Positions 1 through 64,000 of a DNA stretch of 64,000 nt are shown one piece after another. The stretch's first letter is position 1. Each line of letters opens with the position of its first letter. The position numbers and the translations under genes were made by a program. A model generated the notes under the pieces. That model was not told the DNA's origin. It searched no databases and saw only the letters and a list, made by a program, of their open reading frames with translations. Origin of the DNA: Akkermansiaceae bacterium (GTDB taxonomy: Bacteria > Verrucomicrobiota > Verrucomicrobiia > Verrucomicrobiales > Akkermansiaceae); contig CAJIZY010000009.1 in NCBI GenBank assembly GCA_905181965.1, forward strand, positions 124,001-188,000. The letters run 5' to 3'.

Positions 1-2357
1 GAAAAAACGTCTTCCGAGGAGGCCCCGAAAATGGCGATTACATTCTCCTTATCGGAGGACGCACTGGACGCGATGGGGTTGGTGGAGCCACCGGTTCATC
101 GAAGGAACACACCGACGACGCTTTAGATAATTCAGCCGAAGTTCAAAAAGGGGACGCTCCCACCGAACGCAAAATTCAGCGCCTCTTTAGAAACCCTGAA
201 CTTGCGCCTAAGATAAAGATCTGCAACGACTTTCACCAAAGATCCCGTCGCGATCGGCGAAATTGCCGGCAAGATGATAGGCGAAACTCTCGTGACCAAG
301 CAGACTGATGGCCTTGATGGGACTGAACTTGCCATCTCGGAATCGCAGGAACGTATGGCTATTTGTGTTGATCCCTCGGAAATTTCTTACTTCATTGCTG
401 AATCTGACAACGAAAACCTAGAGTGTGTCCACGTCGCCACCGTTACCGACACCGGTCGTCTTCGTATGACCTGGCGCGGCAAGACCATTGTCGATCTCAC
501 TCGCGATCAGGCACACGTCAGTTTTGAGAATGTGCGATGCGAGGCCCGCTCGATTCCGACGACTTTGACGCGTTCGAAAGCTTTGCCGAGGCGGAAGCCG
601 CACAGTTCTTCCCAAAAAGGCCTTGGTGAAATGCAGAGTCTTGCAAGTGGAGTAGGTGACCTTAAAAAGGTGCTTAGTAATGTCAAGACGCACCTGTCGA
701 TGCCATGGTGGCTACCCTCCCTTTTCTGGATGGTCAAACTAAGATCTGTACTCACATGTCTTGGGGCTTTAATGCCAATATCGCAACATGGTCACCCTAT
801 CATGGGGCCGCCTATGCCGTCACCGAATCTGTCTGCCGGGCCGTCGCTTCAGGCGCCCGCTTAAGCGACATTCGTCTCACTCTCCAGGAATACTTTCCAA
901 AGCTTGGGGATGACTCTTCCCGCTGGGGACTTCCCTTTGCAGCACTACTCGGTGCCTTCAAGGCACAACATGAACTCCGACTCGCCGCTATCGGTGGAAA
1001 AGATTCCATGTCAGGAACATTCAACGACATTGATGTCCCGCCTACCCTAGTCTCTTTCGCTCTCGCCCCCGGAAACACAAAACAAGTCGTGTCTCCTGAA
1101 TTCAAAAAAGTCGGTTCACTTATTTCTTTTATCGAGGTTCCGCGCGACGAAAATCAACTTCCAGATTTCGGCACGCTCAAGAAAATTGCCGACACCCTTC
1201 ACGGAGCAAATATCCTCGCCGCTCATACTTTGGATCACGGGGGTATTGCCACTGGCCTCAGCAAGATGGCATTCGGGAACGGAATCGGTGCGAGCATTAA
1301 GACAGACATCGATCTCCACCAAGAGCGCTTCCTTTCCTTTCTGATTGAATCAAAAGGGTGGCTGTCGAATATTAACTTACACGGAAAAAAACAAATTCGA
1401 CGAAATGAGCACACATTGGCCTCGAAGGTAGGGGAACTTTATGATGCATGGACTAGCCCCCTCGCTGAAATCTATCCAGAGACCGAGGACCCTTCAACGA
1501 GCGAAGCCGATACCTTCACCTCAACTTTTGAATCTAAACGCTCAACCACTAAAACCCAAAATCCTAAGGTCATCATCCCGGCGTTTCCCGGAACCAACTC
1601 AGAATACGATTCTGCGAAAGCATTTCGCGAAGCAGGTGCCCAAGCCGAAATCCAAGTCTTTCGTAACCTCACTCCGCAAGCAGTTGAGGAATCACTCTCT
1701 AATCTAGCTGAAAGCATCCGCAAATCTCAGATTCTCATGCTGCCCGGTGGTTTCTCAGCTGGTGACGAGCCGGCGGGATCAGGAAAGTTCATCGCGACTA
1801 TTCTTCGGAGCCCCGAGGTTGCCGACGCAGTCATGGATCTCCTCAAAAACCGCGATGGCCTCATCTTAGGAATCTGCAATGGTTTCCAGGCGCTCATAAA
1901 AACAGGCCTCGTTCCATATGGTGAAATTCGGGAACCCCAACTCGGAGACCCCACTCTGACCTTCAACGATATTGGAAGACACATTGCCCGTTACGCAACC
2001 ACACGTATTTCTTCGACGCAGTCACCTTGGCTTGCTGACACTCAAGTCGGCGACCTTCACAACATCCCCTTCTCACACGGTGAGGGCAAATTCTATGCGA
2101 ACGAAGAAGATCTCCGCAGCCTCGCTGCCACTGGTCAAATTGCGACACAATACACTGACCTCAGTGGCCAACCTACCATGGCCCCTGAATTCAACCCGAA
2201 TGGTTCGATTCATGCGATTGAGGGAATCTCATCGCCCTGTGGTCGCGTCCTAGGAAAAATGGGCCACACCGAGCGCCAGGGGCCAGATGTCGGACGAAAC
2301 ATTTCTGGCAATCTCTACCAACCACTCTTTAGTGCTGGGGTTAAATATTTCTCCTAA
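1..2357 (+). CDS. purL: Phosphoribosylformylglycinamidine synthase (PurL), 5'-truncated and frame-disrupted
   Basis: This is the large single-chain FGAM synthase, which makes FGAM from FGAR, glutamine and ATP in purine synthesis. It is cut by the window edge. Frame 3 (from base 3) carries the synthetase block GGRTGRDGVGGATGSS and ends near 230. A second frame from about 235 carries GLDGTELAISESQERMA and MTWRGKTIVDL. A third frame from about 705 carries SPYHGAAYAV, IGGKDSMSGTF and a C-terminal class I glutaminase with nucleophile Cys in GICNGFQALI, His in FSHGEGKF and the end motif GKMGHTER. Between 230 and 700 the frame changes more than once. Blocks usual in the family, such as the GAGGVS and CSQKGLVE regions, are missing. 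Sequencing or assembly error is my first explanation; true decay is possible. Confidence 0.9.
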
Positions 2358-2470
2358 GCGAATTTTCAATCTTAGGAACCGGATCGCCTCAACAGTTCTT
2401 TGGGGCGAAAGGACAGGGGTGGTATCCTAATAAATCCTCCATGAAAGAGAAATATTTGTGTAAGGCTTCT

Positions 2471-3898
2471 TTAATCCTTTACCCTTTTCACAATCACACC
2501 CATTCCGTCATTGCTGATCACTCGAACCGGCTCTCCTTTGTCCAGAAACACCCCGTCAGCCAAAACCTCCAGAAGCGTACCATCAACTTCCGCTTTTCCA
2601 CTTGGCCGTAAATCAGTGACCGCAATCCCGGTTCTGCCAAACAAGGCCCCTGCCCCGACCTCGTGATCATCACCATTTCCTCGTCCTAGCGAACTAGGCA
2701 ACATTGTCTTATCGATAAAACTTACCTTCGGGAGAAACTTCATCATGAGAAACAGAAGAAATAGTGAGCCGAAAATCCCAATTGCCAGATTCATTGTCGG
2801 CTTTCGAAGGGCATCTGCGAAGCTCACCTCTTCTGACCCGCCCCACTGATAGGTCTGCCAGGTTACTCCATCGAACATCGAAAAAACAACTGCCCCAACA
2901 AGTAAAAGCAACCCAGTGATCCCAGCCACTCCAAATCCAGGAATTACGAAAATCTCTACTCCAATTAGAGCGATCCCAATGACAAAAAGAGCTGCGAGCT
3001 CGTAACCTGCCATATTACCAGCCATGTAGTTTCCAAAAAAGAAGAGAGCGAAGGCAGATAGACAGATGATCCCACCAATCCCAAAACCCGGCGTCTTTAG
3101 CTCGAGATACCCCCCCCCCAAACCGACTAAAATCAACACTCCAGAAAATCCTGCGATCCACCAAGCTAGACGTTCAAATCCAGTCGGAGTCGCAGTCACT
3201 AGCTCGTCCCCATTCCATCCTTCGGCTTTTAAAACTTCCTCAAGAGAAGTCACCTCAGCTTGAGCTAAAAGCGGCCCGTCGTTCATCATCATCGTTGCTT
3301 CGCTCGAATTCAAATTTAGTAAAGAACCAGGTTTCACTTCAACATCCCCAATGACTCGCTTCTCGTCACTCAAAAACATCATGGCCTCAATCACCTCGGG
3401 ATTATATCCCTTCTGTTTTGCAATATAGCGGATCTGCGCACCAAAATAGCTTTCAAGCTTCGCTCTTCTCACAGGATCAATTTCCCGACCAGACCCATCG
3501 ATAATGCCTGATGAACCGATTTTTGAACCGGGTGTCATATAGATTCGATCAGTAGAAACGGCGATGAAAGAGCCAGCGCTGATAGCATTGGGATTTACAA
3601 ACGCGACCGTGGGAATTCCAACATTTGCGATCTTCGTCATAAGCTCTTCGGTCGGAAAAGCCAGCCCCCCAGGCGTGTCTAGATCGAAGATGATCCCCTT
3701 TGCCTCCTCATCACTAGCCCGCTCTAGAATACGCTCCCAAAATTTGAAGCTTTGTCCATTGGTGAGAGAATTTTCACCGATCTCAATCCGAACGATCTTT
3801 CCTGCGTAGCTTTCTTCATTTGATTTACCGAAAACCTTCATGTCTTGGCCAAAGAGCTGGCCAAGACCCAAAAGAAGATAAAAAAACGCTGTTTTCAT
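2471..3898 (-). CDS. NfeD-type membrane serine protease (ClpP-class, long form)
   Basis: This is a long-form NfeD protein: signal peptide (MKTAFFYLLLGLGQLFG), ClpP/SppA-like protease domain (about residues 35-220), four to five membrane segments (about 235-400) and a C-terminal OB-fold NfeD domain (last 70 residues). The probable catalytic Ser lies in ISAGSFIAV, after DTPGG. The family is linked to membrane protein quality control and, in bacteria with flotillins, to membrane microdomain proteins; no flotillin gene is visible here. I chose the start at MKTAFF, six codons inside the longest frame, because a clean signal peptide begins there. The gene is divergent from dnaG with about 56 bp between starts. 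A run of ten G on the coding strand (C at 3110-3119) encodes a GGG in a membrane segment and is in frame. Confidence 0.88.
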   Translation of the reverse strand: MKTAFFYLLLGLGQLFGQDMKVFGKSNEESYAGKIVRIEIGENSLTNGQSFKFWERILERASDEEAKGIIFDLDTPGGLAFPTEELMTKIANVGIPTVAFVNPNAISAGSFIAVSTDRIYMTPGSKIGSSGIIDGSGREIDPVRRAKLESYFGAQIRYIAKQKGYNPEVIEAMMFLSDEKRVIGDVEVKPGSLLNLNSSEATMMMNDGPLLAQAEVTSLEEVLKAEGWNGDELVTATPTGFERLAWWIAGFSGVLILVGLGGGYLELKTPGFGIGGIICLSAFALFFFGNYMAGNMAGYELAALFVIGIALIGVEIFVIPGFGVAGITGLLLLVGAVVFSMFDGVTWQTYQWGGSEEVSFADALRKPTMNLAIGIFGSLFLLFLMMKFLPKVSFIDKTMLPSSLGRGNGDDHEVGAGALFGRTGIAVTDLRPSGKAEVDGTLLEVLADGVFLDKGEPVRVISNDGMGVIVKRVKD

Positions 3899-3954
3899 GC
3901 AAAGAATGTAACCCAAGGCTGGCGAAACCCAAACAACCGATTCACACTACTTCC

Positions 3955-5764
3955 ATGGGAATGATCCCAAGAGAAACAATCGAACGTATCCTCGAAGCGA
4001 CGGATATTGTCGATTTGATTGGCGGGTATTTCCCTCTCAAGCGCTCGGGGTCGGACTTTAAAATCAACTGTCCTTTCCACGGAGAAAAGACACCGTCATT
4101 TAATATCAATCCTGCGAGGCAGCGCTACAAATGCTTTGGTTGCGACGCAAGCGGATCAGCCCTCAATTTCTTAATGGAATATGAGAATCTCCCCTTCGTC
4201 GACGCCGTCAGAAAGCTGGCTGATCGGGCTGGCATACAAATTATTGAGGAAGCTAGTGATCCGGAATCTGATCGCAAACGACGCAAGATCTCTCGCCTCA
4301 AAGAACTGAATAACAAATCCGCCCGATTTTTCCACGAGCAACTCCTAAGGAATCCTGATGCAACTCATGCACGGGAATACCTGAAGAGCAGAGGATTCAG
4401 TAAAGAAACTGCCCAAAAATGGTTAATCGGATGGGCCCCCCGAAACTCGAAGCTTTTTCTCCAAATGGCTCGAGAAAATGGATTTAATGGTCGGGAAATT
4501 CTTCAAGCTGGATTGGGTGGACTTAAGGAAAAGAATAACCCCCGATCGGGACTCTGGGTTAAATTTTACGATCAACTCACTTTTCCAATTCATAACGACG
4601 TAGACGATGTCGTCGGCTTCAGCGCACGGATTCTTCGCGAAGACGATAAACGCGGAAAATATATCAACACGAACGAAACTCCTCTTTTCAACAAATCAAA
4701 ACTCCTCTTCGCTCTTAACAAAGCGAGGCGACCTATGGGCAAAGAAAAATTCGCGCTTCTCTGTGAGGGTCAAGTCGATGCTATCGTCCTCCACGAATCA
4801 GGATTTGAGAACACAATAGCGCCCCTTGGCACTGCTTTCACCGAACAACACGCTCGCATGATCAAGCGCTACACCGATCGGGTTGTTCTCTGCTACGATG
4901 GTGATAATGCCGGACTCGCCGCTGCCGACAAAACCTTCAAACAACTCACAGCTCAAGGTCTACCCGTTCGCTTAATGCACCTTCCAGATGGAGATGATCC
5001 GGATACTTTTGTCAAAAAACACGGCGCAGAAGCTTTCAAAAAACTCCTCGGATCAGCCAAGGAATATTTCGACGCCAAGCTTGATAAAGAGCTTAAGGCG
5101 ATTGATTTATCATCAGCGGCCGAAAATACCAGTATTACAAGAGCTTGCCAAATCGGTTTGCGTCATGGATGACGACCTCCTCCGCGACGCCACAATCCAA
5201 AACCTAGCCATCCGGCTTCGCCTAGGAGTCGAAGATTTCCGGCAGGCAGTCGCAGCCGCAAAGGCCGATCTTAAGCGCTTTAGACCAAGAGAAAATCAAG
5301 AAGAAAAAGCGGACAAGGTAAAGCCCACCGCGATTGATCATTTAATCATTTATCTTTGCCACCTTGCCCTAAACTCAGAAGCCGCCGCCGAATATCTTAG
5401 CGAGCAATTGGAAACTCTGCAGGAATGTCTCAGCGAATCACTAGGAAACCACGTGCTCGTCGATATTCTAGCAAAACGACCCAACCCCGAAAGCGAGGCC
5501 GCAAAGCAAGCCTATCTCATGACCATTCCGAAAGGCGATCGTATCGCTCTTGAAAATGGCTTTAGCGACGCAATACCCGAGGATCCGGTTTCCTCGGCAT
5601 CCGACACAATAGCGATGCTTTCAGCCCGATTTTACCAAATCAAGGAAAAGGCGCTAAGAACACGACTTAACGATCCTAGCTTGACTCCAGATGAGATTTT
5701 AGAAGCTTTCGAGGAGGTCAAGCGCCTGCAGTCTATCCTAAAAGCACTCGATCAACGTTTCTAA
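3955..5764 (+). CDS. dnaG: DNA primase, one frame break
   Basis: DnaG makes RNA primers at the replication fork. The N-terminal zinc-binding domain is clear: CPFHGEKTPSF then CFGCDASG give the zinc-binding Cys/His set. The TOPRIM core follows, with CEGQVDAIVLHESGF (Glu of motif IV) and CYDGDNAGLAAADKTF (the DGD acidic motif V). The reading frame moves by one near 5120, after DLSSAAEN, and continues as LQELAKSVCVMDDDLLRDATIQNL, a normal DnaG middle region, into a C-terminal helicase-binding-like helical domain. Total length is about 603 codons, normal for DnaG. ATG 3955 or ATG 3961 are both possible starts. An essential gene is unlikely to be broken, so the shift is probably a sequencing indel. 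Confidence 0.92.
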
Positions 5765-5827
5765 GGGCCTCAAAAGCGAGTCCACAAAGGGCTTGCCAGA
5801 GAACCACCTCTTTAATATTTTTGGGTT

Positions 5828-5974
5828 GTGAAATACCGACTTATATTAATGATCGCCGCAGCTATTGGATCCTCCCTTTTCCTTTCATCCTGCAATACTT
5901 TCCTCGGAATGGGACGTGACTTTCAACGTCTTGGACAAGGTTTTGAGAATTCTGCCTATGGTAAAAAATGGTAG
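5828..5974 (+). CDS. Entericidin-like small lipoprotein, 48 aa
   Basis: A GTG-started 48-residue reading frame encodes a lipoprotein signal (MKYRLILMIAAAIGSSLFLSSC) with a lipobox ending in SSC, followed by NTFLGMGRDFQRLGQGFENSAYGKKW. The Cys-Asn-Thr start and the short G-x-G-x-D amphipathic tail match the entericidin A/B pattern. In enterobacteria these are small cell-envelope lipoproteins of a toxin/antidote pair; only one copy is seen here, so no toxin role is claimed. It sits between dnaG and a strong bidirectional hairpin. No convincing Shine-Dalgarno is seen. Confidence 0.7.
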   Translation: MKYRLILMIAAAIGSSLFLSSCNTFLGMGRDFQRLGQGFENSAYGKKW

Positions 5975-5996
5975 AGTAGATTTACTCGATTCAAAC

Positions 5997-6031
5997 AAAA
6001 CGGGAGGCTGATTTCAGCCTCCCGTTTTTTT
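5997..6031. terminator. Bidirectional rho-independent terminator between the entericidin-like gene and trxA
   Basis: A perfect 10-bp GC-rich stem (6001-6010 with 6015-6024) and a four-base loop are flanked by AAAA on the left and seven T on the right. It can stop transcription of the + strand small lipoprotein gene and of the - strand trxA gene. Confidence 0.92.
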
Positions 6032-6053
6032 GATTTAATTCAAAAATGCTAGA

Positions 6054-6374
6054 TTACGCGAGACCCTTAAGTTTCTCTGAAATTTGGCCTTGGGTGACGT
6101 TTGCACCGACTATCTGATCCTTGACCTCCCCATCTTTGAAAAACAGAAGAGTCGGAATGGAACGAATGCCATATTTGGCGGCAATAGCCTGGCCGTCATC
6201 TAGATTACACTTCCCGACTTTTGCTACGCCATCAACTTCTGCTGCAACAGCATCCACCATGGGTGAGATCATTTTACACGGTCCGCACCATTCAGCCCAA
6301 AAGTCGACAAGGACGGGCTGATCAGAGTTAAGGACTTCGGCGTCGAAGTTGTCTTCAGTTATTGTTAGAGCCAT
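6054..6374 (-). CDS. trxA: Thioredoxin
   Basis: A 106-residue single-domain thioredoxin, a cytoplasmic protein disulfide reductase. The active site is WCGPC at residues 29-33, with the buried Asp in VDFW and the cis-Pro in IRSIPTL. Length matches TrxA. It lies alone, ending at a bidirectional terminator. If the cell makes selenoproteins, TrxA would be a normal electron donor for some of them, but no link is shown here. Confidence 0.97.
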
Positions 6375-6479
6375 ACCGCGAATATGTACGGAAAAAGGGT
6401 GGCGTCAAGAGCCACCCTTTGAGGATTTTCGACACATGATGTCGTCACCGATGATCTTTACGATCCCGTGATTCAGCGA

Positions 6480-6560
6480 TTACCCACCAACTCCCAAGGT
6501 AAGAAAGTTGAGAGCAGCGACGCTAACGGCGATGATGAAAATGAAAATAGGAAGAAACAT
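6480..6560 (-). CDS. Possible 26-aa single-membrane-segment peptide
   Basis: A short frame (ATG at 6560) encodes MFLPIFIFIIAVSVAALNFL then TLGVGG, a single hydrophobic helix. It begins about 30 bp downstream of the stop of the Pro-rich membrane protein gene on the same strand, so it could be co-transcribed. No clear ribosome site is seen, and chance cannot be excluded for a frame this short. Confidence 0.3.
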   Translation of the reverse strand: MFLPIFIFIIAVSVAALNFLTLGVGG

Positions 6561-6590
6561 AATTTTAATGTAATTGATAAAATTTAAACC

Positions 6591-7145
6591 TTAATCAAAA
6601 AGTTGCCCGAAGGTTTTCTCGTGGGTCCACATCATGATGGTGAGAGCCAAAACGGCAAGGCTAAGAACAAAAGCCAAAATAGACATCACCATTGGCATGG
6701 TGTCGCTTCCCTCCTCTTCATCGTCGTCCATCGCGATTGTCCCGATAGTTGACATTGTCGGAGCAGTCGGCTTTCCGAGCTGCTGAGTGTTCTGAAGTTG
6801 GACAGTAGCCTGAGGAAGCGCCGTCGTGGGGGCGCCTGCGGCTGTTCCTGGAGCTGGAGAGGTTTTAAGTGGAACAGTTGCCGGACCAGGTGCAGTTTTC
6901 AGAGGGATGGTAGGAGCCGGTGCGGGTGCACCACCTACGCTTGGAGCGGGTGGTGGAGTCGGAGCACCAGAAGGTGCTGGCGCAGACTTCAATGGAATTG
7001 TTGGCGCTGGAGCCGGAGGCGCTGGTGCACTCGGAGCCGGCGGATCTGCCTTGAGCGTCGCGCGGACAGTCTCTTTCTTTACGGGCACTGATGAAGTTTG
7101 ATCATCGGATGCGGGCGGCTGTGTGTTTTCGTTTTCTTCGGCCAT
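6591..7145 (-). CDS. Pro/Ala-rich membrane-anchored protein with T(I/V)PLK repeats
   Basis: Unknown function. I start it at MAEENENTQPP, 23 codons inside the longest frame, because upstream residues look non-coding. The first two thirds are disordered, with repeated short motifs: TVRATLKA, TIPLKSAPAP, TIPLKTAPGP, TVPLKTSPAP and TVQLQ, separated by Pro/Ala stretches. An acidic patch (MDDDEEEG) precedes one membrane segment (MSILAFVLSLAVLALTIMMW) near the C terminus. The layout suggests a tail-anchored protein with a long cytoplasmic linker that repeats a binding motif. Gene-level homologues with TVxLK repeats are, from memory, common in Verrucomicrobia, but no function is known to me. Confidence 0.75.
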   Translation of the reverse strand: MAEENENTQPPASDDQTSSVPVKKETVRATLKADPPAPSAPAPPAPAPTIPLKSAPAPSGAPTPPPAPSVGGAPAPAPTIPLKTAPGPATVPLKTSPAPGTAAGAPTTALPQATVQLQNTQQLGKPTAPTMSTIGTIAMDDDEEEGSDTMPMVMSILAFVLSLAVLALTIMMWTHEKTFGQLFD

Positions 7146-7290
7146 AATTAGATCGTGGTGTCTATGAATTGAATAATCGCTTGGTGTTTGCCAGTGCGGT
7201 TGAAGAGTTAACAAAATTACGCCTCAACCTGTCAAACCACGAAGTTTAGAAAATTGAGGAAATATTGAGCATTTAAGACAAAATAAGGCC

Positions 7291-7325
7291 AAAAAAGAAG
7301 CGGTGGGCAAAAACCCACCGCTTCT
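7291..7325 (-). terminator. Rho-independent terminator of the 10127-7343 operon
   Basis: A perfect 12-bp stem (7296-7307 with 7314-7325) and a six-base loop are followed, on the - strand, by a run of T (the A run at 7291-7296). It lies just past the stop of the 3-hydroxyisobutyrate dehydrogenase-like gene. Confidence 0.9.
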
Positions 7326-7342
7326 ATCCTAAAATGCGCAAT

Positions 7343-8233
7343 TTATGCTGATGGCCTCCGGCCCTTGAAAGTCAGCTCGGCGATTCCCGATTTATCAAGT
7401 TCGCCAAGTCCAACTCCCACCATTTTGTCATATTGAGCCCTAGTGGCATCATTGACAGGCAGGCTGATCCCGACCTCTTCTGCTAAGGCAGCTGCAATCC
7501 CAGAATCCTTAGCGGCGTGTTCCGCTGAGAACCAACATTCATGATCACGATCAATCATATCCTCAGAATCAGTCTCGAGAACTCGGCTATTGGCCCCGGT
7601 TTGAGAGAAAATATCGCACACCATCTGAAGATCAAGACCCATTGCATCGGCAAGACCCAAGCCCTCGGCTAGAGCCGCAGTGTTAATATTCATAACCATA
7701 TTAACGAGCGCCTTCACCTCGGCTGCTTTACCGATTGGACCGCAGAGGCGAAGGTTTACGGAGAGTTGATCAAGAAGCTCCTTGTGCTGGGCGAAAACTT
7801 CCTGATCCCCCCCAATCATTAAGAATAATTTTCCCTCGCGGGCTTGAGAAATCGATGATGCCATCGCCCCTTCCAGAACGTGCGCTTCAACTTCTTTTCC
7901 AGCTTCGTAAACTTCTTTATGAATTCCAGGTGAAAGAGTAGCGCAGTTGATGAAAGTCTTACCCGACGCCCCAGAAAAAAGATTGTCTCCATCTTGCAAG
8001 AAGATAGCCCGCATCGCATCGTCGTTGGTGACCACGGTAAAGATTATCTCTGCTGCTTCGGTGACTTCTGACAAGGCTCCACAATCTTTGGCTCCAAGTT
8101 CGGCTGCGATCTCGGCTGAAGCTGTCTTATTAACATCAAAGACCGCGGTGATATCGTGTCCACAATCGAGTTGAAGGTGACGTGCCATATTGGCCCCCAT
8201 TCGGCCTACGCCGACGAATGCTACTTTGCTCAT
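7343..8233 (-). CDS. NAD(P)-dependent beta-hydroxyacid dehydrogenase (3-hydroxyisobutyrate dehydrogenase family)
   Basis: A 296-residue protein with the N-terminal dinucleotide-binding motif VGVGRMGANMA, the substrate region (residues about 115-125, degenerate) and the catalytic Lys in GKAAEVKALVNMVMN. The family oxidises beta-hydroxyacids such as 3-hydroxyisobutyrate, tartronate semialdehyde or glycerate derivatives; substrate is not decided here. It is the last gene of an apparent three-gene - strand operon (propeller protein, metallo-hydrolase, this gene) with gaps of 15 and 22 bp, ending at a strong terminator. Confidence 0.87.
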   Translation of the reverse strand: MSKVAFVGVGRMGANMARHLQLDCGHDITAVFDVNKTASAEIAAELGAKDCGALSEVTEAAEIIFTVVTNDDAMRAIFLQDGDNLFSGASGKTFINCATLSPGIHKEVYEAGKEVEAHVLEGAMASSISQAREGKLFLMIGGDQEVFAQHKELLDQLSVNLRLCGPIGKAAEVKALVNMVMNINTAALAEGLGLADAMGLDLQMVCDIFSQTGANSRVLETDSEDMIDRDHECWFSAEHAAKDSGIAAALAEEVGISLPVNDATRAQYDKMVGVGLGELDKSGIAELTFKGRRPSA

Positions 8234-8255
8234 GGTATTTTAGTGATTTTGGTTA

Positions 8256-9092
8256 TTATGATTTGAATTCAGGAAAAAATGGATTGTGCGCTTTCTCCTC
8301 TCCTACCGAGGTCATAGGCCCATGCCCGGGACAGACCACAGTATGGTCTTCGAGAGTGAAAATCTCTGAACGATTCGTCGCAAGAGCATCCTTGAAGGAA
8401 ATCACCCCGCCGCCCATCGACTGAGCAAAAAGAGCATCCCCTACGATGGCTACAGGGCGGCTGAGACCGTTGATCACATAAGTGGTTCCTGCTGGCGAAT
8501 GCCCCCAGGTTAAACGGGTCGTAACCCGAAGCGCTCCAATCGAAAAAGTTTCACCAGCCGCAAATCGTTCGGCACCAGCAATAGGTTCCTTAGCATTCAC
8601 CAAAACACGAATTTCAGGGTGTGCTTCAATAACCTTTTCGCGATCAATAATATGATCAATATGAGAATGAGTGATGAAGAGAGTCTTAAGATCAACACCT
8701 AGATTTTTTACCATATCAAGGGCAGGACTAGCATCGGCACCCGTATCAAAAAGAGCCGCCTCTTTCGTCTGGGGATCCCAGATGAGATACGAATTTACAG
8801 TCATCATATCGTCCGGGTCTGGATCAAAAACAGTATTAGACTGCCGAAGTCCCTCAAGATCAACCGACTCCGGCCTCCAATCCCGATTTGCGAGCTCCAC
8901 CAAGCAATCGGCATCGAGCCCAAGCGCTGGAGCGATTGCACGAACCGCCACTTCGTCGAACTCCCCATTCTTCAATTTGGCGATGGCATCTGGCTCGACA
9001 TTCGTAAGAAATGACAAAACGCCATCGGCCATTCCCGTACCTCTAATGGTTTTACCAATGACGTCTTCAAAAAAATCTTCAAGTTCGATCAT
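8256..9092 (-). CDS. Metallo-beta-lactamase-fold hydrolase with extra N-terminal helical domain
   Basis: A 278-residue protein. Residues about 90-278 form an MBL-fold hydrolase of the glyoxalase II-like group: THSHIDH is the HxHxDH metal motif, GHSPAG carries the next His, AIVGDALFA the bridging Asp and CPGHGP the last His. The first 85 residues are a helical region without a known motif to me. It may hydrolyse a thioester or a lactone. It sits between a propeller protein and a hydroxyacid dehydrogenase, which hints at oxidation of a small sugar or hydroxyacid, but this is inference. Confidence 0.82.
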   Translation of the reverse strand: MIELEDFFEDVIGKTIRGTGMADGVLSFLTNVEPDAIAKLKNGEFDEVAVRAIAPALGLDADCLVELANRDWRPESVDLEGLRQSNTVFDPDPDDMMTVNSYLIWDPQTKEAALFDTGADASPALDMVKNLGVDLKTLFITHSHIDHIIDREKVIEAHPEIRVLVNAKEPIAGAERFAAGETFSIGALRVTTRLTWGHSPAGTTYVINGLSRPVAIVGDALFAQSMGGGVISFKDALATNRSEIFTLEDHTVVCPGHGPMTSVGEEKAHNPFFPEFKS

Positions 9093-9107
9093 AATTTCAG
9101 GGAAAGA

Positions 9108-10127
9108 TTACTTTTTAGGAAAGAGAGCAACCAAGCGGCCAACTTTTGAATATTCGGTCACATAAATTTGACCTGCTGGTCCCCACTTAATCCCGTGGGG
9201 TGCCGAAAAAGCATTATCGTGAAGTTCTTCAGCCGGGACACCGTTCGTGGCCCACTGCTTCTTATCTGGGTTATCTAAAAGGGCCGAAACCACTTTGCCG
9301 GCTTTATCCATCAAAATAACACGGCCTTCAATCTCGGCAACAGCCGCATAATCCCCACGAACGTCAACGTCAGCTGGCCGCCGCATCGGAGTTTCACCAT
9401 AAATTCCGATCCAAGTCAGATCCATTGTCAAGTGGATCATGCGTCGTCCATCCCGATCGCAAACAAGAATGCGAGGCTCATCATAACGGAGATCGATTCC
9501 CGCTCCATGGCACGACGTAAATTGATCCTTACCAGTTCCTTTTCCCCCATAAGTTTTCACGAGAGCACCGTCGGGTTTCAGTTTGTGAATCTTTTTGGAT
9601 CCATAACCCATGAAAAAATAAATGTGCCCATCCGGCCCAACTAAAAGCTCCGTTAAGCCGCCCATTCCACCTTCAAGTTCCCCCGTCTTCTCATTGGGCA
9701 AAATTGCCACGATGTTCCCTTCTAAATCAAATTTAACAGCGCGATTTTTTCGGACCTGTGCCCCCCAAATAAATTGTTGATCGCCTTCCGTTACCGTAGT
9801 CAACGAGTGCATACCGGAAAGCCCCCCCTTAAGCGATTTGGTGAAATTTCCAAAACAATTAAAGACCGCGATTCCTGGCTCACCGTTTGTAGCAGCGTAA
9901 ACGCTTCCGGATTGATCAACAGCAAGATCACCATGCAAGGAGCCTATATTTTCTCCATTTTCAGGAACGCCCCATCCCGGAACCGTCACATACTTATGAC
10001 CTTCGGAACCTGTCACAATTGCGGTCGTAATAACGGCTCCCACCCCTTCACCATGATTGTGACCTTCATGGGCATAGAGAGCTGATGTAAAAATCAGAGA
10101 CGAAAGTATAGCGATTGGCTGCTTCAT
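9108..10127 (-). CDS. Exported NHL/six-bladed beta-propeller protein with His-rich N terminus
   Basis: A 339-residue protein with a signal peptide (MKQPIAILSSLIFTSALYAH), a short His cluster at the predicted mature N terminus (HEGHNHGEG), then beta-propeller repeats seen as DQSGSVYAATNGEPGIAVF, VGPDGHIYFFMG, ILVCDRDGRRMIHL and WGPAGQIYVTEYS. NHL-type propellers act as binding or lyase scaffolds. The His cluster may bind a metal during or after export. It leads the operon with the MBL hydrolase and the dehydrogenase. Confidence 0.82.
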   Translation of the reverse strand: MKQPIAILSSLIFTSALYAHEGHNHGEGVGAVITTAIVTGSEGHKYVTVPGWGVPENGENIGSLHGDLAVDQSGSVYAATNGEPGIAVFNCFGNFTKSLKGGLSGMHSLTTVTEGDQQFIWGAQVRKNRAVKFDLEGNIVAILPNEKTGELEGGMGGLTELLVGPDGHIYFFMGYGSKKIHKLKPDGALVKTYGGKGTGKDQFTSCHGAGIDLRYDEPRILVCDRDGRRMIHLTMDLTWIGIYGETPMRRPADVDVRGDYAAVAEIEGRVILMDKAGKVVSALLDNPDKKQWATNGVPAEELHDNAFSAPHGIKWGPAGQIYVTEYSKVGRLVALFPKK

Positions 10128-10277
10128 GGTTGCAGGATGTTGTCTAACATCCCTAAGTCGAAAAGAAAAAAATCTTAGTATTCAGGAGGTAAATGAATCC
10201 CCACGGAAAATCACGCTTCGCACCACCTTGCTTGATTTTTTTCATTCAATCTCGTCCGCCTGTGCTATTCCTTACTT

Positions 10278-11304
10278 ATGACTCGAGGGTTTGTTGCAGC
10301 GATCGTCACATTGTTGATCGGATTTTCTCTTTTAAGAGCGGAAAGAGAGCAGTCTCAAGAATCTCCCTTGGTCCAGCTGATTTTCCCTAAAGAGTTCGGA
10401 AAACCCACTCTTCCAATAGACAACAAGCTAACGAAAGAGAGGATTTCATTGGGAGAAAAGCTTTTCCACGACACCATTCTTTCGATTGATGGCACTGTTT
10501 CGTGCGCGGCATGCCACGTCGAGGAGTTTGCTTTTAGTGATGACGTCGATTTATCCCGCGGGTTCGAAGGTCGCCTCGGGAAACGAAATTCTCCGCCCAT
10601 CTTCAACCTCGCTTGGAAAAATCACTTTTTTTGGGACGGCCGCGCTAGGACAGTCCGGGACCAAGTCCTACAACCGATCCAGGACCACCTCGAAATGGCT
10701 GCTAACCTAAACCAAGTCCTTTACAGGCTCAATCGGCGCAAATCCTACCGAGAGGATTTCAAGAAAGCCTACGGCCCCGCCGAAATCACCAGCGAGATGC
10801 TCTCGCTAGCGCTAGAAAACTACCTCCTCACAATCGTAAGTGGGGACTCAAAGTTCGACCAATCTCTCGAAAAAAAGGTGAAGCTAGACCCGCTTGAGGA
10901 CGAGGGCCGCAGGCTATTTTTCACCTCCCATGAAAGTGGTGGAGCAGGATGTTCCGAATGCCATAGTGGCCCACATTTCAGTGACTTCACCTTTCGTAAC
11001 AATGGTTTGAGGCCAGCCCCAGATTTGAATGATCTTGGGAGATACCGAGTTACCGGTAAGGAAAAAGACAAATTTCTTTTTTCAACACCAAGCCTCCGCA
11101 ATATCGCCATTACTTCACCCTACATGCATGATGGCCGATTCGAGAACCTCACGGAGGTGATCGAACACTATAATACTGCACTTCATCAAACACCCACTCT
11201 TGATCAGACGTCTAGAAGGGCAAGCAAAAGCTGCAGAAAAAAAAGCGCTCCTTGCCTTCTTACAAGCTCTGACCGATCCCCAGTTTGTCGAGGCTGCTAA
11301 GTGA
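10278..11304 (+). CDS. Di-haem cytochrome c peroxidase (CcpA/MauG family), frame break near the C terminus
   Basis: An exported di-haem peroxidase that reduces peroxide in the periplasm or is a MauG-like oxidase. It has a signal peptide (MTRGFVAAIVTLLIGFSLLRA), a first haem site CAACH (about residue 76), the region NLAWKNHFFWDGR, a second haem site CSECH and the family motif YMHDGRFENLTEVIEHYN. Near 11205 the reading frame shifts by one. The expected tail then reads as EGQAKAAEKKALLAFLQALT and ends at 11304, overlapping the convergent SRPBCC gene by 8 bp. In the unshifted frame the C terminus is not family-like. Confidence 0.9.
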
Positions 11305-11761
11305 CCTTCCCAAACTTCTCGTCGAGGACTGATCGGCGATGTTCAAACATCTTCGCCAACTGATTCTTAACCACCAGAGCCCGAGCAACTTCACCAAAAA
11401 TACTGAAACCCACCGAGTAATGAATGAGATCCTTCACTCTTGTTCCCCCGCTCGTTTCTTCAAAAGAATGCCGATGGTGCCAAAATTTGAATGGACCAGA
11501 GATCTGGTCATCAACAAAGCTTTCACCCACTCTTAGAGCTTTGATCTCCGAAACCCACGGAATCCAAATCCCAGGAAAGACCTTTACTGAATACTCAATA
11601 ATTTCGCCCTCATAAAGAACCTCAGAAGGTAGCGAAACAATTCTAAATCCCATTTTGGGAGGAGTCATTGCCTCAAGGTTTCGGGGGCTTGAAAAAAACT
11701 CCCAAGCCTGATCTATAGAAACCGGAATTGTTTGTTCTTGCGAGAGCGAGTGAACCTTCAT
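11297..11761 (-). CDS. SRPBCC-family (START-like) protein
   Basis: A 154-residue protein of the polyketide cyclase/dehydrase-like SRPBCC fold: it begins with strand IPVSIDQAWEFFSSPRNLEAMTP, typical of ligand-binding CoxG/cyclase-like proteins, and ends with the long helix (AKMFEHRRSVLDEKF). It probably binds a hydrophobic ligand; the ligand is unknown. It overlaps the 3' end of the peroxidase gene tail to tail. Confidence 0.85.
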   Translation of the reverse strand: MKVHSLSQEQTIPVSIDQAWEFFSSPRNLEAMTPPKMGFRIVSLPSEVLYEGEIIEYSVKVFPGIWIPWVSEIKALRVGESFVDDQISGPFKFWHHRHSFEETSGGTRVKDLIHYSVGFSIFGEVARALVVKNQLAKMFEHRRSVLDEKFGKVT

Positions 11762-11779
11762 CGTTAAAAGAAGGTAACC

Positions 11780-13393
11780 TCACTTTGAAATTGGTCGTCC
11801 AAAAATATCAAAAATAGTCCCGACTCCCTTTTTGATTGCTTCGGTCCCCTTTTCGATTGTACCCGCCTCTTCCCCCTTCACTTCTTCCGGATTACCGCTA
11901 CCCCTTGGATTAAATAAATCGGAGGCTTTTCCCAGAGCTAATTCAGCCACACCAAGAATCACCCCTTTCTCTTTAAGCAGCATCTTGGTAGACTCACCAA
12001 TCGGCTTACCTGTAAACTTGAGCGCATACTCTCCAATACCAGGAAGCATCTCAAACATCCTCTCCTTGGCCGCAGCAACCAAACGGTCACTCAGATCTTC
12101 CTGAGGAGCGTCGAGCGTGCCGCTGACTTTAAGCGGAGTCCACAAAAGACCCAAATCACCACGCTGAAAAACCTTAGTCTCAGCACCTGGAATATGAGCC
12201 AAAGTCCCGGGTGTAATACCAATGCGTAAATCGCCCTTACTAATTTCGTTCCCTTCAATCTCCATCACGCCCTCGACACGAACTAATCCTTCACTGGACA
12301 AAACGAGGTTGGTTAACTTGATATGTTCCCCGATCTTTTCAAAGTCTAGACTTGCTTCATTTAAAGACAGGCGACGAAAACGAGAAGTATTAGCGTAGGC
12401 TGAAATTTTATCAAGCAACGGAAGAGCCGTGAGCATCCCATCCCTGATTCTGAGGTGACCGGTCAATCTAGACTCAGTGTCTGGCTTGCCTGTCACTTCG
12501 AAGGACAAATCAAGTGGCCCCATGAAACGCCGTTTCCAATCCTCAGCGATAACCTCTTGAATCCGAGAACCAGTCACTTCGCCCCGGATTTGCCAAGTTC
12601 CGTCTTCGATGCCGAAATCCCCTTCCGCGATCATCAAACCATTTTCCAGCACCTCAAATTCAGATTCCAGCAAGTAAAAGCGATTGCCTGAATACCTACC
12701 CTTGGCCGCGCGCAGCGTCATCTTTTCTGCAAGTGAAATAGGAGTCGAAATTTCGCCGCCAACGAGCGTCACATCGTAAACATCCTTCGTTGAACCAGGC
12801 CGGATTTTTGCCGAAGCATTCTGCCATTCCCACTCCCCATTGTCCAACTTAGCTGATCCCTGCACGGAAGCGATATCGATTCCAATTACTTCAAGAGAGT
12901 CCGGCAAGAGAGGATCCCAGAAGCTTTCTTCCTCCACTGGACGTTCTTTTATAAGAATTTCTCGGCTGGGATCATCTCGAAAGTCACCAGTGAATTCAAG
13001 CTCACGAAGGTGCACATTTTCGATACGATAAACCCCACTCCAAATGGCTCCGATATCGACCTCAGCATCAATTCCACGCGCCTTAATATTCTGAAATCCA
13101 TTCAGCTCCTTGAAACTAAAATTATCAGTCTTCACGCTCCAACCATCCCATTCGAAAATTGACAACTCAGCGTCGCCATTAAGTTCATACCCCACCTCAT
13201 CTCCAAGTTTTAGTCTGAATTCATCACTACGAAGGTAGCTTCGCACTGAATTGTAACCAACGACCAACCCCACCAAAACCGTAAACGCCAAGACACCTCC
13301 AGTGTAATAGAACCACTTCATCGACCCCCTCTTCCGAGACTTCCGCCTTTGCGCCTTTCCTGCTCTTGACTTTCGCTTCATCCTACTGGTCAT
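11780..13393 (-). CDS. AsmA-like membrane-anchored protein
   Basis: A 537-residue protein with a very basic N terminus, one membrane segment (YYTGGVLAFTVLVGLVVGY, about residue 30) and a long beta-rich periplasmic part. The layout (short cytoplasmic tail, anchor, repeated strands such as NLVLSSEGLVRVEGVMEIEG) fits the AsmA/TamB-related group, which works in outer-membrane lipid transport or assembly. The second Met (MKRKSRAGK, 13381) is an equally good start. Assignment rests on overall pattern rather than a signature. Confidence 0.65.
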   Translation of the reverse strand: MTSRMKRKSRAGKAQRRKSRKRGSMKWFYYTGGVLAFTVLVGLVVGYNSVRSYLRSDEFRLKLGDEVGYELNGDAELSIFEWDGWSVKTDNFSFKELNGFQNIKARGIDAEVDIGAIWSGVYRIENVHLRELEFTGDFRDDPSREILIKERPVEEESFWDPLLPDSLEVIGIDIASVQGSAKLDNGEWEWQNASAKIRPGSTKDVYDVTLVGGEISTPISLAEKMTLRAAKGRYSGNRFYLLESEFEVLENGLMIAEGDFGIEDGTWQIRGEVTGSRIQEVIAEDWKRRFMGPLDLSFEVTGKPDTESRLTGHLRIRDGMLTALPLLDKISAYANTSRFRRLSLNEASLDFEKIGEHIKLTNLVLSSEGLVRVEGVMEIEGNEISKGDLRIGITPGTLAHIPGAETKVFQRGDLGLLWTPLKVSGTLDAPQEDLSDRLVAAAKERMFEMLPGIGEYALKFTGKPIGESTKMLLKEKGVILGVAELALGKASDLFNPRGSGNPEEVKGEEAGTIEKGTEAIKKGVGTIFDIFGRPISK

Positions 13394-13515
13394 GGCTTAA
13401 CACTATCAGCGACTTTGACTTAGCCAATCCGACAAAGTTACTTTTTACGTCCGAAAGATTTGACCTATTACCAAATTCTTCTGACCAAAATTCAGGATAA
13501 TCGCGAATAACTCGG

Positions 13516-14295
13516 CTAGAAGGAACGGTCGTAGCGCTCAATTCCTGCGACAATCGCTTGAGCAGCAGTCGATTGATAATTGGAAGTTTTACAGCGCTCC
13601 CGCTCCCAGGAATTACTGATAAATCCACACTCCACCAGCACAGCCGGGCAACGAGTTGCCGTCAGCACCGTAAACTTAGCAATCCGAGCACCCCGATTCA
13701 CAACTTTCAGCTTCTTAACAAGCTCTGGATCGTCTTAGCCAGAAATCTGCCACGCTTACCGACATAAAAAGTTTCCACCCCCCTAACTCCCGTGTGAGAG
13801 GTTGCATTAAAATGAATACTAATAAAAATACAGTTGCGATATCGGTTTGAAATTTGTGTCCGAAATCGCAAGGAAGGCCTGCTGCAGAGCCTCAAAGAGG
13901 GGTAAGGTGGAATCGGCAGCGCTAGCCTCGACGCGACGAGCAACTAGGATCAGCTCCGATTCTCGGACGCCACCCCAGACTGCGCCGCGGTCCTTGCCAC
14001 CATGGCCGGCATCAATGATGACCCTTAAAGATTTTGGCGTTCTCCGAACCTTTGTCGCCGGAGATGCAATCTTACCCGAAGGAATATTTAACACCTGCCC
14101 CACACCGAGGCTGTTCTTATCCTTAATCCCATTAAACGCCGCAAGGCGATCTATTGAGACTCCATATTTTAGCGCAATACGATAGAGATTCTCAGCTTTC
14201 TTAACTTTGTGGGTCAGCCCCATTGCCAATCCGCAAGTAAATGCGGCGACAAAAACGCCAATCAGAGACTTCTTAAAAAAGACACCACTAAACAT
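13516..14295 (-). CDS. LysM-domain N-acetylmuramoyl-L-alanine amidase, two frame breaks
   Basis: A cell-wall amidase that removes stem peptides from peptidoglycan. It has an N-terminal signal/anchor, a LysM domain (THKVKKAENLYRIALKYGVS to GQVLNIPSG) and an Amidase_3 domain: VIIDAGHGGKDRGAV gives the first zinc His, FISIHFNAT the second and VLVECGFISN the Glu region. The three fragments lie in different - strand frames, with shifts near 13860-13930 and near 13710. The stretch is one gene by homology. I prefer ATG 14295 over GTG 14310, because the GTG lies inside a hairpin. Confidence 0.85.
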
Positions 14296-14300
14296 AAAAG

Positions 14301-14320
14301 ATGAGAACACTTATTCTCAT
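14301..14320 (-). terminator. Hairpin between pssA and the amidase gene
   Basis: Inverted repeat ATGAGAA / TTCTCAT (14301-14307 with 14314-14320) and a six-base loop. On the - strand it follows pssA and directly precedes the amidase start. The T tract is weak, so it could be an attenuating terminator or a leader structure. Confidence 0.45.
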
Positions 14321-14371
14321 TTATTAGTCAAGTCAACCAAGTTTTCATAAAACCTTAATACTCTTGCTAAG

Positions 14372-15181
14372 TTAACTTTTAGCCTTTTTCTTCCTACCAA
14401 TGAAGAGTGGGAGCACCAAATAAACGACGAAAATTGCAGCTGGAGTATAGATTGTCCACTTCACAATGAGCCCCAAAAGGAGAGCAAACCCCAAAAGGCT
14501 CCAAACATTTGCCTTAGTCTTTAGATCAATCTTTTTAAAACTTGGATAGCGAACATTACTCACCATCAAAACCGAAACCCCGAGTATCATCCCGGCTAAA
14601 ACAAAAGACCAAAGCCCCAACGATCGGTCATTTTCAGCCAAGCTAATCATAACAAAGGTGAGCGAAGCAATGAATCCCGCGGCCATTGGAATAGGAATCC
14701 CCCGAAAGTCTCCACTCGTGGATCCAATTCGAGCGAGACAGTTAAATCGTGCCAACCTGATCCCCCCACAGAGTAGGTAAATAAAGGCAATCGCCCACGT
14801 CAAACCACGCTCTTTAGTGCCGTTGGGATCGAAAATCTCAGGTAACTGTAAATCGGCGAGAACCGCCCGAGACACTAACATAGCGGGCGCAAGCCCGAAC
14901 GATACCATATCAGCAAGAGAGTCAAACTCCTGACCAAAAGGAGATTCCTGCCCCCCAAGCCGGGCCAACCGACCGTCAAGTAAATCAAAAAAACACGATC
15001 CAAATATATAAAGCATCGCCGTTTGGTAATAATCCTTCGCCCCAAGCAGATCATCAGCCTGCATCCCTTTAAAAATCGTCAAGATCGCTAAGAATCCACA
15101 CAAAAGATTACCGGCCGTCATTAAATTCGGCAGGAGATAAATTTTAGGTTCTTGGTCTTCTTGTCCCATAAGTCGTTGCAC
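14372..15181 (-). CDS. pssA: CDP-diacylglycerol--serine O-phosphatidyltransferase
   Basis: A 269-residue integral membrane enzyme that makes phosphatidylserine, the precursor of phosphatidylethanolamine. The CDP-alcohol phosphotransferase signature DG-x2-AR-x8-G-x3-D-x3-D is complete (DGRLAR, then FGQEFDSLAD). Several hydrophobic segments follow, and the tail is basic (GRKKKAKS). LPNLMTAGNLLCGF is typical of the PssA N terminus. No psd gene is near. Confidence 0.92.
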   Translation of the reverse strand: MQRLMGQEDQEPKIYLLPNLMTAGNLLCGFLAILTIFKGMQADDLLGAKDYYQTAMLYIFGSCFFDLLDGRLARLGGQESPFGQEFDSLADMVSFGLAPAMLVSRAVLADLQLPEIFDPNGTKERGLTWAIAFIYLLCGGIRLARFNCLARIGSTSGDFRGIPIPMAAGFIASLTFVMISLAENDRSLGLWSFVLAGMILGVSVLMVSNVRYPSFKKIDLKTKANVWSLLGFALLLGLIVKWTIYTPAAIFVVYLVLPLFIGRKKKAKS

Positions 15182-15264
15182 CTTCTAACCTGTCAAAGGT
15201 CTTAGGCCTTGGAAAGACTCAACTCACCTCTTTCCCCCAACAGATTATCTGTCATCTTTTGGCC

Positions 15265-15811
15265 ATGCCGACTGAGCTGCACGCCGACCTTTCTATGAAA
15301 TCTCTCCTAGATCAGTATCCGGGGGCTCGGAGAGCACTTTTCTCCGCCTTTCACATTGGAGGGTGCCAATCCTGTGCCAAAAACGCTCGAAGAAACGCTC
15401 GAGGAGGTTTGCAAAAGTCATAGCATCGATTTGGACGGCGCCATCAGGTGTCTAGCCGAAAGTCAAAAACACGACGCCAGTATGCTGATTTCGCCCACCG
15501 AGCTGAAAGCCTTAATTGATAAAATGGAGTCATTCATTCTGCTGGACACTCGCACTCGCGAAGAATTCGAGGCGATCACTCTACCGGGCGCACAATTAAT
15601 GACCCAAGAGCTACAAACTAGCTTGTTTGCTGAGAAGAACGATCATCAGAAAGTGGTTCTAATCGACCATCAAGGTCGGAGCGTTCTAGACCATTGCGCG
15701 TGGTTCCGAGGACACGGTCTACCCGATACCTTCGGAGTTGACGGCGGCATTGATCGCTACGCCAAGGAAGTTGATCAATCAATTGCCCGCTATCGATTAG
15801 AAATGGATTAG
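15265..15811 (+). CDS. Rhodanese-domain protein with N-terminal redox-disulfide (DUF1858-like) domain, one frame break
   Basis: The N terminus (from ATG 15265) reads MPTELHADLSMKSLLDQYPG and then IGGCQSC, like the small helical domain with a CxxC found in hybrid-cluster-protein-associated redox proteins. The frame shifts by one in the A5 run at about 15378-15382, and continues as TLEETLEEVCKSHSIDLDGA, the end of that domain. A rhodanese-like domain follows (LLDTRTREEFEAITLPGA). The usual rhodanese active-site Cys loop is not evident: the region reads VVLIDHQGRSVLDHCAWFRG. Removing one A restores a single frame. A sulfur-transfer or redox role is likely, but the substrate is unknown. Confidence 0.75.
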
Positions 15812-15866
15812 GATGAAGCTTTTCACCATCTAGGTCCTTCAGAATGTTTCGAGAACCACGAGTTTG

Positions 15867-16877
15867 TTACTCATCATTTTTCTGGGGAATCTCTTTCCTG
15901 CCCTCTCTCTGTTCCTGGAGAAAATTCCCATTAAACCTCAGGCGGAATCCATTTTCATCACCGCTACTATCGATTCTTTCAACCCGCTCGCGATATTCCT
16001 CAGGCACCGCCGCCTTGTCGATATCGTTATCGTAAGGTCCTTCAAAAAGAAGTTTACCCTCTTTGTCTCGGATCGAAAGCTCCCGCTGACCATCAGTCAT
16101 CTTCATTTCTATCGAACCCTCTTCATCGACAAACTTCATTGAACCGATCCCACGGAATCCTAGTTTCAAATCCTTCTCCTCAAGCATATTCCCACCGAGG
16201 TTAAACTTAAATTGCTTGAAGCCAGCCCCATCGTTCCCAAGAGCCTTCTCAAGCTGCTTCATCATCTCTTTCTGCAATTTGTCATCGCCAAGGCCACCCA
16301 AAGCATTCTCAAGCTGCTGGTTAAGCAAGCGATTCATATCAGCGGCAGGGTTGGGAATGATCGCTTGAAGAGGTAGATTCTGAATTTCAGGAGCTTCACC
16401 AAGCGTTACCTTTTGTTCGATTTTCTTTCCCCGACGAACAATTTTAAGCGTCACCTCGTCACCAGGGTTATAGCTAGTGATCACGTTGCGAAGTGAGTCC
16501 TGATCAGTGAGGCTGTTACCGTCAACAGACACAATAACATCCAATCGCTTAAGACCGGCAAGACCAGCAGGACTGGCGGGCTTCACTGTGCTGAGAAGGA
16601 GCCCCCCTTCAAATTCAAGGTGCGAACGAAGAGCTTCGCTTGATTCGTCCCCACGAACTCCAAGATAAGCAACCTTGTTGACTGGCATTGGTTTCGGCGC
16701 AGCTTTAGCTCCAGCAGCTCCTTTCTGATCATCTTTGAGAATGCCCCCCTTGGGTTGCGCTGGTATTTTTTCATTACTGCCATCTCCATCTGGCCGCTCA
16801 ATCGCCGGAAGATCAAGAAACGAACCAAAGAGAGCAACCAATCCGATTGTCGTAATTTTAATGTCAGGACCCATCAT
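15867..16877 (-). CDS. PDZ-domain protein, third gene of the sigma-factor module
   Basis: A 336-residue protein with a short hydrophobic N terminus (probable signal or anchor), a Pro/Gly-rich linker and a PDZ domain at about residues 65-165 (STVKPASPAGLAGLKRLDVI, VSVDGNSLTDQDSL, EVTLKIVRRGK). The C-terminal half is charged and unlike anything I know. It follows an ECF sigma gene and a membrane protein gene on the same strand (gap of 34 bp to the latter). PDZ proteins next to ECF sigma factors can sense misfolded envelope proteins; that is inference here. Confidence 0.75.
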   Translation of the reverse strand: MMGPDIKITTIGLVALFGSFLDLPAIERPDGDGSNEKIPAQPKGGILKDDQKGAAGAKAAPKPMPVNKVAYLGVRGDESSEALRSHLEFEGGLLLSTVKPASPAGLAGLKRLDVIVSVDGNSLTDQDSLRNVITSYNPGDEVTLKIVRRGKKIEQKVTLGEAPEIQNLPLQAIIPNPAADMNRLLNQQLENALGGLGDDKLQKEMMKQLEKALGNDGAGFKQFKFNLGGNMLEEKDLKLGFRGIGSMKFVDEEGSIEMKMTDGQRELSIRDKEGKLLFEGPYDNDIDKAAVPEEYRERVERIDSSGDENGFRLRFNGNFLQEQREGRKEIPQKNDE

Positions 16878-16911
16878 TTTAAAGTTAAGCGGTTTGGCTC
16901 AAAAAATTTGT

Positions 16912-17574
16912 TTAATCGAATTTAACTGGCGTAAAAGTCACCTCTCTTTTGGGCTGCTCAATAATTAACTTTTCACCACGCTCATTGACGAACTGCAGCT
17001 TATTATTAACGTGGACCTCTAGGCAGCGGAGCGGTTGCCCGCCTTTAGTCCAAACCACTCCATGATCTTTTGCCGAAACCACCGAAGCTCGCGCATCCTT
17101 CGGGATAAAAACAACTGGCGCGGTGAGCCCGTTAGTGAGGTCTGGAATCCGCTCCGCAACTCGATCAGGTTCAGAAAAAAGATTGCTCGAAAAAACTGCA
17201 GCTGCTGCGCCAAGAATGGCGACTGCTGCCACCGATCGAATGCCAGAAAACGACGCCCCCCCCCTTTTGACACCCCGGTTAATCTCCACAATTTTCTCAT
17301 CAACCGGAACCTCCTCATGCCAACGCGCCATCGCGTCATCCAGTCTGGAAATCAAATTTTCCGGGACACCGTAAGGAACAAGTCTCCGAAGGCTTTCTTC
17401 AAGATCCGAAAGATCGGTGTCTAATGCGGTAACTATAATCTTTTCATTTGAAGGGGACACTTCATTTCCCGCAGCTGCCATCGCATCATCTAGTTGATCA
17501 AGCAGAGAGTCTTGCAATGGAGTTGGAACCAATTTCTTGAGTTCGCTTTCTAGGGTGCTGGAGTCCATATCCAT
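16912..17574 (-). CDS. Single-pass membrane protein with duplicated N-terminal motif, possible anti-sigma factor
   Basis: A 220-residue protein of unknown family. The N-terminal 95 residues hold two copies of one motif: LESELKKLVPTPLQDSLLDQ plus LDDAM, and LEESLRRLVPYGVPENLISR plus LDDAM, each ending in a (E/D)EKI element. A membrane segment follows (VAAVAILGAAAAVFSS) and then a beta-rich outer part. Position between the ECF sigma gene and a PDZ gene suggests an anti-sigma factor or its partner, although it has no zinc-binding HxxxCxxC motif. A nine-base C run at 17266-17274 is in frame. Confidence 0.65.
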   Translation of the reverse strand: MDMDSSTLESELKKLVPTPLQDSLLDQLDDAMAAAGNEVSPSNEKIIVTALDTDLSDLEESLRRLVPYGVPENLISRLDDAMARWHEEVPVDEKIVEINRGVKRGGASFSGIRSVAAVAILGAAAAVFSSNLFSEPDRVAERIPDLTNGLTAPVVFIPKDARASVVSAKDHGVVWTKGGQPLRCLEVHVNNKLQFVNERGEKLIIEQPKREVTFTPVKFD

Positions 17575-17626
17575 AATTTAATCTTAATCGAAGAACTGTT
17601 AGTTTTTACGTGTTTCAATTAGCTTC

Positions 17627-18190
17627 TTAAATATCATCATTCAAGCGTGCCGTAGCGAGTTGTTTTCTAAGAGCCTCTATTCCGTATCGATATCTTGAAG
17701 CCGCCGTGTTGAGCGAAATTTCTAGGGCTTCACCGATCTCCGCAAAAGTCCGCTCACCCCACAGCTTCATGCTAATTACTTCGGAAAACTTTGTGGGAAG
17801 TGTCTTCATGCCCTCAGCAAGAATCTGGCGGGTTTCCTCCTGACTTGGCCCTCCTTCAAAAAGAGGCATCTCGATGTCACGCCCAAGAGACCGATCATCC
17901 TTGATGACATTTTCCTCGCGCTTTCTCCGTCGGTCATCTTTCCGACCAAGGTCAATTGCCTCCCGGCGAATTTGGGTGTAAATGAAGGCGATCCAAGCAT
18001 CCTGCCCCCCTACAAACGAGCCCTCCTCCACCTTGCGAGCCAACTTCACAAGAGCGTCCTGTAAAACATCTTCGGCATCCGCGATACTTCGCGTCTGCTG
18101 CCTTGCAAACAACAGGAACTTTGAGCCGTGCTTTTCCAGCCACGGACGAAACTGTGATGAGCTCTTGTTTTGCTGGGGTACCAAATTCAC
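17627..18190 (-). CDS. ECF-type RNA polymerase sigma factor
   Basis: A 187-residue sigma-70 family protein. Region 2 is seen in ADAEDVLQDALVKLARK and region 4 in TLPTKFSEVISMKLWGERTF, followed by AEIGEALEISLNTAASRYRY, the -35 recognition helix-turn-helix. It heads a - strand set with the motif-duplicated membrane protein and the PDZ protein. Gap to the next gene is about 52 bp. Confidence 0.93.
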   Translation of the reverse strand: MNLVPQQNKSSSQFRPWLEKHGSKFLLFARQQTRSIADAEDVLQDALVKLARKVEEGSFVGGQDAWIAFIYTQIRREAIDLGRKDDRRRKREENVIKDDRSLGRDIEMPLFEGGPSQEETRQILAEGMKTLPTKFSEVISMKLWGERTFAEIGEALEISLNTAASRYRYGIEALRKQLATARLNDDI

Positions 18191-18298
18191 GCTTTCTTGT
18201 AATCTAAAGGAAAAGCGTTGTAAATTAGAGTAATTGTTTCAATTAAGTGAGTATTATAAAAACAGCAACTCAAATGCTCACCATCGCAAAACCATGAC

Positions 18299-19516
18299 CT
18301 AGGCTGGAACTAATTCTCCAAGCGATTTCTCGCAAAGGGCCTTCATCACATAATCGCTAGGTCGAAAGTTCTCGATCACCACCTCACTACGATCCCCCCA
18401 GCTCATACGCACCTCTTTCACGTTGAAGTTTGGTGTTTTGTGAGGCGCAAACAAAATATCGTCATGAGTGCTGTTCTCATGCTTTTTAAACATCTCAGGG
18501 ATAATATCGCCACCTAAATGGTCGTCACGACCTGTCGCAAGATGACAAGTCCCTAAGACTTTCTCATCCTGAATATCTTGATATGAGACCGGCAAAACCT
18601 GCGTGCCAAATCCAAGTTCACCTAGAGTTCCAGTCATCGGATCATCAGCAAGGCGAGCGTTGTGCTCGTCAATCGTGGCTTGACTACCTTCTATAAGAGT
18701 TGCCTTCACAACATCACGATTCACCACATCTAAGACCCCAAGGGTCCCGTCTTCATACTTCATCGGGAACTTTCCACGAGCGTCCTGAGGGACAAAATAA
18801 ACCTCACCCGCCGGAAGATTAGCGATGTCTGGTTTTGTTCCTCGACAAAGACCATGTGACTTCTGCGCTTCCTGTCCGCCGAGGTCTAGCCATGCTGTAA
18901 GGATCTCACCGTCTTCGAGTTCAAAATCGATCTCCACCGATTCGGCGCCTGTTAGCGCTGCTCGCATTTTCTCGGCATCATCGGAAACCTCTTGGTAATT
19001 TACAGCGAGACCTGAACTCAAAATAATGTCATTCATTCCGTGCATTGTTGCCCCACGAAAGTCGAATTGCTTACACTTGGCAGTCAGCGGGGCCGTCGCA
19101 GACCAAGTGGAAATACAAAGAATAATGTCGTATTTAGAGTAGATATCGCGATCTAATGAGAGCTGATTCCCATCGGTATCCCAGACCTCGTCACTTAGAT
19201 CGAGATTTGAACCATAGGTATACTTATAAGCAAACATCTCGCCGCCACTCATGCCTAATTCCTCGAGCACTCCACTCTGAAGCCTCTCATAAAAATAATG
19301 ATATGCGTTGTTCTGGACCTCAAACTCATCCTGACCACGAAAAGCAAAATCTTTGATCCACGTCAAAGGAGACTCAAAGTCCACTAGGATACATACACGA
19401 CAACCTTGAGTTGGAGCAAAAACAGTATCCAGCAGGTGGCTTAAATCAAACTTAGGGAAGACGCGCTTTTCGGGATTCAAGAGGATTGTCTCCTCTAAAT
19501 AAGATGGTGTACTCAT
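18299..19516 (-). CDS. M29-like (aminopeptidase T-type) metallopeptidase
   Basis: A 405-residue protein whose C-terminal half matches the thermophilic metallo-aminopeptidase (M29) pattern. NLPAGEVYFVP and LGELGFGTQ give two Glu ligands, LGTCHLATGR a His, and NSTHDDI an HxD pair. All expected metal ligands therefore seem present. Residues 1-190 are divergent from AmpS/AmpT. Known members release N-terminal residues from peptides with two metal ions; some related proteins have other roles, so the substrate is uncertain. Confidence 0.7.
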   Translation of the reverse strand: MSTPSYLEETILLNPEKRVFPKFDLSHLLDTVFAPTQGCRVCILVDFESPLTWIKDFAFRGQDEFEVQNNAYHYFYERLQSGVLEELGMSGGEMFAYKYTYGSNLDLSDEVWDTDGNQLSLDRDIYSKYDIILCISTWSATAPLTAKCKQFDFRGATMHGMNDIILSSGLAVNYQEVSDDAEKMRAALTGAESVEIDFELEDGEILTAWLDLGGQEAQKSHGLCRGTKPDIANLPAGEVYFVPQDARGKFPMKYEDGTLGVLDVVNRDVVKATLIEGSQATIDEHNARLADDPMTGTLGELGFGTQVLPVSYQDIQDEKVLGTCHLATGRDDHLGGDIIPEMFKKHENSTHDDILFAPHKTPNFNVKEVRMSWGDRSEVVIENFRPSDYVMKALCEKSLGELVPA

Positions 19517-19569
19517 TTTCCAAAGTTTAGAGCCCCTTATTAGTCTCGCAAGTGATCTTTTAAAATCAG

Positions 19570-20040
19570 CTAGACTCCGAAACCCTCGGGCGGATTCTCC
19601 TGATTTCTCAAACTATCGAGAGTTTCGCTCATATCCTCTAGCTTTTCCCAAACATCCGGGACCACAAAAACAGGCGCCTCATGCCTCACCGCAAGAGCAA
19701 GGCAATCGCTTGGGCGAGCGTCAAGCTCCACGATTTTTTTCTCCATAATCTCGTTCTCAGCTTTAATGATTAAACGTGCGAAAAAGACCTCCCCTTCCTG
19801 CTTCACAATGGTGGTGTGAAGGACCTCCGCACCAAACGCTTCGAGCGTTTGCGAAAAGAGATCATGCGAGAGAGGGCGCGGGGGAATTGTCCCCGCTAAA
19901 ACCGCGTTAATCGAAGCTCCAATCGCTGGATCAATGTAAAAAACGATTACCTTCTTACCGTCACCCAAAAAAACAGCGCACCCCGCCGGGGTCGGCAGAA
20001 GCGCAACAGGTTCGACACGCACCAATCCACTCATACCCAA
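19570..20040 (-). CDS. Bifunctional nuclease-family (DUF151) protein
   Basis: A 156-residue protein with the BFN core: VFYIDPAIGASINAVLAGTI, then RPLSHDLFSQTLEAFGAEV, and the signature LDARPSDCLALAVRHEAPVFV. Family members in plants and bacteria bind or cleave nucleic acid; many bacterial copies are unstudied. It lies between the M29-like gene and the flavoprotein gene, on the same strand (37 bp after the flavoprotein stop). Confidence 0.9.
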   Translation of the reverse strand: MGMSGLVRVEPVALLPTPAGCAVFLGDGKKVIVFYIDPAIGASINAVLAGTIPPRPLSHDLFSQTLEAFGAEVLHTTIVKQEGEVFFARLIIKAENEIMEKKIVELDARPSDCLALAVRHEAPVFVVPDVWEKLEDMSETLDSLRNQENPPEGFGV

Positions 20041-20077
20041 GTCTTAACCCTCCGTTTCAAAAAACCAGCATCGACTT

Positions 20078-21805
20078 TTAGTAAACGTCGCGAGCGTAGC
20101 GCTTCTCTTTTTTGAGTTTTTTGAGATAGTCTATTGCCTCTTCATCGCTCAAACCACCGTGTGTTTTCACAATTGTCTGGAGAGCTTTATCCACATCTTT
20201 TGCCATCCGGGAAGCATCGCCACAAACGTAGAAATATCCTCCACCCTGCAGCCAGTCCCAAAGTTCGGCTCCAGCTTCAAGCATTCGATCCTGAACGTAA
20301 ATTTTGTTTTCCTGATCACGAGAGAAGGCCAAATCAAGCTTGGTTAAGGTGCCGTTATCCACCCAAGCATTGATTTCGTCCTCATAGATAAAGTCGGTGG
20401 CCCGGCAAGGATTACCAAAGAAAAGCCAATTACGGCCGTTTGCCTTCGAAAACTCGCGTTCCTCAAGGAAGGCGCGGAGCGGAGCAATTCCAGTCCCTGG
20501 TCCCACCATAATAACATCCTTAGAATGATCTTCGGGTAGCCGGAAAGCCTTGTTGTTGTGAACAAAAACCCCAGAACAAACATCACCGACTCTATCCGAA
20601 AGGTAAGTGGAGCAAACCCCGCCCCGATCACGACCGTGAGAATTGTAGCGCACAATTGCTACAGTCAAATGAACCTCGCTAGGATGGGCATTTGGACTGG
20701 AGGCAATTGAGTAAAGACGTGGTTGTAATTTCTTGAGCACACTTACAAATTCTTCGCCATCTGCGAAGTCGGCCGGATGATCATTTATCAAGTCAATCAA
20801 TTCCCGGCCCCAACAAAACTCTTCGATCTCTTCTCGGCTCCCGCTCTCGACGAGCGCGCGCAGAAAAGGCGAACCAGATCGCTCCGACCAAGCCTTTAGA
20901 AGCCTCTTATTGAGACTACGAATGTCATAAGAAGTAATCAAAGCCTCGCGGAGCGAAACCTCAGCTCCGCTTGGGAGTGGCACAAAATCCTTCACATTAA
21001 AAGGAAGGAGAGGAAGCATCTCGTCCACAACTTGGGCCGGGTTGTGAGAAAGCACGCCAAGGGCATCGCCAACCTGATATTCTAAGCCTGAATCCTTGAG
21101 AGAAAGCTCCACATGATAGGTTTCACGTGCCGATCCCTCTTTGTTTAGATCGAAAGAATTTAGCAGAGGCGAAGGAAAGGGGTTCTTCTTACCGAAAGGT
21201 TCCTCCGCAACGACTTCCTCGACCTCCGTTATCCTGCCTCTGCCGCCCATAGCCGTCATAACACCTTGCTTCCACTCTGCAAATTGCTCGTCATAGTCGA
21301 CGTCACAGTCGATTCGCTTGAACATGCGTTTCGCGCCAAAGGCCTCGAGACGCTGGTCAAATTCGATACCGCACTGACAGAAGTCAGGATATTCGCTATC
21401 ACCAAGTGCAAAGACTGAGTAATTAACCTCTTTGAGGCTAGGGACCGTCTCTCCCATGAGATATTCATAAAAGTCAGAGGCATTATCGGGCGGCTCCCCG
21501 TCACCGTAAGTACTCGTAATTATGAGGAGATTTTTCTCGGTTGGCAACTTGCTCTTGTCGTAAGCTGCCATGTCAAAAACCTGCGGTTCATAATTCCCTG
21601 ATTTCAGAGCTTTTAAAAACTTTTTAGCGACGCCCTCAGAGTTACCGGTCTGACTTCCCCACAGAATTGTGACGGGAATTGCCGGCCCTGGTGGCTCGAC
21701 CTCAACTGATGCGCCACCAAGCGCCTTGGTTAAAAACTCACTGAGCCAAGCGCGTTGCTCAGCGTTGAACGGGGCATTTTCTGGAATGACAATCGGAGAA
21801 CTCAT
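20078..21805 (-). CDS. cysJ: Sulfite reductase-type flavoprotein (CysJ-like diflavin reductase)
   Basis: A diflavin reductase that passes electrons from NADPH through FAD and FMN to a haem partner. It has a flavodoxin domain (TILWGSQTGNSEGVAKKF; STYGDGEPPDNA), FAD domain (RLYSIASSPNAHP; GGVCSTYLSD) and NADP domain (VGPGTGIAPLRAFLEERE; YVCGDASRMAKDV), ending in the typical C-terminal aromatic RYARDVY. Length (about 575 aa) matches CysJ. No haemoprotein subunit (CysI) is near, so the partner is elsewhere. Start set at MSSPIVIP, three codons into the frame. Confidence 0.88.
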   Translation of the reverse strand: MSSPIVIPENAPFNAEQRAWLSEFLTKALGGASVEVEPPGPAIPVTILWGSQTGNSEGVAKKFLKALKSGNYEPQVFDMAAYDKSKLPTEKNLLIITSTYGDGEPPDNASDFYEYLMGETVPSLKEVNYSVFALGDSEYPDFCQCGIEFDQRLEAFGAKRMFKRIDCDVDYDEQFAEWKQGVMTAMGGRGRITEVEEVVAEEPFGKKNPFPSPLLNSFDLNKEGSARETYHVELSLKDSGLEYQVGDALGVLSHNPAQVVDEMLPLLPFNVKDFVPLPSGAEVSLREALITSYDIRSLNKRLLKAWSERSGSPFLRALVESGSREEIEEFCWGRELIDLINDHPADFADGEEFVSVLKKLQPRLYSIASSPNAHPSEVHLTVAIVRYNSHGRDRGGVCSTYLSDRVGDVCSGVFVHNNKAFRLPEDHSKDVIMVGPGTGIAPLRAFLEEREFSKANGRNWLFFGNPCRATDFIYEDEINAWVDNGTLTKLDLAFSRDQENKIYVQDRMLEAGAELWDWLQGGGYFYVCGDASRMAKDVDKALQTIVKTHGGLSDEEAIDYLKKLKKEKRYARDVY

Positions 21806-21964
21806 CTGAAACAAAAAAGGCTCTAAAGTAACCTCGGCGGAACATGGCGCTAACCTCGCAATCTTACAAGCGCGTTTCGAGTCATCCTCACTCTAACTTT
21901 TCAAACCTTTCATGAAGAATGCTCCAGACTGGACAACTCTCGAGAGCCACAACAACCTGATCCA

Positions 21965-24900
21965 GTGATGAAAACAGCGGTTATCGGCATAATATCGACC
22001 CTCGCAACGATGGTTTTTGGTCAATTCGAAGCAACATCTCCAAATCCCGGACTGAAAAATCGGCAATATCAGCAGGAACTCGCTGATGCTTACGAACGCA
22101 TCGATCCCACGAAAGACGGATGGGGATCCGAAGCCCAGTCATCAGAATACCAAATAGTCCTCGAAAATTTCCTCGATAGCCTCCTCCACCAGCGAGAAAC
22201 CAAGCATATTACGCCAAATTTTTCATCCGCGCAGCTCCTCAAGCCTCAAACCAATATCGTCTTTGAAAACGCCGGGCTCATCGTTCGTAGAATTTTTAAA
22301 GATTCGGTCAAAATACCTTATTCCGCAATCACATCACGCACGGAACCTGAGTTCAAAGCAAAGGTTAAGATGATTTCGGTTACCTCCAAAACCTCAGACT
22401 CACTCGTTACCCTCAAATCCCCCCTCCTCCAAATCAACGCCCTTTGGTCCTGTAGTTGGACAGAAACCTCTCCCCCTAAATTAGAGGCCATCACCCTCAA
22501 GGAATTTGAAGAAGTCGAGCAGACCGGACCTCACCAACTCCTTACCGACGTCACAGCTTCCGCATTCAATCAAAATCCTTCTTATCAATCCCAGCTTCTC
22601 CGCTCAACCGACCACTGGCGCAGCCGTATCCCCCGCGATTTCGGACTCGATTCCGCTGCAAACCACGGCCTCGCTCTAGCCGACGTAAATGGCGACGGTC
22701 TCGAAGATCTTTACCTTTGTCAACAAGGCGGCCTCCCCAACCTTCTCTTCTTACAAAATCTTGATGGCACGCTCACCGATTTCTCCGTCGAATCAAAAAC
22801 TAATTGGCTCAATTATTGCGCTGCCGCCCTCTTCCTTGACTTCGATAACGACGGAGATCAGGACCTCGTTATCTCTCAGGATTTTAAAATCCTTTTCATG
22901 GACAACATCGATGGTCAAGGCCACTTCGAACTTGCCTTTGGTCGCTCCACCAAAGCTCAATCGTTCTCCCTCACCTCCGCTGATTTTGATCAAGACGGCT
23001 TCCTAGATGTTTATGTTTGCGGCTACAACCCCTCGGCATCTTCAGCACGGGCCGGAGCCCTCGCCGAGCCCGTTCCATTTCACGACGCGAACAACGGAGG
23101 CCAAAACATTCTTTGGCGAAACAACGGCGACTGGACCTTCAACGACGTCACCGAACAAACGGGTCTCAACCAAAACAACACCCGCTTTTCTTTTGCCGCT
23201 TCGTGGGAAGACTACGACCAAGACGGAGACCTCGACCTTTACATAGCCAATGACTTTGGCCGTAACTGCCTCTACCAAAACCAAGGGATCGAACCTGGAA
23301 AGCTCCCTTCCTTTATCAACATTGCCGGCCCTCTTGGTATCGAAGACTCTGCCGCCGGCATGTCAACCAACTGGGGTGACTTTAATAGGGACGGTTGGAT
23401 GGACCTCTACGTTTCTAATATGTTTTCAAGTGCTGGTAGCCGAGTCACGGGACAAAATCGCTTTCTTAAGAAACTTGAGCACGACAATGATACGGCCAGC
23501 ACACTATCAACGGATGGCGCGTGGAAACACCCTCTTTCAGGGAAATATAGATGGAAGTTTCACTGACGTCAGCATGACCACTCAGACCACCATGGCACGG
23601 TGGTGTTGGGGCTCCACCTTTACCGATCTCAATAACGATGGCTGGGTCGATATTCTCGCCGCAAATGGGTTTATTACCGCTGAGGACACGGGAGACCTTT
23701 GAAGTGTCTACTGGCGACAGGTCGTGTCGCAATCACCTACCGATCCCCAGAATGATAACCTGAGCCTACAATCCTACCGTCAGGGTTGGCAGGCTCTCAA
23801 TCGTCTTCTTCACGAAAACAAATCGTTTTCTGGACGCGAAACAAACAACGCCTTCCTCAATTGCGGCAAGAATACTCCCTTTGCTGACGTTTCCAGCACT
23901 ATCGGCTGGGATTTTTCCGACGACGCCCGTGCCATCGGACTGATTGACTACGATCACGATGGCGATCTTGATCTTTTTGTCACAAACCGCACTGCTCCTC
24001 GTGTCCGACTCCTACAGAACAATCTAAAATCTGAGTCCAACTTCCTCTCACTTCACCTCACCGGCTCTGCCAAAACAACCCCGCGAGATGCCATTGGAGC
24101 TCGTGTCGAAGTCCATCTTGCAGAACAATTAGTCCCTCATCTCCGCACCCTCCACGCCGGCCAATCTTTCTTAGCCCAGTCCTCCCGTTGGTTACACTTT
24201 GGCCTTGGTGAAGATGTTATTATTGAAAAAGTTGTCGTCCACTGGCCCGGCTCGAAATCTCAAATCTTCACAGGCATCAAGGCAAACCAACAACTCCATC
24301 TCACCCAAGGTATAGCAACCGCCACCCCTCGCAAAACCCGCCAAAATCCCACCCTCATAGCTGCACCACACCCAGTTCCCGAAAAAAGCTCGGCCGCGCG
24401 CATCATTCCCCCAGTAGGCCACACCTTCCCAAATATACCCACCGCTAATGGCGAGCCCCTCTCCATTTCGGAGACCACCCTAATCGCTCTTTGGAGCCGC
24501 ACTTGCCCGCACTGCCAACAAGAACTCCAAAGTTGGGCCACCAAAGCTACCCAATTTAAGACGTCGAACATTAAACTCGCACTCCTCTGCACCGACCAAG
24601 AACACAACGATCAAGCCAATGCCTATCTTAAGTCTATCAATTCGTCCTTTTCCACCCGCATGGCTGGCCCCGAAGCCGTCGAGCTACTCGACGCCCTCCA
24701 CGCTTCCATCATTGACCTTTGGATTCCCATTCCCGTTCCCACTAGCTTCCTAGTCTCAAAGGAAGGACAGCTCCTCGCCATTTATCGAGGTAACGCTTCA
24801 ATCGAGCAAATCATTAACGACACCAAATTCGCAACAGGAACCCCCTTGGAACGTCGCTCTGCCGGCACCCCCTTCGCAGGACGCTGGACTAGCAAGCCTG

Positions 24901-25733
24901 CACCGTCTTCTCCCCAACGCACAGCTCAACAACTACTCCAACGTGCCCAGCCCAGTCTCGCTATCAACTACCTCCGCTCGGCTCTGACAAAGCCATTCTT
25001 CCAAGGCGAAAAATTCACCCGGAGCGACAATCTTTTACTTCTCGGCCAAATCTTGGGACAACAAGGCCGGCCAACCGAAGCCATTCCCGAACTCGAAGCC
25101 GCTAGAGAACTTCTCCCCAAAGATATTCGCATTCTACGCCTTCTTGCAACTGCCCACGCTGAAACAGGCAAGTTTTCAAAATCCTTCGCGATTCTCAACG
25201 AAGCTATATCCTACCACCCTCAGAACTTAGATATCTACGATGACGCCATCGATATTGCGCGAAGGGCTAACGATCCCATCCAATTGTTAAATTACCAAAA
25301 AAAAACAGCTGACAACAACCCTGAAAATCCCAACTTAAGATACCGCCTTACCCTATCTCAACTCGAAGAAGGACAACCTTTGGACGCTATCGCCAACTGC
25401 AAAACTATTCTCCGGACTTCACCTAAATTCCTCGAAGCTGCAAACCTCCTCTCGCGCATCCTTTCCACCCATCCTAAGGAAAAAGTCCGCAGCCCGCAGG
25501 AATCTCTAGCTCTCGCCTCCCGTCTTTGCCTGATCTCCAAAAATCGCAATGCCAACCACCTCCTCAGCCTAGCCTACGCTCAAGCCAATCTTAGAAAGTT
25601 TGACGAAGCTACCAAGAAGCTCAAGCTTCTCACCAACGTCGCTCCACCTGGATCCAAGTTCACAAAGGAGGTTGAAGCCGCTCTCGTAAAAACAAAAGCC
25701 AGTCAACCCATTCGCAATATCCTCTGGAAATAA
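21965..25733 (+). CDS. Candidate selenoprotein: exported CRTAC1 / FG-GAP - UnbV - TlpA-like - TPR protein with in-frame UGA
   Basis: About 1255 residues, read across one UGA and one frame shift. Order: signal peptide (MMKTAVIGIISTLATMVFG); at least seven FG-GAP/VCBS calcium-binding loops (DVNGDGLEDLYL, DFDNDGDQDLVI, DFDQDGFLDVYV, DYDQDGDLDLYI, DFNRDGWMDLYV, DLNNDGWVDILA, DYDHDGDLDLFV); a UnbV/ASPIC domain (IGARVEV, FGLG, VHWPGS); a thioredoxin/TlpA-like domain with CPHC in LWSRTCPHCQQEL; and TPR repeats to the end. The frame moves by one near 23500, probably an indel. At 23700-23702 a UGA sits between EDTGDL and SVYWRQVVSQSP. Both sides are the same frame and both continue the CRTAC1 fold, so I read UGA as selenocysteine (about residue 579), supported by the hairpin at 23714-23730. 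Function unknown; CRTAC1-like proteins are binding or surface proteins. If UGA is a true stop, the protein ends before UnbV. Confidence 0.8.
23700..23730 (+). promoter_or_regulatory. Candidate bacterial SECIS element after the UGA of the CRTAC1-like gene
   Basis: The UGA is at 23700-23702. Eleven bases later a perfect 6-bp stem begins: GCGACA (23714-23719), loop GGTCG (23720-23724), TGTCGC (23725-23730). The loop begins with GG and holds the GU pair bound by SelB in E. coli. The UGA-to-loop spacing is 17 nt, one less than in fdhF. The bulged U of the E. coli element is absent. The hairpin lies wholly within coding sequence, as bacterial SECIS elements do. Confidence 0.75.
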
Positions 25734-25795
25734 TTAAGCAACAGCGGCCGCGACACAGCCGCCACAAAATATTTTTCCACTCGTTATTTAAAAAA

Positions 25796-25820
25796 CTTCG
25801 CGCCTTTGCGCCTTTGCGGT
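25796..25820. repeat. Short repeat of TTTGCGCC type, intergenic
   Basis: A tandem-like run of CTTTGCG units lies in the 110-bp gap between the candidate selenoprotein gene and the formate dehydrogenase gene. From memory, related units of the TTTGCGCCTTTGCG type occur in intergenic DNA of many bacteria; I cannot verify its copy number here. The rest of this gap holds no gene. Confidence 0.5.
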
Positions 25821-25843
25821 AAATTCGCTCTGCACACCAGCAA

Positions 25844-28582
25844 ATGATCAACGACCCAAACTCCGCCATCGCCTCGCAACTCGCCATCACAATTGATGGT
25901 CAGCTAACCACGTTTACCGAAGGCGAAACCATCTACCAAGTTGCCACTCGTCTCAAAAAAAACATCCCGACCCTCTGCTACGACGATCGGCTCGATGCTT
26001 TCGGCGCATGCCGCCTTTGCGTTGTAGAAGTCGATGGCATCCGTAACCCCGTCGCGTCCTGCACCACCAAAGCCAATGACGGGATGGTCGTTAAAACCGC
26101 CCCACCCAAAATCGAGAAGATGCGCAAAACGCTCCTCGAATTGGTCGCTTCCGAAAATCGTCAAATCGAAGTCAATCCCCTGCGTGGCCTCGCCTCCCAA
26201 GAACTGTCCACGCTTGTCAACAAATACGGAGCCCGCAACGACCGCTTCAAGGGCGCAAAATCAGGCACCTCAAACCTTAAAGACGAAAACCCCTTTATCC
26301 TTCGTGACTACGAGCAATGTATTTCTTGTTACCGTTGCGTTCGCGTCTGCGCTGAACAGGAGGGCGATTACGCCATCACCGTCGCCAACCGTGGTTTCCA
26401 AACCCAAATTACCACGGAGTTTGACAGCGACCTTCGCGATTCAGATTGCACCTTCTGCGGACAATGCATCCAAACCTGCCCCACCGGCGCTCTTGCCGAC
26501 AAGAAGGCTATCCGCGCCGAAACCCTCCCAGAGCCAGTCAAGAAGACTCGTACCGTCTGCCCGTATTGCGCCGTCGGTTGTTCTATTGATCTTATGACCA
26601 AAGGGGACAAAATTGTCGGCGCGCAACCCGCGATGGACGGCCCGGCTAACAAGGGGGCTCTTTGTATCAAGGGTCAATTCACTTACGATTTCATCCAGCA
26701 CGAAGACCGGCTCAAAAAACCACTTATTAAACAAGCCGACGGCACCTTCAAGGAGGTTGAATGGGACGAAGCACTCAAGAAAGCCGCCGAAGGATTTGCG
26801 AAAGCAAAAGCAAAATACGGCCGGCATAGTATTTTCGGCATCGCCTCCGGCCGAGCACCACATGAAGCCGCCTACTCAATGCAAAAATTTATACGGGCCG
26901 GCTTTGGGACTCATCATATCGATAATTGTAGTCGAGCCTGACACGCTCCCACTGTGGCCGGTCTGGCCGCTCAAATAGGAAGAGGCGCAATGTCTAATCC
27001 CCTCGCGGATATGGACAAGCCCGACACCATCTTCGCGATCGGCACCAACATGACCGAGTGCCACCCCGTCGCTGCTACCGGCCTCAAAAAAGCACTCACC
27101 AAAGGAGCTAAACTCGTCGTCGCAGACCCGCGTAAAACCCGCCTCGCCGAACTCGCCCACCTCCACCTCCCCATCCGCGTTGGTTCCGACGTAGCCCTCC
27201 TTCTCGCAATGGCCCACGTCATCGTCCGCGATGGACTCGCCGACGAACAATTCATAGCAGAGCGTTGCGCCGACTACGAGGAATTCCAAAAACACCTCAA
27301 GGAATTCACTCCAGAGTGGGCTTCCGGAATCTGCGAAGTCCCCGCCGCCGACATCGAAACTGCTGGCAAACTTTACGGCTCTGCCAAACTCGGCGCGATC
27401 TATTACACGCTCGGCATAACTGAGCACATTTGTGGGGTCGACAATGTCCAGTCACTTTGCAACCTCGCACTCCTCACCGGAAACCTTGGAAAGGAAGGCA
27501 CTGGCATCAATCCGATGCGCGGGCAGAATAATATCCAAGGCGCCGGAGACTGCGGAGCTGTTCCTGCCAACTACCCTGGGTTCCAGCCCGTGGCATCAGC
27601 GGAATCACATGAAAAATTCAAGGCTGCTTATCAACAGCCAGATATGGATCTAGGCAACCCAATGACCAAGGTCACGGCCCTCAATCTTTGTGGAGCAGCA
27701 GAAAACGGAATCCACGCCATGCTCATTAATGGCGAAAACACCGTTGTCACTGATCCTGACAAAAACCACTGTGAAAAGGCCCTGAAATCTCTCGATCACC
27801 TCGTCGTCGTTGACATCTTTCTCACCGAAACCGCGCAGATGGCCGACATCGTCTTTCCAGCATCCGCCTGGGGAGAAACCGACGGCGTTCAAGCCAACAC
27901 TGAGCGCCGCGTTCAGCGCCTTCGCAAAGCCGTTCCGAGCTACGGAGATTCAAAACCAGACTGGTGGATCATCGCTGGTATCGCCAAAGAACTTGGCATC
28001 CCCGGTTTCGAATTTGAGAGCGCCAAAGACGTCTTCAACGAGCTCTGCTCACTCAGCCCGATCTACAAAGGCCTCAATTGGGACAACATCGGCGATGGTG
28101 TTTACCACTGGCCTGTCCCTGAAGAAGGCCACCCCGGCACCCCGCGACTTCACGAAAGCGAATTCAAAGATGGCATGCGCGGCAAATTTAAAGTTATTGG
28201 CTACCGCGACCCAGCCGAAGTGATAGACGCCGATTACCCTGTCTGGCTCACGACCGGACGACGCCTTCAAGCCTATCATACCCGAACCCAAACCGGACGC
28301 GCTAGTGGGATCGACTACCTTCTTGCCGAAGAGACCCTGGAGATTCACCCCAAAGATGCCGAAGACTGGGGATTGATCGACGGAGCTATGGCGAAAATGG
28401 CCAGCCGCCGCGGCGAAATCGAACTCAAGGTCGAAACTACCAGTCGCTCTCCAAGAGGCACTGTCTTTACAAGCTTCAGCTTTGCCGACACCAACGTCAA
28501 CGTCCTTACCGGCTCAGGATACGATCCTGTCACCCAAACTGCTGAATTAAAAGTTTGCCCCGTGCGTATTCGCCCGTCCTAG
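25844..28582 (+). CDS. fdhF: Selenocysteine-containing formate dehydrogenase, alpha subunit
   Basis: Molybdo-enzyme oxidising formate to CO2. One 912-residue frame is interrupted only by the UGA at 26939-26941 (residue 366). Flanks read DNCSRA-U-HAPTVAGL, against ARV-U-HGPSVAGL at U140 of E. coli FDH-H, so this is the Sec that binds Mo. Order: NuoG-like 2Fe-2S domain (GACRLCVVEVDG), a 4Fe-4S domain (CISCYRCVRVC; CTFCGQCIQTCPTG), a further 4Fe-4S site (CPYCAVGC), Mo-bis-MGD domain and a C-terminal MGD-binding domain (TGRRLQAYHTRTQTGR). The NuoG-like start suggests an NAD-linked or soluble complex type, yet no beta/gamma subunit or fdhD lies in the window. Confidence 0.96.
26939..26970 (+). promoter_or_regulatory. 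SECIS element of formate dehydrogenase
   Basis: UGA at 26939-26941, then stem GTGGCC (26954-26959), loop GGTCT (26960-26964), stem GGCCGC (26965-26970): six pairs with one G-U. The spacing from UGA to loop is 18 nt, and the loop is GGUCU, as in E. coli fdhF. The codons for AGL give the loop in both genes. Confidence 0.93.
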
Positions 28583-28739
28583 GTGACCCTGGTTTCCTCC
28601 TTCGTGATTTGGGGGATTTAGGCGGGAATCCTTACCAAGTCTCTTTTATCGATTTGCTTAGCTCTAAGTTTTCCCCCTTGTGGAAATTTGAGTTTTTCAT
28701 TCCTTGTTCATTGCAACGGGCCTGCCAAGACTCAAAGGC

Positions 28740-29381
28740 ATGACAGAGGAAGAAATGTCAAACTGGTCGGCAATCTTTGAGTCCGCGATTGAATCAGGAG
28801 ATCCTGCCCATGATCTAGAACACATCCGCCGAGTTGTTCTTAATACAAAAAAAATTGCCGCAACCGAGAATCTCTCGATGGAAGTTCTTCTGCCCGCTGC
28901 CTGGCTTCATGACTGCGTCCATGTTCCCAAGAATTCCTCCGAACGATCTAGCGCTTCTCAATTCGCAGCCGATAACGCCATCATCATCCTCAGGCAGCAT
29001 GGATATCCACAAGAACACTTCAAGGCCATCCACCACGCTATTGAGGCTCACAGTTTTTCTGCCAAAATCACCCCGTCGACCATCGAAGCAAAAGTCCTCC
29101 AAGACGCTGATCGCATTGATGCCCTTGGCGCAATTGGCCTGAGCCGATGCCTCATGCTTGGGGGACATATGGGGTCAGGCCTCTACCACTCGGAGGACCC
29201 ATTCGCAAAAAACCGTCCGCTAAACGATACCAATTACTGCATCGACCATTTTTATGCCAAACTCCTAACCCTTGAAAACACCATGCAGACAAAGGCAGGA
29301 AAAGCCTTGGCCGAAAAACGCACCAAATTTCTTAGCGATTTTCTCGAACAACTTAGAACTGAAATCCCAGATATGTCCTAA
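28740..29381 (+). CDS. HD-domain phosphohydrolase
   Basis: A 213-residue HD protein: HDLEHIRRV and AAWLHDCVHVP give the first H and the HD pair, and QDADRIDALGAIGLSR the later Asp. It resembles the YedJ-type group of HD hydrolases. Substrate unknown, probably a nucleotide. Start placed at MTEEEMSNW, after an upstream Met in the same frame. It lies 158 bp after formate dehydrogenase; that gap contains nothing I recognise. Confidence 0.85.
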   Translation: MTEEEMSNWSAIFESAIESGDPAHDLEHIRRVVLNTKKIAATENLSMEVLLPAAWLHDCVHVPKNSSERSSASQFAADNAIIILRQHGYPQEHFKAIHHAIEAHSFSAKITPSTIEAKVLQDADRIDALGAIGLSRCLMLGGHMGSGLYHSEDPFAKNRPLNDTNYCIDHFYAKLLTLENTMQTKAGKALAEKRTKFLSDFLEQLRTEIPDMS

Positions 29382-29438
29382 AATGCCCTCTTGCCTTCCA
29401 CCCCCCATTTCTCCAGAACTTAACATTCCCTATTCACC

Positions 29439-31982
29439 ATGCCTTTTCTACTCCTCTTCTTACTCATTCCCTCATTCGTATCAGCGGCCGACCCCTACCG
29501 CTTCGAAGTCAAAACCATCGCGGAAGACTTCGCGCGCCCCATGGGGATGGACCTAGGGCCTGACGGCTCAATTTACCTCATCGAACTTCAGGGCAAAGTT
29601 AACCGTATTCATCCTACAACTGGAAAGCGGACTATCCTTGCTGAAATTGAAGTTTTCGGAGAACAAGAAAATGGACTTCTCGGCATCGCTCTCGATCCCA
29701 ACTTCAAGCAAAACAACCACCTCTTCCTTCTCTATTCACCAGCAAATTTTATCGGACAGCGAATCAGCCGTTTTACAATCAAAAAGGAGACTCTCATCGA
29801 TGAGAAAAAGGTCATTGAATGGAATACTCAACGCCGTGAATGTTGCCACCACGGGGGCATGCTGAAATTTGGTCCGAATGGTTGCCTCTTCGCTTCCGCC
29901 GGAGACAACACTCATCCTTTTGGTGACTCAGCGTCATATGCACCCATCGACCGACGCCCCAACCGAGAACCATGGAATGCCGAAAAATCCTCCGCCAACC
30001 CCAACGATCTTCGCGGCGGATTGATTCGTATCAAGGTGCAGCCTGATGCAAGTTATACCATACCCGAGGGAAACCTCTTCCCTCCCGGAACCAAAGGGAC
30101 ACGCCCCGAAATCTACGTGATGGGCTGCCGCAACCCTTGGAAATTCTCCATCGACCCTAAGTCAGGCCACCTCTACTGGGGGGAAGTTGGACCCGATGCC
30201 GGAAAAGATGGACCTCGCGGACCCCAGGGACACGACGAAATTAACCAAGCCCGCAAAGCTGGTTTTTTCGGCTGGCCCTACTTCATCGCCGATAACAAGC
30301 CCTACTCGCGTGTCGACTTTACCAACGGAAAAGTCGGCCAAAAGTTCAATCTTCAAAAGCCTATTAATGATTCACCTCTTAATACCGGACGAAAAGATCT
30401 CCCCCCACCTCAGCCCGCTTTAATCTTTTATCCTTACGCAGATTCAAAACAATTTCCTGAGCTCAAAAAAGGAGGTCGCACCGCCTGCGCCGGCCCGGTT
30501 TTCCACTACAATCCTAAGTTCGAGAAAACCGGAGGTTTCCCTAAAGAATTTGATCACTGCCTTCTTTTTTGGGACTGGCACCGTCCTTTCATTAAATGGG
30601 GAAGACTTAATGAAAATGAAGATCTTGTCGGTATCGAAAACTTCTCAATTCCTGCCAAAATCAAAAGACCTTCTGACGCCCTTTTTGCACCCGATGGGAC
30701 TCTTTGGTTCATCGATTACGGAGCTACATGGGGAAACAACAAGGACGCCAAGCTTCTCCATATCAGCTATCGCCATGGGAATCTCGCCCCAGTCGCACAA
30801 TTTACAATCGACAAAAAGAATGGCCCCCTCCCGCTAAAGATAAAAGTTAATGGCTCTATTTCCAAAGACCCTGAAGGCACACTTTTAAAATTCGCTTGGC
30901 TCAAAGATGGTAAAGCTGTCTCAACTGACGCAAAAACCACGCTTATTTTCACTGAGCCCGGAGACCACCCCATCACCTTAAATGTCACAGATGCGCAGGG
31001 CGCTACCAATGAGTTCACCCAATACGTCAGCGCCGGGAACTCCCCGCCCAAACTTGCTTTTCAATCACCCCTCGACGGATCTTTTTTCACCCTAGGAAAA
31101 CCTCTTAAATATCGCCTTGCGATCCAAGACAATGAGGAAGGTAATTCGAAGTTAAAGCCGAATTCCTTTGCTTCAACCGTAGTGACCCTAGCTCCTCTCG
31201 CTAAAGTCTCTCCCGGCCTCTCCGCCATTCGTGCCTCCGACTGCTTCAATTGCCACCATGCTTCGCAAAAACTGATCGGCCCCTCGTTCAACGACATCGC
31301 CAAGCGCTATAAAGGTAATGCAGCAGCCTTTGATAGCTCTGTCGAGAGGGTCATCAAAGGCTCTTCGAAAGTCTGGGGCGAAGTCCCTATGCTTCCGCAC
31401 CCAAATCTCAAGCGTAACCAAGTCGCATCCATGGTTCGGTGGATCTACTCCCTCTCCGAGAAGAACACACCGCAAGTCTCTCGCGGCATTGAGGGGAATA
31501 TGACACCATCAAGTGTAAATCAATCACTCGAGCTATCCGCAAATTTCACCGACCTTGGGGCATACGAAGGCAAAGCCACTCCACTTTCAGGAGGCACTTC
31601 GATTCGACTCCACCCGCGCACCATCGAGGCTGAAAATTTTTCCTCTCACAAAGGCCCCCAAATCCTCGATGGTGATGGCTTCAAGTTCGTTGGAGCAATT
31701 AATCACTCCCACTGGATCGAATACCCCGGATTCCGGATTAAAGACTGTAAAAACTTCACCGTCCGATACGCCTCGGGGGGCGCGGGAGCAAAGATTACAC
31801 TCACCGCTAATGGGAAAAAGATTGCTGCCGCCGAAATTAAACCCACTGGTGGCTGGGATAAATGGAAAGAAACGACTGTCCCCCTCAGAGACCTACCCGA
31901 CGGGCTCGTAGATCTTCGCCTTACCTTCACAAATCCCGGCAAACAACATCTCGTAAACCTCGACTGGATCCACTTCGAATAA
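29439..31982 (+). CDS. PQQ-type sugar dehydrogenase fused to PKD, cytochrome c and CBM6-like domains
   Basis: An 847-residue exported protein with signal peptide (MPFLLLFLLIPSFVSAA). Residues about 25-450 form a glucose/sorbosone dehydrogenase propeller (FARPMGMDLGPDGSIYLIEL; QENGLLGIALDPNF; HHGGMLKFGPNG; PDGTLWFIDYG). A PKD-like domain follows (DPEGTLLKFAWLKDGK), then a class I cytochrome c with CFNCH at residues 602-606 and a Met ligand candidate in VPMLPHP. A C-terminal carbohydrate-binding module of the CBM6 type ends it (HSHWIEYPGFRI). PQQ oxidation of sugar with in-protein electron transfer to haem is likely; the substrate is not known. It leads the sulfatase block. Confidence 0.88.
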   Translation: MPFLLLFLLIPSFVSAADPYRFEVKTIAEDFARPMGMDLGPDGSIYLIELQGKVNRIHPTTGKRTILAEIEVFGEQENGLLGIALDPNFKQNNHLFLLYSPANFIGQRISRFTIKKETLIDEKKVIEWNTQRRECCHHGGMLKFGPNGCLFASAGDNTHPFGDSASYAPIDRRPNREPWNAEKSSANPNDLRGGLIRIKVQPDASYTIPEGNLFPPGTKGTRPEIYVMGCRNPWKFSIDPKSGHLYWGEVGPDAGKDGPRGPQGHDEINQARKAGFFGWPYFIADNKPYSRVDFTNGKVGQKFNLQKPINDSPLNTGRKDLPPPQPALIFYPYADSKQFPELKKGGRTACAGPVFHYNPKFEKTGGFPKEFDHCLLFWDWHRPFIKWGRLNENEDLVGIENFSIPAKIKRPSDALFAPDGTLWFIDYGATWGNNKDAKLLHISYRHGNLAPVAQFTIDKKNGPLPLKIKVNGSISKDPEGTLLKFAWLKDGKAVSTDAKTTLIFTEPGDHPITLNVTDAQGATNEFTQYVSAGNSPPKLAFQSPLDGSFFTLGKPLKYRLAIQDNEEGNSKLKPNSFASTVVTLAPLAKVSPGLSAIRASDCFNCHHASQKLIGPSFNDIAKRYKGNAAAFDSSVERVIKGSSKVWGEVPMLPHPNLKRNQVASMVRWIYSLSEKNTPQVSRGIEGNMTPSSVNQSLELSANFTDLGAYEGKATPLSGGTSIRLHPRTIEAENFSSHKGPQILDGDGFKFVGAINHSHWIEYPGFRIKDCKNFTVRYASGGAGAKITLTANGKKIAAAEIKPTGGWDKWKETTVPLRDLPDGLVDLRLTFTNPGKQHLVNLDWIHFE

Positions 31983-31994
31983 TAAGACCAATTG

Positions 31995-33382
31995 ATGAAA
32001 ATTTTTCTCCTCTTTTTCTGCATCTTCGCTTTTCTGCGCGCCGCTGAGCGCAAGCCACCATACTCGTTATGGCCGATGATGTCTGCGTTGGGTGGAACAA
32101 CACCGCGAATGCGTTGCTCGACCGCGCCCACCTCGACGCGATGTCTCAAAATTCGGTCATCTTCGACCGATTCTATGCTGGGGCCCCCGTCTGCTCACCC
32201 ACCCGCGCTAGCGTTATGACCGGGCGCAATCCCGTCCGTGTGAACGTTCCCAACCACGGGCACTATCTCCGCCCTCATGAAACCACCATCGCCGAAGCCT
32301 TAAAAACAAACGGCTATCTGACCGCTCACTTCGGTAAGTGGCACATCGGATCAGTTCAGAAAGAGAGTCCCACCTCGCCGGGCGGTCAAGGTTTCGACCA
32401 CTGGCTCACCGGGCTAAATTTCTTCGACCGGGAGCCATATCTCTCTCTCAACGGTAAGTTCCAGCAATTTCAGGGCCAAGGCACCGTCATCACGATGGAT
32501 CACGCCATCGACCATCTGAAAAGACACGCCACTACCAAGCCCACCTTCACCGTCATCTGGTTCCCCTCACCCCACGATCCCCACCGCGAAACACCCTCAA
32601 AACCCGAGCTCTACAAAGGGAAGCCCCATGCCCCCTACTATCAAGAAATCACCTTAATTGACGAACAGATAGGGAGACTTCGTAAGACCCTTCGAGATCT
32701 CAAAATCGCAAACAACACTCTCCTCTGGTACACATCAGACAACGGCGGGCTCGTGAAGGAATCCTCTGGTGGTCGAGCGAAGAAAGGCTCGGTTTATGAA
32801 GGTGGGCTTCGCGTTCCATCCATCATCGAATACCCGTCTGAATTTGAACCAACCCGCATATCCGCTCCCACAAGCTCGACCGATATTTATCCAACGCTCC
32901 TCGCCTTGACGAAGATCAAAGTTGAAAATCAAACTCCAGTTGATGGGATCAATCTTGTCCCTTTTATTAAAGGAGAAGAAAGCAAACGTTCCAAACCTAT
33001 CGGCTTCTGGCATAATTTTACTGGAGGACAATCAACCCGGAGCGACGCCATTATTAAAAAACTCATGGAAGCGCAACAAGGGGGCGAGCCAAATCCTTTT
33101 CCAGAACGCGTTTTAAAAAACGTGAATATTTTTCCAAAATACACTGCTAACTCCCATCAAAGTGGTCACGCCGCCCTTCTCGCCTGGCCCTTTAAAATTC
33201 ATGCCATTTACGGCAAGAAGAAAACCACTTGGGAGCTTTATGATCTCTCAAAAGATCCTATGGAGAGCAAAGTGCTCAACGAGAAAGAAGCTAAGCATTT
33301 TTCCACAATGCAAAAGCAGCTCACAGCTTGGCAAAAATCAGTGTTGAAAAGCCACTCCGGCCACGATCTCCAAAACCGATAA
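31995..33382 (+). CDS. Sulfatase (S1 type), one frame break near the start
   Basis: A periplasmic aryl/polysaccharide sulfatase. The N terminus reads MKIFLLFFCIFAFLRAAERKP, a signal peptide, in one frame; near 32065 the frame shifts by one and continues LVMADDVCVGWNN. The formylglycine motif is CSPTRAS (TGC at 32192), after FDRFYAGAPV. Further metal or catalytic regions are HFGKWHIGS and YTSDNGGLVKE. It begins 13 bp after the dehydrogenase stop, so they are probably co-transcribed. Confidence 0.88.
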
Positions 33383-33437
33383 CCACTTCCCTCAACGAAT
33401 GGGTCGACCTTACGAATAAATAACGCAACCTCTCAAA

Positions 33438-35306
33438 ATGAAATCTATCTTTATCTTGATGCTCTGCGTCTCCGCGACTCTGCATGCGAATGAACGCCCC
33501 AACATCCTCTGGCTTTCAGCCGAAGATATCAACGCCCACTTTGGCTGCTATGGTGACCCAAATGCCATCACTCCTCACCTTGATCAGCTAGCTCAGGAAG
33601 GAGTCCGTTACACCAATGCTTTCACCGCCGCTGGAGTCTGCGCACCCTGCCGATCCACCATTATCACTGGCATGTATCAAACGACCATCGGCACCATGCA
33701 CATGCGGAGTAGCGCCATTCTTCCGGGCTCTATCAAACCCTTTCCTTTCTACCTTCGAAAATCCGGCTACTACTGCACCAACAATTCAAAAACAGATTAC
33801 CAATTTCAAGCACCCAAAGAGACGTGGGATGTTAGCAGCAGTAAAGCCCATTGGAAGAACTCAAAGGATAGCAAATCTCCTTTCTTTTCGGTATTCAATT
33901 TCACTGGCTGCCATGAAAGCGGGATTGCAGGGGAATCAAAATACAAGTCCGTCACCAAAAACCTCTCGTCTGGTGAAAGACAAGATCCATCCAAATTAAA
34001 AACTCTTCCACCTTATTACCCTGACACTCCTCGGGTTCGCGAAGACTGGAAACGCAACTATGAACTCATCACCTCCATGGACGCGTGGGTGGGTTCTCAT
34101 ATCGCCGCTCTTAAAAAGGCCGGACTCTACGAAAACACTATTATCGTTTACTGGTCCGATCACGGCGTTGGCCTTCCCCGAGCTAAGCGCTGGCTTTACG
34201 ACTCGGGGACTCGTATTCCCCTTATTGTGCGAATCCCCAAGAAATTCAGAAATCCCGGCCAAGGGGAACCAGGAACTGTTGATAGTCAGCTGGTGAGCTC
34301 CCTCGACTTTGGTAATACGGCACTCAATCTTGCGGGCCTTCCAGCTCCACCGATCACACAAGGACGCGCTTTCCTTGGAAAGAACCTCTCTCCCCCCCGC
34401 GATTACATCTATGGAGCCCGCGATCGCATGGATGAAAGATACGACATTATCCGCAGCGTCCGCGACAAAAAATACCGCTACATCCGCAACTACGAACCCC
34501 TCAAGCCTTACTACCAATTCATGAACACGCCGGAAAGCGGAGCGACGATGAAGGAGCTACGCCGTATCGCAAAAGAAGGTAACATGCCGCCCGCGATGAA
34601 GCTTTTCATGGCCGATCGCAAGCCGGTCGAAGAATTTTACGATCTCCAAAACGATCCCCACGAAATCAACAACCTCGCAAACGATCACAAGCACAAAGAC
34701 CAGCTCGAGAAATTTCGAAAGGTTCACAAGGAATGGATCAAAGAAACCCGAGATCTCGGTCTCATCCCCGAACCCGAGATGGTCCTTCGCGAAAAGAAAG
34801 CCGGATCCCGCTACGACATTCTCGCCAAGACTGAGGATAACACTCTCCCCGAGCGACTGGGCCGCATGGCTTCCCTCGCGTCCGAAGGCGAGCAAGCTCT
34901 TCCTGAACTTCTCAAGGGCCTTAAAGATAAAGATGCTGCCGTCCGGTTTTGGGCTGCCACCGGCATCGGGAACGTCGGCAAACCTTTGAAAGAGGTCACG
35001 ACTGCCTGCCTCGGAATACTGAAAAAGGAAGGCTCCACGATTGTCAGAATCGCCGTAGCACGCGCCCTTCTCCGAATGCAAACAGAGGAGAAGAAGGCCA
35101 TAACCGAGCTATCAAAATCTTTAAAATCCGCAGAACAATGGTCTCGTCTCCACGCCGCTATAGTCCTCGATGAAGCTAACGAGAAGGCCCGCCCCGCTCT
35201 TCCAGCTCTGAAAAACGCCCTCAAAAATCAACCCAACAAGTACATCGTCCGCGTTGCTAACAAGGCCGTCAATGACCTTCTTGGAACCGCTAATACTGTC
35301 AAATAA
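33438..35306 (+). CDS. Sulfatase with C-terminal HEAT-repeat region
   Basis: A 622-residue exported sulfatase: signal peptide (MKSIFILMLCVSATLHA), metal site ILWLSAEDINAHFGCYGD, formylglycine motif CAPCRS (Cys68), NNSKTDYQF and IVYWSDHGVG. After about residue 465 the chain turns into HEAT-like repeats (ALPELLKGLKDKDAAVRFWA, then TIVRIAVARALLRM and EQWSRLHAAIVLDE). The repeats may bind another protein or the substrate chain. Its signal peptide is encoded by a CTCTGCG-type repeat (33462-33488). Confidence 0.9.
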   Translation: MKSIFILMLCVSATLHANERPNILWLSAEDINAHFGCYGDPNAITPHLDQLAQEGVRYTNAFTAAGVCAPCRSTIITGMYQTTIGTMHMRSSAILPGSIKPFPFYLRKSGYYCTNNSKTDYQFQAPKETWDVSSSKAHWKNSKDSKSPFFSVFNFTGCHESGIAGESKYKSVTKNLSSGERQDPSKLKTLPPYYPDTPRVREDWKRNYELITSMDAWVGSHIAALKKAGLYENTIIVYWSDHGVGLPRAKRWLYDSGTRIPLIVRIPKKFRNPGQGEPGTVDSQLVSSLDFGNTALNLAGLPAPPITQGRAFLGKNLSPPRDYIYGARDRMDERYDIIRSVRDKKYRYIRNYEPLKPYYQFMNTPESGATMKELRRIAKEGNMPPAMKLFMADRKPVEEFYDLQNDPHEINNLANDHKHKDQLEKFRKVHKEWIKETRDLGLIPEPEMVLREKKAGSRYDILAKTEDNTLPERLGRMASLASEGEQALPELLKGLKDKDAAVRFWAATGIGNVGKPLKEVTTACLGILKKEGSTIVRIAVARALLRMQTEEKKAITELSKSLKSAEQWSRLHAAIVLDEANEKARPALPALKNALKNQPNKYIVRVANKAVNDLLGTANTVK

Positions 35307-35315
35307 AACGATCCT

Positions 35316-35930
35316 ATGCCAGCTGCTCGTCAAACTGCTTACGAGATCTTCCACCACCAAAAGGTAGACCTTCTTCTCCATCTCCTCTCGGACTCGATCT
35401 GTGAGTCACCTGTCCTCGTCTTCGTCCGAAGCAAGGAAACACTTCACTCCCTAAACACTGCCGCAAGTCGGCGCGATTTAGCGACCGAAAATATTTCAGG
35501 AAATAAAAAACCGGAAGTTCGTGAACGTTTACTCAGCCAACTTAAAGATAACTCGATTGACGTTCTCTTCGCCACCGAATCGATTCTTCGGGGAAGCGAT
35601 CTCTCGGGTATTGCTACGATTATTCACTTCGACCTCCACGAAATTGACTCGGATTATCTCGAGCACGTTCAATCGAGTTCCTCTGAAGTCTCCACCTTTG
35701 TCACCAAGAGTGATCAAAACCGCTTGGAATCGTTGAAGAAGCTAGCCGAGGGAAACCTAGAAAACCTTCTCGCAGAGGGATTCACCTATGACAAACAACC
35801 CCGCTTAATTAGGACTCAATCCAAAAAGGGTCAGAGCAACAAAACCGGCTCCAAGCCGCTCCAGCACAAAAAGCCCAAGCTTAAAAACAAAGGCCCACGC
35901 CGTAAAACCGGGCGAACACGAAAACGATAA
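35316..35930 (+). CDS. Stand-alone helicase C-terminal-like domain with basic tail
   Basis: A 204-residue protein resembling only the second RecA-like domain of DEAD-box RNA helicases: SPVLVFVRSKETLHSL, then FATESILRGSDLSGIATIIH (motif V region), but the motif VI arginine-finger HRIGR is replaced by HVQSSSSE. No motif I (Walker A) or DEAD motif exists, and the start is 9 bp after the sulfatase stop, so nothing is missing upstream. A strongly basic tail (about 50 residues, many Lys) may bind RNA. It is probably not an ATPase; an RNA-binding or regulatory relict is likely. Confidence 0.65.
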   Translation: MPAARQTAYEIFHHQKVDLLLHLLSDSICESPVLVFVRSKETLHSLNTAASRRDLATENISGNKKPEVRERLLSQLKDNSIDVLFATESILRGSDLSGIATIIHFDLHEIDSDYLEHVQSSSSEVSTFVTKSDQNRLESLKKLAEGNLENLLAEGFTYDKQPRLIRTQSKKGQSNKTGSKPLQHKKPKLKNKGPRRKTGRTRKR

Positions 35931-35931
35931 A

Positions 35932-38875
35932 TTACGGAAAAATCTTTTTCAGCTCCACTGGCGTAAAGGTTGTTTGGCGCCCTTTGAGCTTCTCGCGCGT
36001 TGCCTTGACGATTTCGACCTTCATTACCGATTGATTATTTCCCCACGCATGCCTGATGAAAGTTGAAACATCCGCCAGGTCAGCATCATTAATCTGCGGA
36101 GCATCTTTCAAACCGGGCATGGCAGCCGCGGGAGTGTATTTTTTACCATTCACTTCAATTGGCCCCATCAGACCCTGAAGTAAGATTGCGGACAAACGCT
36201 CCGGCGAACCATCAACCCAAATTGATTTCAGTAACGGTGGCCCTAATTGCTCAAGCCCATTTCCATCCGAACCATGACAGGCCATACAGTTGGTAATATA
36301 AAATTTCTCACCCCGGTGGAACGACTCGCGATGCTCCTTATTCCTTGGAGCCTTAAATGCTGAAGCTGTTGTTTTGGGAGTCATACAATGCTTTAGGTAT
36401 CCAAGGAATTTTTCATCCCTAAATCCCTCTCCAAGAGCCTCCCGAAAGATTAGTTCTCGCCCTTCGAGCCCGCTAATCGCGGCCTCCCTAAAAAAAGGAG
36501 CTTCTATGTTATTCAAAAGAACCTTTTTAAGAAGCACGAGAGCGTCCGCTGAGGGAAATCGCCCTAAGCTACCAGCAAGTTGACGTTGCACTAGAAGATC
36601 AGGATTGGCGGCAAGTCTTTCCAAGATCGACATCGCCGCAATGAGGTCAATAGACGGGAGACACTCGGCCAATCGAATTGCTGATTCCAATACATAAGGA
36701 TCCTTGGAAGTCATCGCTGCTTTGATCGCAGCCAGATTAATACGCCCCAATCCCTCCAAAGTCCAAAGAGCATGAATCTGGCCAAATGGCTGACTATGAT
36801 CGCCAGCTAGAGCGATGAGCGCCGGCACTACTGAATCGTCTCCCGCGTCAATAATCAACTGCTGGGCCGTATCGCGCCACCAACCATTTGAGTGAGCGAG
36901 AATTGCAACTAGCTCTCCAGGCTTTTTCCCAAGCATTGCAGGCTGGACCACGGGGACCATCCTTATGCTTGATCCGGTAAATCCGACCCAATCGAGGATA
37001 GCTCTCAAGATTCCGGTGCTTGATGTGCTCCAACAAGTAACGGGTCAGGTAGTGTTTGTGCTGAATGATTCCGTGGTAGAGATCGACCACGTAGAGAGTT
37101 CCGTCGGGCGCATTAAAGAGATTCACCGGACGAAAACGTTCATCGGTCGAGGCCAAAAACTCCCGCTCCCCCATAAGATGCTCACCTGTCAGCAGGCCAT
37201 CTTTGCGACTGACATGAATCATGCGAATGAGATTGGCGGTTGGCTCACAGAAGAGCGCTGTATTTTGAAACTCAGGAGGAAATTGATCACCACGATAGGC
37301 CACTGGACCAGCAGCCCCAGTCGCAGCAGTAAGATAGCCCTTGTCATCAATGGCGCCCTCTCCACCACGGTTCACACCAGGAGTGATTCGCGCTGGATAG
37401 AGTTTATCCCGATATGAAATATGCCGCCCATGGGCACGACCCAACTGAAAGTTGGAATTCTTCATAAGGGTGTTTGGCAGCAACTGATCCGCTTTGATTC
37501 CAAACCAGTTTTCGTTATAGTAAAGACGCCCATAGTTATCCTGTGATAATCCCCACTGGCCACGAAACGAGGTCTTTTCTTTGACCCATTCGCCATCTAC
37601 CTCCCTATATCGGGCATCCGATTTCACGTTATAGATCCAATTATCCAATCCTCGAAAAAGAGCATTCGCGCGATGCTCCACGTTGGCATCTTGCGTGTAA
37701 TTTTCATCGACCACCGTCCTCTTCCCGGCTTTCCCATCAACATTCTCGACGAAATAGAGCTTCTCATGTCCCCCGAAAAGAACGCCATTTTTATAAAGCG
37801 CAATTGAGCGGGGTTGATTCAACCCATCCAGAAAGACACTCGTCTTGTCATAAACACCATCGTTGTTGGTATCCTCGTGAATTGAAATCCGTCCAGTCGG
37901 CGCGTCCTCTCCTTCACCATTAGCATTTGGCATGTAAGAACGCATCTCGACAACCCACATTCGGCCGTTTCCATCAAAACGTAGTGCAAGCGGATTTTGT
38001 ACCGCCGGCTCGTGGGAGACTAGACTCATCTCAAATTGCTTGTGCAGACGAAAGGTCTCCAGCGCTTCCTTCGGTTTCAAAGCCGGCGCCGCCGGAATCT
38101 CGTCAAATGGAATGACGTAAGTATAGCCCTTCTTCTTTTTCGGCTTGGGAGCGTCTTTTTCTTTAACCTCATCAAGCTCGAGTCGCTGAATCCAACAATT
38201 ACGAAACTCTACTGGATTGTGATGCCCCTGGAACTTGATCGGTCCAGGTTCCGGCCCTTCTTTTTCACCCGCACCTGTTTTATTGGTCAGAGCGTAGTCA
38301 TCGTGAATGAGAACTCCATTTTGTTGAACACTAATACGAGCATTCTCAACCCGTTTTCCATCCTTGAACCGAGCCGCCCGAAAAACGATATCGTAACTTT
38401 GCCACTCCCCCGCTGGTTTCGAGACTAATTGGTCTGGCTTCTTTTGGCGGTAGAGACTTCCGGCATAACTCGCTTTGTAGTCCTCTTCGGAAACACCGTG
38501 TGAATTTAAAATCTGCAGTTCATACCGTTTCTGAATATAGATCCCTGAATTCCCATTCTTTTCAGCATCCACATTTGGAACGCTGTTTACGTTGAATTCC
38601 AAGTGCATGCGAAAGTCGGAATACACATCCGGAGTCACCAGACTGTCCCACTTCGGCGAAGCAGTCAGGACGCCCTGATCAAAAACCCACTGGCTCTTAA
38701 CCTTCTCGGACTCGGGAACGAGCGTATACCCTCGCTCCCCAACCAACTGCACCGCATCCGCAGGACGTTTCCCATTAAAAAGACCTTTCGTAATTCCGGC
38801 CAGAGGATCTTCAGCCGCAGCCAAATAGCCGGGAAAAGTAAAGAGGAGGAGTAAGCGGCGGCACTTCAAGGTCAT
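35932..38875 (-). CDS. DUF1080 - propeller dehydrogenase - HEAT - PVC cytochrome fusion, one frame break
   Basis: About 980 residues: signal peptide (MTLKCRRLLLLFTFPGYLAA), a 3-keto-disaccharide hydrolase-like DUF1080 domain (about 25-235), a membrane-bound-dehydrogenase-type propeller (about 270-640; LRFDGNGRMWVVEMRSYMPN), HEAT-like repeats (GQIHALWTLEGLGRINLAA) and a cytochrome c with CMACHGSDGNG at the C terminus. The frame shifts near 36950 just where the propeller ends (RIYRIKHKDG). This fusion type is a hallmark of Planctomycetes/Verrucomicrobia. It may cleave or oxidise sugar derivatives; substrate unknown. Confidence 0.88.
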
Positions 38876-38956
38876 GAAGGGAGGCTAGAGTTACCTTTCC
38901 CATCATCAAGCCACAACCCATGAAAACCTTACCCCAATTTGGGTATGCGGCGCGGA

Positions 38957-39634
38957 TCACCTAGAAGGTGAAAACTCTATCCACTGCCCTTCCTTAAGCT
39001 CATCGAGAAGCTCAAGATCACCAACTGCCTCGCGGTGGAGAGAAATGACCTTTAGAGAAAAGCTGGCAAACATTCTTTTAATTTGATGATGCTTACCTTC
39101 AAAAATCGTGAGCCGACATTTACTTGGGCCTAACAAATGCACAACAGCCGGTGCCGTGATCACCTTTTCTTTAGCGAACCACATCCCCGCCTCAAAGGTC
39201 GAAACAACCTCAGGTCCGATTTCACCATCAACCTCGACCAAATATCTTTTCCCAACCTTCTTCGAAGGATCGGTGAGTGACTCAGAATAACAGCTATCAT
39301 TCGTAAGAACCACCAGCCCAGAAGTGAAGCGATCAAGCCTCCCCGCCAGATGAAGTTTCCCAGCCCACTCTACCTCTATCAAGTCAATGACGGTCCGATG
39401 CGCGGGATCCATCGTCGCGCTCACTATGCCCCGAGGCTTGTGAAGCATCACGTATCGAGGCACTTCGTTTTGAACAACCGCCCCATCGACTTCCACCTGA
39501 TCAAACCTTCCGATCAGGGTCTTGCCGTCCTCGCAAACCCGGCCGTTTAAAACAACTTTTCGAGACTCAAATATCTCGCGAGTCCGGCGCTTTCCAGCTC
39601 CGGCCCATTTTCCAACCAAACGATCCAGCCGCAT
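38957..39634 (-). CDS. rsuA: 16S rRNA pseudouridine synthase, RsuA family
   Basis: A 225-residue protein: N-terminal S4 RNA-binding domain (MRLDRLVGKWAGAGKRRTRE), then the pseudouridine synthase motif GRLDRFTSGLVVLTND with the catalytic Asp, and HKPRGIVSATMDP and GKHHQIKRMFA. The family modifies 16S or 23S rRNA; RsuA/RluB-type assignment is on size and motif. It begins directly after the stop of dgt, so the two are translationally adjacent. Confidence 0.9.
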   Translation of the reverse strand: MRLDRLVGKWAGAGKRRTREIFESRKVVLNGRVCEDGKTLIGRFDQVEVDGAVVQNEVPRYVMLHKPRGIVSATMDPAHRTVIDLIEVEWAGKLHLAGRLDRFTSGLVVLTNDSCYSESLTDPSKKVGKRYLVEVDGEIGPEVVSTFEAGMWFAKEKVITAPAVVHLLGPSKCRLTIFEGKHHQIKRMFASFSLKVISLHREAVGDLELLDELKEGQWIEFSPSR

Positions 39635-40925
39635 CTAACCGACAAGATCACCAATACTACCAAATCCTGGCTCAAAGAGCCTTCGGAAGGTTCTCGCCGC
39701 ATAACCATCTGTCATCCCTGCCAGAAAATCGCAAACCAGACGGGCCTTCTTTTCGGGAGTTTCCGCTTCCTCGATTTCAGCAGCATCTGCTTGCTGGTAA
39801 TAGCGCAAAATCCTGTCCATCAATCGTCTCCCCAAGCACATAGCGCTTCTCCATCACTTCCCATAAACGCCTCAGCATGTAGCTCCCCTTATGTTCCAGC
39901 TGCTTGAGCTGGGGAGACAAAAACACGACCTCATAAGCAAGACTTTTGAACAACTCGCTCTCTGCCCTTACCCCAGGCTCGATCACCAAATCCAAAGCAT
40001 ATCGATGACTAGTTCCGCTCAGCAGATTTGCAGCCGGAACCAATGTGACCGATTGGATGTATTTCCCGATGCGCTTCCCAACAAAAGCCTCGATGCGCTG
40101 CCCTCGAATCGCTTTCAAAAGCCCACCCAGTGGAGAATCATCCGAAGCTTCGTGGCCTCGACTTTCGGCCCAGCGTTCGATCCTCTCCACCGTGAGGAAT
40201 CCCGCTCTCACCGAGTCAGCAAGATCATTGAGCGAGTAGGCAGTATCATCAGCCCAATCCATGATCTGACATTCGATGGATTTAAAACCATCTCTCTCGT
40301 CACCCGGTGGTAGTTCGGCTGGGAAATCATTCTCAGCCATGGCCCAACTTAATTCCTCGCTTTGCGTATCATAAAGGAAGTGATTCTTCGGCAACTGCCC
40401 TTTTATCGCCCTCAGCTCGGACCAAAGTGATTTGTATTTCAAAACTCCATCTAGAAAGGCTCGTGACGGATCCATTCCCCTTCGGCTTTGCGAAAAAATT
40501 CTTTGGGTAAGCAGTCGCAATGTCTGGGCATTCCCCTCAAATCCACCATAGCTTGCCATAAAATGATTCAGCGACCGTTCACCGGCGTGACCAAAAGGGG
40601 GATGCCCCAAATCATGTGAAAGACAGATCGCCTCGACCAAATCCTCATCGATAAAAAATTCATCACTCAGTAAATTACTTGAGTGCTTTAGCCAGTGGCA
40701 GATCGATTTTCCAATCTGGGCAACTTCCAGCGAATGAGTCAGTCGAGTACGGTAAAAATCGTACTCTCCACTCCAAAAGACCTGCGTTTTACTCTGGAGT
40801 CTACGAAATGCTGTGGTGTGCAGAACGCGGTCCCGATCAATCTGGAAAGGCGACCGAAAATCACCCGAGGTGTCGTAGCCCGAAGCACGCTCGGTATCAA
40901 AGGCCTGGTAAAAACGATTCTGCAC
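39635..40925 (-). CDS. dgt: dGTPase (deoxyguanosinetriphosphate triphosphohydrolase), one frame break
   Basis: An HD-family dNTP triphosphohydrolase. Visible metal-site motifs: RLTHSLEVAQIGKSI, CLSHDLGHPPFGHAGE (HD pair) and DWADDTAYSLNDL (Asp). The N terminus (YDTSGDFRSPFQIDRDRVLH) is family-typical. The frame shifts near 39800; the last part then reads MDRILRYYQQADAAEIEEAE and CDFLAGMTDGYAARTF, the normal Dgt tail. It lies 42 bp downstream of the PI-PLC-like gene start on the same strand. Confidence 0.92.
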
Positions 40926-40967
40926 GCCGGAGAATGAACAGGTTTACACGGATCTTCAAGAACCACC

Positions 40968-42005
40968 CTATTTGATCGCTTTCTCCTTCAGATCAGGCAG
41001 TAAAACTGGATTGGCTCGTGCCACCATCCGACCAGGGAGCCTCACTTCGTATTCGCTAATTCGGGGAACCTTGTCCGGAAAATCCGTGCTCACAAACTGC
41101 GCCCCACTCGCGAGCGCCTTGTTTGCACGATTCTTATCATTGGCCCGGGCTTCAACCGTATTGACATCGGCTCGCGTCCGAACCATGAACCCCGCTTTGA
41201 CCAGTTGCTGAATTTCTCGAAAACCAGCAATTGGATCATTCCGCTTCATCCAGGCTGCCGCTGGATGATCGGGCCCCACACTTACAAACAGGAGCCGCTC
41301 TTCAAGACTCGGGTTTTTCTTAAGATATTCATCACGATGACTTCCCTCGTTATCGAGACAAAACATGATCTTCCCCCTACATTTTTTCAATACTGGCCAA
41401 CCTTTTTGAATGATAACATCTCGCAAATTTCCTTTATTCCCTCTTACGAAATCAGGCGTGATGATACGCTCCAGATCAAGCACCGAAAGAATCTCTTTCT
41501 CTAGCGCTTCCATCTGAGCCCGGTCAAACTTGAGTGGCTTTGGACCCAAAGGGTTTTCAGCGCGATCCTTCAATTCCACCAAAATCATTACTGGCAAATG
41601 ATTGGCATTCTCATCCGACCATTTCTTCACCGAATCAAGCGCACTCTTAAAAGTCAGATGAACCGACTTTGCATCGAGCTTTGGTACATGCAGCACTTTC
41701 ATCCCTGGTTTCCTCAGCGGGCTATCGATCGGGTCACTCGAACTTGAAAAAAGACCGCCTTCGGGATCGGCATAAACATCAAGTTCGAAATGCCGGAGGC
41801 CATTATCGAGCTGCTTACCCAAAGACTTACGAGTATAGTCCCAAGCTGTCGCGGCTTCTTTACTGAACATCCCAAGAAAATTCATTTGCGCCGAGGTCGG
41901 CGCAACATGGTACGAATTGTGTGTTCCTACTATTTGGATCTGATTGAGCCGGAGCTCTCCCTGAATCGAAAAGGGCATAAATAATAAAAAAAGAAAAATC
42001 TTCAT
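40968..42005 (-). CDS. Exported Ca2+-dependent PI-PLC-like phosphodiesterase
   Basis: A 345-residue protein with signal peptide (MKIFLFLLFMPFSIQGE). The mature start LNQIQIVGTHNSYH holds the first catalytic His, and LRHFELDVYADPEGG the metal/second active site; VMILVELKDR and the Asp-rich SVGPDHPAAAW follow. This matches the Ca-dependent phosphoinositide phospholipase C-like family (TIM barrel). Phosphodiester substrate unknown; secreted or periplasmic. Confidence 0.85.
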   Translation of the reverse strand: MKIFLFLLFMPFSIQGELRLNQIQIVGTHNSYHVAPTSAQMNFLGMFSKEAATAWDYTRKSLGKQLDNGLRHFELDVYADPEGGLFSSSSDPIDSPLRKPGMKVLHVPKLDAKSVHLTFKSALDSVKKWSDENANHLPVMILVELKDRAENPLGPKPLKFDRAQMEALEKEILSVLDLERIITPDFVRGNKGNLRDVIIQKGWPVLKKCRGKIMFCLDNEGSHRDEYLKKNPSLEERLLFVSVGPDHPAAAWMKRNDPIAGFREIQQLVKAGFMVRTRADVNTVEARANDKNRANKALASGAQFVSTDFPDKVPRISEYEVRLPGRMVARANPVLLPDLKEKAIK

Positions 42006-42030
42006 AACGGGATTAATTAGGAGGAGGGTT

Positions 42031-42520
42031 TTACCATGGAGAAGGCAAAGGACTTCTAGTCGATCCGGAATTGCTTACCCAGCCTGGATTTTTGAGCCCG
42101 TTCCTTATTGCCCCTACGAAGTGTAGAATAGGACTACTTCGATAATAAATTTTTAAAGATCGAAAATGAGCGGTTCCCTCAAAATCACGAGGCTCCTCTC
42201 CCACCCAAGCTTCACTATGGTCCGGAATTTTGAACCACTCGTCCCCCTGAGTTCCCATCACCCAAAGTCCGTCAACCTGATCATAGCTCTCGTTACAAGG
42301 CTCAATTAGACAGCTTCCGCTTTCAGGGATCACCCGGATCTGAGACAGCTGTGAGTTCGTTAAACCTTGGAAGGTTACTCGACCAGAAAAAGCCTTCTTT
42401 TTGCGGAATCCAGCCTCGGTCCCTGCCAAAGAGCCTGTCTCAGAAGGCTTTGAGCTCCGAATCCCATCCACAGGATACCAAAGCGAGCAGAAAGCAGCAT
42501 GGCGCGATAAAGGAATTCAC
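42031..42520 (-). CDS. Small putative lipoprotein of unknown family, one frame break
   Basis: Unknown. The longest intact frame begins at 42471, but a GTG at 42520 with upstream GAGG gives a lipoprotein-like N terminus, MNSFIAPCCFLLALVSCG, in a frame that differs by one and would meet the main frame near 42455 (ETGSLAGTEAGFRKKKAFSG). The body has VTFQGLTNSQLSQIRVIPES and a C-terminal WVMGTQGDEWFKIP, about 130 residues, with no known motif. Divergent from chrA. Confidence 0.5.
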
Positions 42521-42624
42521 GGTTGAACTTTCCCTCAATGTAAAATGCTTCGCGAGATCAAAAATGCGTGACTGCCTCAAGCCTGCCATTGACAGTCATG
42601 CCTCCTGTGATCTGCTCGGGTCTA

Positions 42625-43773
42625 ATGAGTGCCATAATCGAATGCTTTCTTGTCGCCCTGCGGTTGGGCCTCACTTCATTTGGAGGACCAGTGGCCCACG
42701 TGAGCTATTTCCGCGAAGAATACGTTGGGCGGCTCGAGTGGATTACCGAGTCCCGCTTCGCCGAAATCATGTCGCTCACCCAGTTCATCCCCGGCCCGGG
42801 AAGCAGCCAACTCGGCGCGGCCATCGGCTATGAACGTGCTGGATTACTCGGCGGCTTCGCAACCTGGATTGGCTTCACTCTTCCTTCCTCCCTTGTTCTC
42901 ATTCTGGTCGCCCTTGGGATCGGCGACCTCTCGGGAGATCAGGCCCAAGGAGCACTTCGCGGACTTAAATTGGTCGCTCTCGCCGTCGTCACGGGCGCCC
43001 TTCTCGGAATGCGTAAAAGCCTCGCCCCAGATCTTCGCCGGATCATTCTAGCCTTCCTCGTTCTCGTCACCCTCTGGGTTTTCTCCTATCAATGGATGAC
43101 CATTTTGATGATAACGATCTCCGGAGCCATCGGGATCTTTACTCTCTCAGCGGGTGAAAAAATTGAAGAGCAAAAAACCGGCAAACGAGGTCTTCTCGGC
43201 TGGGGCGCTCTTGTTGTATTTTTTTTGCTCCTTTTTGTCTCGATGGGCGATAGCGGTCCACTCGCCGGAATTTATCGAGCAGGCTCCCTTGTCTTCGGCG
43301 GCGGCCACGTCGTTCTCCCCCTCCTCCAAGAAAGCATGGTCGAGGGTGGCTACATGTCGAATGAAGTGTTTCTTGGGGGCTACGGAGCAACCCAAGGAGT
43401 GCCCGGCCCGGTCTTCACCTTCGCGGCATTTCTTGGAGTCAAAGCGAACCTCTTTGACAATCCCTGGCTTGGAGCTGGAGCCGCCCTCATCGCCGTTTTC
43501 CTTCCCGGCATGCTCCTCCTTGGAGGCACCATGAGGATTTGGGGACGCCTTCGAGGTAAACGCTGGGCCCAACGCGCAGTCAACGGAGCCAACGCTGGCG
43601 TTGTGGGAGTCCTTGGAGTTGCCCTTCTCCGCATGGCCACCGATCAAAGCACCCTGACTGGGTGGATCGATTTCGGCTGTGTTGCCATTTTCTTCCTGAT
43701 CTTGCGCAAAAAAATCATCCCAGTTTGGGCTCTCGTCATCATCTCAGCTGCGGGAGGTGCTCTTATCACCTAG
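42625..43773 (+). CDS. chrA: Chromate transporter, ChrA family (two CHR halves)
   Basis: A chromate/anion transporter of the long two-domain type, about 380 residues from MSAIIECFL. The two halves each carry the CHR signature: FGGPVAHVSYFREEYV and FGGGHVVLPLLQ, with PGPGSSQLG and QGVPGPVFTFAAFLG as the pore motifs. About ten membrane segments. Earlier in-frame starts exist (42568, 42601). Members export chromate; many are of unknown anion specificity. Start chosen because hydrophobic content begins there. Confidence 0.9.
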   Translation: MSAIIECFLVALRLGLTSFGGPVAHVSYFREEYVGRLEWITESRFAEIMSLTQFIPGPGSSQLGAAIGYERAGLLGGFATWIGFTLPSSLVLILVALGIGDLSGDQAQGALRGLKLVALAVVTGALLGMRKSLAPDLRRIILAFLVLVTLWVFSYQWMTILMITISGAIGIFTLSAGEKIEEQKTGKRGLLGWGALVVFFLLLFVSMGDSGPLAGIYRAGSLVFGGGHVVLPLLQESMVEGGYMSNEVFLGGYGATQGVPGPVFTFAAFLGVKANLFDNPWLGAGAALIAVFLPGMLLLGGTMRIWGRLRGKRWAQRAVNGANAGVVGVLGVALLRMATDQSTLTGWIDFGCVAIFFLILRKKIIPVWALVIISAAGGALIT

Positions 43774-43848
43774 AAGCGCCCGAGATGCTTGCTTTCAGGG
43801 AATTTTCCGTACATCTTCCTCGCCCCGCGAAGAAATCGCGGTTTTGCC

Positions 43849-45272
43849 ATGGGAAAGACTCTTTATCAGAAAGTTTGGGACGCTCACACAGTGGGAACCC
43901 TGAGCGATGGACGCACACAACTCTTTATAGGAACTCACCTCATTCACGAGGTCACCAGCCCGCAAGCTTTCGGGATGCTTCGTGATCTCGGCCTGAAGGT
44001 GAAATACCCTTCACGGACCTTTGCCACCATTGACCACATCGTTCCCACCATTAATCAGGACGAACCCGCCGATCCCCTCGCGGCCGATATGATCGATGCA
44101 ATTCGCAAGAACTGCGATGACTTCGGCGTGACTTACTTCGATCTCAAGTCAGGCAAGCAAGGCATCGTCCACGTGGTTGGTCCCGAGCAGGGTATCACCC
44201 AACCCGGATCAACCATCGCATGTGGCGACTCTCACACCGCAACCCACGGGGCCTTCGGTGCCATCGCCTTTGGTATCGGCACCACCCAAGTCCGCGACGT
44301 TTTGGCCACTCAAACGATGGCCATGGAGTCTCTCAAAGTTCGTAAAATTGAAGTGAACGGCAAACTCCGTCCCGGAGTTTACGCCAAGGACCAAATTTTC
44401 GCCGAGCATCCGTATGCTCGGAGCCAAAGGTGGCATCGGATATGCCTACGAATACTCAGGCACCACTTTCGACAAGTTCACAATGGAGGAGCGCATGACA
44501 GTCTGCAATATGGCCATCGAAGGCGGAGCCCGCTGCGGTTACTTCTGAGTCGAATGAGACTACTTTTGAGTTTCTGAAGAACCGCCCTTACTCGCCCACC
44601 GGCGATGACTGGGAGCAATCCATCGAAGAGTGGAAATCCTTTGCCACCGATTCGGACGCAGAATTCGACGATATTATTCGTATTGATGCCGAAGACATCG
44701 AGCCGACTGTCACTTGGGGAATTTCCCCAGATCACGGCATCTCCATCGACGAGTCTATTCCTGACCCTGCTGCCGCAGAAACCGACGAAAAAGCCGTCAT
44801 TGAGGAAGCTCTCGCCTACATGAAGCTTCCTGCCGGAACTCCTATCAAAGGCATTCCTATCGATGTCGCCTTCATCGGCTCCTGCACCAACGGCCGCCTT
44901 TCCGACTTTCGCGAAGCTGCCAGGTTACTGAAAGGCCACAAGGTTGCCGATGGAGTCAAAGCGATTGCGGTTCCTGGTTCACAAATCACCGCGATCCAAT
45001 GTGAGAAAGAGGGACTCGACAAGATCTTTCAAGATGCCGGATTTGAATGGCGGGCTGCCGGTTGCTCGATGTGCCTCGCCATGAATCCAGACAAACTCGT
45101 TGGCGATCAGATCTGCGCCTCTTCATCTAATCGAAATTTCAAAGGACGTCAGGGATCTCCTATGGGGCGCACTGTCCTAATGTCGCCTATTATGGTGGCC
45201 GCAGCTGCTGTCGAAGGCCATATCGCTGACGCCCGGGAAACATTCAACGTCACAACCAACTCCGCGACCTAA
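43849..45272 (+). CDS. leuC: 3-isopropylmalate dehydratase large subunit, two frame breaks
   Basis: The 4Fe-4S aconitase-like subunit of leucine biosynthesis. It starts [15 protein letters not shown]. Frame 1 carries [20 protein letters not shown]; near 44405 the frame moves by one and reads [20 protein letters not shown]; near 44553 it moves again and reads [20 protein letters not shown], then the Fe-S Cys sites [10 protein letters not shown] and [15 protein letters not shown]. The two UGAs near 44547 are frame artefacts, not recoding sites. The three fragments form one normal-length LeuC (about 474 codons). Confidence 0.93.
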
Positions 45273-45291
45273 ACCATACGAAATCCATCAG

Positions 45292-45772
45292 ATGAAATTC
45301 ATCCTCTCACTCGTCGTTTCGCTCCTACTCCTTCCAGTATTTGCTCAGAAATCTACCTCGCTTGCCCCGATCGATGAGCTTCTTAAGATCATGAAATTCG
45401 AGCAAACCGTGATTGACGGCGGTGAAGCCGGCTTTGTCTGGTTGAAAAAAGTCTCGCCGGGCAAGATCTCAACAAAGAAGAAATGGGTGAAGTTAAAGAC
45501 GCTGCCCTTGAAGAATTTATAACTGATGCTGACTAAAAATCAAGACGAAAGCAATCTATGAAGAGACCTTCACTGATCACGAGATCACCGCACTCATAAG
45601 CTTTTACAAAACTCCAACGGGCAAAAAATCACTTGAAGTCATGCCTACCCTCACCGGCGAGATAATGGGTTTCAGCCAGCAATTAGCTCAGAAACACGTC
45701 GGATCATTCCAGAATGCTCTCACAAAAATCCTCGAGCGTAGAGCCGCCCGCGGAGAACAAGAAGACGAATAA
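45292..45772 (+). CDS. DUF2059 exported protein, two frame breaks
   Basis: A signal peptide (MKFILSLVVSLLLLPVFAQ) and a DUF2059-type helical domain: the first frame runs to about 45467, then EEMGEVKDAALEEFITDAD in the next frame and KAIYEETFTDHEITALISFY with the usual end KTPTGKKSLEVMP. The frame changes by one near 45467 and near 45535. Function unknown; it lies between leuC and leuD, so it is probably co-transcribed with them. Confidence 0.8.
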
Positions 45773-45785
45773 ACCAATTATAATC

Positions 45786-46388
45786 ATGGCTATCGCACCC
45801 ATCACACAAGTTTCCGGCACCGCCATTCCTATCCCAGGCGCTGACATCGACACGGACCGTATCATCCCCGCTCGCTTCATGAAGTGTGTCACTTTCGACG
45901 GACTCGGCGAATACGCTTTCTTTGACGTCCGATTTGATCCTGAATCGGGCGAAAAGACGGATCATCCTCTTAATGACGAACGCTTCGACGGCGCTTCCAT
46001 TCTCGTTGCTGGTATTAACTTTGGCTGCGGTTCCTCCCGGGAACACGCCCCCCAATCACTCACGAAATATGGCTTCAGCGCTATCATCGCCGAGTCTTTT
46101 GCCGAAATCTTCTACGGAAATTCGACGACCCTCGGGCTTCCCTGCGTCAGCTCCACCCGCGAAAACATCGACATCCTCAAAGCGGCATGCACTGCAGACC
46201 CAACACTTGAAGTATCAATTGATCTCGATGCAATGACGGTCACCGCCGGAGATCTTTCTTTTCCTGTGGAGATGCCTGCCTCTGCGCGCCAAGCCCTACT
46301 GGCCGGTAAATACGACCCAATTAAGGAACTCCTAGATAACAACGACAAGATTGAAGCTACGGCCGCTTCACTCTCTTACGTTGGATAA
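45786..46388 (+). CDS. leuD: 3-isopropylmalate dehydratase small subunit
   Basis: A 200-residue LeuD, partner of LeuC in leucine biosynthesis. It starts MAIAPITQVSGTAIP (ATG 45786), with DIDTDRIIPARFMK, FGCGSSREHAPQSL and FAEIFYGN as family motifs. The frame is intact. Ends at a hairpin terminator. Confidence 0.95.
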   Translation: MAIAPITQVSGTAIPIPGADIDTDRIIPARFMKCVTFDGLGEYAFFDVRFDPESGEKTDHPLNDERFDGASILVAGINFGCGSSREHAPQSLTKYGFSAIIAESFAEIFYGNSTTLGLPCVSSTRENIDILKAACTADPTLEVSIDLDAMTVTAGDLSFPVEMPASARQALLAGKYDPIKELLDNNDKIEATAASLSYVG

Positions 46389-46404
46389 GCTTGGGATCTC
46401 TCTC

Positions 46405-46438
46405 GAAGCCCTGTAACCATTTAGGTTGCAGGGTTTCT
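46405..46438 (+). terminator. Terminator after leuD
   Basis: Stem of ten pairs (46409-46418 with 46424-46433, one T-G) and loop ATTTA, followed by TTTCTT. It closes the leuC-DUF2059-leuD set. Confidence 0.8.
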
Positions 46439-46493
46439 TATTGCCAAAATGACCCGCAAACCCACCCTAATTACGGCAATTCAAGTTTTTTAT

Positions 46494-46507
46494 TTTGATT
46501 GATCAAA
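46494..46507. promoter_or_regulatory. Palindrome ahead of the metal ABC operon, possible repressor site
   Basis: TTTGAT-TG-ATCAAA is a perfect 6+6 inverted repeat 21 bp before the start codon of the substrate-binding gene. An operon with a DtxR-type repressor domain needs an operator; this is a candidate only. Confidence 0.4.
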
Positions 46508-46528
46508 GTAATGTGTAGCTTTCCCCGT

Positions 46529-47467
46529 ATGAAGAAATTGTCCCTCCTCGTATCCCTTCTCCTGTTTGGGGCCTGCAGCAACAAAGAAGAAGCCGCAAAA
46601 ACTGATGGAACCGTCGTCACGACAATTGGAATGATTGCCGATGTCTCTCGCCAAATCGCAGGAGACCATCAAGAGATCATCAATTTAATCGGTGAAGGCA
46701 TTGATCCACACATGCACCAGCCTAGCAAATCTGAGATCGACAAGATACAAAGAGCCGGACTCGTCCTCTATAACGGGCTTTTCCTTGAAGGGAAAATGGG
46801 AACCATTCTCAAGAACAGGGCAGATCAGGGCAATCCTGTCTCAGCAGTAGCCGAAGGAATTGAGATTCAAGTTATGGGTTCTAGCGTCCCCGATCCGCAC
46901 CTTTGGATGGACGTATCAATCTGGTCCAAAGTTGCTAAAAAAATTGGCGATGAATTGGCAGCTTTTGATTCCAAAAATGCCGATGAATACCAAAAGCGAC
47001 GCAAAGAATATCAGATAAAGCTCAACGATCTCCATACCTATGCCCTCATGGTATTTCCAACTATCCCTCAAAAGCAACGGGTCCTCGTTACCGCACATGA
47101 TGCCTTTTCATACCTTGGACGTGCCTACGGAATTGAAGTGCGTGGAATTCAGGGAATTTCAACAGAATCTGAAGCTGGGACAAAAGACATCAACGACTTA
47201 GTCACCTACCTCGTTGACAACAAAATTCCGGCAATTTTTGTTGAATCCTCGGTCTCAGAAAAGTCAGTCAAAACAGTAATCGAAGGTGCTGCCGAGAAAG
47301 GTCACACCGTAAAAATCGGAGGAGAGCTTTTCTCCGACGCCATGGGACCTGCCGGAACCTATCAAGGGACCTACATCGGAATGATGGATCACAACATCAC
47401 CACTATTGTGAATGCCCTCGGAGGCAGCGCCCCCGAAGGTGGATTCCAAAACAAACTTAACGATTAA
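46529..47467 (+). CDS. Metal ABC transporter substrate-binding lipoprotein (YtgA/MntA-like)
   Basis: A 312-residue lipoprotein from MKKLSLLVSLLLFGACS, with lipobox ending at Cys17. Cluster A-I family metal-binding residues are seen: His in GEGIDPHMHQPS, His in DPHLWMD, the helix with YQKRRKEY, and HDAFSYLGRAYGIEV; a Glu in VESSVSEKS and an Asp in MGPAGTYQGTY region may complete the site. Specificity (Mn, Zn or Fe) cannot be told. First gene of a five-gene operon. Start chosen at the second Met because a signal peptide begins there. Confidence 0.9.
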   Translation: MKKLSLLVSLLLFGACSNKEEAAKTDGTVVTTIGMIADVSRQIAGDHQEIINLIGEGIDPHMHQPSKSEIDKIQRAGLVLYNGLFLEGKMGTILKNRADQGNPVSAVAEGIEIQVMGSSVPDPHLWMDVSIWSKVAKKIGDELAAFDSKNADEYQKRRKEYQIKLNDLHTYALMVFPTIPQKQRVLVTAHDAFSYLGRAYGIEVRGIQGISTESEAGTKDINDLVTYLVDNKIPAIFVESSVSEKSVKTVIEGAAEKGHTVKIGGELFSDAMGPAGTYQGTYIGMMDHNITTIVNALGGSAPEGGFQNKLND

Positions 47468-48243
47468 ATGCGTCCCGAACACCCTCCTGAATTTCCTCTT
47501 GCGGTTCACGACCTCACTGTCGCTTATCATCGTAAACCCGTTCTTTGGGATGTTGAGTTAAACATTCCCAAAGGAACTCTGGCTGGGATTGTGGGACCTA
47601 ACGGAGCTGGTAAATCAACCCTTTCAAGGCTTGCTTAGACCTAATTCCAAAAACCTCAGGTGAAGCATTGGTATACGGTAAACCATACGAGCAACAACGC
47701 GAGCTCATTGCCTACGTCCCACAACGTGAAAGTGTCGATTGGGACTTCCTATCAGCGCGCTGATGTCGTAACAATGGGCACCTATCGCAAACTTGGATGG
47801 TTCAAACGAGTTACCAAATACAAAAACAGCAAGCTCTTGAAGCTCTGGAAAAAGTCGGGATCAGCCACCTTGCCAAACGTCAAATCTCACAACTCTCAGG
47901 AGGACAACAACAACGAGTCTTCCTCGCCCGAGCCCTCGTTCAGGAGGCAGAGATCTACTTTATGGACGAACCTTTCGCAGCGGTCGATGCCGCTACCGAA
48001 CAAGCGATCATCGAGCTTCTCCAGGAACTCAACTCGAAAGGCAAAACCGTCCTCTGCGTGCACCACGATCTCGCCACCGTTTCGCGATACTTTGACTACC
48101 TTGTTCTTCTCAATATGCGCGTCGTGGCCAGCGGCCCTACCAGTGAAACCTTTACGCGCGAAAACCTTCAAAAAACCTACGGCGGGAAACTCAATCTTCT
48201 CGACGATGTCGCCCAGGCTCTCAAAAACGTCGGACGCCCCTAA
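47468..48243 (+). CDS. Metal ABC transporter ATP-binding protein (YtgB/MntB-like), three frame breaks
   Basis: Starts directly after the substrate-binding gene: [20 protein letters not shown]. Walker A is GPNGAGKST; signature [14 protein letters not shown] and Walker [13 protein letters not shown] lie in the third frame. Frame breaks lie near 47625 (after GAGKST), near 47750 (after VDWDF) and near 47820 (after VTKYK). Read together they form one normal ABC ATPase of about 258 codons. Confidence 0.9.
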
Positions 48244-48255
48244 GAGGATAAAACC

Positions 48256-49608
48256 ATGACTTGGGAACTTCTCAGCGAAACTCTTCGACTCGAACACTAC
48301 AACACTCGTTTGGTGGTTTTTGGCGTAGCGTTTCTAGGAGCCACAGCGGGCCTCGTCGGAAGCTTCCTGCTATTGCGAAAGCAATCACTCCTCGGTGACG
48401 CCCTATCCCATGCTACTCTTCCAGGAATCGGCATCGCCTTTGCCGTGATGGCAGCAATGGGCTTAAGTGGAGCTACCTCCCCGGCCTCCTTCTCGGTGCC
48501 ACGATCACCGGGCTTCTCGGAGTGCTCCTCGTCCTCGCCATCCGTCGCACCACCCGTTTAAAAGATGATGCCGCCATGGGAATCGTCCTCTCCGTCTTCT
48601 TCGGCCTCGGCGTTGCCATTCTAAAAATAGTCCAAGAAATCCCCAGCGCTTCCGCTGCTGGCCTCGACTCATTCATTTATGGAAAAACGGCCTCCATGAT
48701 TTGGTCCGACTTTGTTCTCATCGCCATTATTCTTCTGATCACCATCATAGTCACGATTGCCATTCTCAAAGAACTTACCCTTCTCTGCTTTGATGCAGAT
48801 TTTGCTTCCGCTCAAGGATGGCCCACTCTCTGGCTTGATATCATTTTAATGGCCCTCGTTACCGCGGTCACGGTCATAGGACTTCAAGCGGTCGGGCTCA
48901 TTCTTGTGATCGCATTTCTCATCACTCCGCCAACCGCCGCCCGTTTCTGGACCAATCGACTTGGATGGATGCTTTTTCTTTCTGCAACTATTGGAGCAAT
49001 CTCAGGCTGGCTCGGCGTTTCAATTTCGGCCCTTTATTCTAACCTTCCGGCGGGTGCCATCATTGTCATTACCGCAGCCATTATTTTCCTCTTCAGCATG
49101 ATCTTCGGCACCGCTCGCGGCATCCTTCCGCGCTACCTCCGACATCTGCAACTGCAACGTAAAGTCGGGCGCCAACACCTTCTACGCTCAACTTACGAAA
49201 TCCTCGAAAACACCCAAAACGGGGAACCGCTTAAAAATCTTCCCATCTCGATGGATCTACTTCGGAAGCACCGATACTGGGGTAAGGGCGAACTCGCCAA
49301 ACTGATTCGGCAAGGTCGCTCCGAAGATCACATCGAACGCCAGCCCTCGGGTGAACTTCGACTTTCGGAATCCGGATTTGGCGAAGCCTCCCGCATCACC
49401 AGAAACCACCGACTCTGGGAACTCTACCTCATTAAATACGCCGACATTGCCCCAAACCATGTTGCCCGCATTTCCGAACTGGCAGCGTCTGGATTTTATG
49501 ATCGTCCACCAGCTTGAAGCTGAGCTCGACCTCTCCAAGCCCATCATCGACTCACCTCACACCATCATGCCTACCGAACTTGGACTTCAGTCAGGGCCGT
49601 CGGCTTAA
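48256..49608 (+). CDS. Metal ABC permease fused to DtxR-family repressor domain (YtgCR type), two frame breaks
   Basis: The N-terminal part is a TroC-family permease (SFLLLRKQSLLGDALSHATLPGIG and many membrane segments). The C-terminal part (from about 49130) is a cytoplasmic winged-helix/DtxR-type domain: RHLLRSTYEILE-like segment, GKGELAKLIRQGRSEDHIER, LSESGFGEASRITRNHRLWE and LIKYADIAPNHV. The frame shifts near 48465 and again near 49500, after which VHQLEAEL ends the repressor. Fusion of permease with repressor is known as YtgCR in Chlamydia trachomatis, where the repressor part is released. It lies third in an ABC operon. Confidence 0.85.
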
Positions 49609-49632
49609 TCTCTTTAAGATAACAAATAAAAA

Positions 49633-50565
49633 ATGAAAACACCATTCATCCTTACCTTCGGCCTCATTGGCTCTCTAATCGCAGATGACCAAACAATCGC
49701 CCCCCTTTTATTAGATCGTAATACCCCTTCAAGCGAATCGGGTGCAAAGCGAGCGAACAAAGACTTGGTAGATCAACTTCACATTCTAAGCATATCAGCC
49801 AGCTCAAAAGACGGGCTAGCTCCGGCTCTGGACCATATCTCAGCGACTCCATTTTCCGATAAAACCCAATACCACCTCTTCAACCCAACCCCCAACAATC
49901 TTCTCCGCGACCTTTCCCCGGATCGCCCCGATGCAACCGAATCACCCATTACAGTCGACGCAGGCCGTTATCAAGTTGAGACCTCCCTTTTTGACTATCG
50001 ACGCGACCAAGGCAACGAAACTTTTACCTATGGCCAGATCAACATGAAGGCCGGACTTACTCACAATGTCGACCTTCAGGCCGTCATTGATATCCGCTCC
50101 GAAACTCTCGGCGATTGGACCACCTTTGGAGATCTTACGATTCGTCTAAAATACAACCTCTGGGGTAACGATAGCGGCAACTCTGCTCTCGCCATTATGC
50201 CGTTTGTTACCGCACCCACCCGGAACGACGAATGGCAGAGCGGTATCATCGTCCCTTGGGCAACTGATCTTACTAATGATATTAGCTTTGGTCTCCAAGG
50301 TCAGCTCGACTTCGTCAACGACAATACCGGAACCGAAACAGAATTTCTATTCACCGCAGTAATCGGATACCCCATAATCGGAAACCTTGGTGGATACACC
50401 GAATATATCGGCGTTATCTCCGACGACCGCTACGAATCCTACTACTCTGGTGGCTTCACTTATGAGATTAACAAAAACTTCGTCCTCGACGCCGGAATTC
50501 AAGCTGGCCTGAACAGCGACTCGGAAGACTTCGGTTGCTTCACTGGATTCACCACACGCTTCTAA
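49633..50565 (+). CDS. Outer-membrane beta-barrel (transporter family), inside the metal operon
   Basis: A 310-residue exported protein (MKTPFILTFGLIGSLIADD) of the transporter/MetA-like beta-barrel family: the signature RPDATESPITVDAGRYQVE starts the barrel and strands alternate to a C-terminal Phe (GFTTRF). It lies between the permease-repressor fusion and the second permease, with gaps of 24 and 12 bp, so it is likely co-transcribed. It could give the metal a pore through the outer membrane; not shown. Confidence 0.85.
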   Translation: MKTPFILTFGLIGSLIADDQTIAPLLLDRNTPSSESGAKRANKDLVDQLHILSISASSKDGLAPALDHISATPFSDKTQYHLFNPTPNNLLRDLSPDRPDATESPITVDAGRYQVETSLFDYRRDQGNETFTYGQINMKAGLTHNVDLQAVIDIRSETLGDWTTFGDLTIRLKYNLWGNDSGNSALAIMPFVTAPTRNDEWQSGIIVPWATDLTNDISFGLQGQLDFVNDNTGTETEFLFTAVIGYPIIGNLGGYTEYIGVISDDRYESYYSGGFTYEINKNFVLDAGIQAGLNSDSEDFGCFTGFTTRF

Positions 50566-50577
50566 ATTCTTATACTT

Positions 50578-51494
50578 ATGGATTGGACCGCTAACGACTT
50601 TCACATCATTCTCGTCGGAGGATTATGCGCAATGGCGTGTGCGCTTCCGGGCACTTTCCTCCTCCTTCGACGCATGAGCATGATGGGCGACGCCATCAGC
50701 CATGCGGTTCTCCCCGGACTAGCTATCGCCTTCCTCATCTCAGGGTCCCGCGCTAATCTCTGGATGTTCCTTGGCGCGGCGATCGCCGGAATTCTCACCG
50801 CCCTTTTCACTCAATGGATCACCCACTTTGGCAAAGTCGAACGCGGCGCGGCGATGGGAATTGTCTTTACGACCCTCTTTGCAATCGGGCTTGTCCTGAT
50901 TCGCAAAGCTGCTGACCACGTTGATCTAGATGCCGGTTGTGTTCTTTATGGCGCCCTCGAGTATACCCCTCTAAATATGGTCACTCTCTTCGAGAATGAG
51001 ACCTCTTTCTTCGCCGTCCCCCGTGCCGCTCTCGTCATGGTGCCCTTCTCTTCAATGCCCTCGTCATCGGACTCTTCTACAAGGAGTTCACCCTTGCTTC
51101 CTTCGACCCCGCCCTCGCCCGCACTCATGGATTCCGCCCCATGCTCATGCACTATCTCCTCATGATCATGGTCGCGGTAACCACCGTCGCCTCATTCGAA
51201 GCCGTGGGCTCCATCATCGTCATCGCGATGCTCATCGTCCCACCGGCAACAGCTTTTCTCCTCACACGAAATCTCCCCACCCTGATCCTCGTCAGCCTCA
51301 TTGTTGCTGCCCTATCAGCTATCCTCGGACAAATAGCATCTCATATCCCACCCCTCCTCGGACTCCCCGACACCACAAGTTCAGGAATGATAGCGACCAC
51401 CGCTGGCTTCTTGTTCCTCCTTGCTTGGCTGTTCGGACCAGAGGGGTTGATTAAAAAACAATCCAAACAGCTTGAGGCACCGCAGTTTGACTGA
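50578..51494 (+). CDS. Second metal ABC permease (YtgD-like), one frame break
   Basis: A TroC-family inner membrane permease: GTFLLLRRMSMMGDAISHAV and GSIIVIAMLIVPPATAF. The frame changes by one near 51045, between VPRAALVMVPF and NALVIGLFYKEFTLASFDPA. The tail ends EAPQFD at 51494. It has no repressor domain. Last gene of the operon. Confidence 0.9.
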
Positions 51495-51545
51495 GCGGAC
51501 AGATCCGCACAGGTGTCTCCCTTATTCAGCTTACAGCATGCAGAA

Positions 51546-52769
51546 CTAGCGCTGTAGCTGGATCACTTTGATCAAAAACTTTAGTTCATCCATGGTTACC
51601 GAAAGCGGCGGCATGATGACAATTGTATTTAGAATTGGTCGAGTTAATACGCCACGCTCCCGAAGCTTCAGACAAAATCCCTCACCACATTCGCCAACAT
51701 CAAACCCGAGGATGAGACCAACCCGGCGAACCTCTTGAATCCACGGGATTTTCTTTAGCTCTCTTTCGAGATAGGCTCCTTTCTCTTCAATTCCTGCTAA
51801 AGTATTTTCGGATTCAAAAAGTGATAGATTTGCGAGAGCAACCGCGCACCCTAAGGCATTTCCAGTATAACTATGACCATAGAAGAAGGTTCTATCTGGA
51901 CCTTTAAAACCTTCATAAATTTCACACCTTGTCAGGGTCGCAGCAAGAGGCATCGTCCCACCAGTCAAACCTTTGGCCAGACAGAGGAAATCAGGGATAA
52001 CTTCCTCATTTTGACAGGCAAACATCTTACCAGTTCTACCAAAACCAGTCATCACCTCATCCAAGATCAAGTGGACACCATGCTGTGTCGTCCAAGCTCT
52101 CAGATCAGCCAACATTCCTTTCGGCCACAGACGCATTTGATTCACGCCTTGAATCAAGGGTTCGATCACAACTGCAGAAGCAGTCTCAACGACAACCTCT
52201 GGTAGCCTCTGCAAATCTTCTAAGGAACCGACGCGGTAAACATTCAATCCGGTTTCTCCATAACCTTTGATAAATCTCGAAACCCCACCTACTGAAGATG
52301 CGCCAAGAGTGTCGCCATGGTAGGCGTTCTCAAACGCAATAATTCCCGTCCGTTCCTTTTGTTCATTCTGCTGTCGCCATTGCAGAGACATCTTAAAAGC
52401 CACTTCAAGCGCTGTTGAACCATCGTCTGAAAAAAAACACCGTTCCAAACTATCCGGAAAAAAGGAGCAAAGTTTTTCAGCCAACTCACTAGCTTTGTCA
52501 TTTGCCAACCCTAAGTAAGAACTGTGGCAAAGCTTCGAGGCCTGATTCTGAATTGCTTCAACAATAACGGGGTGGCTATGACCATGAATATTTGTCCAAA
52601 TACTAGAATTAGCATCGAGGTAACGCTTCCCTTCAAAATCAAAAAGCCAACTCCCCTCACCTCGACAAATCACCACCGGAAGATCACTCTCCCAGCTTGC
52701 CTGGTCCGTAAAAGGGTGCCAGCAGTGAGCGTGATCCGCCAAGATCCACTTATTTACTCGGTCCTTCAT
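51546..52769 (-). CDS. bioA: Adenosylmethionine--8-amino-7-oxononanoate aminotransferase
   Basis: A 407-residue class III PLP aminotransferase of biotin synthesis, which converts KAPA to DAPA. It starts MKDRVNKWILADHAHCWHPF, the BioA-type start; PLP lysine lies in FLCLAKGLTGGTMPLAA, with LDEVMTGFGRTG and YHGDTLGASSV. HCWHPFT is the BioA signature. No other bio gene is near. The stop of the following small gene overlaps its start by 20 bp. Confidence 0.93.
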   Translation of the reverse strand: MKDRVNKWILADHAHCWHPFTDQASWESDLPVVICRGEGSWLFDFEGKRYLDANSSIWTNIHGHSHPVIVEAIQNQASKLCHSSYLGLANDKASELAEKLCSFFPDSLERCFFSDDGSTALEVAFKMSLQWRQQNEQKERTGIIAFENAYHGDTLGASSVGGVSRFIKGYGETGLNVYRVGSLEDLQRLPEVVVETASAVVIEPLIQGVNQMRLWPKGMLADLRAWTTQHGVHLILDEVMTGFGRTGKMFACQNEEVIPDFLCLAKGLTGGTMPLAATLTRCEIYEGFKGPDRTFFYGHSYTGNALGCAVALANLSLFESENTLAGIEEKGAYLERELKKIPWIQEVRRVGLILGFDVGECGEGFCLKLRERGVLTRPILNTIVIMPPLSVTMDELKFLIKVIQLQR

Positions 52770-53010
52770 TCGACTTACCCAGCATTTTGTCGACCTTCGC
52801 GATTAGATTCCATGAACAGCGCTTTCGCTGATACTTCCGCCACAAAACATCACGAAGAGCTTCCCAATTTTCTTTCGATGGCGGATCAAGTTTCCCCCAC
52901 CGATCATCTTCATCAGTCTTGGTATAAAGCTCAAAACGACCACCATGATAGTTGGCCCTCCAATAGCGTATTTCATCGCCATCTTCACCCCGCCATTGAT
53001 GCTTCGTCAT
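52750..53010 (-). CDS. Small conserved protein (unknown function)
   Basis: An 86-residue protein from MTKHQWRGEDGDEIRYWRAN. The middle has TDEDDRWGKLDPPSKENWEA and the end LRDVLWRKYQRKRCSWNLIA, which I recall as a family shared in Verrucomicrobia. No enzymatic motif. It overlaps the bioA start, so translational coupling is likely. Confidence 0.7.
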   Translation of the reverse strand: MTKHQWRGEDGDEIRYWRANYHGGRFELYTKTDEDDRWGKLDPPSKENWEALRDVLWRKYQRKRCSWNLIAKVDKMLGKSNEGPSK

Positions 53011-53159
53011 GCCGCTAGTCTTCTCACTTTTATTCAAAAACCAACTTTGAAATTTTCTTCCGCATTGAAACCCAGTCCTTAATCACCTCTAAGATGCGGA
53101 AACCACGAACCAACTCTACTGGCTTTCCCTCATAATCTGTTCTAGACTTAGGGTAATAC

Positions 53160-53906
53160 ATGTCGAAAAGAGATAGAAACACCGTCGGAATCTTCAGCCG
53201 CTTTCTTGATCTCCTTTATCCTGCAGTCTGCGAAATTTGCCAAGTCCCACTGAAACATGGATATTCTCTTTGCCAAGATTGCCGCAATGAAATTCCAAGA
53301 ATTATTTCACCATTTTGTAAAAAATGTGGCGAACCGTTTGACGGAAACATTAATGCCGAATTTCGTTGTCAAAACTGCGACGGATTAAAGGCCGATTTTT
53401 CCTTCGCTCGGGCATCACTTAGGGGATTAAGCCTCTCCTTTCGCCTCGTTCACGGGCTTAAGTATCAACGACAGTTTTTTCTCGCACGCGAATTAGCGTT
53501 ATTTTTAAAAGAGACTCTTGAGAAAGACCCTAGGTTTGCCGAATTCAAGAGTGCTATTTTGGTCCCTGTTCCTCTTTTCTGGCGGAGACAACAATGGCGA
53601 CAAGGTAACCAGGCCTATGAGCTGAGCCGAGAACTCTCCAGGCTCAGCGGCCACGAAAACATTGAAGCGATCAAGCGGATTCGCCCGACTAACACCCAAA
53701 CCAAACTCAACAGAAAACAACGACTTTCAAACCTTCGTGATGCCTTTCAAATAAGAAAAAAGCACGCATCCACCATCGCAGCGAGAAAGGTAATTATTAT
53801 CGATGATGTTTTTACTACAGGAGCGACAGCACACGAATGCGCCAGAATCTTAAAAGAGGATGGAAGGGTCAATGATGTCGCAGTCCTCACTCTCATCCGG
53901 GGATAA
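53160..53906 (+). CDS. comF: ComF-family phosphoribosyltransferase-like protein
   Basis: A 248-residue ComF: N-terminal zinc-ribbon (CEICQVPL, CQDC, CKKCGEPF, CQNC), then a phosphoribosyltransferase-like domain with the PRPP motif VIIIDDVFTTGATA. ComF is needed for natural transformation in some bacteria; in many others the role is unclear. Confidence 0.92.
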   Translation: MSKRDRNTVGIFSRFLDLLYPAVCEICQVPLKHGYSLCQDCRNEIPRIISPFCKKCGEPFDGNINAEFRCQNCDGLKADFSFARASLRGLSLSFRLVHGLKYQRQFFLARELALFLKETLEKDPRFAEFKSAILVPVPLFWRRQQWRQGNQAYELSRELSRLSGHENIEAIKRIRPTNTQTKLNRKQRLSNLRDAFQIRKKHASTIAARKVIIIDDVFTTGATAHECARILKEDGRVNDVAVLTLIRG

Positions 53907-54240
53907 AAAGACCCCACCGAAACCATCGAGATCGAGGCAGTGCCAGTAAGCATCGAATATCCAATTCAACCTTAGGAGAGATCTCTTGCGATACGCTCAG
54001 ATTCGATGATGATCAACATATGCGGGACGGATTAACTCTTCTCTCTTCGAAGGCGTCGCTTGGATTGGTGAAACGCCAAAAATATCAAAATTTTGAGCCA
54101 ATGACCCAGATGACTTCGGTCTTCGGTCCGCCTAGCTTTAAACTAACCGGTATTCAAGAGTCCTTGTCTCCTATCCGAGCGTTTTACTCTTTCAATCAAG
54201 AACCCATCAAATAATCAGGTCTGATCACCGTATTAACACC
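53907..54240. other. Gene-free gap between comF and folC
   Basis: About 330 bp. A 64-codon frame (54020-54214) is present, but its product has no known motif or coding bias that I can support. No tRNA or strong terminator was seen. Confidence 0.5.
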
Positions 54241-55431
54241 GTGAACTATCAGGAAGCGCTAGACTGGCTTTACGCCACTCAAACATTCGGCATCAAGCTG
54301 GGACTGGAAGGCCCAACTCGCTTGCTTCGTGAATTCCTCGCCTTCCCCTCTCACCGCACCAAAGTCATCCATGTGGCTGGAACCAATGGAAAGGGTTCAA
54401 CGTGCGCGATGATTGATGCCCTTGGCCAAGGCCTCGCACTCCGCAGCGGCCTCTTCACCTCGCCCCACCTGATCGACTATCGCGAGCGAGTGCGTGTCAA
54501 CGGCCTCGAAATCACCGAAGAAAAAACGGCATCCCTCCTCACTGAGCTTCGCGAACTCGTGGCTGATTGGGAGCATCATCCAACCTTCTTTGAACTGACT
54601 CTCGCGCTTGGCATGCGACACTTTCGGGACTCAGAATGCGACCTCATTGTCCTTGAAACTGGCATGGGGGGAAGACTTGATGCGACCACCGCGATCCCAG
54701 CCGATGTCTGCGTCCTTACCCCGATCGCCTTGGATCACACGAAATGGCTCGGTTCGACTATCACTGAAATTGCCCAGGAAAAGGCCGCAATTGCCCTCCA
54801 CGGAAAACCCCTCATCTCCGCGGCCCAAACTCCGGAAGCTCAGATCGAAATCGAACAGGTCGCGAACCAAGCGCGTGCGACGCTCTCTTTCGTCACCGAA
54901 CCTTTACTCGGCTACCACATTGCGATCCCAGGTGAGCATCAGCGATTCAATGCGAGTCTTGCCTGTGAGGCAATTATTGCGGCAGGTCACCATCTGAGCT
55001 ACGATGTGGTGCAGCATGCATTTTCTACCCTCCGCTGGCCGGGCCGATTCGAAGTCCTCGAATCAACCCTCATTTTAGATGCCGCTCACAATCCACACGC
55101 GGCGGAGGCTCTCGTGAAAACCTGGCAGACAGAATTTCCCAAAAAGAAGGCCTCCATTATTTTTGGGTCAGTGGAAGAGAAGGCAACTCACGGCATCCTT
55201 TCCAAACTCTCCGAAATTGCCGAGGAATTCCACTTTGTTCCCGTAAATTCTAAACGTGGGCTAGCTCCTGAAAGCCACGTAGTCAAAGTGAAGTCAGTAG
55301 TTCACTCAGATCTCGCTTCCGCATTGGATGCAACAATCGGTCGCACGACTCTACTAACCGGCTCACTCTTCCTTCTGGGAGAAGCTAAGGCACTCCTTTC
55401 AAAAAATAAATTTCGGACGACATCCCAGTAA
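54241..55431 (+). CDS. folC: Folylpolyglutamate synthase / dihydrofolate synthase
   Basis: A 396-residue Mur-ligase-family enzyme that adds glutamate to folates. GTNGKGSTCAM is the P-loop; LFTSPHLIDYRERVRVNG the folate loop region; LETGMGGRLDATTA the next; LDHTKWLGSTI and DAAHNPHAAEAL the later motifs. GTG start at 54241. Confidence 0.93.
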   Translation: MNYQEALDWLYATQTFGIKLGLEGPTRLLREFLAFPSHRTKVIHVAGTNGKGSTCAMIDALGQGLALRSGLFTSPHLIDYRERVRVNGLEITEEKTASLLTELRELVADWEHHPTFFELTLALGMRHFRDSECDLIVLETGMGGRLDATTAIPADVCVLTPIALDHTKWLGSTITEIAQEKAAIALHGKPLISAAQTPEAQIEIEQVANQARATLSFVTEPLLGYHIAIPGEHQRFNASLACEAIIAAGHHLSYDVVQHAFSTLRWPGRFEVLESTLILDAAHNPHAAEALVKTWQTEFPKKKASIIFGSVEEKATHGILSKLSEIAEEFHFVPVNSKRGLAPESHVVKVKSVVHSDLASALDATIGRTTLLTGSLFLLGEAKALLSKNKFRTTSQ

Positions 55432-55503
55432 ACACGGGGATTTAGGGTTATTCACAGGTTGCCGAGATTGCCAAGCCTCGGGCTTCTGGGGCAGAGTCCC
55501 ACC

Positions 55504-56949
55504 ATGGCGATTAAGGAAGACAAACCATCTTTTAAAGAAAAGGACGGCCCCAAACTTCAAGATGGAAAAAAGGATCAGCGTGATGAGCTGACTCCTCCAC
55601 CCCATGCCATTGGCCCCGAAAAAAGTGTCCTGAGTTCGATGATTCAGGATCCCGAGGAATACATTGGCCGAGCCGTCGAAGGACAATTGACTGCCGCCCA
55701 CTTTTACATGCCGTCCCATGGCAAACTTTTTCAGGTTCTCGTGGAGCACTTCGAATCAGGGAAAACTGTGGAGCTAGTTGCCCTATCACAGTATCTCATG
55801 GATCGTGACCTTCTCGATGGTATTGGGGGACCCTCCGCGATCACTGAAATCTACACCTTCGCCCCCACCGCTGCGCACTTCAACTCGCACCTCTCGATCG
55901 TAAAAGAGAAATTCATTCTCCGTAACATCATCAAATCTTGTACTGAGTCTATCACAACAGCCTACGATGATCCCGAAGACGTCCAAGAATTCCTCGACAG
56001 TGTAGAGCAAAAGGTGCTCGAGATTAGAGAAGCCAGCGAAACAACCGAAGAGATGGATGTGAAGACGGCCGTCAGCGAAGTCATGGTCTATCTTCAGGAA
56101 TTTCTGGCGGGTGACCGTGGGATCTCGGGGATGACGACAGGCTACGGCGAGCTCGATAAGATGATCAACGGCTTAAAAGCTCCAGATATGTTCGTCATCG
56201 CGGCACGCCCTTCGATGGGTAAAACCTCGTTTATGATGAATCTTATCGAGCATATTGCTATCACCTCAGACAAGCCCGCGATGGTGTTTTCATGCGAGAT
56301 GTCAACCGTGCAAATTGTCCAACGACTTGTCTTTTCCCGAGCACGTTTCGAATTTCAAAAACTCACAAAAGGATATCAACCTAATAAAGCTGATCTTAAG
56401 CGAATTAAGGACTCCTCCGAAGAAGTCGCTAAATCAAAGCTCTTCATAGACGACACCGCTGGTATTTCTATCAACGATCTTCGTGCGAAAGCTCGGCGTA
56501 AACACCGCGACGAAGGTATTAGTGTCATTGCGATCGACTACCTCCAGCTGATGAAATCGACTTCAAAGCAGGCCTCAAATTCCCGTGAAAGAGAAATCGC
56601 AGAAATTTCAGGCGGTCTCAAAGCACTCGCCAAAGAACTCAACGTCCCTGTCATCGTGCTAGCTCAGCTTAACCGTGGGCCCGAGGCGCGAACCGGCTCA
56701 TCACTCGGGGTTCCTCGAATGTCAGACTTAAGGGAATCGGGATCAATCGAGCAAGACGCCGACATGGTGGGACTCCTTTACCGGAAAGTTTACTACGCCG
56801 ATAATCAGGACGACCGCGACGAAGATGACGGTGAGGCTGAACTTGTTTTAGCCAAAAACCGAAACGGCCCCACTGGAAATATTCCTCTTACCTTCCTCCC
56901 CGCTCTTATGCGGTTCGAAACACGAGCATTTACTTCTGAACCTAGTTAA
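55504..56949 (+). CDS. dnaB: Replicative DNA helicase
   Basis: A 481-residue DnaB: N-terminal helical domain (GPEKSVLSSMIQDPE), linker, and RecA core with Walker A ARPSMGKTS, Walker B VIAIDYLQLM, and the late motifs QLNRGPEAR and SDLRESGSIEQDADMV. Start at MAIKEDKPSF (ATG 55504). Together with dnaG it gives primosome parts in the window, but far apart. Confidence 0.95.
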   Translation: MAIKEDKPSFKEKDGPKLQDGKKDQRDELTPPPHAIGPEKSVLSSMIQDPEEYIGRAVEGQLTAAHFYMPSHGKLFQVLVEHFESGKTVELVALSQYLMDRDLLDGIGGPSAITEIYTFAPTAAHFNSHLSIVKEKFILRNIIKSCTESITTAYDDPEDVQEFLDSVEQKVLEIREASETTEEMDVKTAVSEVMVYLQEFLAGDRGISGMTTGYGELDKMINGLKAPDMFVIAARPSMGKTSFMMNLIEHIAITSDKPAMVFSCEMSTVQIVQRLVFSRARFEFQKLTKGYQPNKADLKRIKDSSEEVAKSKLFIDDTAGISINDLRAKARRKHRDEGISVIAIDYLQLMKSTSKQASNSREREIAEISGGLKALAKELNVPVIVLAQLNRGPEARTGSSLGVPRMSDLRESGSIEQDADMVGLLYRKVYYADNQDDRDEDDGEAELVLAKNRNGPTGNIPLTFLPALMRFETRAFTSEPS

Positions 56950-57715
56950 ATGAGCTTCAAGCATTCTGTCTGTCGCTGGTGTTTCGAGGACACCCCGCTT
57001 CTCAAGCTTGCCGATTGGTGCCAAGAAATCGGAATCGAGGGAATCGATCTCCTTCATCCCGAAGAAGCCACACTTATCGCAGACCAAGGATTGGTTTGCC
57101 CTGTTACCGCAGCCCCTGAACACGAAAGTGGCCTTGGCTGTATCGAGAAAGCTTTCAATAACCCAGATCACCATGGAACTTTGCTAGCGATCTATCGCGA
57201 TCTTATCCCAAAGGCTGCCGAAGCAGGGATCCCAAACGTGATCACTTTTTCAGGAAACCGCGAAGGTCTTAGTGACGAGGAGGGCCTTGAAAACTGCGCC
57301 CAAGGACTTGAACCACTACTCGCTCTTGCTGAACAGCACGGCGTCACTCTAATCATGGAGCTCCTCAACTCAAAGGTGGATCACCCTGACTACCAGTGCG
57401 ATAACAGCGACTGGGGAGTTGCTCTTTGCGAGTTGATTCACCGAATTTCAAATTGCTCTATGACATTTACCATATGCAAATTTCAGAAGGTGATATCATA
57501 AGAACGATAACCGGTTTTCCTCATACTTTGAGCACTATCACACCGCTGGTTGCCCTGGCCGAAACGAACTCGATACCACACAGGAACTTTACTACCCCGC
57601 TATCATTCAAACAATCAAAGCAACCGGCTACACCGGCTTCCTCGCCCATGAGTTCGTGCCAACTTGGCCCGACCACAAATTAGCTCTGACTGATGCCGTG
57701 ACACGTTGTTCTTAG
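56950..57715 (+). CDS. hyi: Hydroxypyruvate isomerase, two frame breaks
   Basis: A TIM-barrel sugar isomerase that interconverts hydroxypyruvate and tartronate semialdehyde. Frame 1 reads [20 protein letters not shown], and [20 protein letters not shown] with a metal Glu. Near 57435 a shift gives [20 protein letters not shown] (Asp and His ligands). Near 57510 another gives [17 protein letters not shown] and [17 protein letters not shown]. One normal length protein (about 255 aa) results. It begins at the base after the dnaB stop. Confidence 0.88.
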
Positions 57716-57749
57716 TGTTGTAGGCAACCCTCTCTTTTTGAGCGAGCGA

Positions 57750-58823
57750 CTAAAGATCTTTTCGGCAAAAAAACCAGCCGGCGATACTCAGCATCACAAA
57801 GGAAAAAATACAAGAAGTCCCAATTGAATAAAAGATCGAATCATTTGGGGTGAGTTTATTCATCGCGTCTTCAAACTCACCTTCATTCTTGAGATCTTTT
57901 AAAACAGCGCCTCCACCAGCGGAAGCTAGCACTCCATCTAAAACGAGCTTCTTTTCAGCCGATGCCATGATCGGGGAATTTTTGGGAAAGAACGAATGGA
58001 TTATTCTTAGAGTCTCAATTCGGCCAAGAATTTGACGATCTCCTTCGGATTCGTTCATCTTCGATCTCTTCAATTTACCCTCTTCTCGCATCCCTTCTTC
58101 AGTCGGGGCTCCAACCTCGCTTGCAGCTCCCTCAGATATAGTAGGCTCGCCAAACTCAAAACTCTGAGAGGTTTGATAAGCCGCTTCTTGATACGAAATC
58201 GCCCAGTCGATCCCCGCCGAAATCCCCCAAACCAGCATTGTGAGCATAATAGAAGTCATCACGGAGCGCGTCATTACACCAAGTAAGACCATGAAAGAGT
58301 AAAGGTTAAGGAACACTAACAGGACGGCAGGAACATACCAAAAAACCGAAAAGTTCCAGACTCCGATCCTCCAACGAAATGCCACAAACACAATCACAAC
58401 GAACAATCCAACCTGGATAAAAACGAAGAATAAGCTTCCCGTCAGCTTTGCCAAAAACACCTGAAGTCGTGAAGGGACTTTTGTCATTAGCATGCCTGCC
58501 GGTCCCTCTTTCATGGCATCTGGGAAAATAGACGCACACGAAATCAGGGCTAATATGATCGCGATAAACGTCAACCAACCTCCTGCAATAAGGTTAGTGA
58601 AGATCATGATATAGACCACTTCTTGGACTAATCTTGTTCCGCTCCCACTGAAATCCGACTCAATATTTGTCGCACCAAAAAGGAAGCTAATCTCTTTCTC
58701 ATTAAACCCAATTGAAAGGAAAAGAGTTGCGACTACTACTGACAAGCCAACCGTCACCCAGAAAATAGTCTCTGATCTTAATCCCCGGTAAGACTCCAGA
58801 AGAAGTGTTAAGAATGGTTTCAT
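57750..58823 (-). CDS. ABC-2-type transporter permease
   Basis: A 357-residue permease with six membrane segments and a large outer loop rich in Glu/Ser (about residues 215-300). It overlaps the ATPase gene by four bases (ATGA), so the two are translationally coupled. Substrate unknown. Confidence 0.87.
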   Translation of the reverse strand: MKPFLTLLLESYRGLRSETIFWVTVGLSVVVATLFLSIGFNEKEISFLFGATNIESDFSGSGTRLVQEVVYIMIFTNLIAGGWLTFIAIILALISCASIFPDAMKEGPAGMLMTKVPSRLQVFLAKLTGSLFFVFIQVGLFVVIVFVAFRWRIGVWNFSVFWYVPAVLLVFLNLYSFMVLLGVMTRSVMTSIMLTMLVWGISAGIDWAISYQEAAYQTSQSFEFGEPTISEGAASEVGAPTEEGMREEGKLKRSKMNESEGDRQILGRIETLRIIHSFFPKNSPIMASAEKKLVLDGVLASAGGGAVLKDLKNEGEFEDAMNKLTPNDSIFYSIGTSCIFSFVMLSIAGWFFCRKDL

Positions 58824-59782
58824 GCTTGAGGGGTTTTTGGAGGTTGCGTTGAATTAGCTGGCAGCGGGGGCGGGGAAGACGTGCCACCCACCAGCCCAAT
58901 AAAGAGATCTTCGAGTGACTGACTTTTTAAACTAAGGTCGGTGACCACAAGGCCTTCTTTACGGATCCGATCAATGACAGGTTGGGCATCAAGAGCATTG
59001 GTCGAAGGCAATCTCACACTCCCACTTTCAACCTCTAGACCTCCATCCAAAAACTTTGAAACACTTTCCGCCGAAAGCTGACCTTCGAAACCAACAACAT
59101 AACCAGTTTTCTCGGTGCGCAATTCATCAAGCTTCCCCTCACCTAAAATTTCTCCTTTTGTCATGATCGCCACCCGATCAACAATCGGCTCCAACTCTGA
59201 AAGAATATGCGTATTGATAAAAATGGTCCGTCCTTCATCTCGAAGTTCACGAACGAGGCTTCGGAATTCTTTCCGTCCCGCGGGATCAACTCCATCGGTA
59301 GGCTCATCTAGAAAGATGATTTTTGGGTTACTTACGAGGGCCTGTGCAACACCAATCCGCTGCTTCATCCCCTTGGAGTAGCTCTTGATTTTCCGATGCT
59401 GCGAATCTGTCATCGAAACTTTTTCCAAAAGCATATCCGTCCTCTCTTTAGTCAAGGCCGAGGGCACATTCTGAAGGCCCGCAGCAAATTCGATAACCTG
59501 TCGCCCGGTAAGGTAGGGCGGAAACTGAGTGTGTTCCGGAAGCAGGCCCACCTGCTGAAGAGTCTTACGATCCCCAATCGGCTGATCAATAAAAATTTTT
59601 CCCTCTTGAGGTTCGTAGAATCTAGGTAACAGGTTAATTATTGTACTTTTACCAGCGCCATTGGGCCCCAAAAGCCCATAAACACAACCTTGGGGCACTT
59701 GCAGGTTGATCCCTTTCAGCGCTTCAATACCGCCCCGATAAGTTTTACGAATTCCTGATAGCTCCAAAACATAGTCACTCAT
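58820..59782 (-). CDS. ABC transporter ATP-binding protein
   Basis: A 320-residue ATPase of the ABC-2 exporter group: Walker [10 protein letters not shown], signature YSKGMKQR, Walker B IIFLDEPTDGVDP, and the switch His in NTHIL. The C-terminal part has a proline-rich end (SSPPPLPANSTQPP). Pairs with the overlapping permease. Confidence 0.93.
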   Translation of the reverse strand: MSDYVLELSGIRKTYRGGIEALKGINLQVPQGCVYGLLGPNGAGKSTIINLLPRFYEPQEGKIFIDQPIGDRKTLQQVGLLPEHTQFPPYLTGRQVIEFAAGLQNVPSALTKERTDMLLEKVSMTDSQHRKIKSYSKGMKQRIGVAQALVSNPKIIFLDEPTDGVDPAGRKEFRSLVRELRDEGRTIFINTHILSELEPIVDRVAIMTKGEILGEGKLDELRTEKTGYVVGFEGQLSAESVSKFLDGGLEVESGSVRLPSTNALDAQPVIDRIRKEGLVVTDLSLKSQSLEDLFIGLVGGTSSPPPLPANSTQPPKTPQA

Positions 59783-59830
59783 GATTGTTCGTCTGTTAAG
59801 TTAAGACGTTTGATCGTAACATCTTTTCCT

Positions 59831-60319
59831 ATGGAATCCCGTTACAATATTCTCTTCGTTTGTATGGGAAATATTTGCCGTTCACCAGCTGGTGAAAATA
59901 TTTTTCGGCAGGTGGTCGAAGAAGCCGGGCTTTCTGACCATATTCACTGTGATTCCGCGGGCACCATTGGAATCCACTCAGGCAACAAACCCGATACCCG
60001 CATGTCGAAAACAATTCGTCGCCGTGGCTACAAAGTTACCGGTTATGCCCGCCAATTCTCCCTGCAGGATTTTGGAATTTTCGATCTCATTCTCGTTATG
60101 GATGATGAAAACCATCGAAATATTTTAAAGCTGGCCGACACCGAAGAAAAACGGGCTAAGTTACAAAGTTTTACGAACTTCTGTTTACATCACCATCATC
60201 ATGAAGTCCCAGATCCATATTACGGGGGCGATGCTGGCTTTCAATTAGTTGCAGACCTAATCGAAGATGGCTCAAAAGGTCTCATCGAACACCTTAAGAA
60301 GGAACTCGATCTTACTTAG
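59831..60319 (+). CDS. Low-molecular-weight protein tyrosine phosphatase
   Basis: A 162-residue LMW-PTP: the P-loop CMGNICRS (C11 to S18, C-x5-R-S), with DPYYGG containing the general acid Asp. A five-histidine stretch (LHHHHHEVPDP) precedes it. Family dephosphorylates protein Tyr, often with polysaccharide export kinases; none is visible here. Overlaps the convergent gene by four bases. Start at MESRYN; a Met seven codons earlier is possible. Confidence 0.92.
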   Translation: MESRYNILFVCMGNICRSPAGENIFRQVVEEAGLSDHIHCDSAGTIGIHSGNKPDTRMSKTIRRRGYKVTGYARQFSLQDFGIFDLILVMDDENHRNILKLADTEEKRAKLQSFTNFCLHHHHHEVPDPYYGGDAGFQLVADLIEDGSKGLIEHLKKELDLT

Positions 60320-61230
60320 CGATGCTTCAGCATTGCACGGATCCGGGTATCAAGTTCTTCCAGTCTTGGCGTCGACACTCCGGCCGCTTTAGCACGGCGC
60401 AAGGGTTCCCCCCAGATTGCCTCAACCTCAACAGGGTATCCATTCACGAAATCAATCATGCTGGAAGGCTGATAAGGTCCCATCGGGTAGGTCCGATCCA
60501 GTTGGGTATTGGCAAAAGAATCTCCGATCTTAAAACCAAGAGCCCGAGCCCCCGCGATCACCTCGGCCATCAAAGCCCTCACTTTTTCCTCCCCATCCGG
60601 CAGCGCGAGGAGCTCTCCCGTATCAATACCTCCCTCCGTGATACAAAGACCATTGAAAGGAATATTCCAAACTAGCTTACGCCACTGAGCTTCGGCAAAA
60701 TTCTCGGCCATCTCGCAGACCACATTAGCATCTTGAAAAATAGCAACCAATTCACGAAGACGATCGGTCACACCTGGAACAGCCTCACCCATCGCGATCA
60801 TCCCGCCACCAGTATGACGAATCAGCCCAGCTTCTATCCGATTAATGCAGACAAAACACATGACGCCAAGGACTCGATTAATGCCGAAGAGCTCTCCCAG
60901 TGCTTCAGTATTTCCGAGACCATTTTGCAAAGTCACAATGACAGTCTTTTTATGAAGCATAGGCCGAATCACTTCCTCAAAGGAATGATTCGAGGTCGCC
61001 TTCCAAGCTACGATAACGACGTCGACGAGTCCGATTTCTTCGGGCGTTGTGGCACAATTCACTTCAGGTAAGTGAAAATCGCCATCGATACTCTCAACAA
61101 CGAGCCCTTTTTTGTTCACGATGTGGTAGTCCGAACGCAGTAAAAATCTCACATTATTTCCGGCGGCAGCTAGCCTTCCACCATAGTAACTGCCAACTGC
61201 TCCCGCCCCGACAATTGCGAAACTTCTCAT
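60316..61230 (-). CDS. Ketopantoate reductase family protein (PanE-like)
   Basis: A 304-residue 2-dehydropantoate 2-reductase-family protein: IVGAGAVGSYYGGRLA is the NADP-binding start, LQNGLGN the middle motif, and WRKLVWNIPFNGL (catalytic Lys) with SMIDFVNGYPVEVEAIWGEP the C-terminal domain. It may act in pantothenate synthesis or on another 2-oxoacid. It overlaps the next gene by four bases. Confidence 0.87.
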   Translation of the reverse strand: MRSFAIVGAGAVGSYYGGRLAAAGNNVRFLLRSDYHIVNKKGLVVESIDGDFHLPEVNCATTPEEIGLVDVVIVAWKATSNHSFEEVIRPMLHKKTVIVTLQNGLGNTEALGELFGINRVLGVMCFVCINRIEAGLIRHTGGGMIAMGEAVPGVTDRLRELVAIFQDANVVCEMAENFAEAQWRKLVWNIPFNGLCITEGGIDTGELLALPDGEEKVRALMAEVIAGARALGFKIGDSFANTQLDRTYPMGPYQPSSMIDFVNGYPVEVEAIWGEPLRRAKAAGVSTPRLEELDTRIRAMLKHR

Positions 61231-62138
61231 CTTCCCAATTCGCGAGCCACTCTAGCTGCGGTTGCGATGGTGTTGCGGTGAATTTTAGCGGTGTATTCTG
61301 GCTGTCGGTTATAGCCCCCGCCATAAAGAATCGCCACTGGAATCCGATTACCCATGAAAGCACGCAGAATAACTTCGTCTCGCCGAATAAAGTCTTTCAA
61401 ATCTAGCAGCATTTGCCCCATTCGGTCGTTACGGTGATTATCAGCTCCAGCAATCCAAATAACTAGATCCGGAGAAAAAACATCCAGCGCGGCAGCGAGA
61501 GTATTAAAAAGTTGCTTGAGATACATTTCTCCTTCGACATAGCGGACGGTCTCGACATCCATCGAGCCATTGATCTTACTGCTAGGCGAAAGCTTACCGA
61601 CGTGGATCGAATAGGTGAACACATTCGGATCATCCGCCAAAATACTGTTAGTCCCATTTCCCTGATGGGCATCGGTATCAACAACCATAACCTTGATTCC
61701 AGGGCGATAGACCTGCAGATCCCGAATCGCAATAGCGACGTCATTGAAAACACAATATCCCTCACCACGGTTCTGGAACGAATGGTGGGTTCCTCCAGCG
61801 AGAACAGCTGCCACTCCATCCTGAAGAGCGGCATGACAAGCCTGACGGGTCGCTTCCACTTCAGTCGCGCTCCGATGATAAAGCTTCGGGGTCACGGGAA
61901 AACCGAGAAGTATCTGCTCTTTCCGGTCCAACTGCCCGTAGTAAATTTTGGAGAGGTAGTCATGATCGTGAACCCTCCTCAAAACATGGCTATCAGCCTC
62001 ATTCACTTCGATAATATCTTCTCCTTTCACGATACCACTACCCACTAGCATGTCCTTGGAGACCTCGAACTTGTCCATCGGGAAAGGGTGTCCGTTGGGC
62101 AATTCGAGGAAAAATTCAGAAGAGTAAAAGCAGCGCAT
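61227..62138 (-). CDS. Histone-deacetylase-like amidohydrolase
   Basis: A 303-residue protein of the arginase/deacetylase fold: GGTHHSFQNRGEGYCVFNDV, the zinc ligands DTDAHQGNG and the last metal motif IAGADNHRND, with a Tyr in LYGGGYNRQ. Bacterial members deacetylate acetylated polyamines or small molecules, or act on unknown substrates. Coupled to the panE-like gene by ATGA overlap. Confidence 0.87.
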   Translation of the reverse strand: MRCFYSSEFFLELPNGHPFPMDKFEVSKDMLVGSGIVKGEDIIEVNEADSHVLRRVHDHDYLSKIYYGQLDRKEQILLGFPVTPKLYHRSATEVEATRQACHAALQDGVAAVLAGGTHHSFQNRGEGYCVFNDVAIAIRDLQVYRPGIKVMVVDTDAHQGNGTNSILADDPNVFTYSIHVGKLSPSSKINGSMDVETVRYVEGEMYLKQLFNTLAAALDVFSPDLVIWIAGADNHRNDRMGQMLLDLKDFIRRDEVILRAFMGNRIPVAILYGGGYNRQPEYTAKIHRNTIATAARVARELGR

Positions 62139-62240
62139 TTCGTTCTGGGGCTACTTTCACGCGACTAAGCCCCGCCTGCAAGCACAGACCACGATTGACT
62201 CATCACTGAAAATATATGGAAATCCGCCAGCTCTCCCAAG

Positions 62241-63041
62241 GTGACGATCAAATTATTCATTACTTCAAGTTTATTGGCTTTTCCGCTCTTAGGGCAGAAC
62301 GGACCAAAGATCACAGTGGTGCCTGCGCCAAAAAACCCCTTCAAACTCCAAAAAACTACCTCATACCCTTGGAGAAAATCGATTACGGCGACCGTATTTT
62401 GGATCGGGGAAAAGCCGACGCAAAATAACCCGACCCCCAACAACAAGTCCTCATGGGATGTCAAATGGCAGAAAAACTATGGAGGTTTTGACAACCCTGA
62501 CCCAAAGGCCCGTCTCGGATACCTTCCCCGCGGCTTAAATCCGGGGCAAAACCCTTTTTACGTCGCCCTCCCTTACAACGACTGCCTGAACCATCGCAGA
62601 CACAAGCCGGAAGCTGCACGCGTGATCCCTTGGTGGAATCGGATCAATCGTAAACCTGGAGAATCCGCCTGCAAAGGCCGTTGGGTTCAAATTTATTGCG
62701 CCAAAACCCGAAGAGTCTGTTACGCGCAGTGGGAAGATTGCGGCCCCTTCACCACTGACGATTGGCAATATGTTTTCGGTAACAAACGCCCCAAAAACAG
62801 AAACAACCAAGGTGCAGGAATCGACCTATCCCCCGCTGTTAGAGACTACCTTGGCATAGGGAATAAGGCCATCGTACACTGGCGCTTCATCGAATATACC
62901 AGAATTCCAAAAACTGGCCCTTGGACGAGGTATGGGAAAAACAATCCCTTCGTCAATCCTGCGGTCGACGATTCTCTCAAAGAGAGAGATCGTTACATGA
63001 AATATCTCCTGCAAAGATCGAAGAGGACGCCCAATAATTAG
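62241..63041 (+). CDS. Exported protein, possible double-psi beta-barrel (RlpA-like) domain
   Basis: A 266-residue protein with signal peptide (MTIKLFITSSLLAFPLLGQN). The middle and C-terminal parts contain WEDCGPFTTDDWQYVFGN and GAGIDLSPAVRDYLGI, resembling the RlpA-like barrel (CGPF, the IDLS motif and LG end). Basic, and rich in Cys and Trp. It could act on peptidoglycan; catalytic Asp is uncertain. Otherwise unknown. Confidence 0.65.
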   Translation: MTIKLFITSSLLAFPLLGQNGPKITVVPAPKNPFKLQKTTSYPWRKSITATVFWIGEKPTQNNPTPNNKSSWDVKWQKNYGGFDNPDPKARLGYLPRGLNPGQNPFYVALPYNDCLNHRRHKPEAARVIPWWNRINRKPGESACKGRWVQIYCAKTRRVCYAQWEDCGPFTTDDWQYVFGNKRPKNRNNQGAGIDLSPAVRDYLGIGNKAIVHWRFIEYTRIPKTGPWTRYGKNNPFVNPAVDDSLKERDRYMKYLLQRSKRTPNN

Positions 63042-63164
63042 CGCTAGAAAATCTCCTTCCTAAGCCTCACCAGAATCGCTCGACCAATACCTAGCCTGCC
63101 CCTGAGCTAACTAAACCACACGAACTCCCCTTTGACATTTCCAAATACAGGCCACTATAAACAC

Positions 63165-64000
63165 GTGAAAGTTCAAGTTTCCTCTATCCTTCTGGCCTCC
63201 ACCCTTTTTACAAACGCCAGAATTGACCCTGAGCCAGAAAATCGCTCACCGATGACGGCAATGCCCGGACGTTTCGGAGTCCTTTTCGGAGGGGCTTCAG
63301 AGAAAAGCGGAACCAGCAACTTCAACTGGGAGCAACTCACCCTTCAAGGTGGATTCGGTTTAAGAAAAGAGCTTAACGACGAGCTCAAACTCTTTTACGG
63401 AATAAACTACCGCTTTACTCGTATCGATGAAGGCGGTTTCTCCTCCGGAGCAGATTTATCTCATTTGCACGACCTCATCGTCCCCTTCTCGTTCATCTAC
63501 GATTCCTCAAACTCTCCTTGGTCTTTCTTTGCCCAGATCTCCGGTCAGCTCGCAACCGATTTTAGTGCTATCACCAGCGATGATTTCGATTACTCGGCCC
63601 GCCTTGGCGCACAATACAAATTCTCCAACACCTTTTCGCTTAACTTCGGAGCCGCACGAGTGCGGAATTTTGGCGACGCCATGGTTCTTCCAGCTCTTGG
63701 TTGCACGTGGCAACCCGCCAAAGACTGGTCCTTTACCCTTCTCGGCCCCCGAATCACGCTTTCCCACCAAATCAGCGATCAGCTTATCATTCGCGGTGGC
63801 GGATTCCCAACCGGGGGGCTCTGGAATATCGAGGATGATACTGGAAACTCAGTTGATTACGGATTCGCCAGCTACAATGCCGGGGTTGGCATCGATTTTA
63901 AATTAAGGCGCGGAATTTGGCTCACCGCTTGGGCTGGAGCAAACTTCGCTAACCAATTACGCGCCGAGAAAAACGGTGATACCCTTTTCGAAGAGGATCT
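63165..64000 (+). CDS. Outer-membrane beta-barrel protein, DUF6268-like, cut at the window end
   Basis: A GTG-started frame open to the end of the window (278 codons). Signal peptide (MKVQVSSILLASTLFTNA), then an N-terminal region and alternating strands (LKLFYGINYRFTRIDEGG; YSARLGAQYKFSNTFSLNF; IIRGGGFPTGGLWNIEDD). The pattern is an outer-membrane barrel like DUF6268 proteins. The C terminus lies outside the window. Confidence 0.75.
   Translation, partial: MKVQVSSILLASTLFTNARIDPEPENRSPMTAMPGRFGVLFGGASEKSGTSNFNWEQLTLQGGFGLRKELNDELKLFYGINYRFTRIDEGGFSSGADLSHLHDLIVPFSFIYDSSNSPWSFFAQISGQLATDFSAITSDDFDYSARLGAQYKFSNTFSLNFGAARVRNFGDAMVLPALGCTWQPAKDWSFTLLGPRITLSHQISDQLIIRGGGFPTGGLWNIEDDTGNSVDYGFASYNAGVGIDFKLRRGIWLTAWAGANFANQLRAEKNGDTLFEED

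Follow-up and report, generated by a model that had tools for sequence, protein, structure and literature searches.

A gene lying between the two permease genes of a metal ABC operon in an Akkermansiaceae genome probably codes for a diffusion channel of the outer membrane that is independent of TonB and dedicated to a divalent transition metal, with Mn2+ the most likely ion and Fe2+ or Zn2+ possible ones. The probability that we attach to this reading, which is drawn from sequence comparison and structure prediction, is roughly 0.7. The claim rests on genomic context and on conserved operators rather than on the DRPDxTE segment found in many of these barrels, and Mn2+ is favored because of the link to DtxR/MntR-type repressors, the Nramp partners of some relatives, and the TroA-like binding protein of the operon. 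The entry of free divalent metal ions through the outer membrane is frequently ascribed to porins, as for ferrous iron (PMC5599777), and in a review of manganese homeostasis, MnoP, OmpU, and MnoT are among the few cases cited for the outer membrane (PMC9334652). Among the titles and abstract openings listed from openly accessible articles, no earlier description of a PF13557/COG4313 protein in metal uptake was found.

The window, i.e., the whole stretch of 64,000 nucleotides that was analyzed, carries a five-gene operon of the TroABCD/YtgABCD type on its plus strand. Its first gene (46529..47467) codes for a substrate-binding lipoprotein (PF01297) whose closest solved relative is TroA; the start at 46529 was picked by inspection, on account of a signal sequence and a lipobox, while the mechanical open reading frame begins at 46499. 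It is followed by the genes for an ABC ATPase (PF00005; 47468..48243) and for permease B (PF00950; 48256..49608), to which a C-terminal DtxR-like domain (PF02742) is fused. Then come the barrel gene (49633..50565) and the gene for permease C (PF00950; 50578..51494). The preliminary description had placed the barrel between two permease genes with short gaps, which is indeed the case: 24 and 12 bases surround it in the window. The binding protein keeps the ligand residues of TroA, which we take to be three histidines and one aspartate. These retained ligands fail to separate Mn from Zn or Fe, and the metal could thus not be identified from them.

In the window, the binding protein and barrel genes are open, while small indels break the frames of the ATPase gene, of permease B (twice), and of permease C (once) relative to an Akkermansiaceae metagenome-assembled genome, L091. 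In the latter, the barrel is 96% identical to that of the window and all five genes are open with the same domains, separated by gaps of 0, 12, 23, and 12 bases. The PF02742 domain of its permease (L091:5619-6977) covers residues 372-427 with 41.8 bits against a cut-off of 27, a threshold that the broken fragment of the window does not reach (23.0 bits). The frame breaks are most simply attributed to assembly error, given that the genome is a 2.64-Mb assembly of 24 contigs rated 61.6% complete; gene decay might also be responsible. The operon shares a TroA-like binding protein, an ATPase, two ABC-3 permeases, and a permease-DtxR fusion with TroABCD and chlamydial YtgABCD. Permease B is the free-living counterpart of chlamydial YtgC-YtgR, a permease-repressor fusion (PMC5599777). 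The portion of the chlamydial account drawn on here names no outer-membrane channel gene and suggests porins or unknown receptors instead (PMC5599777).

The barrel gene has an ATG start and an uninterrupted frame of 310 residues, and its product is COG4313-like. A Pfam profile search yielded a single PF13557 ('Phenol_MetA_deg') match, scoring 83.2 bits where the cut-off is 22 (E 4e-23), and neither a Plug nor a receptor domain; no family matched in an NCBIfam search. A TonB-dependent receptor, with its Plug and 22-stranded barrel, was discarded as an identity in view of the 12 predicted strands and of this lack of Plug or receptor matches. The proposal that the channel replaces a TonB receptor had to be abandoned as worded, because TonB plug domains occur in 58/58 relatives searched, including the genome of the window itself (6 matches).

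When 97 related genomes were searched with the window barrel protein alone, 46 yielded a match, and the surroundings of all 46 were labeled. In 39 of them the barrel gene lies in or beside a metal ABC operon, in one of three positions: in the gap between permeases B and C (16/46, a mere remnant in G004), between the binding protein and ATPase genes (13/46), or directly before the binding protein gene (10/46). These positions come from our own HMM and tblastn labels rather than from curated annotation; at contig ends the binding protein is sometimes the only partner visible (e.g., L054, L127, and L142), and G084, counted among the 39, likewise has only this protein beside its barrel. Two further barrel genes (G087, G093) precede an Nramp gene, and in both cases the gene of a DtxR-family regulator runs in the opposite direction; two others (G031, G074) adjoin a DtxR-family gene only. 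For the last three (G082, G083, and G064, a weak 42-bit match), our searches revealed no ABC, Nramp, or DtxR neighbors.

Within the genus (27 genomes, that of the window included), a barrel or its remnant is present in 16 genomes and no barrel in 11. In eight of these 11, the operon was examined and lacks the barrel, the permease genes being at most about 190 bases apart. The barrel is thus recurrent but dispensable, and metal uptake must work without it, since it is missing from 11/27 genomes of the genus and from 258/288 of the phylum-wide sample described below. Two points raised in the preliminary description hold only in part. The arrangement had been called unusual for this operon type, which may be true of the textbook operon, but the barrel is recurrent in this order of Verrucomicrobiota; what is special is the slot between permeases B and C, which is confined to one clade of the barrel tree. 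As to a possible absence from the operons of relatives, 11/27 genomes of the genus do lack the gene, and yet 39/46 barrels found sit in or beside the operon. Decaying copies are also seen in the genus: that of G004 (L074:5162-5572) has shrunk to a short remnant, and that of G013 (L010:1504-2223) is interrupted by a TAG codon in frame.

Relatives were also sought among named genomes (one per species, 84,980 species) with a single degenerate pattern, [LM][SAE][TPA]DRPDxTE, which retrieved 449 of them. Among the best 80 of these 449, 51 belong to or adjoin a metal ABC operon, six of these loci showing a fourth position, after permease C; six are linked to a ZIP importer gene, one precedes an Nramp gene, three have a DtxR gene only, and 19 have none of these genes. 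Nine of the latter carry an operator (see below), so that 10/80 are left without partner, repressor, or operator. The six ZIP-linked clusters all belong to Planctomycetota; five include a multicopper oxidase gene, and four of those five a DtxR-type gene. In L117:148-4102, L118, L121, and L126 (Planctomycetota), genes for a DtxR-family protein, a multicopper oxidase, the barrel, and a ZIP importer are clustered, the role of the oxidase being unexplained. Outside of Planctomycetota and Verrucomicrobiota, barrels were found in a Desulfarculales metagenome-assembled genome (L156) and in Hyphomicrobium (L162), with no metal gene recognized nearby; on the tree, the sister of the L156 barrel is one linked to Nramp.

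A survey of 288 genomes across the phylum detected the barrel in 30 of them at E 1e-20 or better (35 matches, those of G262, G352, and G215 falling outside the set of regions retained). The 20 further regions thus obtained comprise seven with ABC genes, five with Nramp, one with DtxR only, two with an operator only, and five with none of these. In L212, the DtxR gene lies between the barrel and Nramp genes. Of the proteins encoded at the eight Nramp loci, six were checked and all six contain both DPGN and MPH, presumably the metal-site motifs of Mn/Fe transporters. Two loci harbor two diverged barrel copies each, in tandem beside Nramp (L205:4680-6764) or flanking a DtxR gene that is transcribed divergently (L209:4499-7127). 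The sister barrels of L200 and L210 have altered segments (DRPSKTD and DRSSKTD, respectively), perhaps reflecting a change of substrate, and no metal gene or operator was recognized in their vicinity.

Two palindromes recur upstream of the first genes of these operons, type A (YTTGA-N4-TCAAR) and type B (TTAG-N6-CTAA, frequently with AAA/TTT flanks). One or the other precedes 83 of 111 distinct operon-leading genes, none of which has both, and 9/22 lone barrel genes, for which 0.1 would be expected. For the 111 regions, 200 randomizations (by first-order Markov sampling rather than exact shuffling) gave a mean of 0.56 and a maximum of 3. The motifs were discovered and counted on the same loci in these main counts; a fairer test is provided by the 20 later regions (approximately 213 kb), where the motifs, now fixed, yield 12 matches, 11 of which sit where a barrel or importer gene begins, as counted by eye and without randomization. 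In the window, a putative DtxR/MntR-type site of type A (46490..46511, core 46494-46507, no strand assigned) lies 17 bases upstream of the position at which the binding protein gene probably starts. Seen alone it is not significant, one site being found where 0.77 would be expected by chance in the window, and its significance is therefore comparative only.

The two operator types are each associated with a particular form of DtxR repressor. Where a long DtxR protein, with a FeoA-like domain, is encoded nearby, 12 loci have type A, one type B, and one neither; with a short DtxR protein, the corresponding numbers are 0, 24, and 12 (two genomes, L045/L105 and L050/L133, are taken twice, both in the class without operator). 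These conserved palindromes are thus putative operators of a DtxR-family repressor, as judged from their sequences and neighbors. No separate DtxR gene adjoining the operon was detected in the loci of the genus that were searched, and operator A may therefore be bound by the DtxR-like domain that permease B carries. A search of the window's own genome returned only the window site when no mismatch was allowed. With one mismatch, it gave nine strand matches (seven places, the window site included) against six for a control pattern; no further members of the regulon are claimed, because this number is little above the control.

The evolutionary history of these associations was approached with a quick tree of 102 barrel rows, many of them related, which gave long-branch warnings; row L099, with a premature stop, was excluded from both the underlying alignment (A2) and the tree. 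The position between permeases B and C, that after permease C, and the pairing with ZIP each fall on one side of a branch, with support values of 99, 99, and 100, respectively, while the two other ABC positions are scattered. Pairing with Nramp needs seven changes for seven rows (six loci), six of which are forced by starred branches, and it thus seems that the same barrel family was paired with Nramp several separate times. What the ABC, Nramp, and ZIP partners have in common is a kind of ion and not protein contacts.

Nramp and ZIP importers carry bare ions, a property that bears on the alternative that the barrel conveys a small metal-binding molecule, such as a metallophore or citrate, rather than the bare ion, whether it imports the complex or exports the free chelator. 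Placement in metal-linked regulons would fit this view, and the studied COG4313 channels have been proposed to transport organic amphipathic molecules. Nevertheless, the metal-related neighbors that were identified comprise importers and repressors, joined in one clade by a multicopper oxidase, and no genes for the synthesis of a chelator stood out near the barrels; we regard this alternative as unlikely. The known members of the family (Pput2725, SphA, and TcpY), which the window protein resembles by its Pfam match above the cut-off and its predicted 12-stranded barrel, have been connected with hydrophobic or aromatic substrates (PMC4493636). The subfamily of the window differs from them by its ties to metal importers and, mostly, by a DRPDxTE segment before strand 1.

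The AlphaFold model, computed from an 80-row alignment, has 12 long strands (residues 113-309), mostly with pLDDT values above 90; the mean is 81, and 217/310 residues are at 90 or more. The N-terminal tail is variable (residues 1-76) and disordered in the model up to residue 61, and the conserved segment, DRPDATES (residues 97-104; pattern DRPDxTES), precedes strand 1. In the VIA list of structural matches, the amyloid exporter FapF ranks first (Z 22.0, 2.3 A over 213 residues, 16% identity), and Pput2725 (4rl8) also matches closely (Z 20.6, 2.3 A over 208 residues). Although FapF is the nearest solved fold in that list, it was the only solved structure retrieved with the 80-row sequence profile, at a mere E 0.41, and the barrel sequence alone retrieved nothing at E 10. 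Residue 100 of the model aligns with residue 1 of the 4rl8 chain, and the N-terminal segment is confidently modeled. The first 14 residues of Pput2725 fill its lumen (PMC4493636); by the model, the conserved N-terminal segment of the window barrel probably folds into the lumen as well.

Four acidic residues located on strands, E116, D147, E257, and D286, are unchanged in all rows of two alignments (33/33 and 80/80), and might, together with the conserved segment, line the path of the metal. Among the histidines, none is kept in over 64% of the alignment rows. DRPDxTE is present in 33/33 rows of the alignment built from whole-protein searches; its conservation in the 80-row alignment is by construction, because the scan pattern contained that segment. 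Among the barrels of the phylum survey, it is found in 13/22 and absent from 9/22, which weakens the idea that such barrels generally possess an acidic selectivity segment. Five of the nine barrels without it (L204, L205a, L211, L212, and L217) keep an ABC or Nramp partner. In one group (L204, L205:4680-5453, L209:4499-5470, L211, L212, L213, and L217), the DRPDx part is absent and only TE...TV..G is kept, directly behind the signal peptide; most members are still accompanied by ABC or Nramp importers.

Conserved charged residues and an N-terminal segment that probably fills the lumen could also bind metal without letting it through, as would be the case if the barrel were not a pore but an outer-membrane metal sensor, or a buffering or docking protein for the substrate-binding protein. 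Nramp and ZIP importers use no binding protein, and no signaling partner was recognized among the labeled neighbors, so that such a function appears quite improbable.

As controls, we took 20 further PF13557 genes of these genomes, the regions of six of them being shortened on one side by contig ends (L172, L173, L175, L182, L184, and L187). None of the 20 has metal-import or DtxR genes nearby; re-searching their regions at E 10 gave a best value of only E 0.23, whereas the same queries produced 1,395 hits on the barrel loci. Operators were likewise found ahead of 0/19 of them, L177 being excluded for its broken frame. Chance placement is therefore excluded, as 39/46 barrels sit in or beside the operon against 0/20 control paralogs. 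The profile of the barrel subfamily has no significant match to that of 12 control paralogs (probability 1.8%, E 0.028). Since these paralogs lack the metal link and the profiles do not align significantly, the link belongs to the subfamily and not to the Pfam family. The idea of an ordinary COG4313 porin for hydrophobic or general small solutes, present in metal operons by chance and kept by neutral linkage, may draw on the family name, on the Pput2725 work pointing to hydrophobics, and on the 11/27 genomes of the genus that do without the barrel, but is very improbable given these controls and is hard to reconcile with the repeated pairing with importers of three unrelated types, with the four positions within operons, and with the operators that precede lone copies.

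A pore for a divalent ion, induced by metal starvation, is thus the most economical model. That the gene encodes a metal-related outer-membrane channel, as the preliminary description had it, is well supported by the swapping of partners, the shared DtxR-linked operators, and the structure prediction. In this model, metal scarcity would cause a DtxR/MntR-family repressor, in the genus possibly the domain fused to permease B, to leave its operator, and the operon would be expressed. The 12-stranded barrel would then raise the supply of metal in the periplasm, from where the species' own inner-membrane importer, of the TroA-type ABC, Nramp, or ZIP kind, would take it up. By analogy, what counts against a simple pore is that Pput2725, a distant relative, allows poor passage of ions and is thought to carry hydrophobic molecules (PMC4493636). 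A role similar to that considered here has been proposed for MnoP of Bradyrhizobium, i.e., passage of Mn2+ through the outer membrane under Mn shortage (PMC9334652). MnoP is a protein of 675 residues in which porin domains of the Brucella-Rhizobium and cyanobacterial types are fused (PMC4827864), whereas the window barrel has 310 residues and a single PF13557 domain; homology between the two is ruled out by size and family.

More broadly, Planctomycetota and Verrucomicrobiota appear, on balance, to have a dedicated class of TonB-independent outer-membrane channels for ions of the Mn2+/Fe2+ type. These would build on the hydrophobic-channel fold of COG4313, would be controlled through two DtxR-type regulons, and would have been freely reshuffled among importers of the ABC, Nramp, and ZIP kinds. 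If so, a misleading family name, 'phenol degradation', would be replaced for these genes, of which 449 relatives were found, and a metal-linked relative would be added to a fold otherwise associated with the uptake of hydrophobic compounds and the export of amyloid. A channel family defined by its regulons would then offer, for a group of phyla, a general and testable answer to the question of how metals cross the outer membrane.
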